In this document: positions 1-37,787 of the stretch, piece after piece
Numbering within the stretch: the stretch's first letter is position 1
How the letters are laid out: every line of letters begins with the position of its first letter
Source: a virus
DNA: 37,787 nucleotides
Virus record (IMG/VR): IMGVR_UViG_3300032093_000373
Location: 1 to 37,787 of that record
Strand: one strand, 5' to 3'
Notes under the pieces: generated by a model
What the model was told of the DNA's origin: nothing
The model's input: only the letters and a program-made list of their open reading frames with translations
Databases searched by the model: none
Made by a program: the position numbers and the translations under genes

Positions 1-84
1 CTTGCGTAGTTGCTTTACAAGGTCATTAGACGAATCGTTTGTAGTGATATCGTCGTCGTCATCCTCGTACTCGTAATTGGACAT
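1..84 (-). CDS. N-terminus of probable scaffolding protein (partial, runs off left edge)
   Basis: Only the first 28 codons are present. They start MSNYEYEDDDDD and continue with a polar Thr/Asn/Ser stretch, then a basic helix (DLVKQLRK). The start is an ATG with GGGAG seven bases upstream. A very acidic, disordered N-terminus leading into a helix, placed downstream of portal and internal virion genes, is typical of phage scaffolds. The capsid gene would be expected just beyond the edge. Scaffold is inferred from position and composition only; another acidic virion protein is possible. Confidence 0.55.
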   Translation of the reverse strand, partial: MSNYEYEDDDDDITTNDSSNDLVKQLRK

Positions 85-206
85 AGTCCATCTCCCTATC
101 AGTTAGTTGATTGCGCCAGCCTCATATTCCAATGGGGATTGGGTATGGCTCTGACTCCTGGTATTGATGTCGCTCCACTAGGCCAGTCGTTCTAGTGGCA
201 GGTTTA
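85..206. other. Intergenic spacer with a 7-bp hairpin
   Basis: I see no supportable gene in this gap between the 390-aa virion protein and the probable scaffold. An inverted repeat CCACTAG (175-181) / CTAGTGG (192-198) with a 10-nt loop lies just after the upstream stop codon. It has no T-run in either direction, so it is more likely an mRNA processing or attenuation hairpin than an intrinsic terminator. Confidence 0.4.
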
Positions 207-1379
207 TTATATTCCGCCTGCGCGATCTCGCGCTAAGGCTCCAGTAGTTACTCCGGTCTGACCACCAAAGGTAGCCTTCTCAAGTCCAGTAACCTTCTGG
301 CGTTGCTTGCGTGCCTCTTGTGCTCCTGTAAGTTTGAATACTTCTGACTCAGCAGTTGCTTGAGTGTAAGGTGATTCACCATAGATAGAAGCAAGTTCTG
401 ATCCACGCTGTAGTCCAGCACCGATTGTAGAGTAACCTTCAGTAGCTGCTGCTTTATCCACACCATACTTCTGTAGTTCTTCTGCTCTTGAAAGGCTAGT
501 TGTCAGACCCTTTTGCTGCATTGCTGCTCCACCAATTTCGGCAGCAGTCACCTTACGTTGGATCTCTTTGATAGCGTTCTTAGGATCAAGCGTGTAAGCC
601 AAGATATCGCCATCTTTAATATCTGGATAAAAGTCTTTAAGAGTCTTGAGAACTTCTGGGTTAGACTTAAGCACTCGATCTTGGGCTACCATCAAACGAT
701 CTTCTAGTTCTGTGTTGCTAACATCATTAGCAAGGAGTTGTTCAAAACCTTTTTGTGTACCCATAGAGTCTTTGCTCCAGTATGACTCTGGTAGTCCATA
801 CTGACGCATTACTTCTTGGTACTGATCTTCCATCTTAATATACTCGGCTTCGCTGAGTGCAGCTAGTCCCTTACCGATGCGCTGCTTATTAGCACCAAAA
901 CGTTGCTGGTAGGCAGGTGTCTCACGTAGACGTAGAGTAAATTCATCATCTGAAAGTCCGTCTTGAATGTATTTCTGTAGAGGTTCAACCAATGATCCCA
1001 GACCATACTCAGAAAACTTCTTGTAAAGAATGTTGTAGGCTGATTCGCCAGCACGTCGCGTAGTATCAGAAAGTGCTGTCTTATCAGCAAGTAGCGCTTC
1101 ATACTTGTCATAGGTAGCCTTGTCATTAAAGACTGTGCCATCTGTAGCCGTATAAGTAATTGGTTTTACAGCCGCTTTCTTTTTTGCGGCTTCTGCTTTT
1201 CTAGCTTCTGAGGCTTCACGTAATCCTTTAATAACTTCTCTATTAGCTGCTGCTTCTTGGCGACCAAGATCAACAGTTTCTTTTGAGATTCTTGCAGATT
1301 CGGCAACGGCACTAAGATTAACATCTTCTTGAGCAAGTCTTTTTTGAAGTTCTTTTATTTGCGCTTTGGTTGCCATCAT
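207..1379 (-). CDS. Putative internal virion/ejection protein (390 aa)
   Basis: The first 70 residues are a charged, Ala/Lys/Glu-rich coiled-coil segment. A helical body follows, including RETPAYQQRFGANKQRIGKG at about residues 152-171 and then a YGLPESYW stretch, a pattern I recall from actinophage structural proteins. The C-terminal quarter is Ala/Gly/Glu-rich and ends ARDRAGGI. The ATG overlaps the preceding stop as TAATG, so it is translationally coupled to the 506-aa gene. It is third in a row of large proteins between portal and scaffold. A virion role, perhaps as an ejection or internal core protein, is inferred from that position. Confidence 0.6.
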   Translation of the reverse strand: MMATKAQIKELQKRLAQEDVNLSAVAESARISKETVDLGRQEAAANREVIKGLREASEARKAEAAKKKAAVKPITYTATDGTVFNDKATYDKYEALLADKTALSDTTRRAGESAYNILYKKFSEYGLGSLVEPLQKYIQDGLSDDEFTLRLRETPAYQQRFGANKQRIGKGLAALSEAEYIKMEDQYQEVMRQYGLPESYWSKDSMGTQKGFEQLLANDVSNTELEDRLMVAQDRVLKSNPEVLKTLKDFYPDIKDGDILAYTLDPKNAIKEIQRKVTAAEIGGAAMQQKGLTTSLSRAEELQKYGVDKAAATEGYSTIGAGLQRGSELASIYGESPYTQATAESEVFKLTGAQEARKQRQKVTGLEKATFGGQTGVTTGALARDRAGGI

Positions 1380-2899
1380 TACCCCTGGAATCCGAAGTCC
1401 TTGAGGACTCTCGATGCTACTTCTGAAACGTTCTCACGTGCCTTATCTGTGAACTGCCAGCGTGGATCTTTGCGGAGTGAACGCTGGTACTCATAGATAG
1501 GCATTTCTTTATCTGGACCAATAGCCATACGCAGTGTTGGATCATTTAGAGAAATACTTGTTGGATCTATCTCTAGCGTTGCAGCCATTAACTTCTTGTA
1601 AGGAGCATAGACAACATCAAGATCAAGTCCGTTGTCTATCATCTGAGCAACCTTATCTGGCATACCAATCTTGGCTGTGCTGCGAATAAGGTTCTTAAAG
1701 ATATCTACATTTTCACCATTATCAACACGCTTAACCCAGTCATTAACAATAGAACCAAAATTGTCATCAAGATCAAGTCCATTTGCTACTGCTGTTTTTT
1801 CTAACTCTTGGCGAGTAAGAGACTTAGCACCTTCTAAGCGTTGTGTGACCTCTTTCTTGAGGTTAGAATTCTTGTTGATCTCATCCAAAAGGAATTGATT
1901 AGCATCAACACCAGTAAGGGTTTCAACAATCTTCTTGCCATTGACTATTTTTATAGTCTGAGTAGAAGGTTGCTTACGTTGGGCATCAAGCAACTTTGAA
2001 CTAAATATTTTTATTTCGCTAGGAGTTGCGTCACGGCCTAGTTCAGCATTAAAGACTTCATTGATTTTAGCAACAGCCGCTGTTGGACTAGAGATTGAAG
2101 GGTACTGTGTAGTAGTTGGGCCATCGCCTAGACCTCCTACACCTGCTGCTTTTCTATTGTTTGCTAAAGTTTTGTAAAACTCAAAACGATCTGTGTAGAC
2201 CAATCCAAGGCTTGCGTACTTATCAAGATCTTCTTCTGCGGCAATAGCGGCAGGAAGTAGAGCTTCAGCGTTAAAGACACCATTGACTGGACCTTTGTAG
2301 GTTCCTGCATCTTTGAGGGCTTGTTGCAATCTCTTTGTTTTTTCAACGCTACCGATTGCACTTTTTAGAAAGTCATCAATGGTCATTGATTGAGCAGGAG
2401 ATTGTGTAGGACTTTGATAACCAGATGGTTGACTTGTTACCACAAAAGGCTTTTGAGTATCTGTAATTACCTTTTCTGTTTGATTACGCTTGATGCGAGC
2501 TTCTTCTAGTTTCTTTTCAGCCGCTTCTTGAGCAGCTTTATCTTGAAGATCTTTTGCTCGTTGAATCTCTTCTTTAGCCGCAGCTACTTTTTTCTTTTCT
2601 TCGTCTAATCTTTTCTTATCTTCTTTTTCTTTTTTGTCAGCTTTTTCTTGTCTTTCGGCTTCAGCCAACTTAGTCTCAAAAGAAGATAACTGCTTTTCTA
2701 ATTCTGACTTCTTTTTCTGATATTCAGGAAAAGCCTTATCAAACTTTACTTTGGCTTCTTCATAACGTGAAGATCCAATTTTATATTTATTCATATTATA
2801 GCCAGGGGTGCCATAGCCATAAAGATTATATTCTAGCGTCTTAAGACTGCGCTCAATTTTTTCGATGTCTTGTTTAACATCAATTACATTATCTGCCAT
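1379..2899 (-). CDS. Putative internal virion protein with coiled coil and peptidoglycan-binding-like motif (506 aa)
   Basis: Residues about 45-155 are a long Lys/Glu/Ala heptad region, a probable coiled coil. A Gln/Pro/Ser linker follows. Near residues 190-215 is RLQQALKDAGTYKGPVNGVF, which resembles a PG-binding_1 repeat (LQ..L...G.Y.G.VDG.F). The C-terminal third is helical and ends with a KDPRWQFTDKA segment. The gene starts directly after the stop of the 1611-aa gene and couples to the next gene by TAATG. I infer a structural or ejection component that touches peptidoglycan. The binding motif is a visual match only. Confidence 0.55.
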   Translation of the reverse strand: MADNVIDVKQDIEKIERSLKTLEYNLYGYGTPGYNMNKYKIGSSRYEEAKVKFDKAFPEYQKKKSELEKQLSSFETKLAEAERQEKADKKEKEDKKRLDEEKKKVAAAKEEIQRAKDLQDKAAQEAAEKKLEEARIKRNQTEKVITDTQKPFVVTSQPSGYQSPTQSPAQSMTIDDFLKSAIGSVEKTKRLQQALKDAGTYKGPVNGVFNAEALLPAAIAAEEDLDKYASLGLVYTDRFEFYKTLANNRKAAGVGGLGDGPTTTQYPSISSPTAAVAKINEVFNAELGRDATPSEIKIFSSKLLDAQRKQPSTQTIKIVNGKKIVETLTGVDANQFLLDEINKNSNLKKEVTQRLEGAKSLTRQELEKTAVANGLDLDDNFGSIVNDWVKRVDNGENVDIFKNLIRSTAKIGMPDKVAQMIDNGLDLDVVYAPYKKLMAATLEIDPTSISLNDPTLRMAIGPDKEMPIYEYQRSLRKDPRWQFTDKARENVSEVASRVLKDFGFQG

Positions 2900-5800
2900 T
2901 TAGTCCAACAACCTTCCGAATAAAGAGTCATATGCTGCAAGTGTGTTTTCATTAAACTGTGATAGTTCCTTGAGTTTAATTATTGTGCTATCTTTTTTAG
3001 ATCTTGCAAGGAAATCAGATCCACCAAAACGATCAAAGTTTTCTTTCTCTTTCTTGTAAGCAAGATATGTGTCAAGCATTTTCTTAAGAGCATCAAACGT
3101 CTTAGGACTTCTTGCTCGAACACTGTTATTTGCAAGCATTAACTCAAGATCGTTAAGAGCATTGATTCTTTCAATTTCCTTCTGACCGCCAGCATTAAGT
3201 TCTTCTGCTACCAATGGACGTCCAGCAAAGAATAGTTCTTTCCAGTCACTAAACTCTTTACGTAATTTGCTGCGAGTATAATCAGTTGCAGCTGACTCTA
3301 AACCGCTTTCGTATTCATCTTTACGATCATAGTATGACTGTAGATCTGCTGATGTTTGAATCTTACGTAGATGATCTTCTACTCGCTGGTTCTTGCGTAG
3401 ACCCATATCAGTCATAGTCTTATAGGCATCCCAAGAGAAACCACCCTTGTTAGGAATAAGGAATACTGCTGCCTCTGGATATTCTTTAAAGATACTTTCG
3501 TTTTGTTCTACAAACATACCGGCTTCTTCAGCATAACCAAAGGAAGCAACTGTAGATCTTTCAGATTCTGGAACAGTAAAAGGTATTTGATTAGGGTATA
3601 GTTCTACCCAACGCTTCATTGCGTCGTCGTAATCAACATATTCATCTTTAAGATCATTCCACAACTGCTTAAAGTTAGCACGTCCATTGTCACGAACCCA
3701 CTCGTTCATATCTGATTTGAGCTGAACTTGAGGTGATGCGGGAGCAAAGAATCCAAATACAAAGCGCATACCCAAAATACCTAGGGTAGTATTCTTTACC
3801 ATTAGGCGGTACTCTTCAAGTTGCTGAGCAGATGGTGGAATAAGATTTCCTTCTGCATCATAACTCTTAGGAATACCGTGTCCTGCTGCCTCAAGGTAGG
3901 TAACTGCCTTGCGGTGTGCTGATGCGTACTGTGAGTCACGCTCGTCACGGCCCATTGCACCGATTAAACGGTTGACGTGTGCCGGTAAAAATGCTGAAGT
4001 TACAGGTTGATCTACTGCATACTTACCTAAAGTATAACGAGTAATCGTATCGGCTGCGCCTGGGCTAAAGATATTAACAATACTTTCAAGAGTCTTGATA
4101 GAAATACCAGCAACGGGTCCAGCAAAGGTAGGAACAAGTGAATCTGGATTTAAAGATGGGGTTAACATCTTAACCTGAGCACCAAACTGAATAGGCATTG
4201 GTGCTCTAAACTGTGATCCAATACCTAAACCGTCAAGCATCTTCTGCATTGCGTTATATACAGGTTCAATTCCTGGGTAGATAAAGTACTTTTCACCTTG
4301 ATCGTCTTCTTGTACGAAACCAGAGTGAGTAATTCCCTCATATGTCAAGGCTGCTATAGCGATTGACTCTGGGTTGTACTTAACAGCACGACCAACACGA
4401 CGATAAAAGTCCTCAGTGGCACGATAGAAGCGTGCAAAGTTACGAATCGAGAAAGACATCTGTGAACGAACTAGCGGATTGTCAATATATGCAAGAGTTT
4501 GTCCAATAGCACGCTCTTCTACTACTGTGGCTAAATCACGCTTAGCCTTTTCAGTAGCTTGAAAAACAAGTTCTCGTTCTGCTGGGTTAATACCCTTAGT
4601 GTATGAGGCAATCCACGCATCTTCAAAGCCTGACTTACGCATTTGCCTACGAATATCTAGCATTTCAGATACAACAATAGGCTGACGTGACATACGGGCG
4701 TTAGCCATACCCAGCCAGCGCCATCCATTTTCCATAAATGTTGCACCCATATTGCCTGTATTAGTTACAGGTACAAGTTGTGGTCCAATTACACTTCTTG
4801 GTAGATCCATATCATCTGCTGTGCGAAGATCATCTAATGATATCTTGCCAGATACTACATACTCACCATTGTCATCAAGGGTGCGAACCTTGTTGAGAAG
4901 ATCATCATTAAGTATTGTAACGCCATTGGCATCTACTCTGCGTGTTTCAAATATTTTGCGGGTGCGATCATAAACAAGACGAGCGTGCTCATCAATACTG
5001 ATACCCTTAGCCTTAAGAAGTGACTGGTTTACAATGTCTGGGTTTTTTCCAAGATAGGCACGGATTGCTGCAATAGCAGCCTCTGGGTTGTCAAGGTTTG
5101 CGACAGCCAAAGCACCTAGTTCATCATTAGAAACGTATGAAATGCGAAGTAGCCAGGAAACAAGTGATGCTTCATCCTGATTAGTTATACCAATAGTCTT
5201 AAATCCAAGAGTATTTGCATCACGACTGTATTGTTGTTTAGGACCGGTAATGCGTAGTTCTGCTGAACGTACTCCGTGCGCCTGGGTAAACCCTACTGCG
5301 CTAGTGAGAAAGTCTGATCCTGTAGCAAAGTTAAAGCCACCTTCTGAAATAACAGATAAGAAGTTCTCGATGTCGCCATAGATGATCTGTTCTGTAAGGA
5401 GTTCTACCGCTTCCTCGTTCATTGGCTTGCGACCTTGTGATTTCAGGAAGTTATTAACACGTCCTCTAGTAAGAGCACTTGCCATAATCTCACGTGTTTG
5501 ACGGACGATATCAACATCTGTTTCTTTACGCAGTTGAGCAATTCGATTCTTTGCAGCGTTGATAGTTGCTTCGTCTGTAGACTCTTCGATTGTTTTACGA
5601 AGTTCTTTAATTTCAGCTTTGCTTGTAGTGAGTTTAAGATCAAGCGCCTTGATCTCATCTGCGTAGCGAGCAGCCTCGTCTTTATTAACAATACGCATAA
5701 CAACACCTAGTGGACTATTTGCCAAGTTCTCAAATGCTCCAGCACCACGTGCTTCTTGCAATGAGGTAAGTACACGTGTAGTCAGACGACGGCTACTTGC

Positions 5801-7735
5801 AACTCCCCAAGGAGATACACCAATAGCAAGACTAATCATAAGATCTTCAACAGAGTTACGAATAGCATAACGTGGGCCAGCAAGAGTAAGGAATGACCAA
5901 TATCCAACTGTCTTTTCAAGAAATGTACTATTTGCAATCGGACCAATAATCTTTTGTCCTAGTGTACTTCTTGCAGTAAGGCGATCAATGTCTCTTAGAG
6001 TTGGAACTGTAACTATGCTACTAAAGTCTGTAGCAAATGCACCGACTTCATCTAGTGCATTATCATTGTTATCAAATTTAGCCTTACCTTTACCTGCCAT
6101 AGCACGACCTACGCTTTGGGTAGGTTCAGTTGTGTTGATGCCACGAATATCAGATATGTTAGCCATAATGCCATCAAAAAATTCTTTTCGCTGGCCTACA
6201 TCATCAATGCCACGAAATACTTCTGCTGCTAACTTAGCTTCACGTTGTGGAAACACTAGGCGTGATAGGCGATAGATATACTCTGGTGCTTTAGTGTCAA
6301 GAAGATCAAACTGATTGTCCCTAAACATAGGTGCAATAGCAAAGCGTTGCTTAAATCGGTCAATACGGACACCAATATCTGCTGTAGAAAAACGCGCTAC
6401 GCCAACTTTCTTGGTCTTATTAAGAGCGTCTACTGTCTCTACGATTTGTTCACGGCCTTCTGTGATGGCCTTATAGATACCAGCATCTGTTGCATCTTCA
6501 CCAAAGAATGATGCGTTAACAAGAGCCGGTCCTACTTTATCAATGTTAAATATTCTATTAGCCGTAGTCAAAGTGGCAACTCTAAGTTTGCGAGCCTCTG
6601 TCATACGTGGCGCAATAATGCGGCGACGACCACCTGCGCCCGTAATCATCTCATCCATTTGTTTTGCATTGGAAAAAAATGCTTTGGCGGTAAGAACGTC
6701 TTCAATAGGCTCTGCCGCCTTATTAAATGTTTGAATAACTGCTGGGCCAAACTCAGGGGCAAGAGTCTTCATCTCTTCAATAAGACGAGCTTTGGTTACA
6801 GTATCTTGTACTTCATCGGCTTTGCGATAGGCTTTAAGTTTAGCGCCGTATTCATTCCAGAATGTAGCAGTCTTAGGCTGATCGAAGTATTTTGCAAATG
6901 CAACACCATCACGTGCTGCGCTACCTGCAATAACTTCTACTGAATACTTAGAAATATCATATAGTTTCTTTACTTTACCACCAACAATAAGTGGATCAGC
7001 AAAGATTCGATATGCAGCATCTACTGCTCCTGATACTGCCTTGTAGAAAAATCCAGATCCTTCGTATTTCTCAGGAATAAATAGGTTTGCTATGAAACGA
7101 CCAGGTGAGTACTTAGCTGCTTGAACAGCATCCATTGTATCTTGAAAGAGATCTTGTTCTTCCTTTGTACCTTGGGTCTTATCGTAAAGTTTAAGATACT
7201 TAAGTTGCTGAGGTGTAGCCTCAGCAATAATTCTACCTTGATCTTCACCCGATGCAATACGTATAGCGATATCAACAGCAGTAGGATCAAATAGTTCCTT
7301 AGCACGTTCAATACGACCTGGGCTAAATACTTTGTCACCTTTATCGTTGGCTATATCCCAAGCCTCGTTAAGATTTACCTTTTGATCTCCTGCAACTAAA
7401 ACAGTACGAGCAAGGCGTGTAGAAAAATCTGAAACATTCTGAAGTCCTGCAAGACCTTTACCTAACAGATCAACTACAGCTCCACCAGTATAGTTCCAAG
7501 CAGTAGATAGCCAACCTTCATCCGGTTTTTCAACTGGAGTTTCAGTGCCATATTGTTGCTTTAATGAAGCCTGTTGTGTAGGTGTATATTTAGCATACTG
7601 CTGTTGGGCTAGATCATTAGGAAGAGAAGTGAGTTGTTTGTGGGCCTTAAGGGACTTACTGTAAGCCTCAACCCTTTTTCTATCTTCTGCCGCCAACTTA
7701 GCTGCATAGGCTGCTGATGAAATATTATCAGCCAT
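2900..7735 (-). CDS. Very large putative internal virion (DNA ejection) protein, 1611 aa
   Basis: This is the largest gene in the window. The protein is mostly helical, without an obvious signal peptide. It opens with an Ala/Lys-rich helix and has a Gly-rich hydrophobic patch at about 75-105 (TGGAVVDLLGKGLAGL). A charged coiled-coil stretch lies near 690-740. I see no convincing catalytic motif. It sits directly downstream of the portal block, where podoviruses encode internal core proteins such as T7 gp16; a tape measure would normally lie after the capsid and tail-tube genes. The start ATG overlaps the previous stop (TAATG) with GAGG upstream. A distant protease, transglycosylase or polymerase domain cannot be excluded by eye. 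Confidence 0.55.
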   Translation of the reverse strand: MADNISSAAYAAKLAAEDRKRVEAYSKSLKAHKQLTSLPNDLAQQQYAKYTPTQQASLKQQYGTETPVEKPDEGWLSTAWNYTGGAVVDLLGKGLAGLQNVSDFSTRLARTVLVAGDQKVNLNEAWDIANDKGDKVFSPGRIERAKELFDPTAVDIAIRIASGEDQGRIIAEATPQQLKYLKLYDKTQGTKEEQDLFQDTMDAVQAAKYSPGRFIANLFIPEKYEGSGFFYKAVSGAVDAAYRIFADPLIVGGKVKKLYDISKYSVEVIAGSAARDGVAFAKYFDQPKTATFWNEYGAKLKAYRKADEVQDTVTKARLIEEMKTLAPEFGPAVIQTFNKAAEPIEDVLTAKAFFSNAKQMDEMITGAGGRRRIIAPRMTEARKLRVATLTTANRIFNIDKVGPALVNASFFGEDATDAGIYKAITEGREQIVETVDALNKTKKVGVARFSTADIGVRIDRFKQRFAIAPMFRDNQFDLLDTKAPEYIYRLSRLVFPQREAKLAAEVFRGIDDVGQRKEFFDGIMANISDIRGINTTEPTQSVGRAMAGKGKAKFDNNDNALDEVGAFATDFSSIVTVPTLRDIDRLTARSTLGQKIIGPIANSTFLEKTVGYWSFLTLAGPRYAIRNSVEDLMISLAIGVSPWGVASSRRLTTRVLTSLQEARGAGAFENLANSPLGVVMRIVNKDEAARYADEIKALDLKLTTSKAEIKELRKTIEESTDEATINAAKNRIAQLRKETDVDIVRQTREIMASALTRGRVNNFLKSQGRKPMNEEAVELLTEQIIYGDIENFLSVISEGGFNFATGSDFLTSAVGFTQAHGVRSAELRITGPKQQYSRDANTLGFKTIGITNQDEASLVSWLLRISYVSNDELGALAVANLDNPEAAIAAIRAYLGKNPDIVNQSLLKAKGISIDEHARLVYDRTRKIFETRRVDANGVTILNDDLLNKVRTLDDNGEYVVSGKISLDDLRTADDMDLPRSVIGPQLVPVTNTGNMGATFMENGWRWLGMANARMSRQPIVVSEMLDIRRQMRKSGFEDAWIASYTKGINPAERELVFQATEKAKRDLATVVEERAIGQTLAYIDNPLVRSQMSFSIRNFARFYRATEDFYRRVGRAVKYNPESIAIAALTYEGITHSGFVQEDDQGEKYFIYPGIEPVYNAMQKMLDGLGIGSQFRAPMPIQFGAQVKMLTPSLNPDSLVPTFAGPVAGISIKTLESIVNIFSPGAADTITRYTLGKYAVDQPVTSAFLPAHVNRLIGAMGRDERDSQYASAHRKAVTYLEAAGHGIPKSYDAEGNLIPPSAQQLEEYRLMVKNTTLGILGMRFVFGFFAPASPQVQLKSDMNEWVRDNGRANFKQLWNDLKDEYVDYDDAMKRWVELYPNQIPFTVPESERSTVASFGYAEEAGMFVEQNESIFKEYPEAAVFLIPNKGGFSWDAYKTMTDMGLRKNQRVEDHLRKIQTSADLQSYYDRKDEYESGLESAATDYTRSKLRKEFSDWKELFFAGRPLVAEELNAGGQKEIERINALNDLELMLANNSVRARSPKTFDALKKMLDTYLAYKKEKENFDRFGGSDFLARSKKDSTIIKLKELSQFNENTLAAYDSLFGRLLD

Positions 7736-8145
7736 TAGTTACCTCGCGCTAGAGCGTTCTGATAAAGGATAGCAACTTCACCTGTATTGTCAAAAGGAAT
7801 CATCTCAGCGAGAATATCTGATAGTTTGCGTTCTGCAAACTTTGATTGCATCATAAGTGCGCTAGATCCAGGGCCTGCACCCATATCAATACCTGCTGTT
7901 ACAGGTTCTTCTGGACGTTGTGTTGGTTCATATAAACCAGTAACTGGTGTTTGGTCTGGACGTACTCTATCTCGTGGTGCTGATACTGCATCTGCTGTTT
8001 TGCTTAGTGGAGCACCAGACTTAATAGCCTGTGTCTCGACGCCTTCGCCGTATGCAATGGAACCCATCTCTAAATTATCTGTACGTGTGGAATACTTGCC
8101 AGGACCTGCTGGGCCAGCCAATGGATTCATTGGTGCTGTTGTCAT
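7735..8145 (-). CDS. Hypothetical Pro/Gly-rich virion-region protein (136 aa)
   Basis: The ATG at 8145 is preferred because AGGAGG lies four bases upstream and the start overlaps the previous stop as ATGA. A longer form from 8190 would overlap the neighbouring gene without better signals. The N-terminal two-thirds are Pro/Gly/Ala/Thr-rich and probably disordered. The last 30 residues form an amphipathic helix (KFAERKLSDILAEMIPF). It lies between portal and the 1611-aa protein and is coupled to the latter. The function is not recognised. Confidence 0.65.
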   Translation of the reverse strand: MTTAPMNPLAGPAGPGKYSTRTDNLEMGSIAYGEGVETQAIKSGAPLSKTADAVSAPRDRVRPDQTPVTGLYEPTQRPEEPVTAGIDMGAGPGSSALMMQSKFAERKLSDILAEMIPFDNTGEVAILYQNALARGN

Positions 8146-8351
8146 CGGTCCTCCTCTAAAGTCTCTAGGTCTTGCGCCATTTGTTGCCACGCCTGATTAG
8201 TTTCAGTCTTATGGTTAGAATGGTAAATACTTAATTCATATAATGATTCAAAAAATCCTGATGCAACCTGCGAGAAGTTATATGCAGCTTCTGCAAGTAT
8301 TACTATAAAATCAGAAGGGCGTATAGGACGACGTATTCTATTATTATCCAT
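8142..8351 (-). CDS. Hypothetical small helical protein (69 aa)
   Basis: The protein starts MDNNRIRRPIRPSDF, continues with a helical segment (ILAEAAYNFSQVASGFFESLYELSIY) and ends in an acidic helix (MAQDLETLEEDR). I chose the ATG at 8351; a GTG at 8363 would add four residues but has GGAAGG directly abutting it. The stop overlaps the next ATG (ATGA). It is conserved-looking in context but unrecognised. A minor head protein or chaperone are both possible. Confidence 0.6.
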   Translation of the reverse strand: MDNNRIRRPIRPSDFIVILAEAAYNFSQVASGFFESLYELSIYHSNHKTETNQAWQQMAQDLETLEEDR

Positions 8352-8378
8352 CGTCCTACACACCTTCCACTAAATCTA

Positions 8379-8519
8379 TTAACCTTTTTTTACTGATGTG
8401 CCTTTGCGAGCTTTTGCCATCATTCCGAAAAAAACCTTGCCGCCTTTTGGCTTAGAGGTATCCTTCTTGCCTTCTACTGGCGTTGACATTGGCGCCTTAG
8501 CGCGTGATCCCTTGTTCAT
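8379..8519 (-). CDS. Small basic peptide (46 aa)
   Basis: The protein starts MNKGSRAKAPMSTPVEGKKD and ends ARKGTSVKKG. It is Lys/Gly/Ser-rich with a short hydrophobic centre (GKVFFGMMAK). A good purine-rich site, GAGGGAGGTG, precedes the ATG. It lies between portal and the 69-aa gene in the same orientation. It belongs to the set of tiny basic proteins scattered through this late operon, which may be packaged with DNA, but no family is recognised. Confidence 0.6.
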   Translation of the reverse strand: MNKGSRAKAPMSTPVEGKKDTSKPKGGKVFFGMMAKARKGTSVKKG

Positions 8520-8536
8520 ATTTACACCTCCCTCAC

Positions 8537-10300
8537 TTATGCTGCGCCGGTAATACCAGCGAGTAGTTGTGCTATATCTGGACGTTGACCAGCAGCAGGG
8601 GCCGAACCAGCTTGTGTTTGTGTAGGTTGCTGCGAGGCAGGGGCGGGGGCCGCACCTGCTGCTGGAATCTGTTGCTCCATACCTGGTGCCATAGGTGGCA
8701 TCTCTGGGGTTGGTGCTGGTACTGGTTCTGGCATAAACGCCTTTTCAATAATGTTTTCTAGGGCTTGTCCCTTTTGGCGACCTTGGATAACAGTTGCGAT
8801 ACGGCTGATAATCTGTGAAGGGTCTTGGCCTTGCGCCGCGAGTGCCGGTATCGCCTGAGCGTACTGAGCAACAGCAACGCGCAGAGAATCACGCATTTCT
8901 TCAATATCAACACGTTGTTCCTCCTGTGTAACGTTAAGATCCATAGGGATCTCACGACGTACATAGTCGCGTGAGACGAGTTTGTCTGAACGCATTTGTA
9001 GCAAAGCAATGATGGCACGGTTAGGGTCCATACCGGACATAATTCCGTAACGGACATCTACGCCATATTCACCCTTGATGTCGCGGGTTGGGATGTATTT
9101 AAGTACATAAGGTGTTCCGTCATCAGAACCCTTGATAGTCTTTGGAATTCCACCAAAGATTTTCTCATCTGCTTCAAAGCAGAGTGAGGTAAGTTCTGTA
9201 AATAGTCGAGCAAACTGTGCTTGTGCTGCCTTGATCTGTGTATCAAATCCAGCCTGTAGAGCTTGTACACCACGACCTGTAACAACAGATGCGTCAATGT
9301 TACCTGAACGAGACTCTGGGTAACGAGCACCCATACGTAGTTCACGCTCTAGCACACCGGATTCTGTAAAGACTCCAGGTGGTAGCTCTAGTGGTACACG
9401 GCGAATACCTTGTGGATTAGCAGAACGCATAATTGCATCCGGACCAAGTGCAAGTTCTTGCACATCTTGTGGGATAGCAATAGGTGCTTGGATAGATTTT
9501 TCAGCAGCTTGAATCTGCAAGATGGCAAAGCGAGCACGGGCCAGTTGGACTGAGAGTACATCATCAAACTGACCACGTGCTTCGCCATCTAAGGAGGAAC
9601 GCATAACAGTACGTGCCATACACTTGCCAAGAACATTCGGCGTTGAGGATAGAACTAAGTTCTTACGCTCAGGTAGGTATAGCAGGTCCTGATCTTTATC
9701 GTGGTACTTGACCATTGATACATAAGGAGATGATAACTGATACTGGTTACGACCTAGAATCTGCTCGTAGAACTCTGGATATTGTGATGCTAGTGATTCA
9801 GCATCGGTAACAATAACCTGAGTTACAGATAAGGTTCTGCCGTAACGATCTAACTCTGGGTAGATTCCAAATGGATTGAGCATACGGATACGAGGATTGT
9901 TATCATCGTAATCCATCTCAACCATACCTACACACATACCGTAGGTATTATACCAATCGGCTGCTGTGTACATCTGGAGCTGTAGATCAGAGTTTGATAT
10001 ATAGAAGTTAGCAATGCGTGTGCGAGTATCTGCAGCCTTACGTGCTGCATCAGAAACCATATTGGTTGCTGAACAGTTAAAGGATGGCAATGGGGCCATT
10101 GCCTCTGCTAAGTCGCGTGCTGCTACGTCAATGAAGTTTGCAACGAGAGGCTTTGGATAGTCCTCTGAGAACATCGAAGGAAATACCTTGGAGATATCTC
10201 CTTGACGTACCGAAAGTACATCACGCATACGCTGGTCACGCGCTGATGAGCGTGTGCGTAGGCGCGATAACTTCGCGTCAACTTCTTTGACTGATAACAA
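8537..10300 (-). CDS. Portal protein
   Basis: At 587 aa the length suits a portal, the dodecameric head vertex through which DNA passes. The N-terminus is a basic helix, followed by PLVANFIDVAARDLAEAM, an aromatic region with DWYNTYGMCVGMVEMDYDD, and RMLNPFGIYPELDRYGR, as in the wing/stem of actinophage portals. The C-terminal 70 residues are Pro/Ala/Gln-rich and disordered. The start codon is TTG at 10300, chosen because AGGAG lies five bases upstream and no ATG fits. It lies two genes downstream of the large terminase, the usual packaging order. Confidence 0.85.
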   Translation of the reverse strand: MLSVKEVDAKLSRLRTRSSARDQRMRDVLSVRQGDISKVFPSMFSEDYPKPLVANFIDVAARDLAEAMAPLPSFNCSATNMVSDAARKAADTRTRIANFYISNSDLQLQMYTAADWYNTYGMCVGMVEMDYDDNNPRIRMLNPFGIYPELDRYGRTLSVTQVIVTDAESLASQYPEFYEQILGRNQYQLSSPYVSMVKYHDKDQDLLYLPERKNLVLSSTPNVLGKCMARTVMRSSLDGEARGQFDDVLSVQLARARFAILQIQAAEKSIQAPIAIPQDVQELALGPDAIMRSANPQGIRRVPLELPPGVFTESGVLERELRMGARYPESRSGNIDASVVTGRGVQALQAGFDTQIKAAQAQFARLFTELTSLCFEADEKIFGGIPKTIKGSDDGTPYVLKYIPTRDIKGEYGVDVRYGIMSGMDPNRAIIALLQMRSDKLVSRDYVRREIPMDLNVTQEEQRVDIEEMRDSLRVAVAQYAQAIPALAAQGQDPSQIISRIATVIQGRQKGQALENIIEKAFMPEPVPAPTPEMPPMAPGMEQQIPAAGAAPAPASQQPTQTQAGSAPAAGQRPDIAQLLAGITGAA

Positions 10301-10330
10301 TGTAACTCCTAATAACGGGGATTAAAACTA

Positions 10331-10858
10331 TTACTTACGCTTTGTGCCTTTTGTGTAAGCGCCTGGTTTGTTGTACATATCAGAAGATGTACCCTTCTTA
10401 CCAGACTTGATAGCAGTTCCAACTTCTTTGATCTGTGTTCTGATGTTCTTACCAACGTTCTTACCTGTTGGCTTTACACCCATAGCGGCTCTACGAACGT
10501 TCTGCTCTTGGTCACGAAGCGAAGTTCCAACTGCTGTCTTAATGTCGCGTACTTCACGTGCTACTGTCTTTGCACGGCCTGCAACTTTACCTGCTACCTT
10601 GCCTACCTTAGAGACTACTGATGAACCAGCCTTTGGGCCACGTGATGCTGCCTTCTTAGCAGCAATTCGAGCATCGCTCTTCTTTTTAGATTCTGCTCCT
10701 TGAACCGCGTACATTTCTTTACGCAAACCTGTTACATAAGCTCTTGGTGAGTATGAAGTTGAAGGCTTCTTTGCTTCTGCTTTTTTTGCTACAGCTTTTG
10801 CTGGTGTTTTTCCCATCCCTTTAGGGAGGGTCTTTCCTGTCTTTTTTGATTCTGGCAT
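10331..10858 (-). CDS. Highly basic Lys/Ala-rich protein between terminase and portal (175 aa)
   Basis: More than a quarter of the residues are Lys or Arg, with low-complexity runs (AKKAEAKKPS, KKKSDARIAAKKAASRGPK) and a valine-rich middle (SSVVSKVGKVAGKVAGRAK). AGGAG lies seven bases before the ATG and partly overlaps the end of the terminase gene. The composition suggests a nucleic-acid-binding or histone-like virion protein, possibly used in packaging or as an internal head protein. No specific family is recognised. Confidence 0.65.
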   Translation of the reverse strand: MPESKKTGKTLPKGMGKTPAKAVAKKAEAKKPSTSYSPRAYVTGLRKEMYAVQGAESKKKSDARIAAKKAASRGPKAGSSVVSKVGKVAGKVAGRAKTVAREVRDIKTAVGTSLRDQEQNVRRAAMGVKPTGKNVGKNIRTQIKEVGTAIKSGKKGTSSDMYNKPGAYTKGTKRK

Positions 10859-10869
10859 TTCTATTCTCC

Positions 10870-12732
10870 TTAGATTACTCTCATTTTGTTTTGTTCTGCG
10901 AACGCTTCTTCCAAGTTGATGACTGTTCGCTTGCCTATCTCTTGGCGAGATAGGAATGGATTTTTCATATGATGGGTGGCATACTTGCCATAGTTGAGCA
11001 TCTCACGTGCTCGGATCTCGCAGAACCAGAGAGCCATCACCATATCGGTCTTACCCTTAGTCGTTGGAGTCCAGGTAATTAACTGCTCAATCAAAGCCTT
11101 GACATTCTCAGTCTGATCTGATGGCAGATGTATTAAGTTATCTCGATGGTGCTTACCATCAAACTGCTTAGTACCAAAGAGGGTAGACATAGAAGCTACA
11201 CCGAAGCCGGCATCCCACTTGTTAGAACCAGTGTGGTGTTCCTTGAACTGCACTCCGCGTGAGGCTAAGTGCATACGGATACCTTCGTCCTGGGTTAAGA
11301 AGGATTGGAAGGCGTTCTTTTCGACGATCCACTCTGAGGGGGAGTAGAGGGATGTCCAATCAAAAATAAGATTACGGATATCGGCTGGAGACGGGCGGCT
11401 AATTTTAATAGCATCTACTATGTACCTCTTGCTCGTTGATCGGTCAATGGCATAGCAGATAGCTGCGGTATCGCCAATCATTGCAGGATCAAGACCGCAA
11501 ATATAAGTAAAGCCGTTTAAGTCTCGTGGATGTCCTGGGTGACCGGCAACTAGGTTGCCTGCCTTACGCATACCGTCAATAGATCCTTTAACACACACGG
11601 GATCAAAGGCAGCATTTTCAGAAACGTCCTGCTGCTGATATACCAAAGCCCAGGTGCTTGCATCCATCGCTTGGCGTTCATTGTAAAGGTTGCGTCCAGA
11701 CCAGCGAGGGTATAGGCCGTCTTCGTTCTTATCAGATTCTAACTGTCCATCAAATGGAGCGTCCGAGAAAGGCCATAAGGTTTCCCACTTGTCAGGATCT
11801 TCATCGGCTGTAAGAAGGGCCGGCATTGCTAGATACTTCCAAGGAACCTGACCACCAGGGTAGCGGTCCTCAGAGCGTAGCTCGCGGTATAGATCCACCG
11901 AGGCTACACGAGTTCCAATAACAATCAGTTTACCCGTAGGGTTCAAACGGGATCGCACGTCCTGGGTCAACCAGCGGATCTGCTTCTCAAACTCATTAGC
12001 GTTCTTTAAGGTGACCGCATCGTCTACGATAATCATATCGGCACGCTTACCGTAGATCTGACCACCGATACCGACGGCTTCGATGTTCGGGTCCTTTTCA
12101 GATGACTCACGAAGTTCATCACCAAAGGTGACACGGGTTGCCTGCCACGAAGCAGACTTGGAATTAAACCCTACGCCAGCAGCATAAGCGCTCTGAAGAT
12201 CTGCATACATTGGGTGAGTCAGACGTTGCTTGATGGCGTAGAGAAAGTCGGCAGCTAGTTGCTGCGTCTGGGATACAATAAGAACTCTAAAGTTAGGATT
12301 CCTACATACCTGCCAGGTGACGTAGTCCACAGTGATCGTAATGGACTTGGCGTGGTTTGGCGGGATATTTATCAGGACGCGGTTTGCTGCAAGTCCTGGC
12401 TCAAACTTCATACTGGGGTGTAGCCACCCAGGTTCTCTGCCTTCGATCACATCTACAATGTTTTGCTGATGTGGGAAGGTCTTACTGTGGAGGAAGTTCT
12501 GGCGAAACTCTGCGAAGGTCAGGTCGTGAGCATCGCCGGAAGCGAACTGCTTATCCTTCAACCCTAGGCGGGTTCGATCCACCTTATCTGCAAATATCTT
12601 ATCTGTGCGGCGGTAATACTCATAAGTCTTAATGGACTTGCCAGCAGAGGCAGTAGCTGCCTCAACTGTCATACCTTCTGCGACAGCGCCGAGGATAATT
12701 CTCTTGGCGATGTCTGCTGAGTTCTCAGCCAT
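10870..12732 (-). CDS. terL: Terminase large subunit with N-terminal helix-turn-helix
   Basis: This is the ATPase and nuclease that packages DNA into proheads. The ATPase P-loop is a terminase-type variant, PPNHAKS (residues 124-130). Walker B is MIIVDD (233-238), and ICGLDPAMIGDTA (411-423) carries the first nuclease aspartate (D415). Residues 8-45 (ILGAVAEGMTVEAATASAGK and on) read as a small-terminase-like helix-turn-helix, and no separate small subunit is visible. The ATG has GGGAG four bases upstream. At 620 aa it is longer than many TerLs, consistent with the added N-terminus. Confidence 0.92.
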   Translation of the reverse strand: MAENSADIAKRIILGAVAEGMTVEAATASAGKSIKTYEYYRRTDKIFADKVDRTRLGLKDKQFASGDAHDLTFAEFRQNFLHSKTFPHQQNIVDVIEGREPGWLHPSMKFEPGLAANRVLINIPPNHAKSITITVDYVTWQVCRNPNFRVLIVSQTQQLAADFLYAIKQRLTHPMYADLQSAYAAGVGFNSKSASWQATRVTFGDELRESSEKDPNIEAVGIGGQIYGKRADMIIVDDAVTLKNANEFEKQIRWLTQDVRSRLNPTGKLIVIGTRVASVDLYRELRSEDRYPGGQVPWKYLAMPALLTADEDPDKWETLWPFSDAPFDGQLESDKNEDGLYPRWSGRNLYNERQAMDASTWALVYQQQDVSENAAFDPVCVKGSIDGMRKAGNLVAGHPGHPRDLNGFTYICGLDPAMIGDTAAICYAIDRSTSKRYIVDAIKISRPSPADIRNLIFDWTSLYSPSEWIVEKNAFQSFLTQDEGIRMHLASRGVQFKEHHTGSNKWDAGFGVASMSTLFGTKQFDGKHHRDNLIHLPSDQTENVKALIEQLITWTPTTKGKTDMVMALWFCEIRAREMLNYGKYATHHMKNPFLSRQEIGKRTVINLEEAFAEQNKMRVI

Positions 12733-12744
12733 TAGACTCCCAGT

Positions 12745-12900
12745 TTACTTAGTTGGACGGACTCTTCCGGCTCTTGGAGCTATTTTAACGCCCGAAAAAT
12801 CTTTTGGTGTTTTAGGAGTACGACCAGGAGAAACAGGTCTTACAGCAGAAAGGGTTGGTTTTACTTTAGGTAAAACTGGTCTTGGTTTTCTAGTTGCCAT
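12745..12900 (-). CDS. Small Pro/Arg/Lys-rich basic protein (51 aa), first gene of late operon
   Basis: The protein starts MATRKPRPVLPKVKPTLSAV and ends RAGRVRPTK. It is strongly basic, proline-rich and probably disordered. AGGAG lies seven bases before the ATG. It is the first open frame downstream of the control region and sits immediately before terminase. It may be a DNA-binding accessory to packaging, but nothing identifies it beyond composition and position. Confidence 0.6.
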   Translation of the reverse strand: MATRKPRPVLPKVKPTLSAVRPVSPGRTPKTPKDFSGVKIAPRAGRVRPTK

Positions 12901-13123
12901 TGTTATTCTCCTAGGACCGGCTGGGCCGGAAGTGATTTTATTTAGCGGGCTGAGTAATTTAGCGGATCTAGTATTAGATAGACCTCACCCGACTAAAAGG
13001 CACCGCTGCGGTTCGGGCTTGACGCCCGAAGGAGCTACAGCGAACTGAGGGGTAAGTCAGTACTCGGCCTAGGGGCCTCGTGAGAGGCAACCGTACGGGT
13101 CGCGAAGGTCTTCCCCGCTTCGC
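12901..13123 (-). promoter_or_regulatory. Candidate structured 5' leader of the late operon
   Basis: If transcription starts at the candidate promoter described separately, the first 220 nt of late mRNA are untranslated and rich in stems. They include GCGAAG/CTTCGC (13102-13107 / 13118-13123), GCCTC-GTGA-GAGGC (13075-13088) and TTCGGGC-TTGAC-GCCCGAA (13012-13030). The last is enclosed by CGCTG/CAGCG (13004-13008 / 13038-13042) and CCTCA/TGAGG (12983-12987 / 13046-13050). Three nested helices around one axis are unlikely by chance. It could instead be an independent small RNA on either strand. Confidence 0.4.
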
Positions 13124-13129
13124 TCCCCT

Positions 13130-13158
13130 ACTATATACTAAGGCAGGAAATTTAACGC
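13130..13158 (-). promoter_or_regulatory. Candidate late promoter (activator-dependent type)
   Basis: On the minus strand a good -10 hexamer, TATAGT, lies at 13135-13130. No recognisable TTGACA-like -35 exists 16-18 bases upstream (GCGTTA is there instead). A strong -10 with a poor -35 is typical of activator-dependent promoters. The predicted start is near 13123. It faces the late operon beginning at 12900. Confidence 0.4.
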
Positions 13159-13175
13159 ATTTCCCGTTTTATTTC

Positions 13176-13191
13176 TGTGATGTCTATCACA
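13176..13191. promoter_or_regulatory. CRP/GlxR-type operator palindrome
   Basis: The sequence is TGTGA-TGTCTA-TCACA, an exact match to the TGTGA-N6-TCACA consensus bound by CRP-family regulators, including actinobacterial GlxR/Crp. The arms extend to TGTGAT/ATCACA. Its centre lies about 60 bp upstream of the predicted late start, close to the class I activation position of -61.5. Binding is inferred from sequence only. Confidence 0.55.
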
Positions 13192-13584
13192 CCGGTATAA
13201 GTCCTGTTCAGAGGCCACTTTTAGCTTTCACTTTAGCAAATATTTTTTGTGAGGGTGTATAGGTATGGTGTCTGGTGTTTTCACTATGGGCGGGTGCCTG
13301 TTTGTCCTGTTGCCGTCTACCCCTGCCCTACTGTCGGTTTAGTCTGTCGGTCTAGCGCGGTGGTCTAGTGAATTGTTGGGGGCTTGCTCATCTTCTGGCG
13401 GTCTATCGCTCACCTATTCCCCTAATTAAGTATCCGATACCGCTAACCCTTGCACCGGTGCCGATAGATCCGGCTCTTATCCCTACCGGCAAGCCCTAAC
13501 AGGGCAGACACCACCGGCCTATCTGTCTACCGTGTTACTGTCGAAAGTGTGACCAGTAATCCGCAAAATAATTGTGAAATGTGC
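13192..13584. other. Gene-free control region with tandem repeats and palindromes
   Basis: No convincing gene is visible. Three tandem 13-bp units start at 13331, 13344 and 13357 (CTGTCGGTTTAGT, CTGTCGGTCTAGC, GCGGTGGTCTAGT), with a fourth related copy at 13395. Palindromes include GCACCGGTGC near 13452-13461 and GCCCT-AAC-AGGGC near 13492-13504. The density of repeats between divergent operons fits a replication origin or operator cluster. There is no marked AT-rich unwinding element apart from a short patch near 13231-13250. Confidence 0.4.
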
Positions 13585-13612
13585 TTGCAATAGCTGCCCT
13601 ATACCGTATAGT
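13585..13612 (+). promoter_or_regulatory. Early promoter for the plus-strand operon
   Basis: A -35 of TTGCAA (13585-13590) and a -10 of TATAGT (13607-13612) are separated by 16 bp, a good sigma-70-type promoter. The -10 lies within a perfect palindrome, CTATAC-C-GTATAG (13599-13611), which could be a repressor site. The first early gene starts 40 bp downstream. A second copy of the -10 context, TATAGTAAGG, occurs near 14977. Confidence 0.6.
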
Positions 13613-13652
13613 AAGGCATAGCAAGATCAACAACTACCGAAAGGCTTAGAAT

Positions 13653-14090
13653 ATGTCAAACGATAAGGCTCTCACCGTTTACCCTTGCAGCTGCAACGGC
13701 TGCCGAAATTACCCTACACGCCCCGCCGAAATCTGGCACGAATCGCAGATAGCAAGCAAGGCGCAGGGCTATTACTTTACCCGCGACACTATGCGGTTTT
13801 TTAATAGTAGGATCGCAGACTTTAAGGCGGTAAGCATTACGCCCCGCGCCGATAGTTTAATGGTGATCGTATCAAGCAAGCGCGACGATCTGCCCCGTGA
13901 ATATGAGATCGTAACCCTATGCCCTTATGGTGAGCTAGGCCGTGAATGGTTAAAGGATAGCGACGGCTCACCTATTGCATACTATCCGACTCTTAAAGAT
14001 GCCCGTAAGTCTGCGCGGTGGAATTGTACTATCGCCCCGCAGATATGCGACTGTCACGGCTGCGCCCTAGATCGTGAGGGCAGAATATGA
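13653..14090 (+). CDS. Early hypothetical protein with N- and C-terminal Cys motifs (145 aa)
   Basis: This is the first gene after the early promoter, with AAAGG eight bases before its ATG. The N-terminus has CSCNGC (residues 12-17) and the C-terminus has CDCHGC near 134-139, both likely metal-binding turns. Between them are a basic helix and a mixed alpha/beta segment. The last codons overlap the next start (ATGA). It is not recognised; an early host-takeover or regulatory role is only positional inference. Confidence 0.65.
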   Translation: MSNDKALTVYPCSCNGCRNYPTRPAEIWHESQIASKAQGYYFTRDTMRFFNSRIADFKAVSITPRADSLMVIVSSKRDDLPREYEIVTLCPYGELGREWLKDSDGSPIAYYPTLKDARKSARWNCTIAPQICDCHGCALDREGRI

Positions 14091-14293
14091 GCGCGGTGGC
14101 GTTTAAGTGTTACGGGTGCGGGGCTAGCTGCCTTATGCCCGCAGGATTTACCCCCGTCCACTTTACGGGCAGACTATCTCACTTATCGCGGGGTTATTGC
14201 ACGGTATCGTGCGCCCGTGTAGAGCTTAACCGCTTAATCTTAGAGCGTACTAGAGAGTGGAATTTTCATAAAGAATTGGGGGAATTATCGTGA
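14087..14293 (+). CDS. Small zinc-ribbon-like early protein (68 aa)
   Basis: KCYGCGASC near residue 7 and GYCTVSCARVEL near residue 36 give two Cys pairs spaced like a treble-clef or zinc-ribbon fold. A basic C-terminal helix follows (RLILERTREWNFHKEL). It overlaps the upstream gene by four bases (ATGA) and the downstream GTG start by four (GTGA), so it is in a tightly coupled operon. The partner is unknown. Confidence 0.6.
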   Translation: MSAVAFKCYGCGASCLMPAGFTPVHFTGRLSHLSRGYCTVSCARVELNRLILERTREWNFHKELGELS

Positions 14294-14433
14294 GACTTAA
14301 TAAGCGCGGGCGTATCGTGCGGGCGATCCTAATTGGGGCGGGCTTAGCCCTAGCCCTATGGGTAGCCGGTAACCTATGGTTTACGGGCGAGGGATGGTGT
14401 ATCGGATCTATGAGTGAGTGCGTAGGTATCTAG
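14290..14433 (+). CDS. Small membrane protein (47 aa, GTG start)
   Basis: A basic N-terminus (MRLNKRGRIVRA) is followed by one transmembrane segment (ILIGAGLALALWVAGNLWF) and a short tail with two cysteines. This gives an N-in/C-out topology by the positive-inside rule. The GTG start overlaps the upstream stop (GTGA). It is too short to assign; an early-expressed membrane peptide could be an exclusion or antiholin-like factor, but nothing shows this. Confidence 0.55.
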   Translation: MRLNKRGRIVRAILIGAGLALALWVAGNLWFTGEGWCIGSMSECVGI

Positions 14434-14439
14434 TTGCGT

Positions 14440-14473
14440 ACTATCTCGCACCGGCTTACCGGTGCGGGGTAGT
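14440..14473 (+). terminator. Strong 15-bp hairpin inside the early operon
   Basis: ACTATCTCGCACCGG (14440-14454) pairs fully with CCGGTGCGGGGTAGT (14459-14473), allowing two G-U pairs, around a CTTA loop. There is no T-run after it. It could be a partial terminator, an RNase processing site or a stabilising 3' end between the membrane-protein gene and the next cistron. Confidence 0.45.
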
Positions 14474-14516
14474 CTGCACCTAACTATAGGGCAGATTATG
14501 AGAAAAGGGGCAAGAG

Positions 14517-14651
14517 ATGAAAGAGTGTAAGAGCTGCAAGAGTACGGATCTAGTCTATAGCGGGGTGGATGCCTTTATTCTAGGCGTACCTACTGAGACC
14601 TATTGCTATCCCTGCGCTAATCGTCAAGCGCGAGAGGGTGCGGTGGCGTAA
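14517..14651 (+). CDS. Small four-cysteine zinc-ribbon protein (44 aa)
   Basis: CKSC (residues 4-7) and CYPC (30-33) make a classic four-Cys zinc knuckle. The site AAGGGGCAAGAG precedes the ATG and resembles the operon's repeated GAGGGCAAG element. The stop overlaps the next start (TAATG). Such mini zinc ribbons are common in actinophage early regions, but the role is unknown. Confidence 0.6.
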   Translation: MKECKSCKSTDLVYSGVDAFILGVPTETYCYPCANRQAREGAVA

Positions 14652-14797
14652 TGAGTGCTAAGGCTAAGCGTTACACGATAATCAAGGACACCCACACCGG
14701 CGAGATCTTAGCGGTGGCAGACCTAAGCGAGGCGAGGGCGAGGGCAATCGTTAAGGCGTACCTTAAGGCCGGCCTATTCGTTGAGGCGGTGGCCTAG
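14651..14797 (+). CDS. Small basic hypothetical protein (48 aa)
   Basis: The protein starts MSAKAKRYTIIKDTHTGEIL and contains an Ala/Arg-rich helix (SEARARAIVKAYLKAGLF). The start overlaps the upstream stop (TAATG) and its stop overlaps the following GTG (TAGTG). The beta-strand plus helix pattern suggests a small folded domain. No family is recognised. Confidence 0.55.
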   Translation: MSAKAKRYTIIKDTHTGEILAVADLSEARARAIVKAYLKAGLFVEAVA

Positions 14798-14967
14798 TGA
14801 TAATCGAAAGAGTACGCCCTAGCGGGGCGATAGTAGTAAGCGCACTAGTCTACTGGCAAGGCGTAAAGTGGCTAGAGAGTAGTACCTATTACGGCTATAG
14901 CGTAAGGGACGCTAAGCGTAGTTACCGCGAGAGCTGCGCCCGCTTAGGTTATGAGATAATAAAGTAA
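14797..14967 (+). CDS. Small hypothetical protein (56 aa, GTG start)
   Basis: MIIERVRPSGAIVVSALV leads into an aromatic-rich region (YWQGVKWLESSTYYGYSVRDAK) and a basic helix ending GYEIIK. The GTG overlaps the previous TAG. It closes the first block of early genes; a hairpin and a TATAGT box follow. The function is unknown. Confidence 0.55.
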   Translation: MIIERVRPSGAIVVSALVYWQGVKWLESSTYYGYSVRDAKRSYRESCARLGYEIIK

Positions 14968-15082
14968 GAGTACGGTATAGTAAGGTAAGGCAATAGGTTA
15001 TCTCTTATCCTCTCTCCTATCGGTAGAGGGAGAGGGTAAGGGAGGGCAAGTTGCCCTAGATTAAAGTGGAAGAGGGCAAGTA
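14968..15082 (+). promoter_or_regulatory. Intercistronic control segment: TATAGT box, hairpin, palindrome and minicistron
   Basis: TATAGTAAGG near 14977 repeats the early-promoter -10 context but lacks a clear -35. A bulged hairpin of about 14 bp spans 15005-15039 (TTATCCTCTC pairing with GAGAGGGTAA, loop TCGG). AGGGCAA-G-TTGCCCT at 15043-15057 is a perfect palindrome that contains the repeated ribosome-site sequence. A five-codon GTG minicistron (MEEGK) ends exactly at the next start. It looks like an attenuator plus a remnant of a lost gene. Confidence 0.4.
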
Positions 15083-15346
15083 ATGCAACTACAAGAGATA
15101 GATACCTTGCAAGATCTAAGACTATGGGTGGAAGAGAATATGCAAGGTGCAGCGGTGGAAGAGGGTGAGGGCGGGATAGTTATTCGTACCAATCTCATCT
15201 CCACTATGGGAGGATATCTGCACCCGATAGAGGGAGAGTGCGATAGGTGCGGTGACTCTTATGAGCTATCAAGTAGAGATAACCGGTGCGGTAATTGTGG
15301 GAATTGTGGCGATTGCTGCACCCATAAGGCAGGGGAGGGCAAGTAA
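15083..15346 (+). CDS. Cys-rich early protein with C-terminal zinc-binding cluster (87 aa)
   Basis: The N-terminal half is an acidic helix/strand region. The C-terminal half carries CDRCGDSY and a dense CGNCGNCGDCC run near residues 69-79, suggesting one or two zinc sites. GAGGGCAAG precedes the ATG with six-base spacing. It ends in GEGK, where GAG GGC AAG is at once coding sequence and the ribosome site of the next gene. No specific function is recognised. Confidence 0.6.
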   Translation: MQLQEIDTLQDLRLWVEENMQGAAVEEGEGGIVIRTNLISTMGGYLHPIEGECDRCGDSYELSSRDNRCGNCGNCGDCCTHKAGEGK

Positions 15347-15522
15347 TGGCATACATCTACACGCTAGGAGAGGTGGCAAATATGACCCCTCAAGAACAAT
15401 TAGAAGGGTTAAAGGCCAGGCTATTCCCACCTAAGTTTATCGTAGGCACCGGTTATATTGACGCCAGGCAGGTAGCTATCGAATACTTGCAAGAACTTAT
15501 AGCCGAGGAGGGTAAAGAGTGA
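15346..15522 (+). CDS. Small early hypothetical protein (58 aa)
   Basis: MAYIYTLGEVANMTPQEQLE is followed by a Pro-containing loop (RLFPPKFIVGTGYIDA) and a helix (RQVAIEYLQELIAEEGKE). It starts in the repeated TAATG junction and ends GAGTGAG, overlapping a GTG start. The helix-loop-helix content suggests a small protein-binding module. It is unrecognised. Confidence 0.55.
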   Translation: MAYIYTLGEVANMTPQEQLEGLKARLFPPKFIVGTGYIDARQVAIEYLQELIAEEGKE

Positions 15523-15680
15523 GCGATTACTACTACGCTGCCGACCCTGCCTTCGACGATAACTCAGAATGGATCACGTGTGATACGTGTGAGAGAGAGT
15601 ATGACCGCAAAGAATATAATTCTGACACCTGCGTAGAGTGTGAGAATGAGCTAACTATCAAAGAGAGAGAGGGCAAGTAA
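15519..15680 (+). CDS. Small four-cysteine protein (53 aa, GTG start)
   Basis: CDTC (residues 21-24) and CVEC (38-41), separated by an acidic YDRKEYNSDT loop, form a likely zinc ribbon. The protein is acidic overall and tyrosine-rich at the N-terminus (MSDYYYAADP). The GTG overlaps the preceding stop. It ends EREGK at the repeated junction. Confidence 0.55.
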   Translation: MSDYYYAADPAFDDNSEWITCDTCEREYDRKEYNSDTCVECENELTIKEREGK

Positions 15681-15823
15681 TGGAGACACCAACAATTACA
15701 CAAGAGTTGGAATGGTGCGAGATCGAGCTGGCTAATATCAAGGCTGGCCTATTTTCTATGCACACACAAGAGTATATCGAGGGTGCAATATCTGCACTTA
15801 AACTAGCGAAAGAGGGCAAGTAA
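15680..15823 (+). CDS. Small helical early protein (47 aa)
   Basis: METPTITQELEWCEIELANI leads into two predicted helices and the C-terminus KLAKEGK. Both ends sit in exact copies of the GAGGGCAAGTAATG junction. It is probably an acidic two-helix protein of unknown role. Confidence 0.5.
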   Translation: METPTITQELEWCEIELANIKAGLFSMHTQEYIEGAISALKLAKEGK

Positions 15824-15981
15824 TGGAACTAGCAACTTGTATGGTATGCGCGGGCGACTTCGACGCTGAAAATATGATCGAAGATATAGAGGGGGCTAAG
15901 TACTGCCTACTAGATAGCGGTAATATCTGCGTAGTCTGCGGTATCTATAACCACGATTGTGAGGGGGAGAGTAATGAATAA
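15823..15981 (+). CDS. Small Cys-rich early protein (52 aa)
   Basis: CMVC (residues 6-9) and CVVC (36-39), with further Cys at 28 and 46, suggest metal binding. The rest is acidic. It starts at a copy of the repeated junction, and its 3' end overlaps the next gene by eight bases. Confidence 0.5.
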   Translation: MELATCMVCAGDFDAENMIEDIEGAKYCLLDSGNICVVCGIYNHDCEGESNE

Positions 15982-16141
15982 AGAATATCTAATTGCTAAG
16001 GCGGATCTATGCAAGGATCTAGCCATCGAGCAACTCACCAATGGTGATGAGAGAGAGGGCGTGGAGAACCTCAAGCGTATGATACGGGCGCTAGAGGAGA
16101 TCAACCTTATCAACTACCTAGAAGAGAGGAAGGGACGATAA
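15974..16141 (+). CDS. Small helical early protein (55 aa)
   Basis: The start at 15974 is preferred over an upstream in-frame codon because GAGGGGGAG lies four bases before it. MNKEYLIAKADLCKDLAIEQ continues as a largely helical, charged chain (ENLKRMIRALEEINLINYLEE). It is coupled to the next gene by ATAATG. The function is unknown. Confidence 0.55.
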   Translation: MNKEYLIAKADLCKDLAIEQLTNGDEREGVENLKRMIRALEEINLINYLEERKGR

Positions 16142-16380
16142 TGAAAGTAACTATGCGTAAAGATTTAGCTGAGCAGGGTATGAGTATCCCTTGCTTATAT
16201 CAGGACGGGGCCTACTTAGACGCTAGTACTGTGGCAGAAGCTACCTATCTAGGTGCTTTGGGTGATGCAGATAGCAATGAGATAGTGCTGCAACTAGCAA
16301 GAGGGCAAGGTGGATATAGCGAGATAGTTATAGTTATGTCCATTGACCTTGATTATATTCAGGAGGGTGACGATGACTAA
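16141..16380 (+). CDS. Acidic early hypothetical protein (79 aa)
   Basis: The chain shows beta-alpha alternation (ATYLGALGDADSNEIVLQLA, EIVIVMSIDLDYI) and an acidic tail EGDDD. The stop is overlapped by the start of the next gene; AGGAGGG near the 3' end serves as that gene's ribosome site. It could be a small inhibitor that mimics nucleic acid, but that is speculation from charge only. Confidence 0.55.
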   Translation: MKVTMRKDLAEQGMSIPCLYQDGAYLDASTVAEATYLGALGDADSNEIVLQLARGQGGYSEIVIVMSIDLDYIQEGDDD

Positions 16381-16615
16381 CTTCTATTCGACCAATGAGA
16401 ATCTGATCTACCTATATGAAGTCACCGACCCGCAAGGCGTAGCCATATGGGGAGGGGAGAACATTGAGGATATGTTTGACTGGTACTGGCGCTCACCAGA
16501 GGGGGCGAGGGTATTCATCTCCGCGTGGAATAGTAATGATGAGGACGCTCATATGGTGGGCAGACCTATCGAAGTGACCGCAATCGTAGGATCTAAGGTG
16601 GGTGAGGGCAAGTGA
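16373..16615 (+). CDS. Acidic aromatic-rich early protein (80 aa)
   Basis: The start at 16373 has GGAGGG five bases upstream. The chain (MTNFYSTNENLIYLYEVTDP and on) is mostly beta-strand-like, with a DMFDWYWRSPEG turn, and ends VGEGK in the repeated junction. It is acidic and compact. It is not recognised. Confidence 0.6.
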   Translation: MTNFYSTNENLIYLYEVTDPQGVAIWGGENIEDMFDWYWRSPEGARVFISAWNSNDEDAHMVGRPIEVTAIVGSKVGEGK

Positions 16616-16701
16616 GCTACGCCTTGGGTTTAATAGCAATTCTACTGGTAACATATGCACTGATAGTAACGGAGGATAAGTTTAATAATGGAGATCGCTA
16701 G
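16612..16701 (+). CDS. Tiny single-span membrane peptide (29 aa)
   Basis: The GTG at 16612 overlaps the previous stop (GTGAG) after GAGGGCAAG. Nearly all of the first 20 residues are hydrophobic (MSYALGLIAILLVTYALIVT), followed by a short polar tail. Coupling and an ideal ribosome site support translation. The size precludes assignment. Confidence 0.5.
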   Translation: MSYALGLIAILLVTYALIVTEDKFNNGDR

Positions 16702-16984
16702 AAGGATAGAGTCTGCCAAGCGCAGCGCAGTAAGCTATCGCAACTATCGGAGGGCGAGGGATAGGGCAATGACACGCCTATCCAATGCTTACCCTGAGAC
16801 ATACAAAGAACTGCTCGAACAGGAGAAAATTGTAGATGAACAGATGGGTAAGAAGTGGCTTGATATTGACGGCAGTACTGACCAGCATATGGATCTTAAC
16901 GCCAGTGCATCACTTACGGGTGGAGGAGAGGGCGACCAAGCCAGCTCCGGTCCAGACCAAGGCAACGATGGAGGAAAAGCGTGA
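16688..16984 (+). CDS. Early hypothetical protein with basic N-terminal helices (98 aa)
   Basis: The N-terminal 60 residues form arginine-rich helices (YRNYRRARDRAMTRLSNAYP, then ELLEQEKIVDEQMGKKWLDI), a pattern I associate with conserved actinophage proteins. The last 35 residues are low-complexity Gly/Ser/Asp. That tail is encoded in the stretch overlapping the lytic transglycosylase in another frame (149 bp), so it may be constrained by the second frame. GGAGG lies 12 bases before the ATG, a rather long spacing. Confidence 0.6.
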   Translation: MEIARRIESAKRSAVSYRNYRRARDRAMTRLSNAYPETYKELLEQEKIVDEQMGKKWLDIDGSTDQHMDLNASASLTGGGEGDQASSGPDQGNDGGKA

Positions 16985-17258
16985 GAACAAACGAATCGCC
17001 AAGCAATATAGTCGCGCTCTCGGATATACGGACAAGCAAACAACGTGCCTTATCACCTTATGGACCCGTGAGAGCAGGTTTGACCACCTCGCTAAGAACA
17101 GACAAGGATCCTCAGCTTACGGAATTGCTCAACTCCTTAGAGAGAAAAGTCGAGAGCCTGAACTTCAAATCCTTCACGGTATACGATACATTGGTCATCG
17201 CTATAGAGGCGATGCGTGTAGCGCTCTCCGACACTCAGACAGAAGAGGGTGGTACTGA
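16836..17258 (+). CDS. Membrane-anchored lytic transglycosylase (SLT-like), 140 aa
   Basis: Residues 7-24 are a transmembrane anchor or signal (SGLILTAVLTSIWILTPV), followed by an Ala/Pro/Lys linker. The C-terminal domain is goose-lysozyme/SLT-like: LWTRESRF with likely catalytic Glu79, SSAYGIAQ (92-99), QILHGIRYIGHRY and the terminal GWY. It would cleave peptidoglycan glycan strands from the outer face of the membrane. It overlaps two other frames, but its TGA overlaps the next ATG (TGATG), supporting translation. A shorter start at 16968 (AAGG five bases upstream) would lack the anchor. It is unusual in being in the early operon, far from the lysis genes. Confidence 0.72.
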   Translation: MNRWVRSGLILTAVLTSIWILTPVHHLRVEERATKPAPVQTKATMEEKRENKRIAKQYSRALGYTDKQTTCLITLWTRESRFDHLAKNRQGSSAYGIAQLLREKSREPELQILHGIRYIGHRYRGDACSALRHSDRRGWY

Positions 17259-17265
17259 TGTTTAA
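16981..17265 (+). CDS. Possible overlapping small protein (94 aa, GTG start), doubtful
   Basis: This frame lies almost wholly inside the transglycosylase gene. In its favour, the GTG overlaps the preceding stop as GTGA, as elsewhere in the operon, and the C-terminal half reads as a plausible acidic helical protein (VYDTLVIAIEAMRVALSDTQ). Against it, the N-terminal half looks like random translation of the lytic domain. Its stop also lies inside the following gene rather than at a junction. It is probably non-coding. Confidence 0.25.
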   Translation: MRTNESPSNIVALSDIRTSKQRALSPYGPVRAGLTTSLRTDKDPQLTELLNSLERKVESLNFKSFTVYDTLVIAIEAMRVALSDTQTEEGGTDV

Positions 17266-17419
17266 TCTATGGCTTATGTTCGGGATCAAGAGAGGGTGGA
17301 TAAGTAAACCCTACTGTGCCACACACGATGGCAACTTTGACTATATGAATGAAGAAGAACTATATGAATGGAATGAGGGTGGCGATCCTTGCCACGTAGC
17401 TATCTCCGTGCTACAATAA
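17258..17419 (+). CDS. Small conserved-looking early protein (53 aa), last gene of plus operon
   Basis: The pattern RGWISKPYCATHDG, then acidic ELYEWNEGGDPCHVAISV is one I associate with a recurrent small actinophage protein of unknown function. The two cysteines and the THD could bind metal. The ATG overlaps the transglycosylase stop (TGATG). A terminator hairpin follows 22 bases after the stop. Confidence 0.65.
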   Translation: MFNLWLMFGIKRGWISKPYCATHDGNFDYMNEEELYEWNEGGDPCHVAISVLQ

Positions 17420-17440
17420 TCTTGCCCTCCTTTCGAAGGA

Positions 17441-17483
17441 CTAGCCCTCACCGTTACCTCTTTCCGGTGGGGGTTAGTGCTTT
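17441..17483 (+). terminator. Terminator of the early plus-strand operon
   Basis: CTAGCCCTCACCG (17441-17453) pairs with CGGTGGGGGTTAG (17465-17477), 13 pairs including two G-U, with an 11-nt pyrimidine-rich loop. A short TGCTTT follows. It lies between convergent operons, so the stem may also slow opposing polymerases. Confidence 0.6.
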
Positions 17484-17652
17484 AACCGCCGTTACTGTAG
17501 AACCCTGGACCCTTAAAGGTGATAGCGGGCGAGGACCAGAGACGACTCATAGAACTATGGCAGTCAGTACACATAGGCTCAATGATCTCAGCGTGGATAG
17601 ACTGCTCAATCTCCCTGGTATTACCACACTCACACTTAAAAGCATAGATCAT
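17482..17652 (-). CDS. FmdB-type zinc ribbon protein (56 aa)
   Basis: MIYAFKCECG, with CEC at residues 7-9, and MCTDC (27-31) form a zinc ribbon. The C-terminus TFKGPGFYSNGG matches the FKG.GFY signature at the end of the FmdB-family ribbon. The ATG overlaps the preceding TGA (ATGA). It is the last gene of the minus-strand replication operon. FmdB proteins are annotated as putative regulators; the phage role is unknown. Confidence 0.75.
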   Translation of the reverse strand: MIYAFKCECGNTREIEQSIHAEIIEPMCTDCHSSMSRLWSSPAITFKGPGFYSNGG

Positions 17653-18032
17653 AGCTTCACCGCTTCTTCTATATCTAGATAACCTACTAACTTGTAAGTC
17701 TTATTCTTATTCTCAAACTCAGTAGAGACTGGCATCACTTGTGTATACCATTTAGGTTCTGGCAGATCCATAAGATCAAAAGAATAGATACCAAGTGGAG
17801 TGGAGTTGATGTAGTACGGGATCAGATCTCGTTCTGCTGCCTGAGTGATGAGCTTGCGGTACTTGATCTCTTCGATAAGCAGTGTGGGATAGTGAGTCTG
17901 CCTGCACTTGAGTTCGATATAGTGAGCAGCCTTCTCACTGGTGCAATCATAAGTATCATAGATCCCTGGACTCTTAACTAAGTCAGGATATAGGCTGCCT
18001 TTGAGATAGTTAAATAACTCTTCTTCTTTCAT
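17649..18032 (-). CDS. Putative PD-(D/E)XK-fold nuclease or resolvase-like protein (127 aa)
   Basis: Asp29 (YDTYDC) followed by IELKCR, with Glu40 and Lys42, gives the D-X10-E-X-K arrangement of restriction-fold nucleases. EEIKYRKLI further on supplies a basic helix. The C-terminal part is beta-rich and acidic. It lies in the replication operon behind the sigma-like gene and overlaps both neighbours by four bases. The fold is inferred from the motif alone; it could be a non-catalytic relative. Confidence 0.5.
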   Translation of the reverse strand: MKEEELFNYLKGSLYPDLVKSPGIYDTYDCTSEKAAHYIELKCRQTHYPTLLIEEIKYRKLITQAAERDLIPYYINSTPLGIYSFDLMDLPEPKWYTQVMPVSTEFENKNKTYKLVGYLDIEEAVKL

Positions 18033-18661
18033 CGGAAGGGTGTCTCCCCACCTAATTCTTCTTGCAATCTACGCAGTGAGTTGGTGCATCTACGATCAGC
18101 AGTAGATACTGCACACTCTAAGTACTGCGCTATCTGCTGCAAGGTAGCGTTATCATAGTGGCGCATACGTAATACAGTCTGATCCTTCTGATCTAACTTG
18201 AGATAACACTTCTTAATATCTATCAGGCTGATGAGTAGGTTGCCACCTTCTGCTGGACTAGATGATCCGCGTGGCTGACCATCTTTAATCATCTCCTGCA
18301 CTTGCTCCAATACTGTGCCATCTATGACTGATGCAATAACGAAAGGCAGTAGCTGACCAAGGGTAAAGGTCTGGTAGTAAACCTCATCGTTGATCTGATA
18401 GCCAGACTTGTTGGCCTTCTCCTTGCGTGCATAGCGTTCGACTGCACGCTTCATCTGCCAAGCAACACGTCTCTGGTTATACTCTAATTGCTTAGGATCT
18501 TCCACATTCATCTGCTCTGTGATGTAGGCATTACGTGTGATAGCCCACGCTATACACTCCTGAGTAACATCATCTCTCTCTACCCAATGCTTGTAGCGCC
18601 GGTGAATTGCATAAGCAACTGACGGCGCTAACTCATAGACAATAGGGTGGAGATCACTCAT
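18029..18661 (-). CDS. Sigma-70-like factor (210 aa)
   Basis: The N-terminal part (LAPSVAYAIHRRYKHWVERD then DVTQECIAWAI) resembles sigma region 2, including the D-x-x-Q-E pattern. The C-terminal part (LKLDQKDQTVLRMRHYDNAT, LQQIAQYLECAVSTADRR, NSLRRLQEEL) is a good region 4 helix-turn-helix. The ATG at 18661 overlaps the previous gene; a TTG at 18679 would add six residues. It may direct host polymerase to late phage promoters, or act as a sigma-like regulator. The linker is unusually long, with a Ser/Pro/Gly loop. Confidence 0.7.
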   Translation of the reverse strand: MSDLHPIVYELAPSVAYAIHRRYKHWVERDDVTQECIAWAITRNAYITEQMNVEDPKQLEYNQRRVAWQMKRAVERYARKEKANKSGYQINDEVYYQTFTLGQLLPFVIASVIDGTVLEQVQEMIKDGQPRGSSSPAEGGNLLISLIDIKKCYLKLDQKDQTVLRMRHYDNATLQQIAQYLECAVSTADRRCTNSLRRLQEELGGETPFR

Positions 18662-19037
18662 CAGGCCACGTCTCGTCAAGGACCATCATTGCAATAGCAG
18701 AATAGTTAAGTAGATCCAGGAATGAATCACGCAAGGACTCGTTGCTAGGCTGCACGCCTGAGTCAAGAAGGTTATTGATGCGAGCTATCTTATCCCACAT
18801 ACGTACACGCAGACCATTAAGTGGTCCACCTGGTGACTGAGCAATATTCTTTGGGCCGTAGTCGTGATGCTTACGAATGAGTAGGTTACCTGCGGTATCC
18901 ATAATGCGCCATACATCTGTAATGAACTCCGGACTTATCTTGTCTCGATAGGTCGTATCAAGATAGTCTCGGTTGCCGTATCCACTTCGAGGATCTGGAA
19001 GCCCATATGCTGTATAGTCTGTAGAATCATCTGCCAT
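18654..19037 (-). CDS. Nmad1/DUF1599-like, MazG-related protein (127 aa)
   Basis: RKHHDYGPKNI (residues 55-65) matches the K..DYG core I associate with nucleotide-modification-associated domain 1 (DUF1599). The later ESLRDSFLDLLNYSA (100-114) gives the E/D-rich second helix of the all-alpha MazG-like fold. These families act on, or accompany enzymes acting on, modified nucleotides. It sits next to primase and sigma genes. No base-modifying enzyme is evident in the window, so a nucleotide house-cleaning role is equally possible. Confidence 0.6.
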   Translation of the reverse strand: MADDSTDYTAYGLPDPRSGYGNRDYLDTTYRDKISPEFITDVWRIMDTAGNLLIRKHHDYGPKNIAQSPGGPLNGLRVRMWDKIARINNLLDSGVQPSNESLRDSFLDLLNYSAIAMMVLDETWPDE

Positions 19038-19043
19038 TCTTCT

Positions 19044-19697
19044 TTACTCACCCTTCGATTCACCCACTAGCAAAGCCCGCGTAGCATCTGCTCCGTGTGC
19101 TAGGTAGTAGTCATTGATGTCCATACCTGGTGGTAGTGTAACAATAGTTGAGTTCAATATCTCGTTGGCGACACGCTTAGCAAAGTCAGCGCCAGGGTTG
19201 GACCCATCTTCTTTAATATCATTATCGCCCACAACAAAGACAGTCTCATAGCCAGTAAATAACTTAGGAAAGTGTGGCTTCCAAGACTGTACTCCTGGGA
19301 CTCCCACTGCTGGGATACCCAACATCCCGCTAGTAATGACTGCATCTAACTCACCCTCACAGATAACTATGTAAGGCGATAGCGGTAGCACATCTGCAAC
19401 ATTGTAAAGGTGTGCCTTCTGTCCAGAAGGTGAGCCATACTTAGGCTTGCCATCATCTAACCTACGGAACTTAAAGCCTACGCAACTGCCACCGGCAGTG
19501 ATGTAAGGGATAGAGATCCATCCTTCATACATCTCGTGACCATTCATTGCACCAGTGACTGTGCCTAGTTGGAACTTAGCTGCTACAAGTTCAGAGATCC
19601 CACGTTCGTCTAGTGCGACCAGAGTTTCCGGACTTACCTCTTGGGCGTATCGCTGCGCCGCTTCCAGTAGCAATTTCGACTGCGCGTTTGAGGCCAT
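19044..19697 (-). CDS. Primase, TOPRIM catalytic part (217 aa)
   Basis: The N-terminus (LLLEAAQRYAQEVSPETLVA, then LDERGISELVAAKFQLG) is the helical linker usually found between the zinc and catalytic domains of DnaG-type primases. TOPRIM motifs follow: CEGELDA with Glu114 and Glu116, and VVGDNDIKED with Asp158 and Asp160. The ATG at 19697 has TTGGAG seven bases upstream, inside the zinc-domain gene. The two genes overlap by 107 bp in different frames, so primase is made as two chains or by frameshifting. Confidence 0.82.
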   Translation of the reverse strand: MASNAQSKLLLEAAQRYAQEVSPETLVALDERGISELVAAKFQLGTVTGAMNGHEMYEGWISIPYITAGGSCVGFKFRRLDDGKPKYGSPSGQKAHLYNVADVLPLSPYIVICEGELDAVITSGMLGIPAVGVPGVQSWKPHFPKLFTGYETVFVVGDNDIKEDGSNPGADFAKRVANEILNSTIVTLPPGMDINDYYLAHGADATRALLVGESKGE

Positions 19698-19968
19698 CCC
19701 TAAACTCCAAGTTCTCTATGATGCAGACTATGTTGACTGCATTGCCACCCTTACCGCAGGTGTGGCAGAAGTATAAATTCTTATACGTATTGATTACAGC
19801 AGACCTACGAGTGTCGCTATGCAAGCAACACTTAACCGATACATCCTGTCCTTCTCGTACCTCACCACCGAAGTAGGAGACGATAGGACCTATGGGGATT
19901 GCGTTTGCAGAAGTGGAGTTCGAACTCCCTCTACCTTTACCCAACCTTGACCAGTCTTGTGCTGGCAT
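19591..19968 (-). CDS. Primase, CHC2 zinc-binding part (125 aa)
   Basis: KCCLHSDTRRSAVINTYKN supplies Cys and His ligands, and LYFCHTCGKGGNAVNIV supplies the second Cys pair of the CHC2 zinc domain used to recognise template. ENLEFRDGLKRAVEIATG completes the domain; the last 20 residues are Arg/Gly-rich and overlap the TOPRIM gene. I chose the second Met (19968) because GAAGG lies six bases upstream; a Met at 19974 abuts that site. Its 5' end overlaps the preceding 57-aa gene by 79 bp. Confidence 0.8.
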   Translation of the reverse strand: MPAQDWSRLGKGRGSSNSTSANAIPIGPIVSYFGGEVREGQDVSVKCCLHSDTRRSAVINTYKNLYFCHTCGKGGNAVNIVCIIENLEFRDGLKRAVEIATGSGAAIRPRGKSGNSGRTRRTWDL

Positions 19969-20063
19969 ACGCATCCTTCACACTTCTCGTGCCAGTGTGC
20001 AGCACGCTTTAGATGGTTGAGTGAGTTCTCCTCACCTGCCTTGATACAGTTGTCACAGATCAT
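19890..20063 (-). CDS. Small Cys-rich zinc-ribbon-like protein (57 aa)
   Basis: CDNC (residues 3-6) and CEGCVCQHK (28-36) flank a His-containing helix (NHLKRAAHWHEKC), a likely treble-clef metal site. The ATG overlaps the upstream TGA. The C-terminal 26 residues lie in the overlap with the primase zinc-domain gene and have no obvious structure. It is probably a conserved actinophage zinc protein of unknown function. Confidence 0.6.
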   Translation of the reverse strand: MICDNCIKAGEENSLNHLKRAAHWHEKCEGCVCQHKTGQGWVKVEGVRTPLLQTQSP

Positions 20064-20227
20064 TCTTCTACCTTCTTACTTTCTAGTTCTTGCTGAGCCT
20101 TTTGCCAAAGAACACCTGCATCAAAGCCAGCGTTGTATCCTTGATCGAAGGACTCACTCTTTGCAGATTCATAACCTAATCCTTTGAGTCGCCTACGATT
20201 TTCAGGTAGGCCAATCTTGGTTGTCAT
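20060..20227 (-). CDS. Small charged helical protein (55 aa)
   Basis: MTTKIGLPENRRRLKGLGYE, then a Gly/Tyr/Phe repeat (FDQGYNAGFDAGVLW) and a helical tail ending ESKKVEE. The ATG overlaps the previous TGA, and its TGA overlaps the next ATG, so it is embedded in a coupled set. The function is unknown. Confidence 0.6.
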   Translation of the reverse strand: MTTKIGLPENRRRLKGLGYESAKSESFDQGYNAGFDAGVLWQKAQQELESKKVEE

Positions 20228-20472
20228 ACTTTCTTTGCTCGCTTCTTAGGTGCTGGCTTCTCAGCAACGTACTCTTCTACTGCTTCTTCAGCATCAGCTT
20301 CTACGATTGCTTCTTCTACTGCATCAGGAATTAGTATCTCTGATGTGGTGATTTGACCTTCTGGTACTGGCATTATTGTCTCTACCTTCCCCCATCTCTG
20401 GGATTGACTCATCGGTTTACCGCGTTGTGCAGTACGCCTTCTACGACGAAGAGGCTTGATGGCAATAGCCAT
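20224..20472 (-). CDS. Bipolar basic/acidic small protein (82 aa)
   Basis: I chose the start at 20472 (MAIAIKPLRRRRRTAQRG), which overlaps the resolvase stop as TAATG with AAGGAG eight bases upstream. The N-terminus is Arg-rich, the middle polar, and residues 48-70 very acidic (VEEAIVEADAEEAVEEYVAE), with a final basic patch PKKRAKKV. The charge pattern suggests a disordered nucleic-acid or protein-binding factor. No family is recognised. Confidence 0.6.
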   Translation of the reverse strand: MAIAIKPLRRRRRTAQRGKPMSQSQRWGKVETIMPVPEGQITTSEILIPDAVEEAIVEADAEEAVEEYVAEKPAPKKRAKKV

Positions 20473-20828
20473 TACTGCTTCTCCTTCAACCATTGTGTTA
20501 GATCTTGGATTACCCAAGCCTTATCTATGCCAGAGTTGCGACGCTTAACTACAACATAATGCAGTGGCACTTCCCCGATACCACGAGCCTTAGCGTAGTT
20601 AAGCGCCTCAACTTCTGCTTGCCTCCAGAACTCTGGCAAGTCTAGTCTCGCCGTGTTCTTGAGTTCTAGTATGTAGGTCTGTCCCGCGACAACACATACT
20701 AAATCACCTTCGTCATCTTTACCCGCTAGACGTAAGCGGTCAGCTACTTGACCCATAGATCGTAGCCACTTCATAACATCTATCTCAAAGGCAGCACCCT
20801 TAGCCTTATTGTACTTCGGGTTGCTCAT
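20472..20828 (-). CDS. Holliday junction resolvase-like nuclease (118 aa)
   Basis: The protein follows the Hjc/restriction-fold plan. Glu15 lies in KGAAFEIDVMKWLR, a basic GQVADRLRLAGK loop follows, then Asp42 (EGDLV) and the core YILELK with Glu55 and Lys57. A helix with conserved-looking Trp/Gln/Glu (FWRQAEVEALNYA) comes after. It would resolve branched replication or recombination intermediates before packaging. Neighbouring helicase, primase and Cas4-like genes support this. Confidence 0.75.
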   Translation of the reverse strand: MSNPKYNKAKGAAFEIDVMKWLRSMGQVADRLRLAGKDDEGDLVCVVAGQTYILELKNTARLDLPEFWRQAEVEALNYAKARGIGEVPLHYVVVKRRNSGIDKAWVIQDLTQWLKEKQ

Positions 20829-21018
20829 CTACCAGTACAACCTTGTTGATCTTATAGACCACATTGCCTTCTTCATCTTTAACTAACTCGACAATACCAG
20901 ATTGCAGCAGCGCACCAACGAAGTTGGTTAAGTCTACCTTGATTGCATCAACGTCTGTGCGTAGTGCTTCTATCTTAATGCTATCTCGGTACTTGTTTGT
21001 TAACTGTACTTCAGCCAT
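20806..21018 (-). CDS. Small hypothetical protein (70 aa)
   Basis: MAEVQLTNKYRDSIKIEALR is followed by an amphipathic helix (DVDAIKVDLTNFVGALLQSG) and two strands ending LVDEQPEVQ. It reads like a small winged-helix or coiled-coil module, but no signature is decisive. It overlaps the resolvase by 23 bp and follows the helicase by 12 bp, so it is in the same replication operon. Confidence 0.6.
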   Translation of the reverse strand: MAEVQLTNKYRDSIKIEALRTDVDAIKVDLTNFVGALLQSGIVELVKDEEGNVVYKINKVVLVDEQPEVQ

Positions 21019-21030
21019 TTAATTCCCTAT

Positions 21031-21885
21031 CTATTCTTGGAGGATATAGTCGCCACCATATTTATTTATTACATCGTTTCTTAGCATAACACCCCAGGCA
21101 TTTTTATCAGAGATCTGACAAGCAGCATAGTTAACGAACAGTGTTACGTAATCCTTACCATCTGCAGCGTGTGGACCAAAGCGGTTCTTCACTGCAGCTA
21201 CCTTCAACTCACCGTTGGTTGGGTCATAACCCAGCGTCAGGATCAACGCCGGCAACTGACTTACCTTGCCGTGAATAGCACGTCTAGCAGGTGGCTGAGA
21301 TGGTGATCCATACTCACTCTGCTCAGATACGTGATGTAGCACAAGTACGCAGGCTTCAGTCTTACGTGCCATATCGTGCAGCTCCATCATAATCGCACGT
21401 AAGCCAGCCCACTCATTGTCAGTCTCTGCTGCCACATTCATTAAGTTGTCTATGACAATCAACTCTGGAGCGTGGCCGTAGAGTTCTACATATGCTCTGA
21501 TCTCTAACTCGATATCATCTAGTGATGGTGATGAATCAAAGACCCACTTGATATGTTCCAACTTGCCAAAGTGTTTGTCGTAGTAGTGCTTATCCTTAGA
21601 TAGGTTCGACTCTACTGATACCTGTGAGTGACCAGATGCAGCAGATGCTGCTCTCATCATTACAGTTGTTGTATCAGTATCTGCCGAGAAGAAAAGAGTT
21701 GGCACATCTGCCTTCATCGCATAGATGAGAGCAAACATAGACTTACCAGCGTTAGGTGCTGCAGCTACCATACAGACTTGTCCTCTTCGGAACTTAATCT
21801 GCTTGAGTGCTAAGCCCTGCCACACGTCCGGAAGAGGTGTTGCTTTGGTAAGCACCCCACTCCAAGCACGTGATAAGTCAAGCAA
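21031..21885 (-). CDS. DnaB/RecA-type replicative helicase ATPase (284 aa)
   Basis: Walker A is APNAGKS (residues 43-49) after MVAA. Walker B is ELIVIDNLM near 140, followed by a conserved-looking CVLVLHHVSEQ strand (motif H3-like). RRAIHGKVSQLPALILTL provides the downstream core. The length equals the C-terminal RecA domain of DnaB with no N-terminal primase-binding domain. The start is TTG at 21885, overlapping the end of whiB; AAGGGGGAAGG lies just upstream. It probably unwinds phage DNA with the split primase. A KaiC/RadA-like ATPase is the alternative. Confidence 0.75.
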   Translation of the reverse strand: MLDLSRAWSGVLTKATPLPDVWQGLALKQIKFRRGQVCMVAAAPNAGKSMFALIYAMKADVPTLFFSADTDTTTVMMRAASAASGHSQVSVESNLSKDKHYYDKHFGKLEHIKWVFDSSPSLDDIELEIRAYVELYGHAPELIVIDNLMNVAAETDNEWAGLRAIMMELHDMARKTEACVLVLHHVSEQSEYGSPSQPPARRAIHGKVSQLPALILTLGYDPTNGELKVAAVKNRFGPHAADGKDYVTLFVNYAACQISDKNAWGVMLRNDVINKYGGDYILQE

Positions 21886-22144
21886 TGCCTTCCCCCTTTA
21901 ATGTTATGCGTCGTTTACGTCTGATTAACCTGCGTTCACCTTCAGCAACGCCACCCCAGATACCGTGCTGCTCATTTTGTATTCCCCACTCAGCACACTC
22001 TGCTTGATGTGGACACCTTCTACAAATTGATTTAGCCATAACCATCTCGGTTGTGTTAGAACTTCCGGCCTCCTTTTCAGGGAACCAGAAGTCGCCACCG
22101 ACTGTAGCGCAAGCAGGATTCTCATAGAACCTTGGCTCGCGCAC
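21878..22144 (-). CDS. WhiB-family iron-sulfur transcription regulator (88 aa)
   Basis: The four iron-sulfur cysteines are Cys12, Cys41, Cys44 and Cys50 (CRRCPHQAEC), followed by the family's GIWGG turn (61-65) and a basic C-terminal DNA-binding tail (RRLIRRKRR). WhiB proteins bind a 4Fe-4S cluster and sigma-factor region 4, and are confined to actinobacteria and their phages. The GTG start at 22144 has no strong ribosome site. It may redirect host transcription during infection. Confidence 0.9.
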   Translation of the reverse strand: MREPRFYENPACATVGGDFWFPEKEAGSSNTTEMVMAKSICRRCPHQAECAEWGIQNEQHGIWGGVAEGERRLIRRKRRITLKGEGIA

Positions 22145-22147
22145 CGA

Positions 22148-22528
22148 TCATCGGACCCAGATAGTTTCGCACTTGTCTGTCGCACCCTTTGGTGCAGCAC
22201 ACATATGACCCTTCCAAGATTTACCCTGAGCATTAGTGCCTTCACGATATGTCATTGCTCCGTGACGGCAGGTTTGACCAGAAATGCCAGAAATGTCAAT
22301 AGCAACTGGTGTTGCATTAAAGGCTGCAGCTACTGATGCAACTGTTGGTGCTGGTGCTGCTGCTGTGCTTGCACCTAGTTCGACACCTGTTGCCTTGATG
22401 TTAAGTGCGTTCATAGCAAGATCTGCTAGTCCCGCTTCTAGTTCTCCAACTGTTGCAGCATAAAGATTGATAAGTGTTCCATCAGATAACTTGTAGTTAA
22501 CCTGGAACTTTGTTCCTTCTGTAGCCAT
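22148..22528 (-). CDS. Putative DNA-metabolism accessory protein with C-terminal Cys motif (126 aa)
   Basis: The N-terminal 45 residues form a small alpha/beta unit (FQVNYKLSDGTLINLYAATV). A Pro/Ala/Thr linker follows, then a C-terminal module (QTCRHGAMTYREG, KSWKGHMCAAPKGATDKC) with three Cys and a His suited to zinc. I recall similar C-terminal modules in actinophage proteins of the recombination region. Its position between Cas4-like nuclease and WhiB suggests an accessory or single-strand-binding role, unproven. Confidence 0.6.
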   Translation of the reverse strand: MATEGTKFQVNYKLSDGTLINLYAATVGELEAGLADLAMNALNIKATGVELGASTAAAPAPTVASVAAAFNATPVAIDISGISGQTCRHGAMTYREGTNAQGKSWKGHMCAAPKGATDKCETIWVR

Positions 22529-23485
22529 TTACTTTCCTCCACTTGGTTTGATGTTTAATCTGGCAGTTTCTAGCCCTACACTTACTGGGACATAACCAAT
22601 AAGTTCTTTAACTTTATCTTTGTCAACTGTCTCACGACCTTTAACTTTTGTCCAACTGATTTCAATACCACTGGCTGTAACACCAACGGTTCCCTCGAAA
22701 GAACTCTTAATTGAATCTCTTTGCGTTTCTAACTCTTTGATCTTTGCATCTAATTGTAGAAAGTGCAAGGCGTTCTTGTCAATCTGCTCGTCCTCAATCA
22801 CTATTTCACTAAGGACGATATGTTCTTTTTTTAAGCCAACACAACCCATCGTTCCTGATGCGTCATAGTACTGACAGTAATGCTTGCAGAAAGATTCATC
22901 CTTCTCAGGTTCTGGAACAGTCTCCATCTTCTTGATCTCAGTTAACCACTCCATAGCCTCTAGTGCAACATCTTCATCGTAAGGTTCTGAGTGAACCTTG
23001 ACATCCTTCTCAGCACCATCACGAGCTATAGCAACTAGGTTCACAGTGTTGACTGTGTGACCATTCTGCGATAGCAGATAGCCATAGATCTGCACCTGCC
23101 AACGCTGTTGCTTTGATGGGAAGTAAGAAAGGTTCTTGACCTTGCTTGTCTTCCAGTCAATGACTGCTCCGGTGCTAGGTATAAACAAGTCCACGTGTGC
23201 TTTCATATCACCGTGTGCTACTGCAGTTTCTACTAGGTAGTCCTTGCCATCTGGATCTAGGTGACCGATTGCTTCTTCGATTGCAGCGTGGATAGCAGTA
23301 CCCATAATTGCTGCCAGCTTTGACTGGTTATCGTTGGTATGTGGCTGTCCGTTCAATCGGTACCAGACCTTACGACGGCAACCACCAATCTCTGATGGAC
23401 CTACCTGTGTCTGAGTACTGCGATCACGAGAGGCATCCTTAGCGTGGAGCACTGTTAGTAGCAGTTCCTTGGGATCTGTAATCAT
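22529..23485 (-). CDS. Cas4/RecB-like PD-(D/E)XK exonuclease (318 aa)
   Basis: GPSEIGGCRRK (with Cys36) opens the domain. GTAIHAAIEE gives His66, KAHVDLF Asp99, and VIDWKTSK Asp110 and Lys112; RWQVQIYGYLL is the QxxxY motif. Cys200, Cys204 and Cys215 (FCKHYCQYY and GC) complete a probable 4Fe-4S cluster with Cys36, as in Cas4/AddB. It is likely a 5'-end-processing exonuclease in phage recombination or host DNA degradation. The ATG overlaps the preceding stop (ATGA). No CRISPR array is seen. Confidence 0.8.
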   Translation of the reverse strand: MITDPKELLLTVLHAKDASRDRSTQTQVGPSEIGGCRRKVWYRLNGQPHTNDNQSKLAAIMGTAIHAAIEEAIGHLDPDGKDYLVETAVAHGDMKAHVDLFIPSTGAVIDWKTSKVKNLSYFPSKQQRWQVQIYGYLLSQNGHTVNTVNLVAIARDGAEKDVKVHSEPYDEDVALEAMEWLTEIKKMETVPEPEKDESFCKHYCQYYDASGTMGCVGLKKEHIVLSEIVIEDEQIDKNALHFLQLDAKIKELETQRDSIKSSFEGTVGVTASGIEISWTKVKGRETVDKDKVKELIGYVPVSVGLETARLNIKPSGGK

Positions 23486-23643
23486 TGCGGGTTCCTTACG
23501 ATAAATGCAGCACCTGGATAGTTGGCTGCTTCTAACTGTTGTGCGATCTGCTCACGCAGTTCTATCTCCATAAAGACCGGAGTTGCTGATCTACGACCAG
23601 ATTGTATTGCTTCCTCTATCGCATAGCTAAGTGTCTTTTCCAT
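23482..23643 (-). CDS. Small hypothetical protein (53 aa)
   Basis: MEKTLSYAIEEAIQSGRRSA continues PVFMEIELREQIAQQLEAAN and ends AAFIVRNPQ: strand-helix-strand, with an ArgArgSer turn. The start overlaps the stop of the 28-aa gene (TAATGG) and its TGA overlaps the Cas4-like ATG. Coupling on both sides supports translation. The function is unknown. Confidence 0.55.
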   Translation of the reverse strand: MEKTLSYAIEEAIQSGRRSATPVFMEIELREQIAQQLEAANYPGAAFIVRNPQ

Positions 23644-23729
23644 TATCGGTTATCTCTATACTGTAGAAAAGCATCTAAGGCATACGCTAGTACAAAGCCA
23701 AACAGTAATCCAAATAAAAATTCGAGCAT
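23643..23729 (-). CDS. Tiny membrane peptide (28 aa)
   Basis: MLEFLFGLLFGFVLAYALDA is one hydrophobic span followed by FLQYRDNR. The ribosome site AAAGGA sits in the last codons of the proteasome-like gene, seven bases before this ATG, and the stop overlaps the next start. It may be a real small membrane protein; size prevents assignment. Confidence 0.45.
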   Translation of the reverse strand: MLEFLFGLLFGFVLAYALDAFLQYRDNR

Positions 23730-23733
23730 TATC

Positions 23734-24288
23734 TTATCCTTTCTGTTGAGTAACTAATTGAATCGGAGGACAGGTGTTCACGTCAAGTACCGACGCGATC
23801 TTTATTGCGCGTTCTGCTACTACCTTAGACATAAGCAGGGACTTGTAAGAACCAGGTTTGAGTGAGTAGAGGTAGCCCAGAGCAAATGCTCCACCACTAC
23901 CTGCTGTAAAGAGTCCACGTTCACTGGCGTTGAATGATAGATCTGATCCGATGGAAAATAACATCCCATTGAAGGCAATGAGGTAGGCGAAGTTAGCTTC
24001 CTTATCGGATGGGTCGTATCCATTATCCTTAAAGGCAGCGTAGATACTTGGCAGTATCTTCTTACCCATCCACTCCACCGGATCATAGTTCTTATACGTT
24101 GGTGGTTTCCAATTAAACGCGAGGATATCTCCAGGTCTTGAGTCGCCCGTGATACCTATCAGGTAGTCACCTACGCTTACGATCTTAGGTGTCTGAGTAG
24201 AAATAATGCGCTGATCGTTATCGGTGATCTGCGAATCAGCAGCTAGTACTACGAAGTCAGGTCCTTGGATACCTACCAGAGTTGTCAT
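23734..24288 (-). CDS. Proteasome beta-like Ntn-hydrolase (184 aa)
   Basis: The chain begins M-TTLVGIQ, so removing Met exposes Thr1 with no propeptide. In mature numbering Asp17 (LAADSQ), Lys34 (TPKIVSV, the Lys33 equivalent), Ser130 in AGSGGAFALGYLY (Ser129 equivalent) and Asp169/Thr172 (LDVNT, the Asp166/Ser169 equivalents) all align with 20S beta/HslV catalytic residues. The length also suits a single beta subunit. No alpha subunit or ATPase partner is visible, so it may assemble alone like Anbu/HslV-type rings or join the host proteasome. It is the first gene of the minus early operon, with an apparently leaderless start. Confidence 0.85.
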   Translation of the reverse strand: MTTLVGIQGPDFVVLAADSQITDNDQRIISTQTPKIVSVGDYLIGITGDSRPGDILAFNWKPPTYKNYDPVEWMGKKILPSIYAAFKDNGYDPSDKEANFAYLIAFNGMLFSIGSDLSFNASERGLFTAGSGGAFALGYLYSLKPGSYKSLLMSKVVAERAIKIASVLDVNTCPPIQLVTQQKG

Positions 24289-24346
24289 TGGCAGATCATA
24301 TCACGGCGTGTCGCAAGACACACATTTGGCAGGCTCTGTGTACAAT
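24289..24346. promoter_or_regulatory. Divergent promoter region with central inverted repeat
   Basis: On the minus strand TATGAT (24300-24295) lies six bases before the ATG of the proteasome-like gene, so the transcript would start at the A of ATG (leaderless). On the plus strand TACAAT (24341-24346) would start a transcript near 24353. Neither has a good -35. Between them GTGTC-GCAA-GACAC (24308-24321) is a perfect inverted repeat suitable as a shared operator. All calls are by eye. Confidence 0.45.
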
Positions 24347-24365
24347 ATGAGCCGTAGGCGAATAA

Positions 24366-24384
24366 CAGTACAGCGGCCCTTATC
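24366..24384 (+). promoter_or_regulatory. GC-rich hairpin in the 5' leader of the zinc-ribbon/HNH operon
   Basis: CGGCCC and GGGCCG pair around a TTATC loop, forming six G-C pairs about 30 bases upstream of the 24413 start. There is no following T-run, so it is a leader hairpin rather than a terminator. It could expose or mask the GGAGG site that follows. Confidence 0.35.
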
Positions 24385-24412
24385 GGGCCGAGGAATGTGG
24401 AGGCCCGACAGT

Positions 24413-24682
24413 ATGCTGCTCCGTCTACTCTCCCTGCAGAAATTCATAGGCAGGCGCAAACTCTACGATGGCCTTCCTGCCCCCTTTGGAGCCGATCTGA
24501 GGGCTTTAGGCCCGATCCACGCCTGTACCTGTGGCTGCACTATGTTCAACATTATGGCAGCCTTTGAAGATTATGACATTGCTTGGTGGCACCTCGACGG
24601 AACCTGTGCCAACTGTGGAAATCTGGTAACAATACCCTGCCCTGTGGATAACCCTGATGGACCACAAGCTAACGGATATTGA
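24413..24682 (+). CDS. Cys-rich zinc-binding hypothetical protein (89 aa)
   Basis: The start at 24413 is preferred because GGAGG lies nine bases upstream. ATGs at 24347 and 24395 lack spaced sites, and the longer frame runs into the divergent gene. A basic helix (LRLLSLQKFIGRRKL) is followed by CTCGC, then CANC and a final Cys near PCPVDNP, probably one zinc site. It overlaps the HNH gene by 26 bp and is presumably co-transcribed with it. It is not a recognised family. Confidence 0.55.
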   Translation: MLLRLLSLQKFIGRRKLYDGLPAPFGADLRALGPIHACTCGCTMFNIMAAFEDYDIAWWHLDGTCANCGNLVTIPCPVDNPDGPQANGY

Positions 24683-25007
24683 TGAGTCTGCTCGGACTGC
24701 GCTATGCTCAGTCTGTGGTCAGACCAAGATTAAACTCAGAGACAAGAACAATCCCCTCTCTAGCAGGTATCGGTGCAAGGCAGTCTACAAACGTAACATT
24801 ATTAAGAACCAGTACCCATACGCACTCCACAAGAAAGACACCTGCGAGCAATGTGGTTTCATCCCAGTCCACAGCAGTCAGCTTGACGTTGACCACATCA
24901 ACGGGGATGGCAGGGACCACGACCCGTCTAACCTACAGACGCTCTGTGCTAACTGTCACCGCCTAAAGACACACTTGAATAACGATAGCAACTCTGGTAT
25001 TTTTTAA
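24657..25007 (+). CDS. HNH endonuclease (116 aa)
   Basis: The HNH core is complete: CEQCG (63-67), LDVDHINGDG with Asp79 and His80, SNLQTLC with Asn92, and CANCHRLK with His101 and the second Cys pair. An additional N-terminal CSVC (17-20) pairs with Cys40 and may form another zinc site. HNH nucleases nick or cut DNA and in phages often act in packaging or as homing enzymes. It is a stand-alone gene here, not inside another gene. A terminator follows about 40 bases after the stop. Confidence 0.88.
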   Translation: MDHKLTDIDESARTALCSVCGQTKIKLRDKNNPLSSRYRCKAVYKRNIIKNQYPYALHKKDTCEQCGFIPVHSSQLDVDHINGDGRDHDPSNLQTLCANCHRLKTHLNNDSNSGIF

Positions 25008-25046
25008 GCAGTGGGGAAACCAAGTACCCACGAGTGCTGGACTAAA

Positions 25047-25087
25047 CCTCTACAGACTTCGCGGCCTGTAGGGGTTTCGTTCTTTTC
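25047..25087 (+). terminator. Intrinsic terminator for the plus-strand HNH operon
   Basis: CCTCTACAG (25047-25055) pairs with CTGTAGGGG (25066-25074), nine pairs with one G-U, loop ACTTCGCGGC. TTTCGTTCTTTT follows immediately. This is a standard rho-independent terminator after the HNH gene. Confidence 0.8.
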
Positions 25088-25093
25088 TGGCAT

Positions 25094-25138
25094 AAAAAAA
25101 GAAGCCCCCCACCCAGGATTTCTCCTGAGCAGGGGGCC
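25094..25138 (-). terminator. Intrinsic terminator for the minus-strand late operon
   Basis: Read on the minus strand, GGCCCCCT (25138-25131) pairs with GGGGGGC (25110-25104). A nested CAGGA/TCCTG stem (25123-25127 / 25114-25118) lies inside, and a run of seven T follows (25100-25094). It lies just downstream of the holin gene and marks the end of late transcription, back to back with the plus-strand terminator. Confidence 0.85.
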
Positions 25139-25161
25139 ATTGCCTCGCGCTTATGGGCTAA

Positions 25162-25356
25162 TTACTTAGCTCCACGTCCAAACTCTGATGCTTTTGGGTC
25201 TAGTGCCTTGAGCAATGGACCTGCGATAGCAGCGATACCTGCTGTTGCTAAAGCCTTTGGATCTGTAACTCCTGCTAGGTATAGCGCAATTACTGACGCT
25301 ACTCCTGCACGGAGATATGTTGCGAGCATTGATTTCATCTTTGCATTGATTTTCAT
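25162..25356 (-). CDS. Holin-like small membrane protein, r1t type (64 aa)
   Basis: A basic N-terminus (MKINAKMKSMLATYLRAG) precedes two short hydrophobic segments (VASVIALYLAGV; LATAGIAAIAGPLLKAL) separated by TDPKA. It ends DPKASEFGRGAK. The TDPKALATAG..AIAGPLLKALDP pattern resembles r1t-type phage holins. It overlaps the endolysin gene (ATGA) and is last in the late operon, where a holin is expected. Confidence 0.7.
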   Translation of the reverse strand: MKINAKMKSMLATYLRAGVASVIALYLAGVTDPKALATAGIAAIAGPLLKALDPKASEFGRGAK

Positions 25357-25805
25357 TTATTCTCTTTCTTCTTAGGTAAAGGCTTAACTGCTGCCTTTAC
25401 TTTGTTGATAGCCTTTGGCTGGGGCAGCCAAGGGAACCAAGGTGAGGTGTCGTTGCCGCACCCTTCCTTGATCGAAATATGTAGGTGCTTGTTGTGCTTG
25501 TTGGAACCGGTGTAATCACGGTCACCCTTTTCTCTTGACCAGATTCTGCCCTGGAAGATCAGGTACTTTACTCGTGGATCATTACGCAGATCTATGTAGG
25601 CAATGGTGCAATCAATACCCTTATCAGGATCGTGTGTGATATCTACTGCAAAGCCTGAGTTGTGGTCTGAGTTAGGGTTCTGATGAACGTGTGCTGCACT
25701 AGGTAGCAATCCATCTGATGCCTTCTTGCGCTTAGGAAAGTGAGCTGTTGCTTGACGCAGTGCTGCGATAGCAGCAGGTGTGGCCTTCTTTGCTAATGGG
25801 ATCAT
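25353..25805 (-). CDS. Endolysin, M15-type peptidase (150 aa)
   Basis: SDHNSGFAVDITHDP (with His48 and Asp55) and HNKHLHISI (with His107/His109) are the zinc ligands of M15/VanY-like LD- or DD-peptidases that cut peptidoglycan cross-bridges. The C-terminal 30 residues are Pro/Lys-rich and could bind the wall. No signal peptide is present, so release depends on the flanking membrane proteins. It overlaps both neighbours by four bases. Confidence 0.82.
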   Translation of the reverse strand: MIPLAKKATPAAIAALRQATAHFPKRKKASDGLLPSAAHVHQNPNSDHNSGFAVDITHDPDKGIDCTIAYIDLRNDPRVKYLIFQGRIWSREKGDRDYTGSNKHNKHLHISIKEGCGNDTSPWFPWLPQPKAINKVKAAVKPLPKKKENK

Positions 25806-26005
25806 AGCTCCTTCTTCTGTATCAGGATCTGGTAGAGGATCTCTACTTTCTCTTCTAAACGGATTACTGAATCCTTGAGTGAACTGCCAGAGTTAGGCTT
25901 GAGTTCATTGAGGTAGTGTTTTACTAGCCACCTTACTGCTGCAGCAAAGCCACCAATGATGGTTACTACTGCTACTGCTACCGTTGCATAGTCTTGTGCT
26001 TGCAT
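25802..26005 (-). CDS. Second lysis-cassette membrane protein, single span plus coiled coil (67 aa)
   Basis: The transmembrane segment ATVAVAVVTIIGGFAAAVRW spans residues 7-26. A basic patch follows, then a C-terminal heptad helix (VIRLEEKVEILYQILIQKK). This plan recurs in actinophage lysis cassettes as a one-span holin or holin regulator. The ATG overlaps the upstream stop (TAATG) and its TGA overlaps the endolysin ATG. Confidence 0.65.
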   Translation of the reverse strand: MQAQDYATVAVAVVTIIGGFAAAVRWLVKHYLNELKPNSGSSLKDSVIRLEEKVEILYQILIQKKEL

Positions 26006-27945
26006 TAGACCGTCCGAATCGTAACTAGAAGTGTTCCGCCAAAGCCAGAGAATCTCTTATCCTCTGGAGTCTTGTTGATGAAGTCCATCTCTTCGATGAT
26101 GCCAAGGTATGACTCACCGGTTCTAAAGTCTTGAACGCGGATAGTGTCACCAACATTTTCAACCTGCTCAAGTTGAGACATACGAGCATAGGCAGATCCT
26201 TCATAGCCTACTTCGTTGCTGAACTTATCGCTCTCGTGGTCATAACAGAAGACTGGGTATTGGATCAGGCGCTGACGTGGAACGGCAGGTAGTGACTTCA
26301 ACTGATAGCCAGTAAATAGCGGTCCCTTAGTAGCATCACTGCTTGATCGAGTCATAGTAAACTTAAAGCCTAGATACTCTTGTGCAGTAGTTGGGTAGTT
26401 TACGTTGATCTCAGGAACAGTCTCACCTTGTGAGAAAACACCAATAGCATATTCAGTATCGGTTGAGTCAATAGATTGGATAGTGATACTGCCATTGGTT
26501 GTATCAATACGAGCTTGTAGCAGTTTGTAGATCTTAGTCTCAAGTGTGTTGTAGCGGATATAACCGGTACGTAGGTAACCTGTTGGTACAAGAGTGCTTG
26601 CAGATTCAATCCATATTCCATCACCTGGGACACCAAAGACAACTCTATCGGTAGAACCAAGGAAGTCTGTAGATACTGGATTGGCAGTCTCACCGCTTGC
26701 ATAAACATCCCAAGCATAAGCAAAGACAAGGCTGTTAGGAACTACTGGCTGTGATAAATCAATACGGATTAGACCTGACTCAGCACCTTGCAAGGTTGTT
26801 ACATAAGCAAAACTATCCTTGAAGGTTACGCTCTTGCACTCTGTATCTAACAGTAACGGTCCATAACTGACGTTACCATCGGCAGATACCACTGCAATTC
26901 TTACACCTTTATTGGTGCAAAGAACTCCAAAGGTACCAAGGTATACATCGAAGGCATTGAGTATCTCACCCTCTGGTAGATCAACTACAACAGTAGGTGT
27001 CTCTAGTGTTGGGAAACCTAGAGAGTTAGGAGTAGCAGTATCTAGTGTAATCTTGTATAGAGATGATTGAGATCCAGCATAGCCACCAACATAGAAAGCA
27101 GCCGGTCCTTCAGATATAGTTGTCCATACCCAAGATGGATTTGGGTGTGTATAGAGTTCAGTAGGTAGAGCGTGACCACCTGAAGTAGGTGTCTTGTTAG
27201 AATCTAGTTCATATAGATCTCTATCAACTCCAGCAAGTAAACGTTGCTTTGCATAGCGCAGTACTACTGTAGTTACTGGACCACCAAGATCGTAAATATG
27301 ACCATCAGATGTGGTACCAAATATATTACCTCTATGGATGCGAGCATTATCTGCTGCAAAGTACCTAGTGCCATCAGAGGTTAATGACTTGAAATCAAGT
27401 GTGTGCGGAACTGTTACTAGAGTGTAGGTGGTAACAGTAGGTGTATCACCACTCATAGTAAGTTTCTTTAGATCGGGTCCTTCAGTAAAGACAACTGCAT
27501 CTACGTTATTGGTAGTATCTCTAGCGCCAAATAAAGATAGGTTAGTTGCTGTTGCAGGCTCAGCTCTGACTGTGGTGTTCAGTAGAGTTGCTTGTCCTCT
27601 AGTCCAGACATCTAAACCTTTAGATTCTGTGTACTGAAAGCGTAGCGACTCCTCTTGGATAGGCTCGAAATACTTAATCCCCGCTCCGAAGTGGAACGAG
27701 GATTGAGATCTAACCCACCAACCGGTGAGCGTCTGCTCACCAGGCTCACGCGTCTGGTCAATCTGTTGCTTGCGATACTGCGCTGTTACTCGACGATAAG
27801 GTTGCTCATCGGATGCAGCAAGAAAGAATGGAAGAGCAGCAAAGGCTACATCGTAGGCTGGTCCAGTTGGAGTATACGAAGTAGATCCTGCAGGGTTGGA
27901 GAGTACGTAGGGTATTCCCTCGGTGATGTCGTCGCCGTATGGCAC
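26005..27945 (-). CDS. Large tail protein, probably beta-rich (646 aa)
   Basis: The N-terminus (YDVAFAALPFFLAASDEQPY and TLTGWWVRSQSSFHFGAGIK) is a pattern I recall from actinophage minor tail proteins. The central 400 residues are Ser/Thr/Val/Tyr-rich and strand-turn repeats of about 45 residues suggest a beta-propeller. The C-terminal part (RDSEVGYEG-like, then GESYLGIIEEMDF and GTLLVTIRTV) looks like a sandwich domain. The start is GTG at 27945 with AAGGAG five bases upstream. It is likely a tail knob or hub component. No catalytic motif is seen. Confidence 0.65.
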   Translation of the reverse strand: MPYGDDITEGIPYVLSNPAGSTSYTPTGPAYDVAFAALPFFLAASDEQPYRRVTAQYRKQQIDQTREPGEQTLTGWWVRSQSSFHFGAGIKYFEPIQEESLRFQYTESKGLDVWTRGQATLLNTTVRAEPATATNLSLFGARDTTNNVDAVVFTEGPDLKKLTMSGDTPTVTTYTLVTVPHTLDFKSLTSDGTRYFAADNARIHRGNIFGTTSDGHIYDLGGPVTTVVLRYAKQRLLAGVDRDLYELDSNKTPTSGGHALPTELYTHPNPSWVWTTISEGPAAFYVGGYAGSQSSLYKITLDTATPNSLGFPTLETPTVVVDLPEGEILNAFDVYLGTFGVLCTNKGVRIAVVSADGNVSYGPLLLDTECKSVTFKDSFAYVTTLQGAESGLIRIDLSQPVVPNSLVFAYAWDVYASGETANPVSTDFLGSTDRVVFGVPGDGIWIESASTLVPTGYLRTGYIRYNTLETKIYKLLQARIDTTNGSITIQSIDSTDTEYAIGVFSQGETVPEINVNYPTTAQEYLGFKFTMTRSSSDATKGPLFTGYQLKSLPAVPRQRLIQYPVFCYDHESDKFSNEVGYEGSAYARMSQLEQVENVGDTIRVQDFRTGESYLGIIEEMDFINKTPEDKRFSGFGGTLLVTIRTV

Positions 27946-27954
27946 TGTGACTCC

Positions 27955-28185
27955 TTAGTTGTTTGTAAGTGCTGCGATCTCTTCACCTGATAGGCCAAGA
28001 GCCTGGAGCTTTGCCTGAGCAGATAGTTTGGCATCTGCCTTAGCTGCTTCTTGAGCATCACGCTCTGCCTTTTCAATAGCAGCAGCCTGTGCATCTACTG
28101 CACGCTGCTCGATCTCTTCTGGGGTTAGGTCAATATAGGCTGACGTTCCCTTTGCTACATCTACTACAAGTTTCTTATCAGTCAT
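27955..28185 (-). CDS. Small helical tail-region protein (76 aa)
   Basis: The start at 28185 (MTDKKLVVDVAKGTSAYIDL) has GGAAGG nine bases upstream. A long Ala/Gln/Lys/Glu helix covers residues 22-60 (PEEIEQRAVDAQAAAIEKAE and on), and the C-terminus LGLSGEEIAALTNN is a short UBA-like helical turn. Similar small helical proteins often accompany fibre genes as chaperones. The role here is inferred from position. Confidence 0.6.
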   Translation of the reverse strand: MTDKKLVVDVAKGTSAYIDLTPEEIEQRAVDAQAAAIEKAERDAQEAAKADAKLSAQAKLQALGLSGEEIAALTNN

Positions 28186-28510
28186 TTGTGATTGCCTTCC
28201 AGTCGGTTGTCTCTTCATCCCATACATACATCAAGCCATCTGTTGGGTAGGCCACAGGTGCCTGCCACTGTGCGTTCTCATCCAATACCCAAGATGGGAA
28301 TGGCTGAGGTGCGTGGAACCAATCATTTGTTGGGTCATAGTGAAACCCAATTCCTGCAAAGTTCTTCCTTACATTCCCGTTGTAACTGGTCTTAACCCAG
28401 GTACCACCGAGTGAATTCATAAAGGCTTCGCCTTCATCTGGCTCGCTGTTATTGCCAACGAGTACACGGAGAACAATGTTGTTCTCGTCAATCTCTGCCC
28501 AATGTGACAT
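28178..28510 (-). CDS. Tail-fibre-associated protein (110 aa)
   Basis: MSHWAEIDENNIVLRVLVGN, then GGTWVKTSYNGNVRKNFAGI, HAPQPFPSWVLDE and WQAPVAYPTDG form a pattern common in aquatic phages (cyanophages, pelagiphages) next to tail-fibre genes. It is Trp-rich and beta-like. It overlaps the next gene by eight bases. The function has not been assigned to my knowledge; an assembly or attachment role is likely. Confidence 0.65.
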   Translation of the reverse strand: MSHWAEIDENNIVLRVLVGNNSEPDEGEAFMNSLGGTWVKTSYNGNVRKNFAGIGFHYDPTNDWFHAPQPFPSWVLDENAQWQAPVAYPTDGLMYVWDEETTDWKAITND

Positions 28511-28522
28511 TTTTATTTTCCT

Positions 28523-29866
28523 TTACGCTATTGGATATCTAATAATTACTACGCCTGAACCGCCTGCGCCAGAGTTTGCGCTAATTCCAGCAGCACCGCC
28601 TCCACCACCGCCTGTGTTTGCTGTTCCATTTGTTGCATTAACGCCGCCTGTGTTTGCTCCAGCACCACCACCACCTGCACCACCTGCGCCTGCTGTTGGA
28701 TTGCCACCAGCACCACCACCACCTGCGCGTGTTACTGAAGTGCCAGTAATTGATGATGCTGTTCCAGCGCCGCCATTACCTGATGCAGATGCAGTTGCTC
28801 CAACCGCACTAGCTCCACCTCCACCGCCACCGCGAAATGGTGATACAGCGCCAGTACCACCAGCGCCGCCAGCATTACCTTGACCGGATGGCGAGGCTGA
28901 ACCACCAGCAGGGCTACCGCCACCACCGCTTGTTCCACCACCACCACCAGAACCACCAGCATTACCAGCAGTTCCATCAGGGCTGCCATAAGTACCGCCA
29001 CCGCCACCGCCTGTTGAGGTTATTGTATCAAAAACTGAGTTACTTCCGTTATTACCTTGGACATTTGTATTTACAGAAGCTGCTCCAGCACCGATTATTA
29101 CACTGTAATTTGTAGCGGCAATTAAAGATGATCCTGTAGCGGTTCTGTAACCGCCTGCACCACCACCACCAGATCCAACTCCACCAGAACCACCACCACC
29201 AGAACCACCACCTGCAACTACGAGGTAGTCACAAGTAAGTCCAGTTTGTGGAATAAAGTTTCCTGATGAAGTAAATGTGTGAATCCAATAGGTGCCATCG
29301 TTTTCAATACTGTTGCCACCTGTAGCTTTAGGTGCAAGTACAGGGGTAGTACCAAAGGCTGCAACGCCGTACAAGGAGAAGGTTGAACCTGCAACGAAGT
29401 TAGGCCCTGTTAATGGGGAAAGACCAACGCTTGTAATTGCTGCTGTATTTGACCACAAGCCAGCAATCATTACAGCGTAAGCAGTAGTTGCGTTTGTTTC
29501 TTGAACACCATCTACGCTAAAAGATTTATTATCAGAACTTCTGTAGTTAGGAATGTAAATTTCTGAGTTACCAAAAGTGTTTGCTGTTGCATTAGCACCA
29601 GCGGCTACACTTGCAGCACGTGCTGTGGTAATAGACACGGCAGATGTACCATCGCCGTAAAGTTCACGACCAGAAAATGATGTTGTGCTACCGTTAAAAG
29701 AAATAGCAATATCATCTACTACTGATGCACGGTCAGACCGTGCAGATGAAACAATCTTCAGATCGGTGTAACCGCTAGTAGGTAGGTTGTCGAAAGTTAC
29801 CGAGGCTGCGCTTTGGGTAAGGGCGATTGTTTCTAAAAGAACATAATTGTTTGGCAAGACAATCAC
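28523..29866 (-). CDS. Glycine-rich tail fibre/adhesin A (447 aa)
   Basis: Residues 1-175 are a beta-sandwich-like domain (SAASVTFDNLPTSGYTDLKI, ISFNGST) shared with the next two upstream genes. The linker WIHTFTSSGNFIPQTGLTCD leads to a glycine-rich region with many GGGGSGG and GGAGG runs, ending SGVVIIRYPIA. Such domains form polyglycine type II helix sandwiches in tail-tip adhesins. The start is GTG at 29866 with GGAAGT directly upstream. It is a likely host-receptor-binding fibre. Confidence 0.75.
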   Translation of the reverse strand: MIVLPNNYVLLETIALTQSAASVTFDNLPTSGYTDLKIVSSARSDRASVVDDIAISFNGSTTSFSGRELYGDGTSAVSITTARAASVAAGANATANTFGNSEIYIPNYRSSDNKSFSVDGVQETNATTAYAVMIAGLWSNTAAITSVGLSPLTGPNFVAGSTFSLYGVAAFGTTPVLAPKATGGNSIENDGTYWIHTFTSSGNFIPQTGLTCDYLVVAGGGSGGGGSGGVGSGGGGAGGYRTATGSSLIAATNYSVIIGAGAASVNTNVQGNNGSNSVFDTITSTGGGGGGTYGSPDGTAGNAGGSGGGGGTSGGGGSPAGGSASPSGQGNAGGAGGTGAVSPFRGGGGGGASAVGATASASGNGGAGTASSITGTSVTRAGGGGAGGNPTAGAGGAGGGGAGANTGGVNATNGTANTGGGGGGAAGISANSGAGGSGVVIIRYPIA

Positions 29867-29934
29867 ACTTCCTTTCGTGATTGGATTGTTAGATGATTAA
29901 CGCAGTTGATTATCCACATTATTTAATCTCCCTA

Positions 29935-31284
29935 TTATTTCGCATATCGAACTATGACAATACCTGAGCCGCCGGCTGCTGCTTCTGCGCTTGTACCAAA
30001 TCCACCAGAAGCGCCACCACCTGTATTAGCAAGTCCTGCTTGTCCAGGACCACCGCTAGTGTTAGTAGTAAAAGCACCACCGCCACCATTACCAGCAGCA
30101 CCACCTGTAGATGGACCAGTCCATTTACCACCAGCGCCACCGCCTGCATACCATACGGTTCCGCTTACATTTTGACCTGTACCAGTGGCAATACCCCAAG
30201 AAGAATAAGTAGAAGAACCATTACCACCTGAACCGCTTACGACAGAATCTCCGTTAGTTCCTGCAACGCTAAAGCCTCCACCACCACCTGCTGGTTCGTT
30301 GGCATTAGGTGATACACGGACACCATTACCACCAATTTGTCCCTGTCCAGATGTTGCAGTGCCGCCAGTGAACTGACCTTGGCGACCATTGCCACCACCA
30401 CCAGAGCCACCGTTAACAAGTGTTGTTGTATTTGCATCTGAAGTACCAGCACCAGCACCACCACCGACTGATGCAGTCAATGAAGCAAACTGTGAGTTGG
30501 TACCTTTTGAACCGTGAGGAGAACCTGAGTTAACTCCACCAGGACCACCACCACCGACAGTTACGTTGTGTGAAATAGCAGTTAAGGATTGTGATGCGTA
30601 GTAGGTAAGACCGCCTGCACCTCCACCGCCACCGCCGCCCCATCCAGAACCGCCGCCACCTGCAACAACTAGCACGTCACAAGACAAAGACTGCTTAGGG
30701 ATAAAGGCACCTGATGCACCGAAGGTGTGGTACCAATATGTTGAATCCTCTGTGATGATGCCGCCAGTTGCTTTGGCAGCTCCCTGATCGGCATTTGCTA
30801 TGCCGTAGAGTGAGAATGTAGAGCCGATGTCAATGTTGTCAGAGTTAAGAAAGAACTGAATTGAAGTAATGGCTTCAGGCGTTTTGCGCCATAGATTGAC
30901 AACTGCTTTTGCTCCAACTGAGGCTTCAGCAGAACGGGTAAGAATTGTCTTGAAGGTTGTAGCATTAGCATAATTCATTATCTGAGTAATGCCAGTACTA
31001 AAATTGGTATTGCTTGCATTACCAGTTAAACCAAATGTTGAGCTGGATGACCTGCCTGATACGGCAGTTGACCCATCGCCATCAAGTTCAGTGTAAGAAT
31101 AGTTAGTTGTTGTATCACCGTTAAATCTAAAGAACAAAGCACGGTTTCCACCTGAATTATTTTTGACAGAACTTACAACAACTAAATCTGTATACCCTGA
31201 AATGCCGGAAAGACTAAGGGTAACTGATGAAGCAGCACTTCCCGTAACAGTTTCAGTTCTGAGTGCGACGTATGTGTTTGGCAT
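29935..31284 (-). CDS. Glycine-rich tail fibre/adhesin B (449 aa)
   Basis: It is a paralogue of the neighbouring 447-aa protein, with the same N-terminal domain (SASSVTLSLSGISGYTDLVV-like, FRFNGDTTTNYSYTELDGDG), the same YWYHTFGASGAFIPKQSLSC bridge, a glycine-rich adhesin region and the ending GSGIVIVRYAK. The two diverge most in the glycine-rich part, consistent with receptor-specificity diversification. The ATG overlaps the stop of the 190-aa gene's reading partner as TAATG. Confidence 0.75.
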   Translation of the reverse strand: MPNTYVALRTETVTGSAASSVTLSLSGISGYTDLVVVSSVKNNSGGNRALFFRFNGDTTTNYSYTELDGDGSTAVSGRSSSSTFGLTGNASNTNFSTGITQIMNYANATTFKTILTRSAEASVGAKAVVNLWRKTPEAITSIQFFLNSDNIDIGSTFSLYGIANADQGAAKATGGIITEDSTYWYHTFGASGAFIPKQSLSCDVLVVAGGGGSGWGGGGGGGAGGLTYYASQSLTAISHNVTVGGGGPGGVNSGSPHGSKGTNSQFASLTASVGGGAGAGTSDANTTTLVNGGSGGGGNGRQGQFTGGTATSGQGQIGGNGVRVSPNANEPAGGGGGFSVAGTNGDSVVSGSGGNGSSTYSSWGIATGTGQNVSGTVWYAGGGAGGKWTGPSTGGAAGNGGGGAFTTNTSGGPGQAGLANTGGGASGGFGTSAEAAAGGSGIVIVRYAK

Positions 31285-31856
31285 TAGCGTACCCCGTATA
31301 ATGTAAATTGAGTGTGTTGTTGCAGAGTAGAACTTGTATTAGAGTACAAGGATATTGTATTGATTGCCGTAGACGCGTTCATCCACAATCCAGAGTTAAA
31401 TCCAATAGAACCACTACCGTTTGCATCTGTTCCACCAAGACCTCTAAAAGTCTTATTTTTATTTATAGAACTGTAATCTAAAATGTCAATCACAAATCCA
31501 CCAAATTTTGAAAATGTTACCTGGGTTCCTATATAATCCCAGAAAGTCATATTGGTAGTTGATGCTGTTGCACTAGCAGCAGCGGTAGATCCGTTACCAG
31601 TTAGTACGTGCCAAGCATAGTTTGACCCAGTATCCCCATTAACTTGAATACCTAAATCATCCTTAACAAATGTTCCACGATTAGATTGAGCTATTCCTCG
31701 CACCTGAAGGTGCTTATACCCAGTTGGAATAGCAGCAAAGGTAATGCTCGCCACTCCACCTGATGGGACTGTAACGGTACTCAAAGCATCATAGGCACCT
31801 TGTGGCTGCCATAGATTGGCAGACATTGCTGAAGCCATAATTCCTAGAATTGGCAT
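31284..31856 (-). CDS. Short fibre paralogue without glycine-rich tip (190 aa)
   Basis: The start at 31856 (MPILGIMASAMSANLWQPQG) overlaps the previous stop (TAATG). The following domain (PSGGVASITFAAIPTGYKHL, VNGDTGSNYAWHVLTGNG) aligns with the N-terminal domains of the two glycine-rich fibres and ends TQFTLYGVR, where the others continue into glycine-rich tips. It is probably an adaptor fibre or a tip-less duplicate. Confidence 0.65.
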   Translation of the reverse strand: MPILGIMASAMSANLWQPQGAYDALSTVTVPSGGVASITFAAIPTGYKHLQVRGIAQSNRGTFVKDDLGIQVNGDTGSNYAWHVLTGNGSTAAASATASTTNMTFWDYIGTQVTFSKFGGFVIDILDYSSINKNKTFRGLGGTDANGSGSIGFNSGLWMNASTAINTISLYSNTSSTLQQHTQFTLYGVR

Positions 31857-32701
31857 TAAACGATATCTCCAATCAAGGTCCAAGTATCGGTTGCCACCTT
31901 CACCAGCGTAGCTGCAGACCACTGTACACGCAGTTTGGTGCCAGTACCGTTTACAGTAACGCCAGTGTCACCGGCAACTGTTACCTGTCCTGCATCTATT
32001 GCTTGAATATTGATCTGTGCTCCAACTGCATAGGCAACCGAAGCGTTAGTTGGTACTGTCAGTGTGATAGGTGAAGCATTAGACAGAGTTACCAACTTGC
32101 CATTGTCTGCAAGGACTGGAGTGTAAGTAGTTCCAGTCTGTGCATTAAGGGCAAGGTTGATAATTGATGTGCCGATAGTGGCACCGTTAATTGTCGGGCT
32201 AGTTAAAGTTTTGTTAGTAAGAGTATCTGTGGTTGCCTTACCTACCAAGGTATCGGTTGCAGCAGGTAGCGTAAGGGTTGTAGTACCAGCTACTGCAGTT
32301 GCCTGTACTGTGGTAGTTCCAGAAGTTGATCCGCTAAATCCAAAGGATGCTACAGGTGAGGCATTGTTACGAAAGAAGATCAAGTCAGATGAGGTAAGTA
32401 CGTGCTTGACAGATGCTCCAGCAGTATGTGATAGACCAGATACTCCAGCAGTTCCTGTGCCAGCCTGTCCTCGACTGATTGTTAGTGTGTCACCAGATAC
32501 CTGCGTGACGAAGACAATCTCTTCGTTGACCGTATCTGCATCTAGTGCAACGGTGAAGATGTCTACGTTACCACCGGCTAAGGTAATACCACCCATTAGG
32601 GCTGTAGCGGTACCCGTTGCCACTGTCATAGTAGTAGCAGTTGTGTTGATGCTACCAGCCAGCGTTGTCTCAACGCTAATAGAAGAATACTGTCTAGTCA
32701 T
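31856..32701 (-). CDS. Tail fibre with C-terminal domain shared with collagen-like protein (281 aa)
   Basis: The chain is Thr/Ala/Val-rich and beta-structured. The middle has TDTLTNKTLTSPTINGATIG, the fibre linker common in phage tail proteins. The last 97 residues (TGTTYTPVLADNGKLVTLSN to TWTLIGDIV) match the C-terminal domain of the collagen-like protein near 34.7-35.0 kb. A likely trimeric tip or head-group. The ATG lies ten bases after the preceding stop. Confidence 0.7.
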   Translation of the reverse strand: MTRQYSSISVETTLAGSINTTATTMTVATGTATALMGGITLAGGNVDIFTVALDADTVNEEIVFVTQVSGDTLTISRGQAGTGTAGVSGLSHTAGASVKHVLTSSDLIFFRNNASPVASFGFSGSTSGTTTVQATAVAGTTTLTLPAATDTLVGKATTDTLTNKTLTSPTINGATIGTSIINLALNAQTGTTYTPVLADNGKLVTLSNASPITLTVPTNASVAYAVGAQINIQAIDAGQVTVAGDTGVTVNGTGTKLRVQWSAATLVKVATDTWTLIGDIV

Positions 32702-32710
32702 TTATCTGCC

Positions 32711-33607
32711 TTACTTTGTATAGTGGATACGGATAGGGAACTTATCTTGAAGTTTAAGTGCTTCGTCATTGAGTCTTTGTTGGAACAGAGCGTAGATATA
32801 ACGAGATGAAGCAACGCCTGCTGTGCTTGGAATCTTTGTATCGTTAAGATCAGCCTCTGCTGAACTCAGGTTGATACGACCAGCATCTACATATGAGAGC
32901 AACTTGTAGCAGGCTCCGAGGATTACTACCTCAACTGATGAACTAGGTAGCCCTGTTACATCTGCATAATCGTCTGTGTTGTTATCTAAAGTATTAGGAG
33001 TGGTTGTGTAGTACACCTGTACTGTTCGTCCAGGTTGGATGTTCTCGTAGATATTTACTGTGTTTGTTGTATTAAATGTTGCAATGTTTGCCATTGGGTC
33101 TGCACGCCAACGGTTGATAGGTAGCCATTCAAGGCTAGAACCTGTTGTCTGCCAAGACATATAAAGGATTGATTCAACATCATCTGGCAGGGTATATGTT
33201 GTCTGGCTTGCATTAAAGGTAAAGGTAGTTGAGGCAACTGACCAGAGTTTAGGATAGAGGCTATTGATTACATCGTTGATAGCCTTCTTAATCATTGATC
33301 GTGGAAAGGTTGGGCTAAGAGTTACTTGAGCATATTGTGCGTGAGGTGAGGCTGGTGTGTTCTGGTAGCCTCGGCCAAATCCTGGAGCTGCATTAAGTGT
33401 GCTGCTTGCTTGGCTAAAGTTATCAATCCAGATCAATTCATCATCAATTTCAATGATGCCTTTGGCTAGGTTAGAACTTGAGCCGATAGTTATAGCAGTA
33501 GCAGTAGATGATATAGCACTATTGAGATAGGTTATTCTATCTTGGCGCAGGGTATAACCTGCTAAAGATGAGCGAACCTCATCTATCATATCGCTAAGTG
33601 TTGGCAT
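32711..33607 (-). CDS. Putative connector/neck or tail protein (298 aa)
   Basis: The N-terminus (MPTLSDMIDEVRSSLAGYTL, RQDRITYLNSAIS) leads to a beta-rich stretch with a GIIEIDDELIWIDNF strand pair and GFGRGYQNTPASPHAQYAQV. FPRSMIKKAINDVINSLYP forms a helix, and the C-terminal helix includes IYALFQQRLNDEALKLQDKF. I recall homologues in actinophage neck/tail clusters. A head-tail adaptor is the best guess. It is coupled to the glycosyltransferase by TAATG. Confidence 0.55.
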   Translation of the reverse strand: MPTLSDMIDEVRSSLAGYTLRQDRITYLNSAISSTATAITIGSSSNLAKGIIEIDDELIWIDNFSQASSTLNAAPGFGRGYQNTPASPHAQYAQVTLSPTFPRSMIKKAINDVINSLYPKLWSVASTTFTFNASQTTYTLPDDVESILYMSWQTTGSSLEWLPINRWRADPMANIATFNTTNTVNIYENIQPGRTVQVYYTTTPNTLDNNTDDYADVTGLPSSSVEVVILGACYKLLSYVDAGRINLSSAEADLNDTKIPSTAGVASSRYIYALFQQRLNDEALKLQDKFPIRIHYTK

Positions 33608-34668
33608 TATTTCCTCTCATACCAGCCATCTCCCCATAGAGTCAGCAGTCTTGCAAAGTATTGCTCGTATTGTGGTGCAATAGCATCTAATGAATACAAC
33701 GCTACTGCTCTCTTATGTATTGCTACTGGGTCTAAGTCCTTGACCCATTCTGTTGCTACTGCAAACTCCATTGCATTTCTGCAACGGTATCCAGTTATTC
33801 CATTGGGGTTAGTCTCTGTAAAAGCACCCCAGTCTGTAGTAATGGTTGGAGTTCCGCAGGCTTGCGCCTCGATCACCACATTACCGAAAGGTTCTATGTA
33901 AAGCGTTGGAGCAAATAGGGCAATAGCACCGCCCATTAACTTTGCTCGTTCTTCCGGACCAACAGGTCCTACCCATTCACCATATTCAATCTTTGGGTTA
34001 TTACCTGGGCCTGCCATAATCAACTTAACGCCTAGTTCTTTACAGACGTGTTGTGCTACAACTAAACCTTTACGATCTACCATACGTCCTACGTAGAGGT
34101 AGTAATCTTCCTTCTTCTCCTGTAGCGGGAACATCTCTGGTTCTAAGTAACCAGGTATTACCGCATCATAGAAGTTGCCATCTACCATAGTAGGGTTCTT
34201 GAAAGCAGCATAGATGCTGTGCATCCAAGCGTAAGACTCAAAGACCTTGTACTGGCTAAATACTCCACCGTAACCAACACCAAACTCTACGCTCATATAG
34301 TCTGGGTAAGCATCTGCAATAGGCTTCTGTGAATAGCCACCGATAAGACAGATAAAGTCTTTCTTCTGCAGGCGCTTGCCTAGCTGAATGATGGCGTTAC
34401 TGTTAAAGATCTGCCAATGCGGTAGCGCATTATCAAAGGCAGCTTCTGTGTAGTGCTTACCATCGAGTGCTTCATCTTGCTGTTCTTTAGTGATGCAGGT
34501 GATTAACTCATCAACTGGCGCTTCATTATCTTCACCAGCATAGAGATAGACCGTATGGCCTAGGTTCTTCATCATTATACAAAAGCGCCTTACCTTTTCA
34601 GTATAAGCGCAGTTGACGTAATCTTTAGTTGTTTGTGTATGTGGCAGGCTTATGACGTGGAATCTCAT
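33607..34668 (-). CDS. GT-B glycosyltransferase, family 4-like (353 aa)
   Basis: The C-terminal Rossmann domain has VGRMVDRKG (193-201), LIMAGPG, and YIEPFGNVVIEAQACGTP (258-274) with the E-x7-E pair Glu259 and Glu267 of retaining GT4 enzymes. TDWGAFTE follows. The N-terminal half starts MRFHVISLPHTQTTKDYVNC with a GxGYGG turn. It would transfer a sugar from a nucleotide donor. Lying between the collagen-like fibre and the connector-like gene in the late operon, it probably glycosylates a virion protein. Host-surface modification is the alternative. Confidence 0.85.
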   Translation of the reverse strand: MRFHVISLPHTQTTKDYVNCAYTEKVRRFCIMMKNLGHTVYLYAGEDNEAPVDELITCITKEQQDEALDGKHYTEAAFDNALPHWQIFNSNAIIQLGKRLQKKDFICLIGGYSQKPIADAYPDYMSVEFGVGYGGVFSQYKVFESYAWMHSIYAAFKNPTMVDGNFYDAVIPGYLEPEMFPLQEKKEDYYLYVGRMVDRKGLVVAQHVCKELGVKLIMAGPGNNPKIEYGEWVGPVGPEERAKLMGGAIALFAPTLYIEPFGNVVIEAQACGTPTITTDWGAFTETNPNGITGYRCRNAMEFAVATEWVKDLDPVAIHKRAVALYSLDAIAPQYEQYFARLLTLWGDGWYERK

Positions 34669-34677
34669 AGTGCGAGA

Positions 34678-35688
34678 TTATACTATGTCTCCGACGATCA
34701 AGAAGGTGTTGCTCGCCGTACAGATCACCGTGGCGGCAGACTTATTAGTTCTCAACTTGGGAGCAGTTGTTGTGGCACCAGTTGAAAGGATAGTAACTCC
34801 AGCACCTTGAGCAAAGGTCACTTGACCTGCTCCGTATTGGACTATGTGGATCTGGTCATTAGCACTAAAGACTGATGGTGGCACTGTAAGGGTAATAGCA
34901 GCAGCGTTATTAAGAGTAACGATATCGCTGAGATCGCCAATAACAAGTGTGTAAGAAGTACCAGTCTGGGTATTAAACCCTGCGATGTTACCAACACCAG
35001 TAGCGCCAGTTGGTCCGGTAGGACCAGTTAAACCTGTTGGTCCTGTAGGACCTGTAGCACCAGCAGGTCCAGTAGCACCTGTTAATCCCGTAGGTCCAGT
35101 AGGGCCGATGTCACCCGTAGCACCGATAGGGCCTGTAACACCAGTAAGACCAATAGGTCCCATATCTCCTGTAACACCTTGTGGCCCTGTGGCTCCTGTA
35201 GGCCCTGTAGCACCTGCTGGACCAGTAGCACCTGTCACACCTGTTGTACCAGTAGCTCCATCTGGACCAGTAGCACCTGTGGCTCCTGCTGGTCCTGTGG
35301 CTCCTGTAGGACCTGGAACAACGCTGTCAGCACCCGTAGGACCTGTAGGTCCTGTGGCTCCTGTAGCCCCTGCAGGCCCTGTAGCGCCCGTAGGACCAGC
35401 GACTGTGCTATCAGCACCAGTTGGGCCAGTAGCGCCTGTAACGCCCGTAGGACCGGTTGCACCAGTAGCACCTACACCTGTAGGTCCAGTGACACCAGTA
35501 GCACCTGTTGGGCCTGTGGCACCTGTTACACCAGTTGCACCAGTTGCTCCTGTGGGGCCAGTTGCACCGACAGGACCACTAGGACCAGTTGGACCTGTGG
35601 CTCCACCGATACCTTGAGGACCTTGCTGTGCTGAGAATACTAAGGATTGGTTCGGGGTAATAGATTCAATAACTACATAAGTGGTCAT
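34678..35688 (-). CDS. Collagen-like fibre protein (336 aa)
   Basis: About 22 N-terminal residues ([20 protein letters not shown]) precede roughly 70 Gly-X-Y triplets, mostly GPT, GAT and GPA. They are interrupted near residues 60-125 by short breaks ([16 protein letters not shown]), which are typical flexible kinks. A C-terminal domain of about 97 residues ([20 protein letters not shown] to FLIVGDIV) matches the tail of the 281-aa fibre and probably nucleates the trimer. It is likely a long flexible virion fibre. The Thr-rich triplets are possible glycosylation sites for the adjacent enzyme. Confidence 0.85.
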
Positions 35689-36026
35689 AGCGTTACAGCC
35701 CCCGTTACGATAAATAAACCTTCAAGATATCTAGTGATAGTAGATCCGCTATCTAGTACTAAGTCATATGAATAGCGACCAGGAACGATTGGCTCTGTAA
35801 GAGCTGCAGACAGGGTCACAGTCACAGTGCCAGTAGCACCAGTAATTACCATACGACCATTGGTTGTAGTGGCAGTGATGGTGGTAGTAGTTGACCCAAC
35901 GAATGGGCGCACTGTCATAGTTCCGGTGTAACCAGTAAGGTTGATCGGAACAGCATCGTTGTTGATCGAGAACTGAAAATTAAATGTTGTTGCTTGTTCG
36001 CAGATTAGATTAAATTTAGCACTCAC
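35685..36026 (-). CDS. Baseplate/fibre-base Ig-like protein (113 aa)
   Basis: The chain is almost entirely beta-strand ([60 protein letters not shown]). It resembles the N-terminal domain of BppU-type upper baseplate proteins that anchor receptor-binding fibres. The GTG start overlaps the upstream TGA (GTGA). It sits directly before the collagen-like fibre, overlapping it by four bases. It is probably its anchor. Confidence 0.6.
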
Positions 36027-36307
36027 GTAGAGACTCCTCTGAGAGCTTGCGCTGCAGGTAGTTGAAAAGTACCAGCGATAAGGTTACATACGCCGCTATA
36101 GTCAAGGCGGTTAGCGCTAGTCGTCCCCGCAATCGCATTTAATACTCCTACTGTGTCTGTTAAGTTTGTTGATACTGAACGTTGGACAGCCCACTGGCGA
36201 GCAGCAAGTGCCTCATCTACCATCTCACCTGGTGTTCGATAGGTGCCACCATTAGCAAGACGATTGAGTTCGTCTAATAGCGTTGTACCGTATTCTCCTA
36301 GTGCCAC
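36023..36307 (-). CDS. Small virion-region hypothetical protein (94 aa)
   Basis: MALGEYGTTLLDELNRLANG and PGEMVDEALAARQWAVQRSV are helices; the C-terminal half is Ala/Leu-rich (TSANRLDYSGVCNLIAGTFQ). I recall similar small proteins in actinophage neck clusters. The GTG start at 36307 has AGGAG six bases upstream. The role is unknown; a neck or completion protein is possible. Confidence 0.55.
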   Translation of the reverse strand: MALGEYGTTLLDELNRLANGGTYRTPGEMVDEALAARQWAVQRSVSTNLTDTVGVLNAIAGTTSANRLDYSGVCNLIAGTFQLPAAQALRGVST

Positions 36308-36318
36308 CTATATCTCCT

Positions 36319-36480
36319 CTACTTCTTCTTGCGGGCTGCTGCTGCGTTATCAACCAGGTTTGGATATGGTCGTCCTGCTGCCTTAGCTCGTGCTTTCGCT
36401 GCTGCCTTTTGTGCAGGCGTTAGCGCTTTTGATGTCTTCTTAGGATTCTTTGTATCCCAAAATGCTACTTTCTTTTTCAT
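36319..36480 (-). CDS. Small Lys/Ala-rich basic protein (53 aa)
   Basis: MKKKVAFWDTKNPKKTSKAL continues PAQKAAAKARAKAAGRPYPN and ends ARKKK. It overlaps the upstream stop by two bases and has plausible coupling. It is one of several tiny basic proteins clustered here, probably disordered and nucleic-acid-binding or incorporated in the virion. Confidence 0.65.
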   Translation of the reverse strand: MKKKVAFWDTKNPKKTSKALTPAQKAAAKARAKAAGRPYPNLVDNAAAARKKK

Positions 36481-36755
36481 TTGCAACTACAATCCCAAGC
36501 ACGAAGTGACTTGTTAATTCTTGAGTTCGGATCTCTAGCTGTCTTGCTAGAAGTATTCTTTGCCTTCATTCCACACATACGACCACAGAAAGACTTGCGC
36601 CGTCCTGCAGACTTAGGTGACTTGGCAGCCTCAGCCTTTTTGACTGGAGGCTTAAGGTTCATCCCCTGCGCTTTGGCAGAGGCACGACCCTTTGCGTTAA
36701 GGCCACCCTTTGGGTTCTTGCCTTCTGCTCTTTGCCACGCTGGAGACTTAGCCAT
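36477..36755 (-). CDS. DUF6321-like basic protein (92 aa)
   Basis: The N-terminus MAKSPAWQRAEGKNPKGGLN and the C-terminal pattern SFCGRMCGMKAKNTSSKTAR plus DPNSRINKSLRAWDC are features I recall for DUF6321 proteins of aquatic tailed phages. Five cysteines are present, all in the C-terminal half. Its place next to other basic proteins near the capsid region suggests a DNA-associated head protein. The function is unknown. Confidence 0.7.
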   Translation of the reverse strand: MAKSPAWQRAEGKNPKGGLNAKGRASAKAQGMNLKPPVKKAEAAKSPKSAGRRKSFCGRMCGMKAKNTSSKTARDPNSRINKSLRAWDCSCK

Positions 36756-36929
36756 TTACTTTGTCTTACCCATTCTCTTCTTAGACATCTTTGCTTGTGA
36801 TAGTGCAATAGCAACTGCTTGCTTCTTGCCCTTAACTACTGGCCCTCTACTAGACCCAGAGTTTAGAGTTCCAGCTTTGAACTCTTTCATAACCTTGGCA
36901 ATCTTGGCTTTCTTAGCTGCCTTATTCAT
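36756..36929 (-). CDS. DUF6496-like small basic protein (57 aa)
   Basis: KVMKEFKAGTLNSGSSRGPV and KGKKQAVAIALSQAKMSKKR match the pattern I recall for DUF6496 (KEFK.GTL.SGSG.PV..RKQAIAIALSEA). It ends immediately before the next ATG (TAAATG). It is strongly basic, again suggesting DNA association. Confidence 0.7.
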   Translation of the reverse strand: MNKAAKKAKIAKVMKEFKAGTLNSGSSRGPVVKGKKQAVAIALSQAKMSKKRMGKTK

Positions 36930-37072
36930 TACTTGGCAGCCTTGCCCATTGCACCTGTCTGGATTGATTCGTAGGTGCAGTACTTCATAGCACTTTCGTA
37001 TTGCTTGTCAGGTGTTGGGTACTTTGTGATGTACTCGTCTGATTCCATTTCCATCTTTGCGTAGTTTTCCAT
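36929..37072 (-). CDS. Small acidic hypothetical protein (47 aa)
   Basis: MENYAKMEMESDEYITKYPT continues PDKQYESAMKYCTYESIQTG and ends MGKAAK. Its stop overlaps the next gene's start (TAATG). It is Tyr/Met-rich and unlike its basic neighbours. The function is unknown. Confidence 0.6.
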   Translation of the reverse strand: MENYAKMEMESDEYITKYPTPDKQYESAMKYCTYESIQTGAMGKAAK

Positions 37073-37081
37073 TGTTACTCC

Positions 37082-37348
37082 TTAGTTTTTGAAGGTCATT
37101 GCGATTCCATCGAAAGCCTTACCAGCCTCGTTGGAAAGTTTAACTGCTGCATCTATATCTTTAGACTTAGTAGAACGTGGTTCTATTCCTTGACGTGTTG
37201 CATCATAATAAGACTGTAGTTCTTTATCGTGCTGCTTAGCGGTAGGAATACCGTTGCCACGCAAAGAGACTTCATTAACTTGTAAGCCTAGAACCTTGCA
37301 CCCAAAGCAGGTTGCTACTGGTTCAGGATGATCTTCCCAATGCTTCAT
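37082..37348 (-). CDS. Conserved actinophage-type hypothetical protein with CxxC (88 aa)
   Basis: CFGCK (residues 14-18) near the N-terminus and a basic helix with KQHDKELQSYYDATRQGIEP and AVKLSNEAGKAFD in the rest form a pattern that I recall in many actinophage late clusters. A single CxxC suggests a half zinc site or a dimer-shared metal. It overlaps the next gene's end by four bases. The role is unknown. Confidence 0.65.
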   Translation of the reverse strand: MKHWEDHPEPVATCFGCKVLGLQVNEVSLRGNGIPTAKQHDKELQSYYDATRQGIEPRSTKSKDIDAAVKLSNEAGKAFDGIAMTFKN

Positions 37349-37671
37349 ACTATCGGTGTCACATAATCGCCGTAGCCGGCGTTGATAAGAACCTGTGCTT
37401 GTCCGTCACTGATCTCGTACTCGTGTCCACCAAGGAAGTAATAACTAGCTGCTGCTAGATCATCTTGGCTAGGAGTTAGTGTCAGAGTTACTGTGGTGCC
37501 GTTGACAATCATTGTCTGACCACGTGCCACATCTGTCAGGCTGATTGGGATAGCACCGTCAATAGTTCCACCGTTAAACCGGCGACCAGCAAGACGTGAG
37601 TATGGAGTGAACTCAGTTGCACCTGCGCCCCAAGTTTGCCATTGGTAGGGTGTTACTAGCGTGTATGCCAT
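37345..37671 (-). CDS. Putative head/neck-region hypothetical protein (108 aa)
   Basis: It starts MAYTLVTPYQWQTWGAGATE, then mostly strands (GTIDGAIPISLTDVARGQTM, VNGTTVTLTLTPSQDDLAAA) and the C-terminal ISDGQAQVLINAGYGDYV. It lies directly downstream of the capsid-position gene, where decoration or head-completion proteins are usual. The assignment is positional only. Confidence 0.55.
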   Translation of the reverse strand: MAYTLVTPYQWQTWGAGATEFTPYSRLAGRRFNGGTIDGAIPISLTDVARGQTMIVNGTTVTLTLTPSQDDLAAASYYFLGGHEYEISDGQAQVLINAGYGDYVTPIV

Positions 37672-37695
37672 ATCTAACCTTTCCTAAGTGACAGA

Positions 37696-37713
37696 GGTGG
37701 GTTTGACCCCACC
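37696..37713. other. Hairpin in the gap after the capsid-position gene
   Basis: GGTGGG (37696-37701) and CCCACC (37708-37713) pair around TTTGAC. Without a T-run it is a weak terminator at best; partial termination or a 3' stabiliser after a highly expressed capsid gene is plausible. Confidence 0.35.
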
Positions 37714-37734
37714 CCTGCCGTTGCACTAGCGGAA

Positions 37735-37787
37735 TTATCCGTTTGTTGCTGCAGACTCAATGCGATAGAGCGCTGCTTCACGAAGGC
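37735..37787 (-). CDS. C-terminus of a gene at the major-capsid position (partial, runs off right edge)
   Basis: Only the last 16 codons remain (LREAALYRIESAATNG then TAA). The short helix plus small-residue end fits many capsid C-termini. With scaffold at the opposite edge, same strand, this is the expected place for the major capsid gene. The identity is inferred from gene order, not from sequence signatures. Confidence 0.4.
   Translation of the reverse strand, partial: LREAALYRIESAATNG

Follow-up and report, generated by a model that had tools for sequence, protein, structure and literature searches.

A repeated 14-nucleotide seam that joins unrelated small genes in one operon of an uncultivated phage

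It is an old question by what means a phage can hold a series of tiny accessory genes that stay exchangeable and yet are expressed. Cluster K mycobacteriophages carry 13-bp start-associated sequences (SAS) in 11 to 19 copies, located beside the starts of non-structural genes of varied families (PMC3203893); any role of these sequences in translation initiation is putative (PMC3203893). Short conserved boundary sequences have been proposed for modular exchange among phages (as cited in PMC3029335 and PMC2327257), and mosaic junctions could arise at such sequences, although, in the account given in PMC3029335, they cannot be identified at most boundaries. T4-like phages have promoter/stem-loop (PeSL) cassettes (Arbiol 2010 and Comeau 2014, as cited in PMC4503421).

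Here we analyzed a stretch of 37,787 bases (the window), the whole of IMG/VR record IMGVR_UViG_3300032093_000373, which has a GC content of about 46% and represents an uncultivated phage known only from metagenomes. A small-gene operon occupies about 13.6 to 16.6 kb on the plus strand, 5' of a transglycosylase-like gene at 16836-17258. The 14-mer GAGGGCAAGTAATG, referred to below as the seam, occurs in four exact copies (15072, 15335, 15669, and 15812), all confined to this operon and all on the plus strand, and no further copy was found in the window even when one mismatch was allowed. The exact copies and their variants are as follows.

15072..15085, plus strand: seam copy 1 (exact), at the uncoupled start of gene 15083-15346; on its 5' side is a noncoding gap with a long hairpin
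15230..15240, plus strand: possible fossil seam, GAGGGAGAGTG, inside gene 15083-15346
15335..15348, plus strand: seam copy 2 (exact), forming the EGK-stop of gene 15083-15346 and the start of gene 15346-15522
15508..15521, plus strand: looser seam, GAGGGTAAAGAGTG, with a GTGA overlap between genes 15346-15522 and 15519-15680
15669..15682, plus strand: seam copy 3 (exact), forming the REGK-stop of gene 15519-15680 and the start of gene 15680-15823
15812..15825, plus strand: seam copy 4 (exact), forming the KEGK-stop of gene 15680-15823 and the start of gene 15823-15981
15963..15976, plus strand: variant seam, GGGGGAGAGTAATG, read in another frame (EGESNE-stop), with an 8-nt overlap into gene 15974-16141
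16604..16617, plus strand: seam variant, GAGGGCAAGTGAGC, in which the GEGK-TGA of gene 16373-16615 overlaps the GTG of 16612-16701

At 15335, 15669, and 15812, the seam encodes Glu-Gly-Lys and a stop, and the last ATG of the resulting TAATG overlap is the start codon of the next gene. A preliminary description of this DNA had read these junctions in the same way, and an exact-match count over the window found its four positions, with their coordinates and frames, to be correct. Its GTG variant at 16604 is indeed a TGA stop with an overlapping GTG, sharing only GAGGGCAAGT with the exact seam, and the looser versions that it placed near 14505 and 15507 are real, the former as the uncoupled start context of gene 14517-14651 and the latter as the GTGA overlap. 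It had also proposed that a five-codon gene remnant precedes the copy at 15072; the open frame there comprises only seven codons (IKVEEGK), and a remnant is therefore not demonstrated. The idea that seams at uncoupled starts are scars of deleted genes was rejected, as TA before the ATG was not enriched (26/131 versus 25/170 in the control; P = 0.28).

To place the seam among relatives, we used the transglycosylase as an anchor and collected 80 contigs that extend as far as 10 kb to either side of it, many of them short contigs from overlapping sampling series, so that locus counts do not represent independent lineages. Genes upstream of the transglycosylase were called with a simple dynamic-programming caller, a mechanical procedure whose bonus for overlapping starts raises the number of overlaps both in the test regions and in the controls. 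The resulting 913 proteins fell into 228 families (110 singletons), for which the F numbers are our own labels. Close relatives are the 32 loci whose transglycosylase is at least 76% identical, and near-identical loci were dropped by hand for the analysis of junction identity and spacer agreement and for most later tests. The window carries the following members of these families around its seams.

15083..15346, plus strand: F4, 87 amino acids, long form with a Cys-rich tail
15346..15522, plus strand: F9, 58 amino acids
15519..15680, plus strand: F3, 53 amino acids, with zinc-ribbon-like CxxC pairs
15680..15823, plus strand: F39, 47 amino acids, fused in frame to F3 in locus L136
15823..15981, plus strand: F40, 52 amino acids, with CxxC pairs; it has other neighbors in other contigs
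15974..16141, plus strand: F1, 55 amino acids, a backbone gene present in nearly all relatives
16141..16380, plus strand: F41, 79 amino acids, an accessory gene of few relatives
16373..16615, plus strand: F0, 80 amino acids, a backbone gene

The seam is specific to this operon, is flanked by unrelated genes, is independent of reading frame, and lies at junctions where gene content turns over in a mosaic fashion. In the 32 close relatives, the degenerate form GAGGG-N-R-AG-TAATG has 70 matches in 103 kb of operon plus strand, none on the opposite operon strand, and none on either strand of the flanks (175 kb downstream and 73 kb upstream, about 248 kb in all). In the operon, the start region contains GAGGG at 64% of the TAATG-coupled starts, 46% of the starts with another kind of overlap, and 38% of the uncoupled ones, compared with 2% of 323 control starts in the neighboring minus-strand operons. 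Across 195 TAATG junctions, the GAG, GG, R, A, and G positions are conserved, and the bases at the Gly wobble position are almost evenly distributed. The exact 14-mer, present in 12 loci, separates 13 upstream from 16 downstream families, and sister seams with the spacers AGAG, TAAG, TGAG, and CGAG show the same behavior. A second junction string, GTGAGCGCGTG, was observed in the upstream half of the operon in relatives, 5' of F2, F5, F8, F31, and others (11 on the operon plus strand, 1 on the operon minus strand, and 0 elsewhere), and is absent from the window. Among viral contigs, the exact 14-mer gave at least 120 matches, each single-copy among the matches listed, a result that is uninformative on other phage groups; annotated phages yielded just two weak DNA matches.

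We consider the seam to be, most likely, an operon-specific start-associated ribosome-binding sequence that has become fused to the end of the preceding gene and that would make genes interchangeable. Its primary role is most likely translational, because the motif is also found at starts that have no gene ending upstream, 75 to 121 nt from any preceding gene. A purine-rich ribosome-binding stretch (GAGAGAGGG-N-RAG) would stand at a constant spacing from the start codon, and at many small-gene junctions the stop of the preceding gene would be folded into this stretch as TAATG, so that translation of the next gene would be coupled to the previous termination. Because unrelated genes end in, or follow, nearly the same 14 nt, their positions would be interchangeable: any gene made of a body plus a seam could be placed next to any other without losing its translation, and the operon would thus be a row of interchangeable cassettes, with genes gained, lost, or replaced at seam junctions. 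We infer that the motif drives initiation and that turnover is tolerated at seams owing to the ease with which the motif recombines or is replaced. Two findings weigh against this start-sequence view. GAGGG offers just a 4-nt Shine-Dalgarno match (GAGG), which leaves the conserved spacer RAG unexplained by ribosome pairing alone, and spacer variants agree more often within a genome (26%) than between genomes (14%; permutation P = 0.002), which would not be expected of a purely translational optimum and which hints at exchange or copying inside genomes.

Gene order in the operon is mosaic, with a backbone of roughly F2-F5-F7-F4-F3-F6-F1-F0, many interspersed accessory genes, and 86 types of gain or loss event between the same two neighbors. 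For example, F3 and F6 are joined directly by GAGGGCAAGTAATG in L131, and in L143 F35 sits between two copies of the seam; F6 and F1 are joined by GAGGGTAAGTAATG in L133 and have F61 between them in L131; and F4 and F9 are joined by GAGGGAGAGTAATG in L151 and have F21 inserted in L145. In many such events, the empty and occupied sites carry matching seams, and of 11 positions the empty site shares 6.1 with the right-hand junction of the occupied site, compared with 4.8 for other junctions of the same genome. Where the upstream gene is shared and the downstream gene is not, identity exceeds 90% at most seam positions and drops just past the start codon; where the downstream gene is shared, the similarity of the seams exceeds background only a little. 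Therefore, the seam is usually part of the 3' end of the upstream gene, and at F1 it tends to accompany F1. Per-gene identity between close relatives changes abruptly along the operon, as between the window and L128 (F8, 100%; F5, 98%; F4, 84%; F9, 95%; F39, 88%; F1, 82%; F0, 77%).

Over the whole operon, seam-like junctions (at least 11 of 13 positions) make up 46% of turnover junctions versus 22% of stable ones (P = 0.0002; P = 0.013 when collapsed by gene pair). This association arises partly because both turnover and seams are concentrated in the F4-F1 block, where 55% of junctions are seam-like versus 14% outside. Inside that most variable block, with only 19 pairs available (8 stable and 11 turnover), seam likeness did not differ significantly (P = 0.32), and turnover is frequent also in the first half of the operon, where seams are rare. 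The proposal of the preliminary description that identical seams let tiny genes be swapped is thus partly supported: gain, loss, and replacement have their boundaries at seam junctions, but the difference seen over the whole operon is not significant within the block. At 16604, the seam recurs, identical or nearly so, in only 8 loci of the close clade, and the junction is stable.

The strongest alternative, which we regard as a possibility of clearly lower standing, is that seams are targets of recombination, with 10 to 18 shared nucleotides enabling phage annealing or exonuclease functions to join non-homologous genes, so that seams spread together with genes. Active recombination at the seam is possible, and seams that promote recombination would account for the seam common to empty and occupied sites, for the resemblance of the empty site to the right-hand occupied junction, and for the within-genome agreement of spacers. 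The tendency of the seam to follow the upstream gene in most cases and the downstream gene at F1 is expected if exchange points fall inside the seam. The phage carries a PD-(D/E)XK exonuclease of the phage recombination type, and RecET-type systems are described in PMC2327257 as joining homologies of 5 to 13 bp at low frequency. However, stable and turnover junctions do not differ significantly inside the variable block, turnover is also frequent in regions with few seams, no annealing recombinase was identified in the phage, and 14 nt is short. Moreover, much the same picture would result if recombination were random and selection then retained the genes that are expressed.

A related and equally tentative suggestion is that the seam acts as a self-spreading joining code, in which one 14-nt sequence would end a gene, hold the ribosome site, provide the start codon, and supply homology for recombination; single genes could then move between phages as units that are translated on arrival. 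Under the same suggestion, loss of the stop within a seam might fuse neighbors into two-domain proteins, with the F3-F39 gene of L136 and the long form of F4 as candidate products. In L136 (7287-7592), F3 and F39 form a natural in-frame fusion with a stop-less seam between them (GAGGGCAAGGCAATG), which suggests that the two small proteins act together. Short relatives of F4 stop (YLHEREGE-stop) exactly where the Cys-rich, zinc-ribbon-like extension of the window's F4 starts, over the seam-like string at 15230. A search for a stand-alone gene that resembles the Cys-rich tail of the long F4 found none.

Chance combined with ordinary constraint, whereby the packing of a stop, a Shine-Dalgarno site, and a start into a purine-rich operon produces look-alike junctions, is improbable. 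GAGG and TAATG are functionally constrained and cover 9 of the 14 letters, and the count of 3-mismatch seams in the window (9 observed versus 3.6 expected) is weak taken alone. However, GAGGG is present at 68 of 119 translation-coupled TAATG junctions in the operon and at 0 of 20 in the downstream minus-strand operons, which largely refutes this explanation, and the spacer RAG is conserved without being so constrained. In addition, 300 dinucleotide shuffles of the operon yielded no occurrence of the degenerate seam and no 14-mer with more than two occurrences.

Even less probable is tandem duplication, in which the genes would be diverged copies whose ends still match. By eye, the small proteins of the window alternate between zinc-ribbon-like and apparently helical ones, as such a history might produce. 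The duplication reading was rejected on profile comparison of the main operon families: all-against-all profiles gave no convincing relationship between the families that seams join (highest probability 54%, most below 10%; F3-F4, 9%; F3-F40, 4%), and F9, F39, and F1 were not found to be related.

The nucleotides of the seam, rather than the peptide that they encode, are what is conserved. They are read in three frames, and the Glu-Gly-Lys tail is therefore a by-product. F3, for instance, ends in LTIKEREGK-TAA or in LTNKQMRERASK-TGA (with an ATGA overlap) over an identical gagagagagggcaagtaa, one frame apart, and F1 is entered through overlaps of 8 nt (after 16 upstream families), 4 nt (after 5), and 1 nt (after 8). 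That a C-terminal Glu-Gly-Lys peptide, such as a tag or degradation signal, is the conserved element is the least credible reading and was rejected on this frame independence: EGK or EGE does end many unrelated operon proteins, but the same nucleotides occur in other frames (RASK-stop, GESNE-stop) and the motif also precedes starts without an upstream gene.

The gaps of the operon hold structured RNA elements of several kinds. One, at 14436-14496 (plus strand), has homologues in most relatives, at one to three copies per locus, and consists of GCGUACUAUC, a long stem, GGUAGUCUGC, and a small second stem. In the long stem, 12 of 14 pairs are changed on both sides, and 98.4% of cells are paired, compared with 39 to 54% when slid. 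A covariance model recovered additional copies in operon gaps, and a comparison of the window stretch with Rfam returned no family at the gathering level, only chance-level matches. A second, longer hairpin type lies at 14968-15082 (plus strand), directly 5' of the first seam, and is preceded by GGTATAGTAAGG, a -10-element look-alike found 20 times on the operon plus strands of relatives and 0 times elsewhere; together they resemble a promoter plus stem-loop cassette. Operon gaps of relatives also contain elements resembling type II hammerhead ribozymes (CUGACGA, GAAAC, and GUC core), with 13 pattern matches, all on the operon plus strand (L165, 6417-6476, and gaps in L142, L151, L155, L159, L161, L166, L167, L171, L190, and L204); the L165 element scored 22.9 bits against Rfam Hammerhead_II (E = 0.011), below the gathering score.

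Three further coding features were observed in the window. The GTG at 16604 opens a 29-codon open reading frame (ORF) at 16612-16701 on the plus strand (VSYALGLIAILLVTYALIVTEDKFNNGDR followed by a stop), directly 5' of the transglycosylase region, whose single hydrophobic stretch would possibly fit a small membrane lysis protein. ORFs 16688-16984 and 16981-17265 (together 16688-17265, plus strand) overlap the transglycosylase-like gene at 16836-17258 almost completely in other frames and are open in 61 of 61 relatives, which suggests real overprinting. At 23734-24288 on the minus strand, residues 2 to 44 give a partial match to the Pfam proteasome subunit (E = 8.5e-7), and such a protein is unusual in a phage.

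Because related phages gain, lose, and exchange genes precisely between seams, the tiny genes that seams join are a clear natural case of plug-in gene cassettes, with the seams as a possible rather than an established driver of the exchange. For gene finders, the seam is a usable signal for phage genes of 40 to 60 codons. In this operon the boundary is explicit, recurs, can be quantified in dozens of relatives, and is missing from neighboring operons, and the recombination and translation hypotheses are therefore separable by experiment.

Among the systems described previously, SAS/ESAS resemble the seam in several respects. Like these, it is a short, asymmetric sequence repeated many times in a single orientation and confined to the half that holds the small non-structural genes (70 on the operon plus strand and 0 elsewhere); it adjoins the starts of different families, combines a Shine-Dalgarno core with conserved positions outside the pairing with 16S rRNA, and sometimes contains the upstream stop codon. 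Unlike SAS, which has the consensus GGGATAGGAGCCC and ends 3 to 7 bp before the start, the seam includes the stop and both abuts and includes the start codon, before 16 downstream families. The SAS consensus has one 2-mismatch match in the window (13471, other strand), which is at chance level, and no 17-bp ESAS inverted repeat was recognized beside coupled seams. As with PeSL cassettes as cited in PMC4503421, the seam is a repeated, putatively regulatory element in a region of intense gene shuffling, but it has neither the promoter nor the stem-loop of which a PeSL consists, and the separate hairpins in the operon gaps are the better analogue. Like the boundary sequences proposed for modular exchange, at least as these are presented in the sources cited above, the seam is a short sequence shared at the edges of exchanged modules, being present at empty and occupied sites in many of the 86 event types. 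Unlike those sequences, it doubles as coding tail, ribosome site, and start codon, and copies of it stand at one single-gene junction after another within the same operon.
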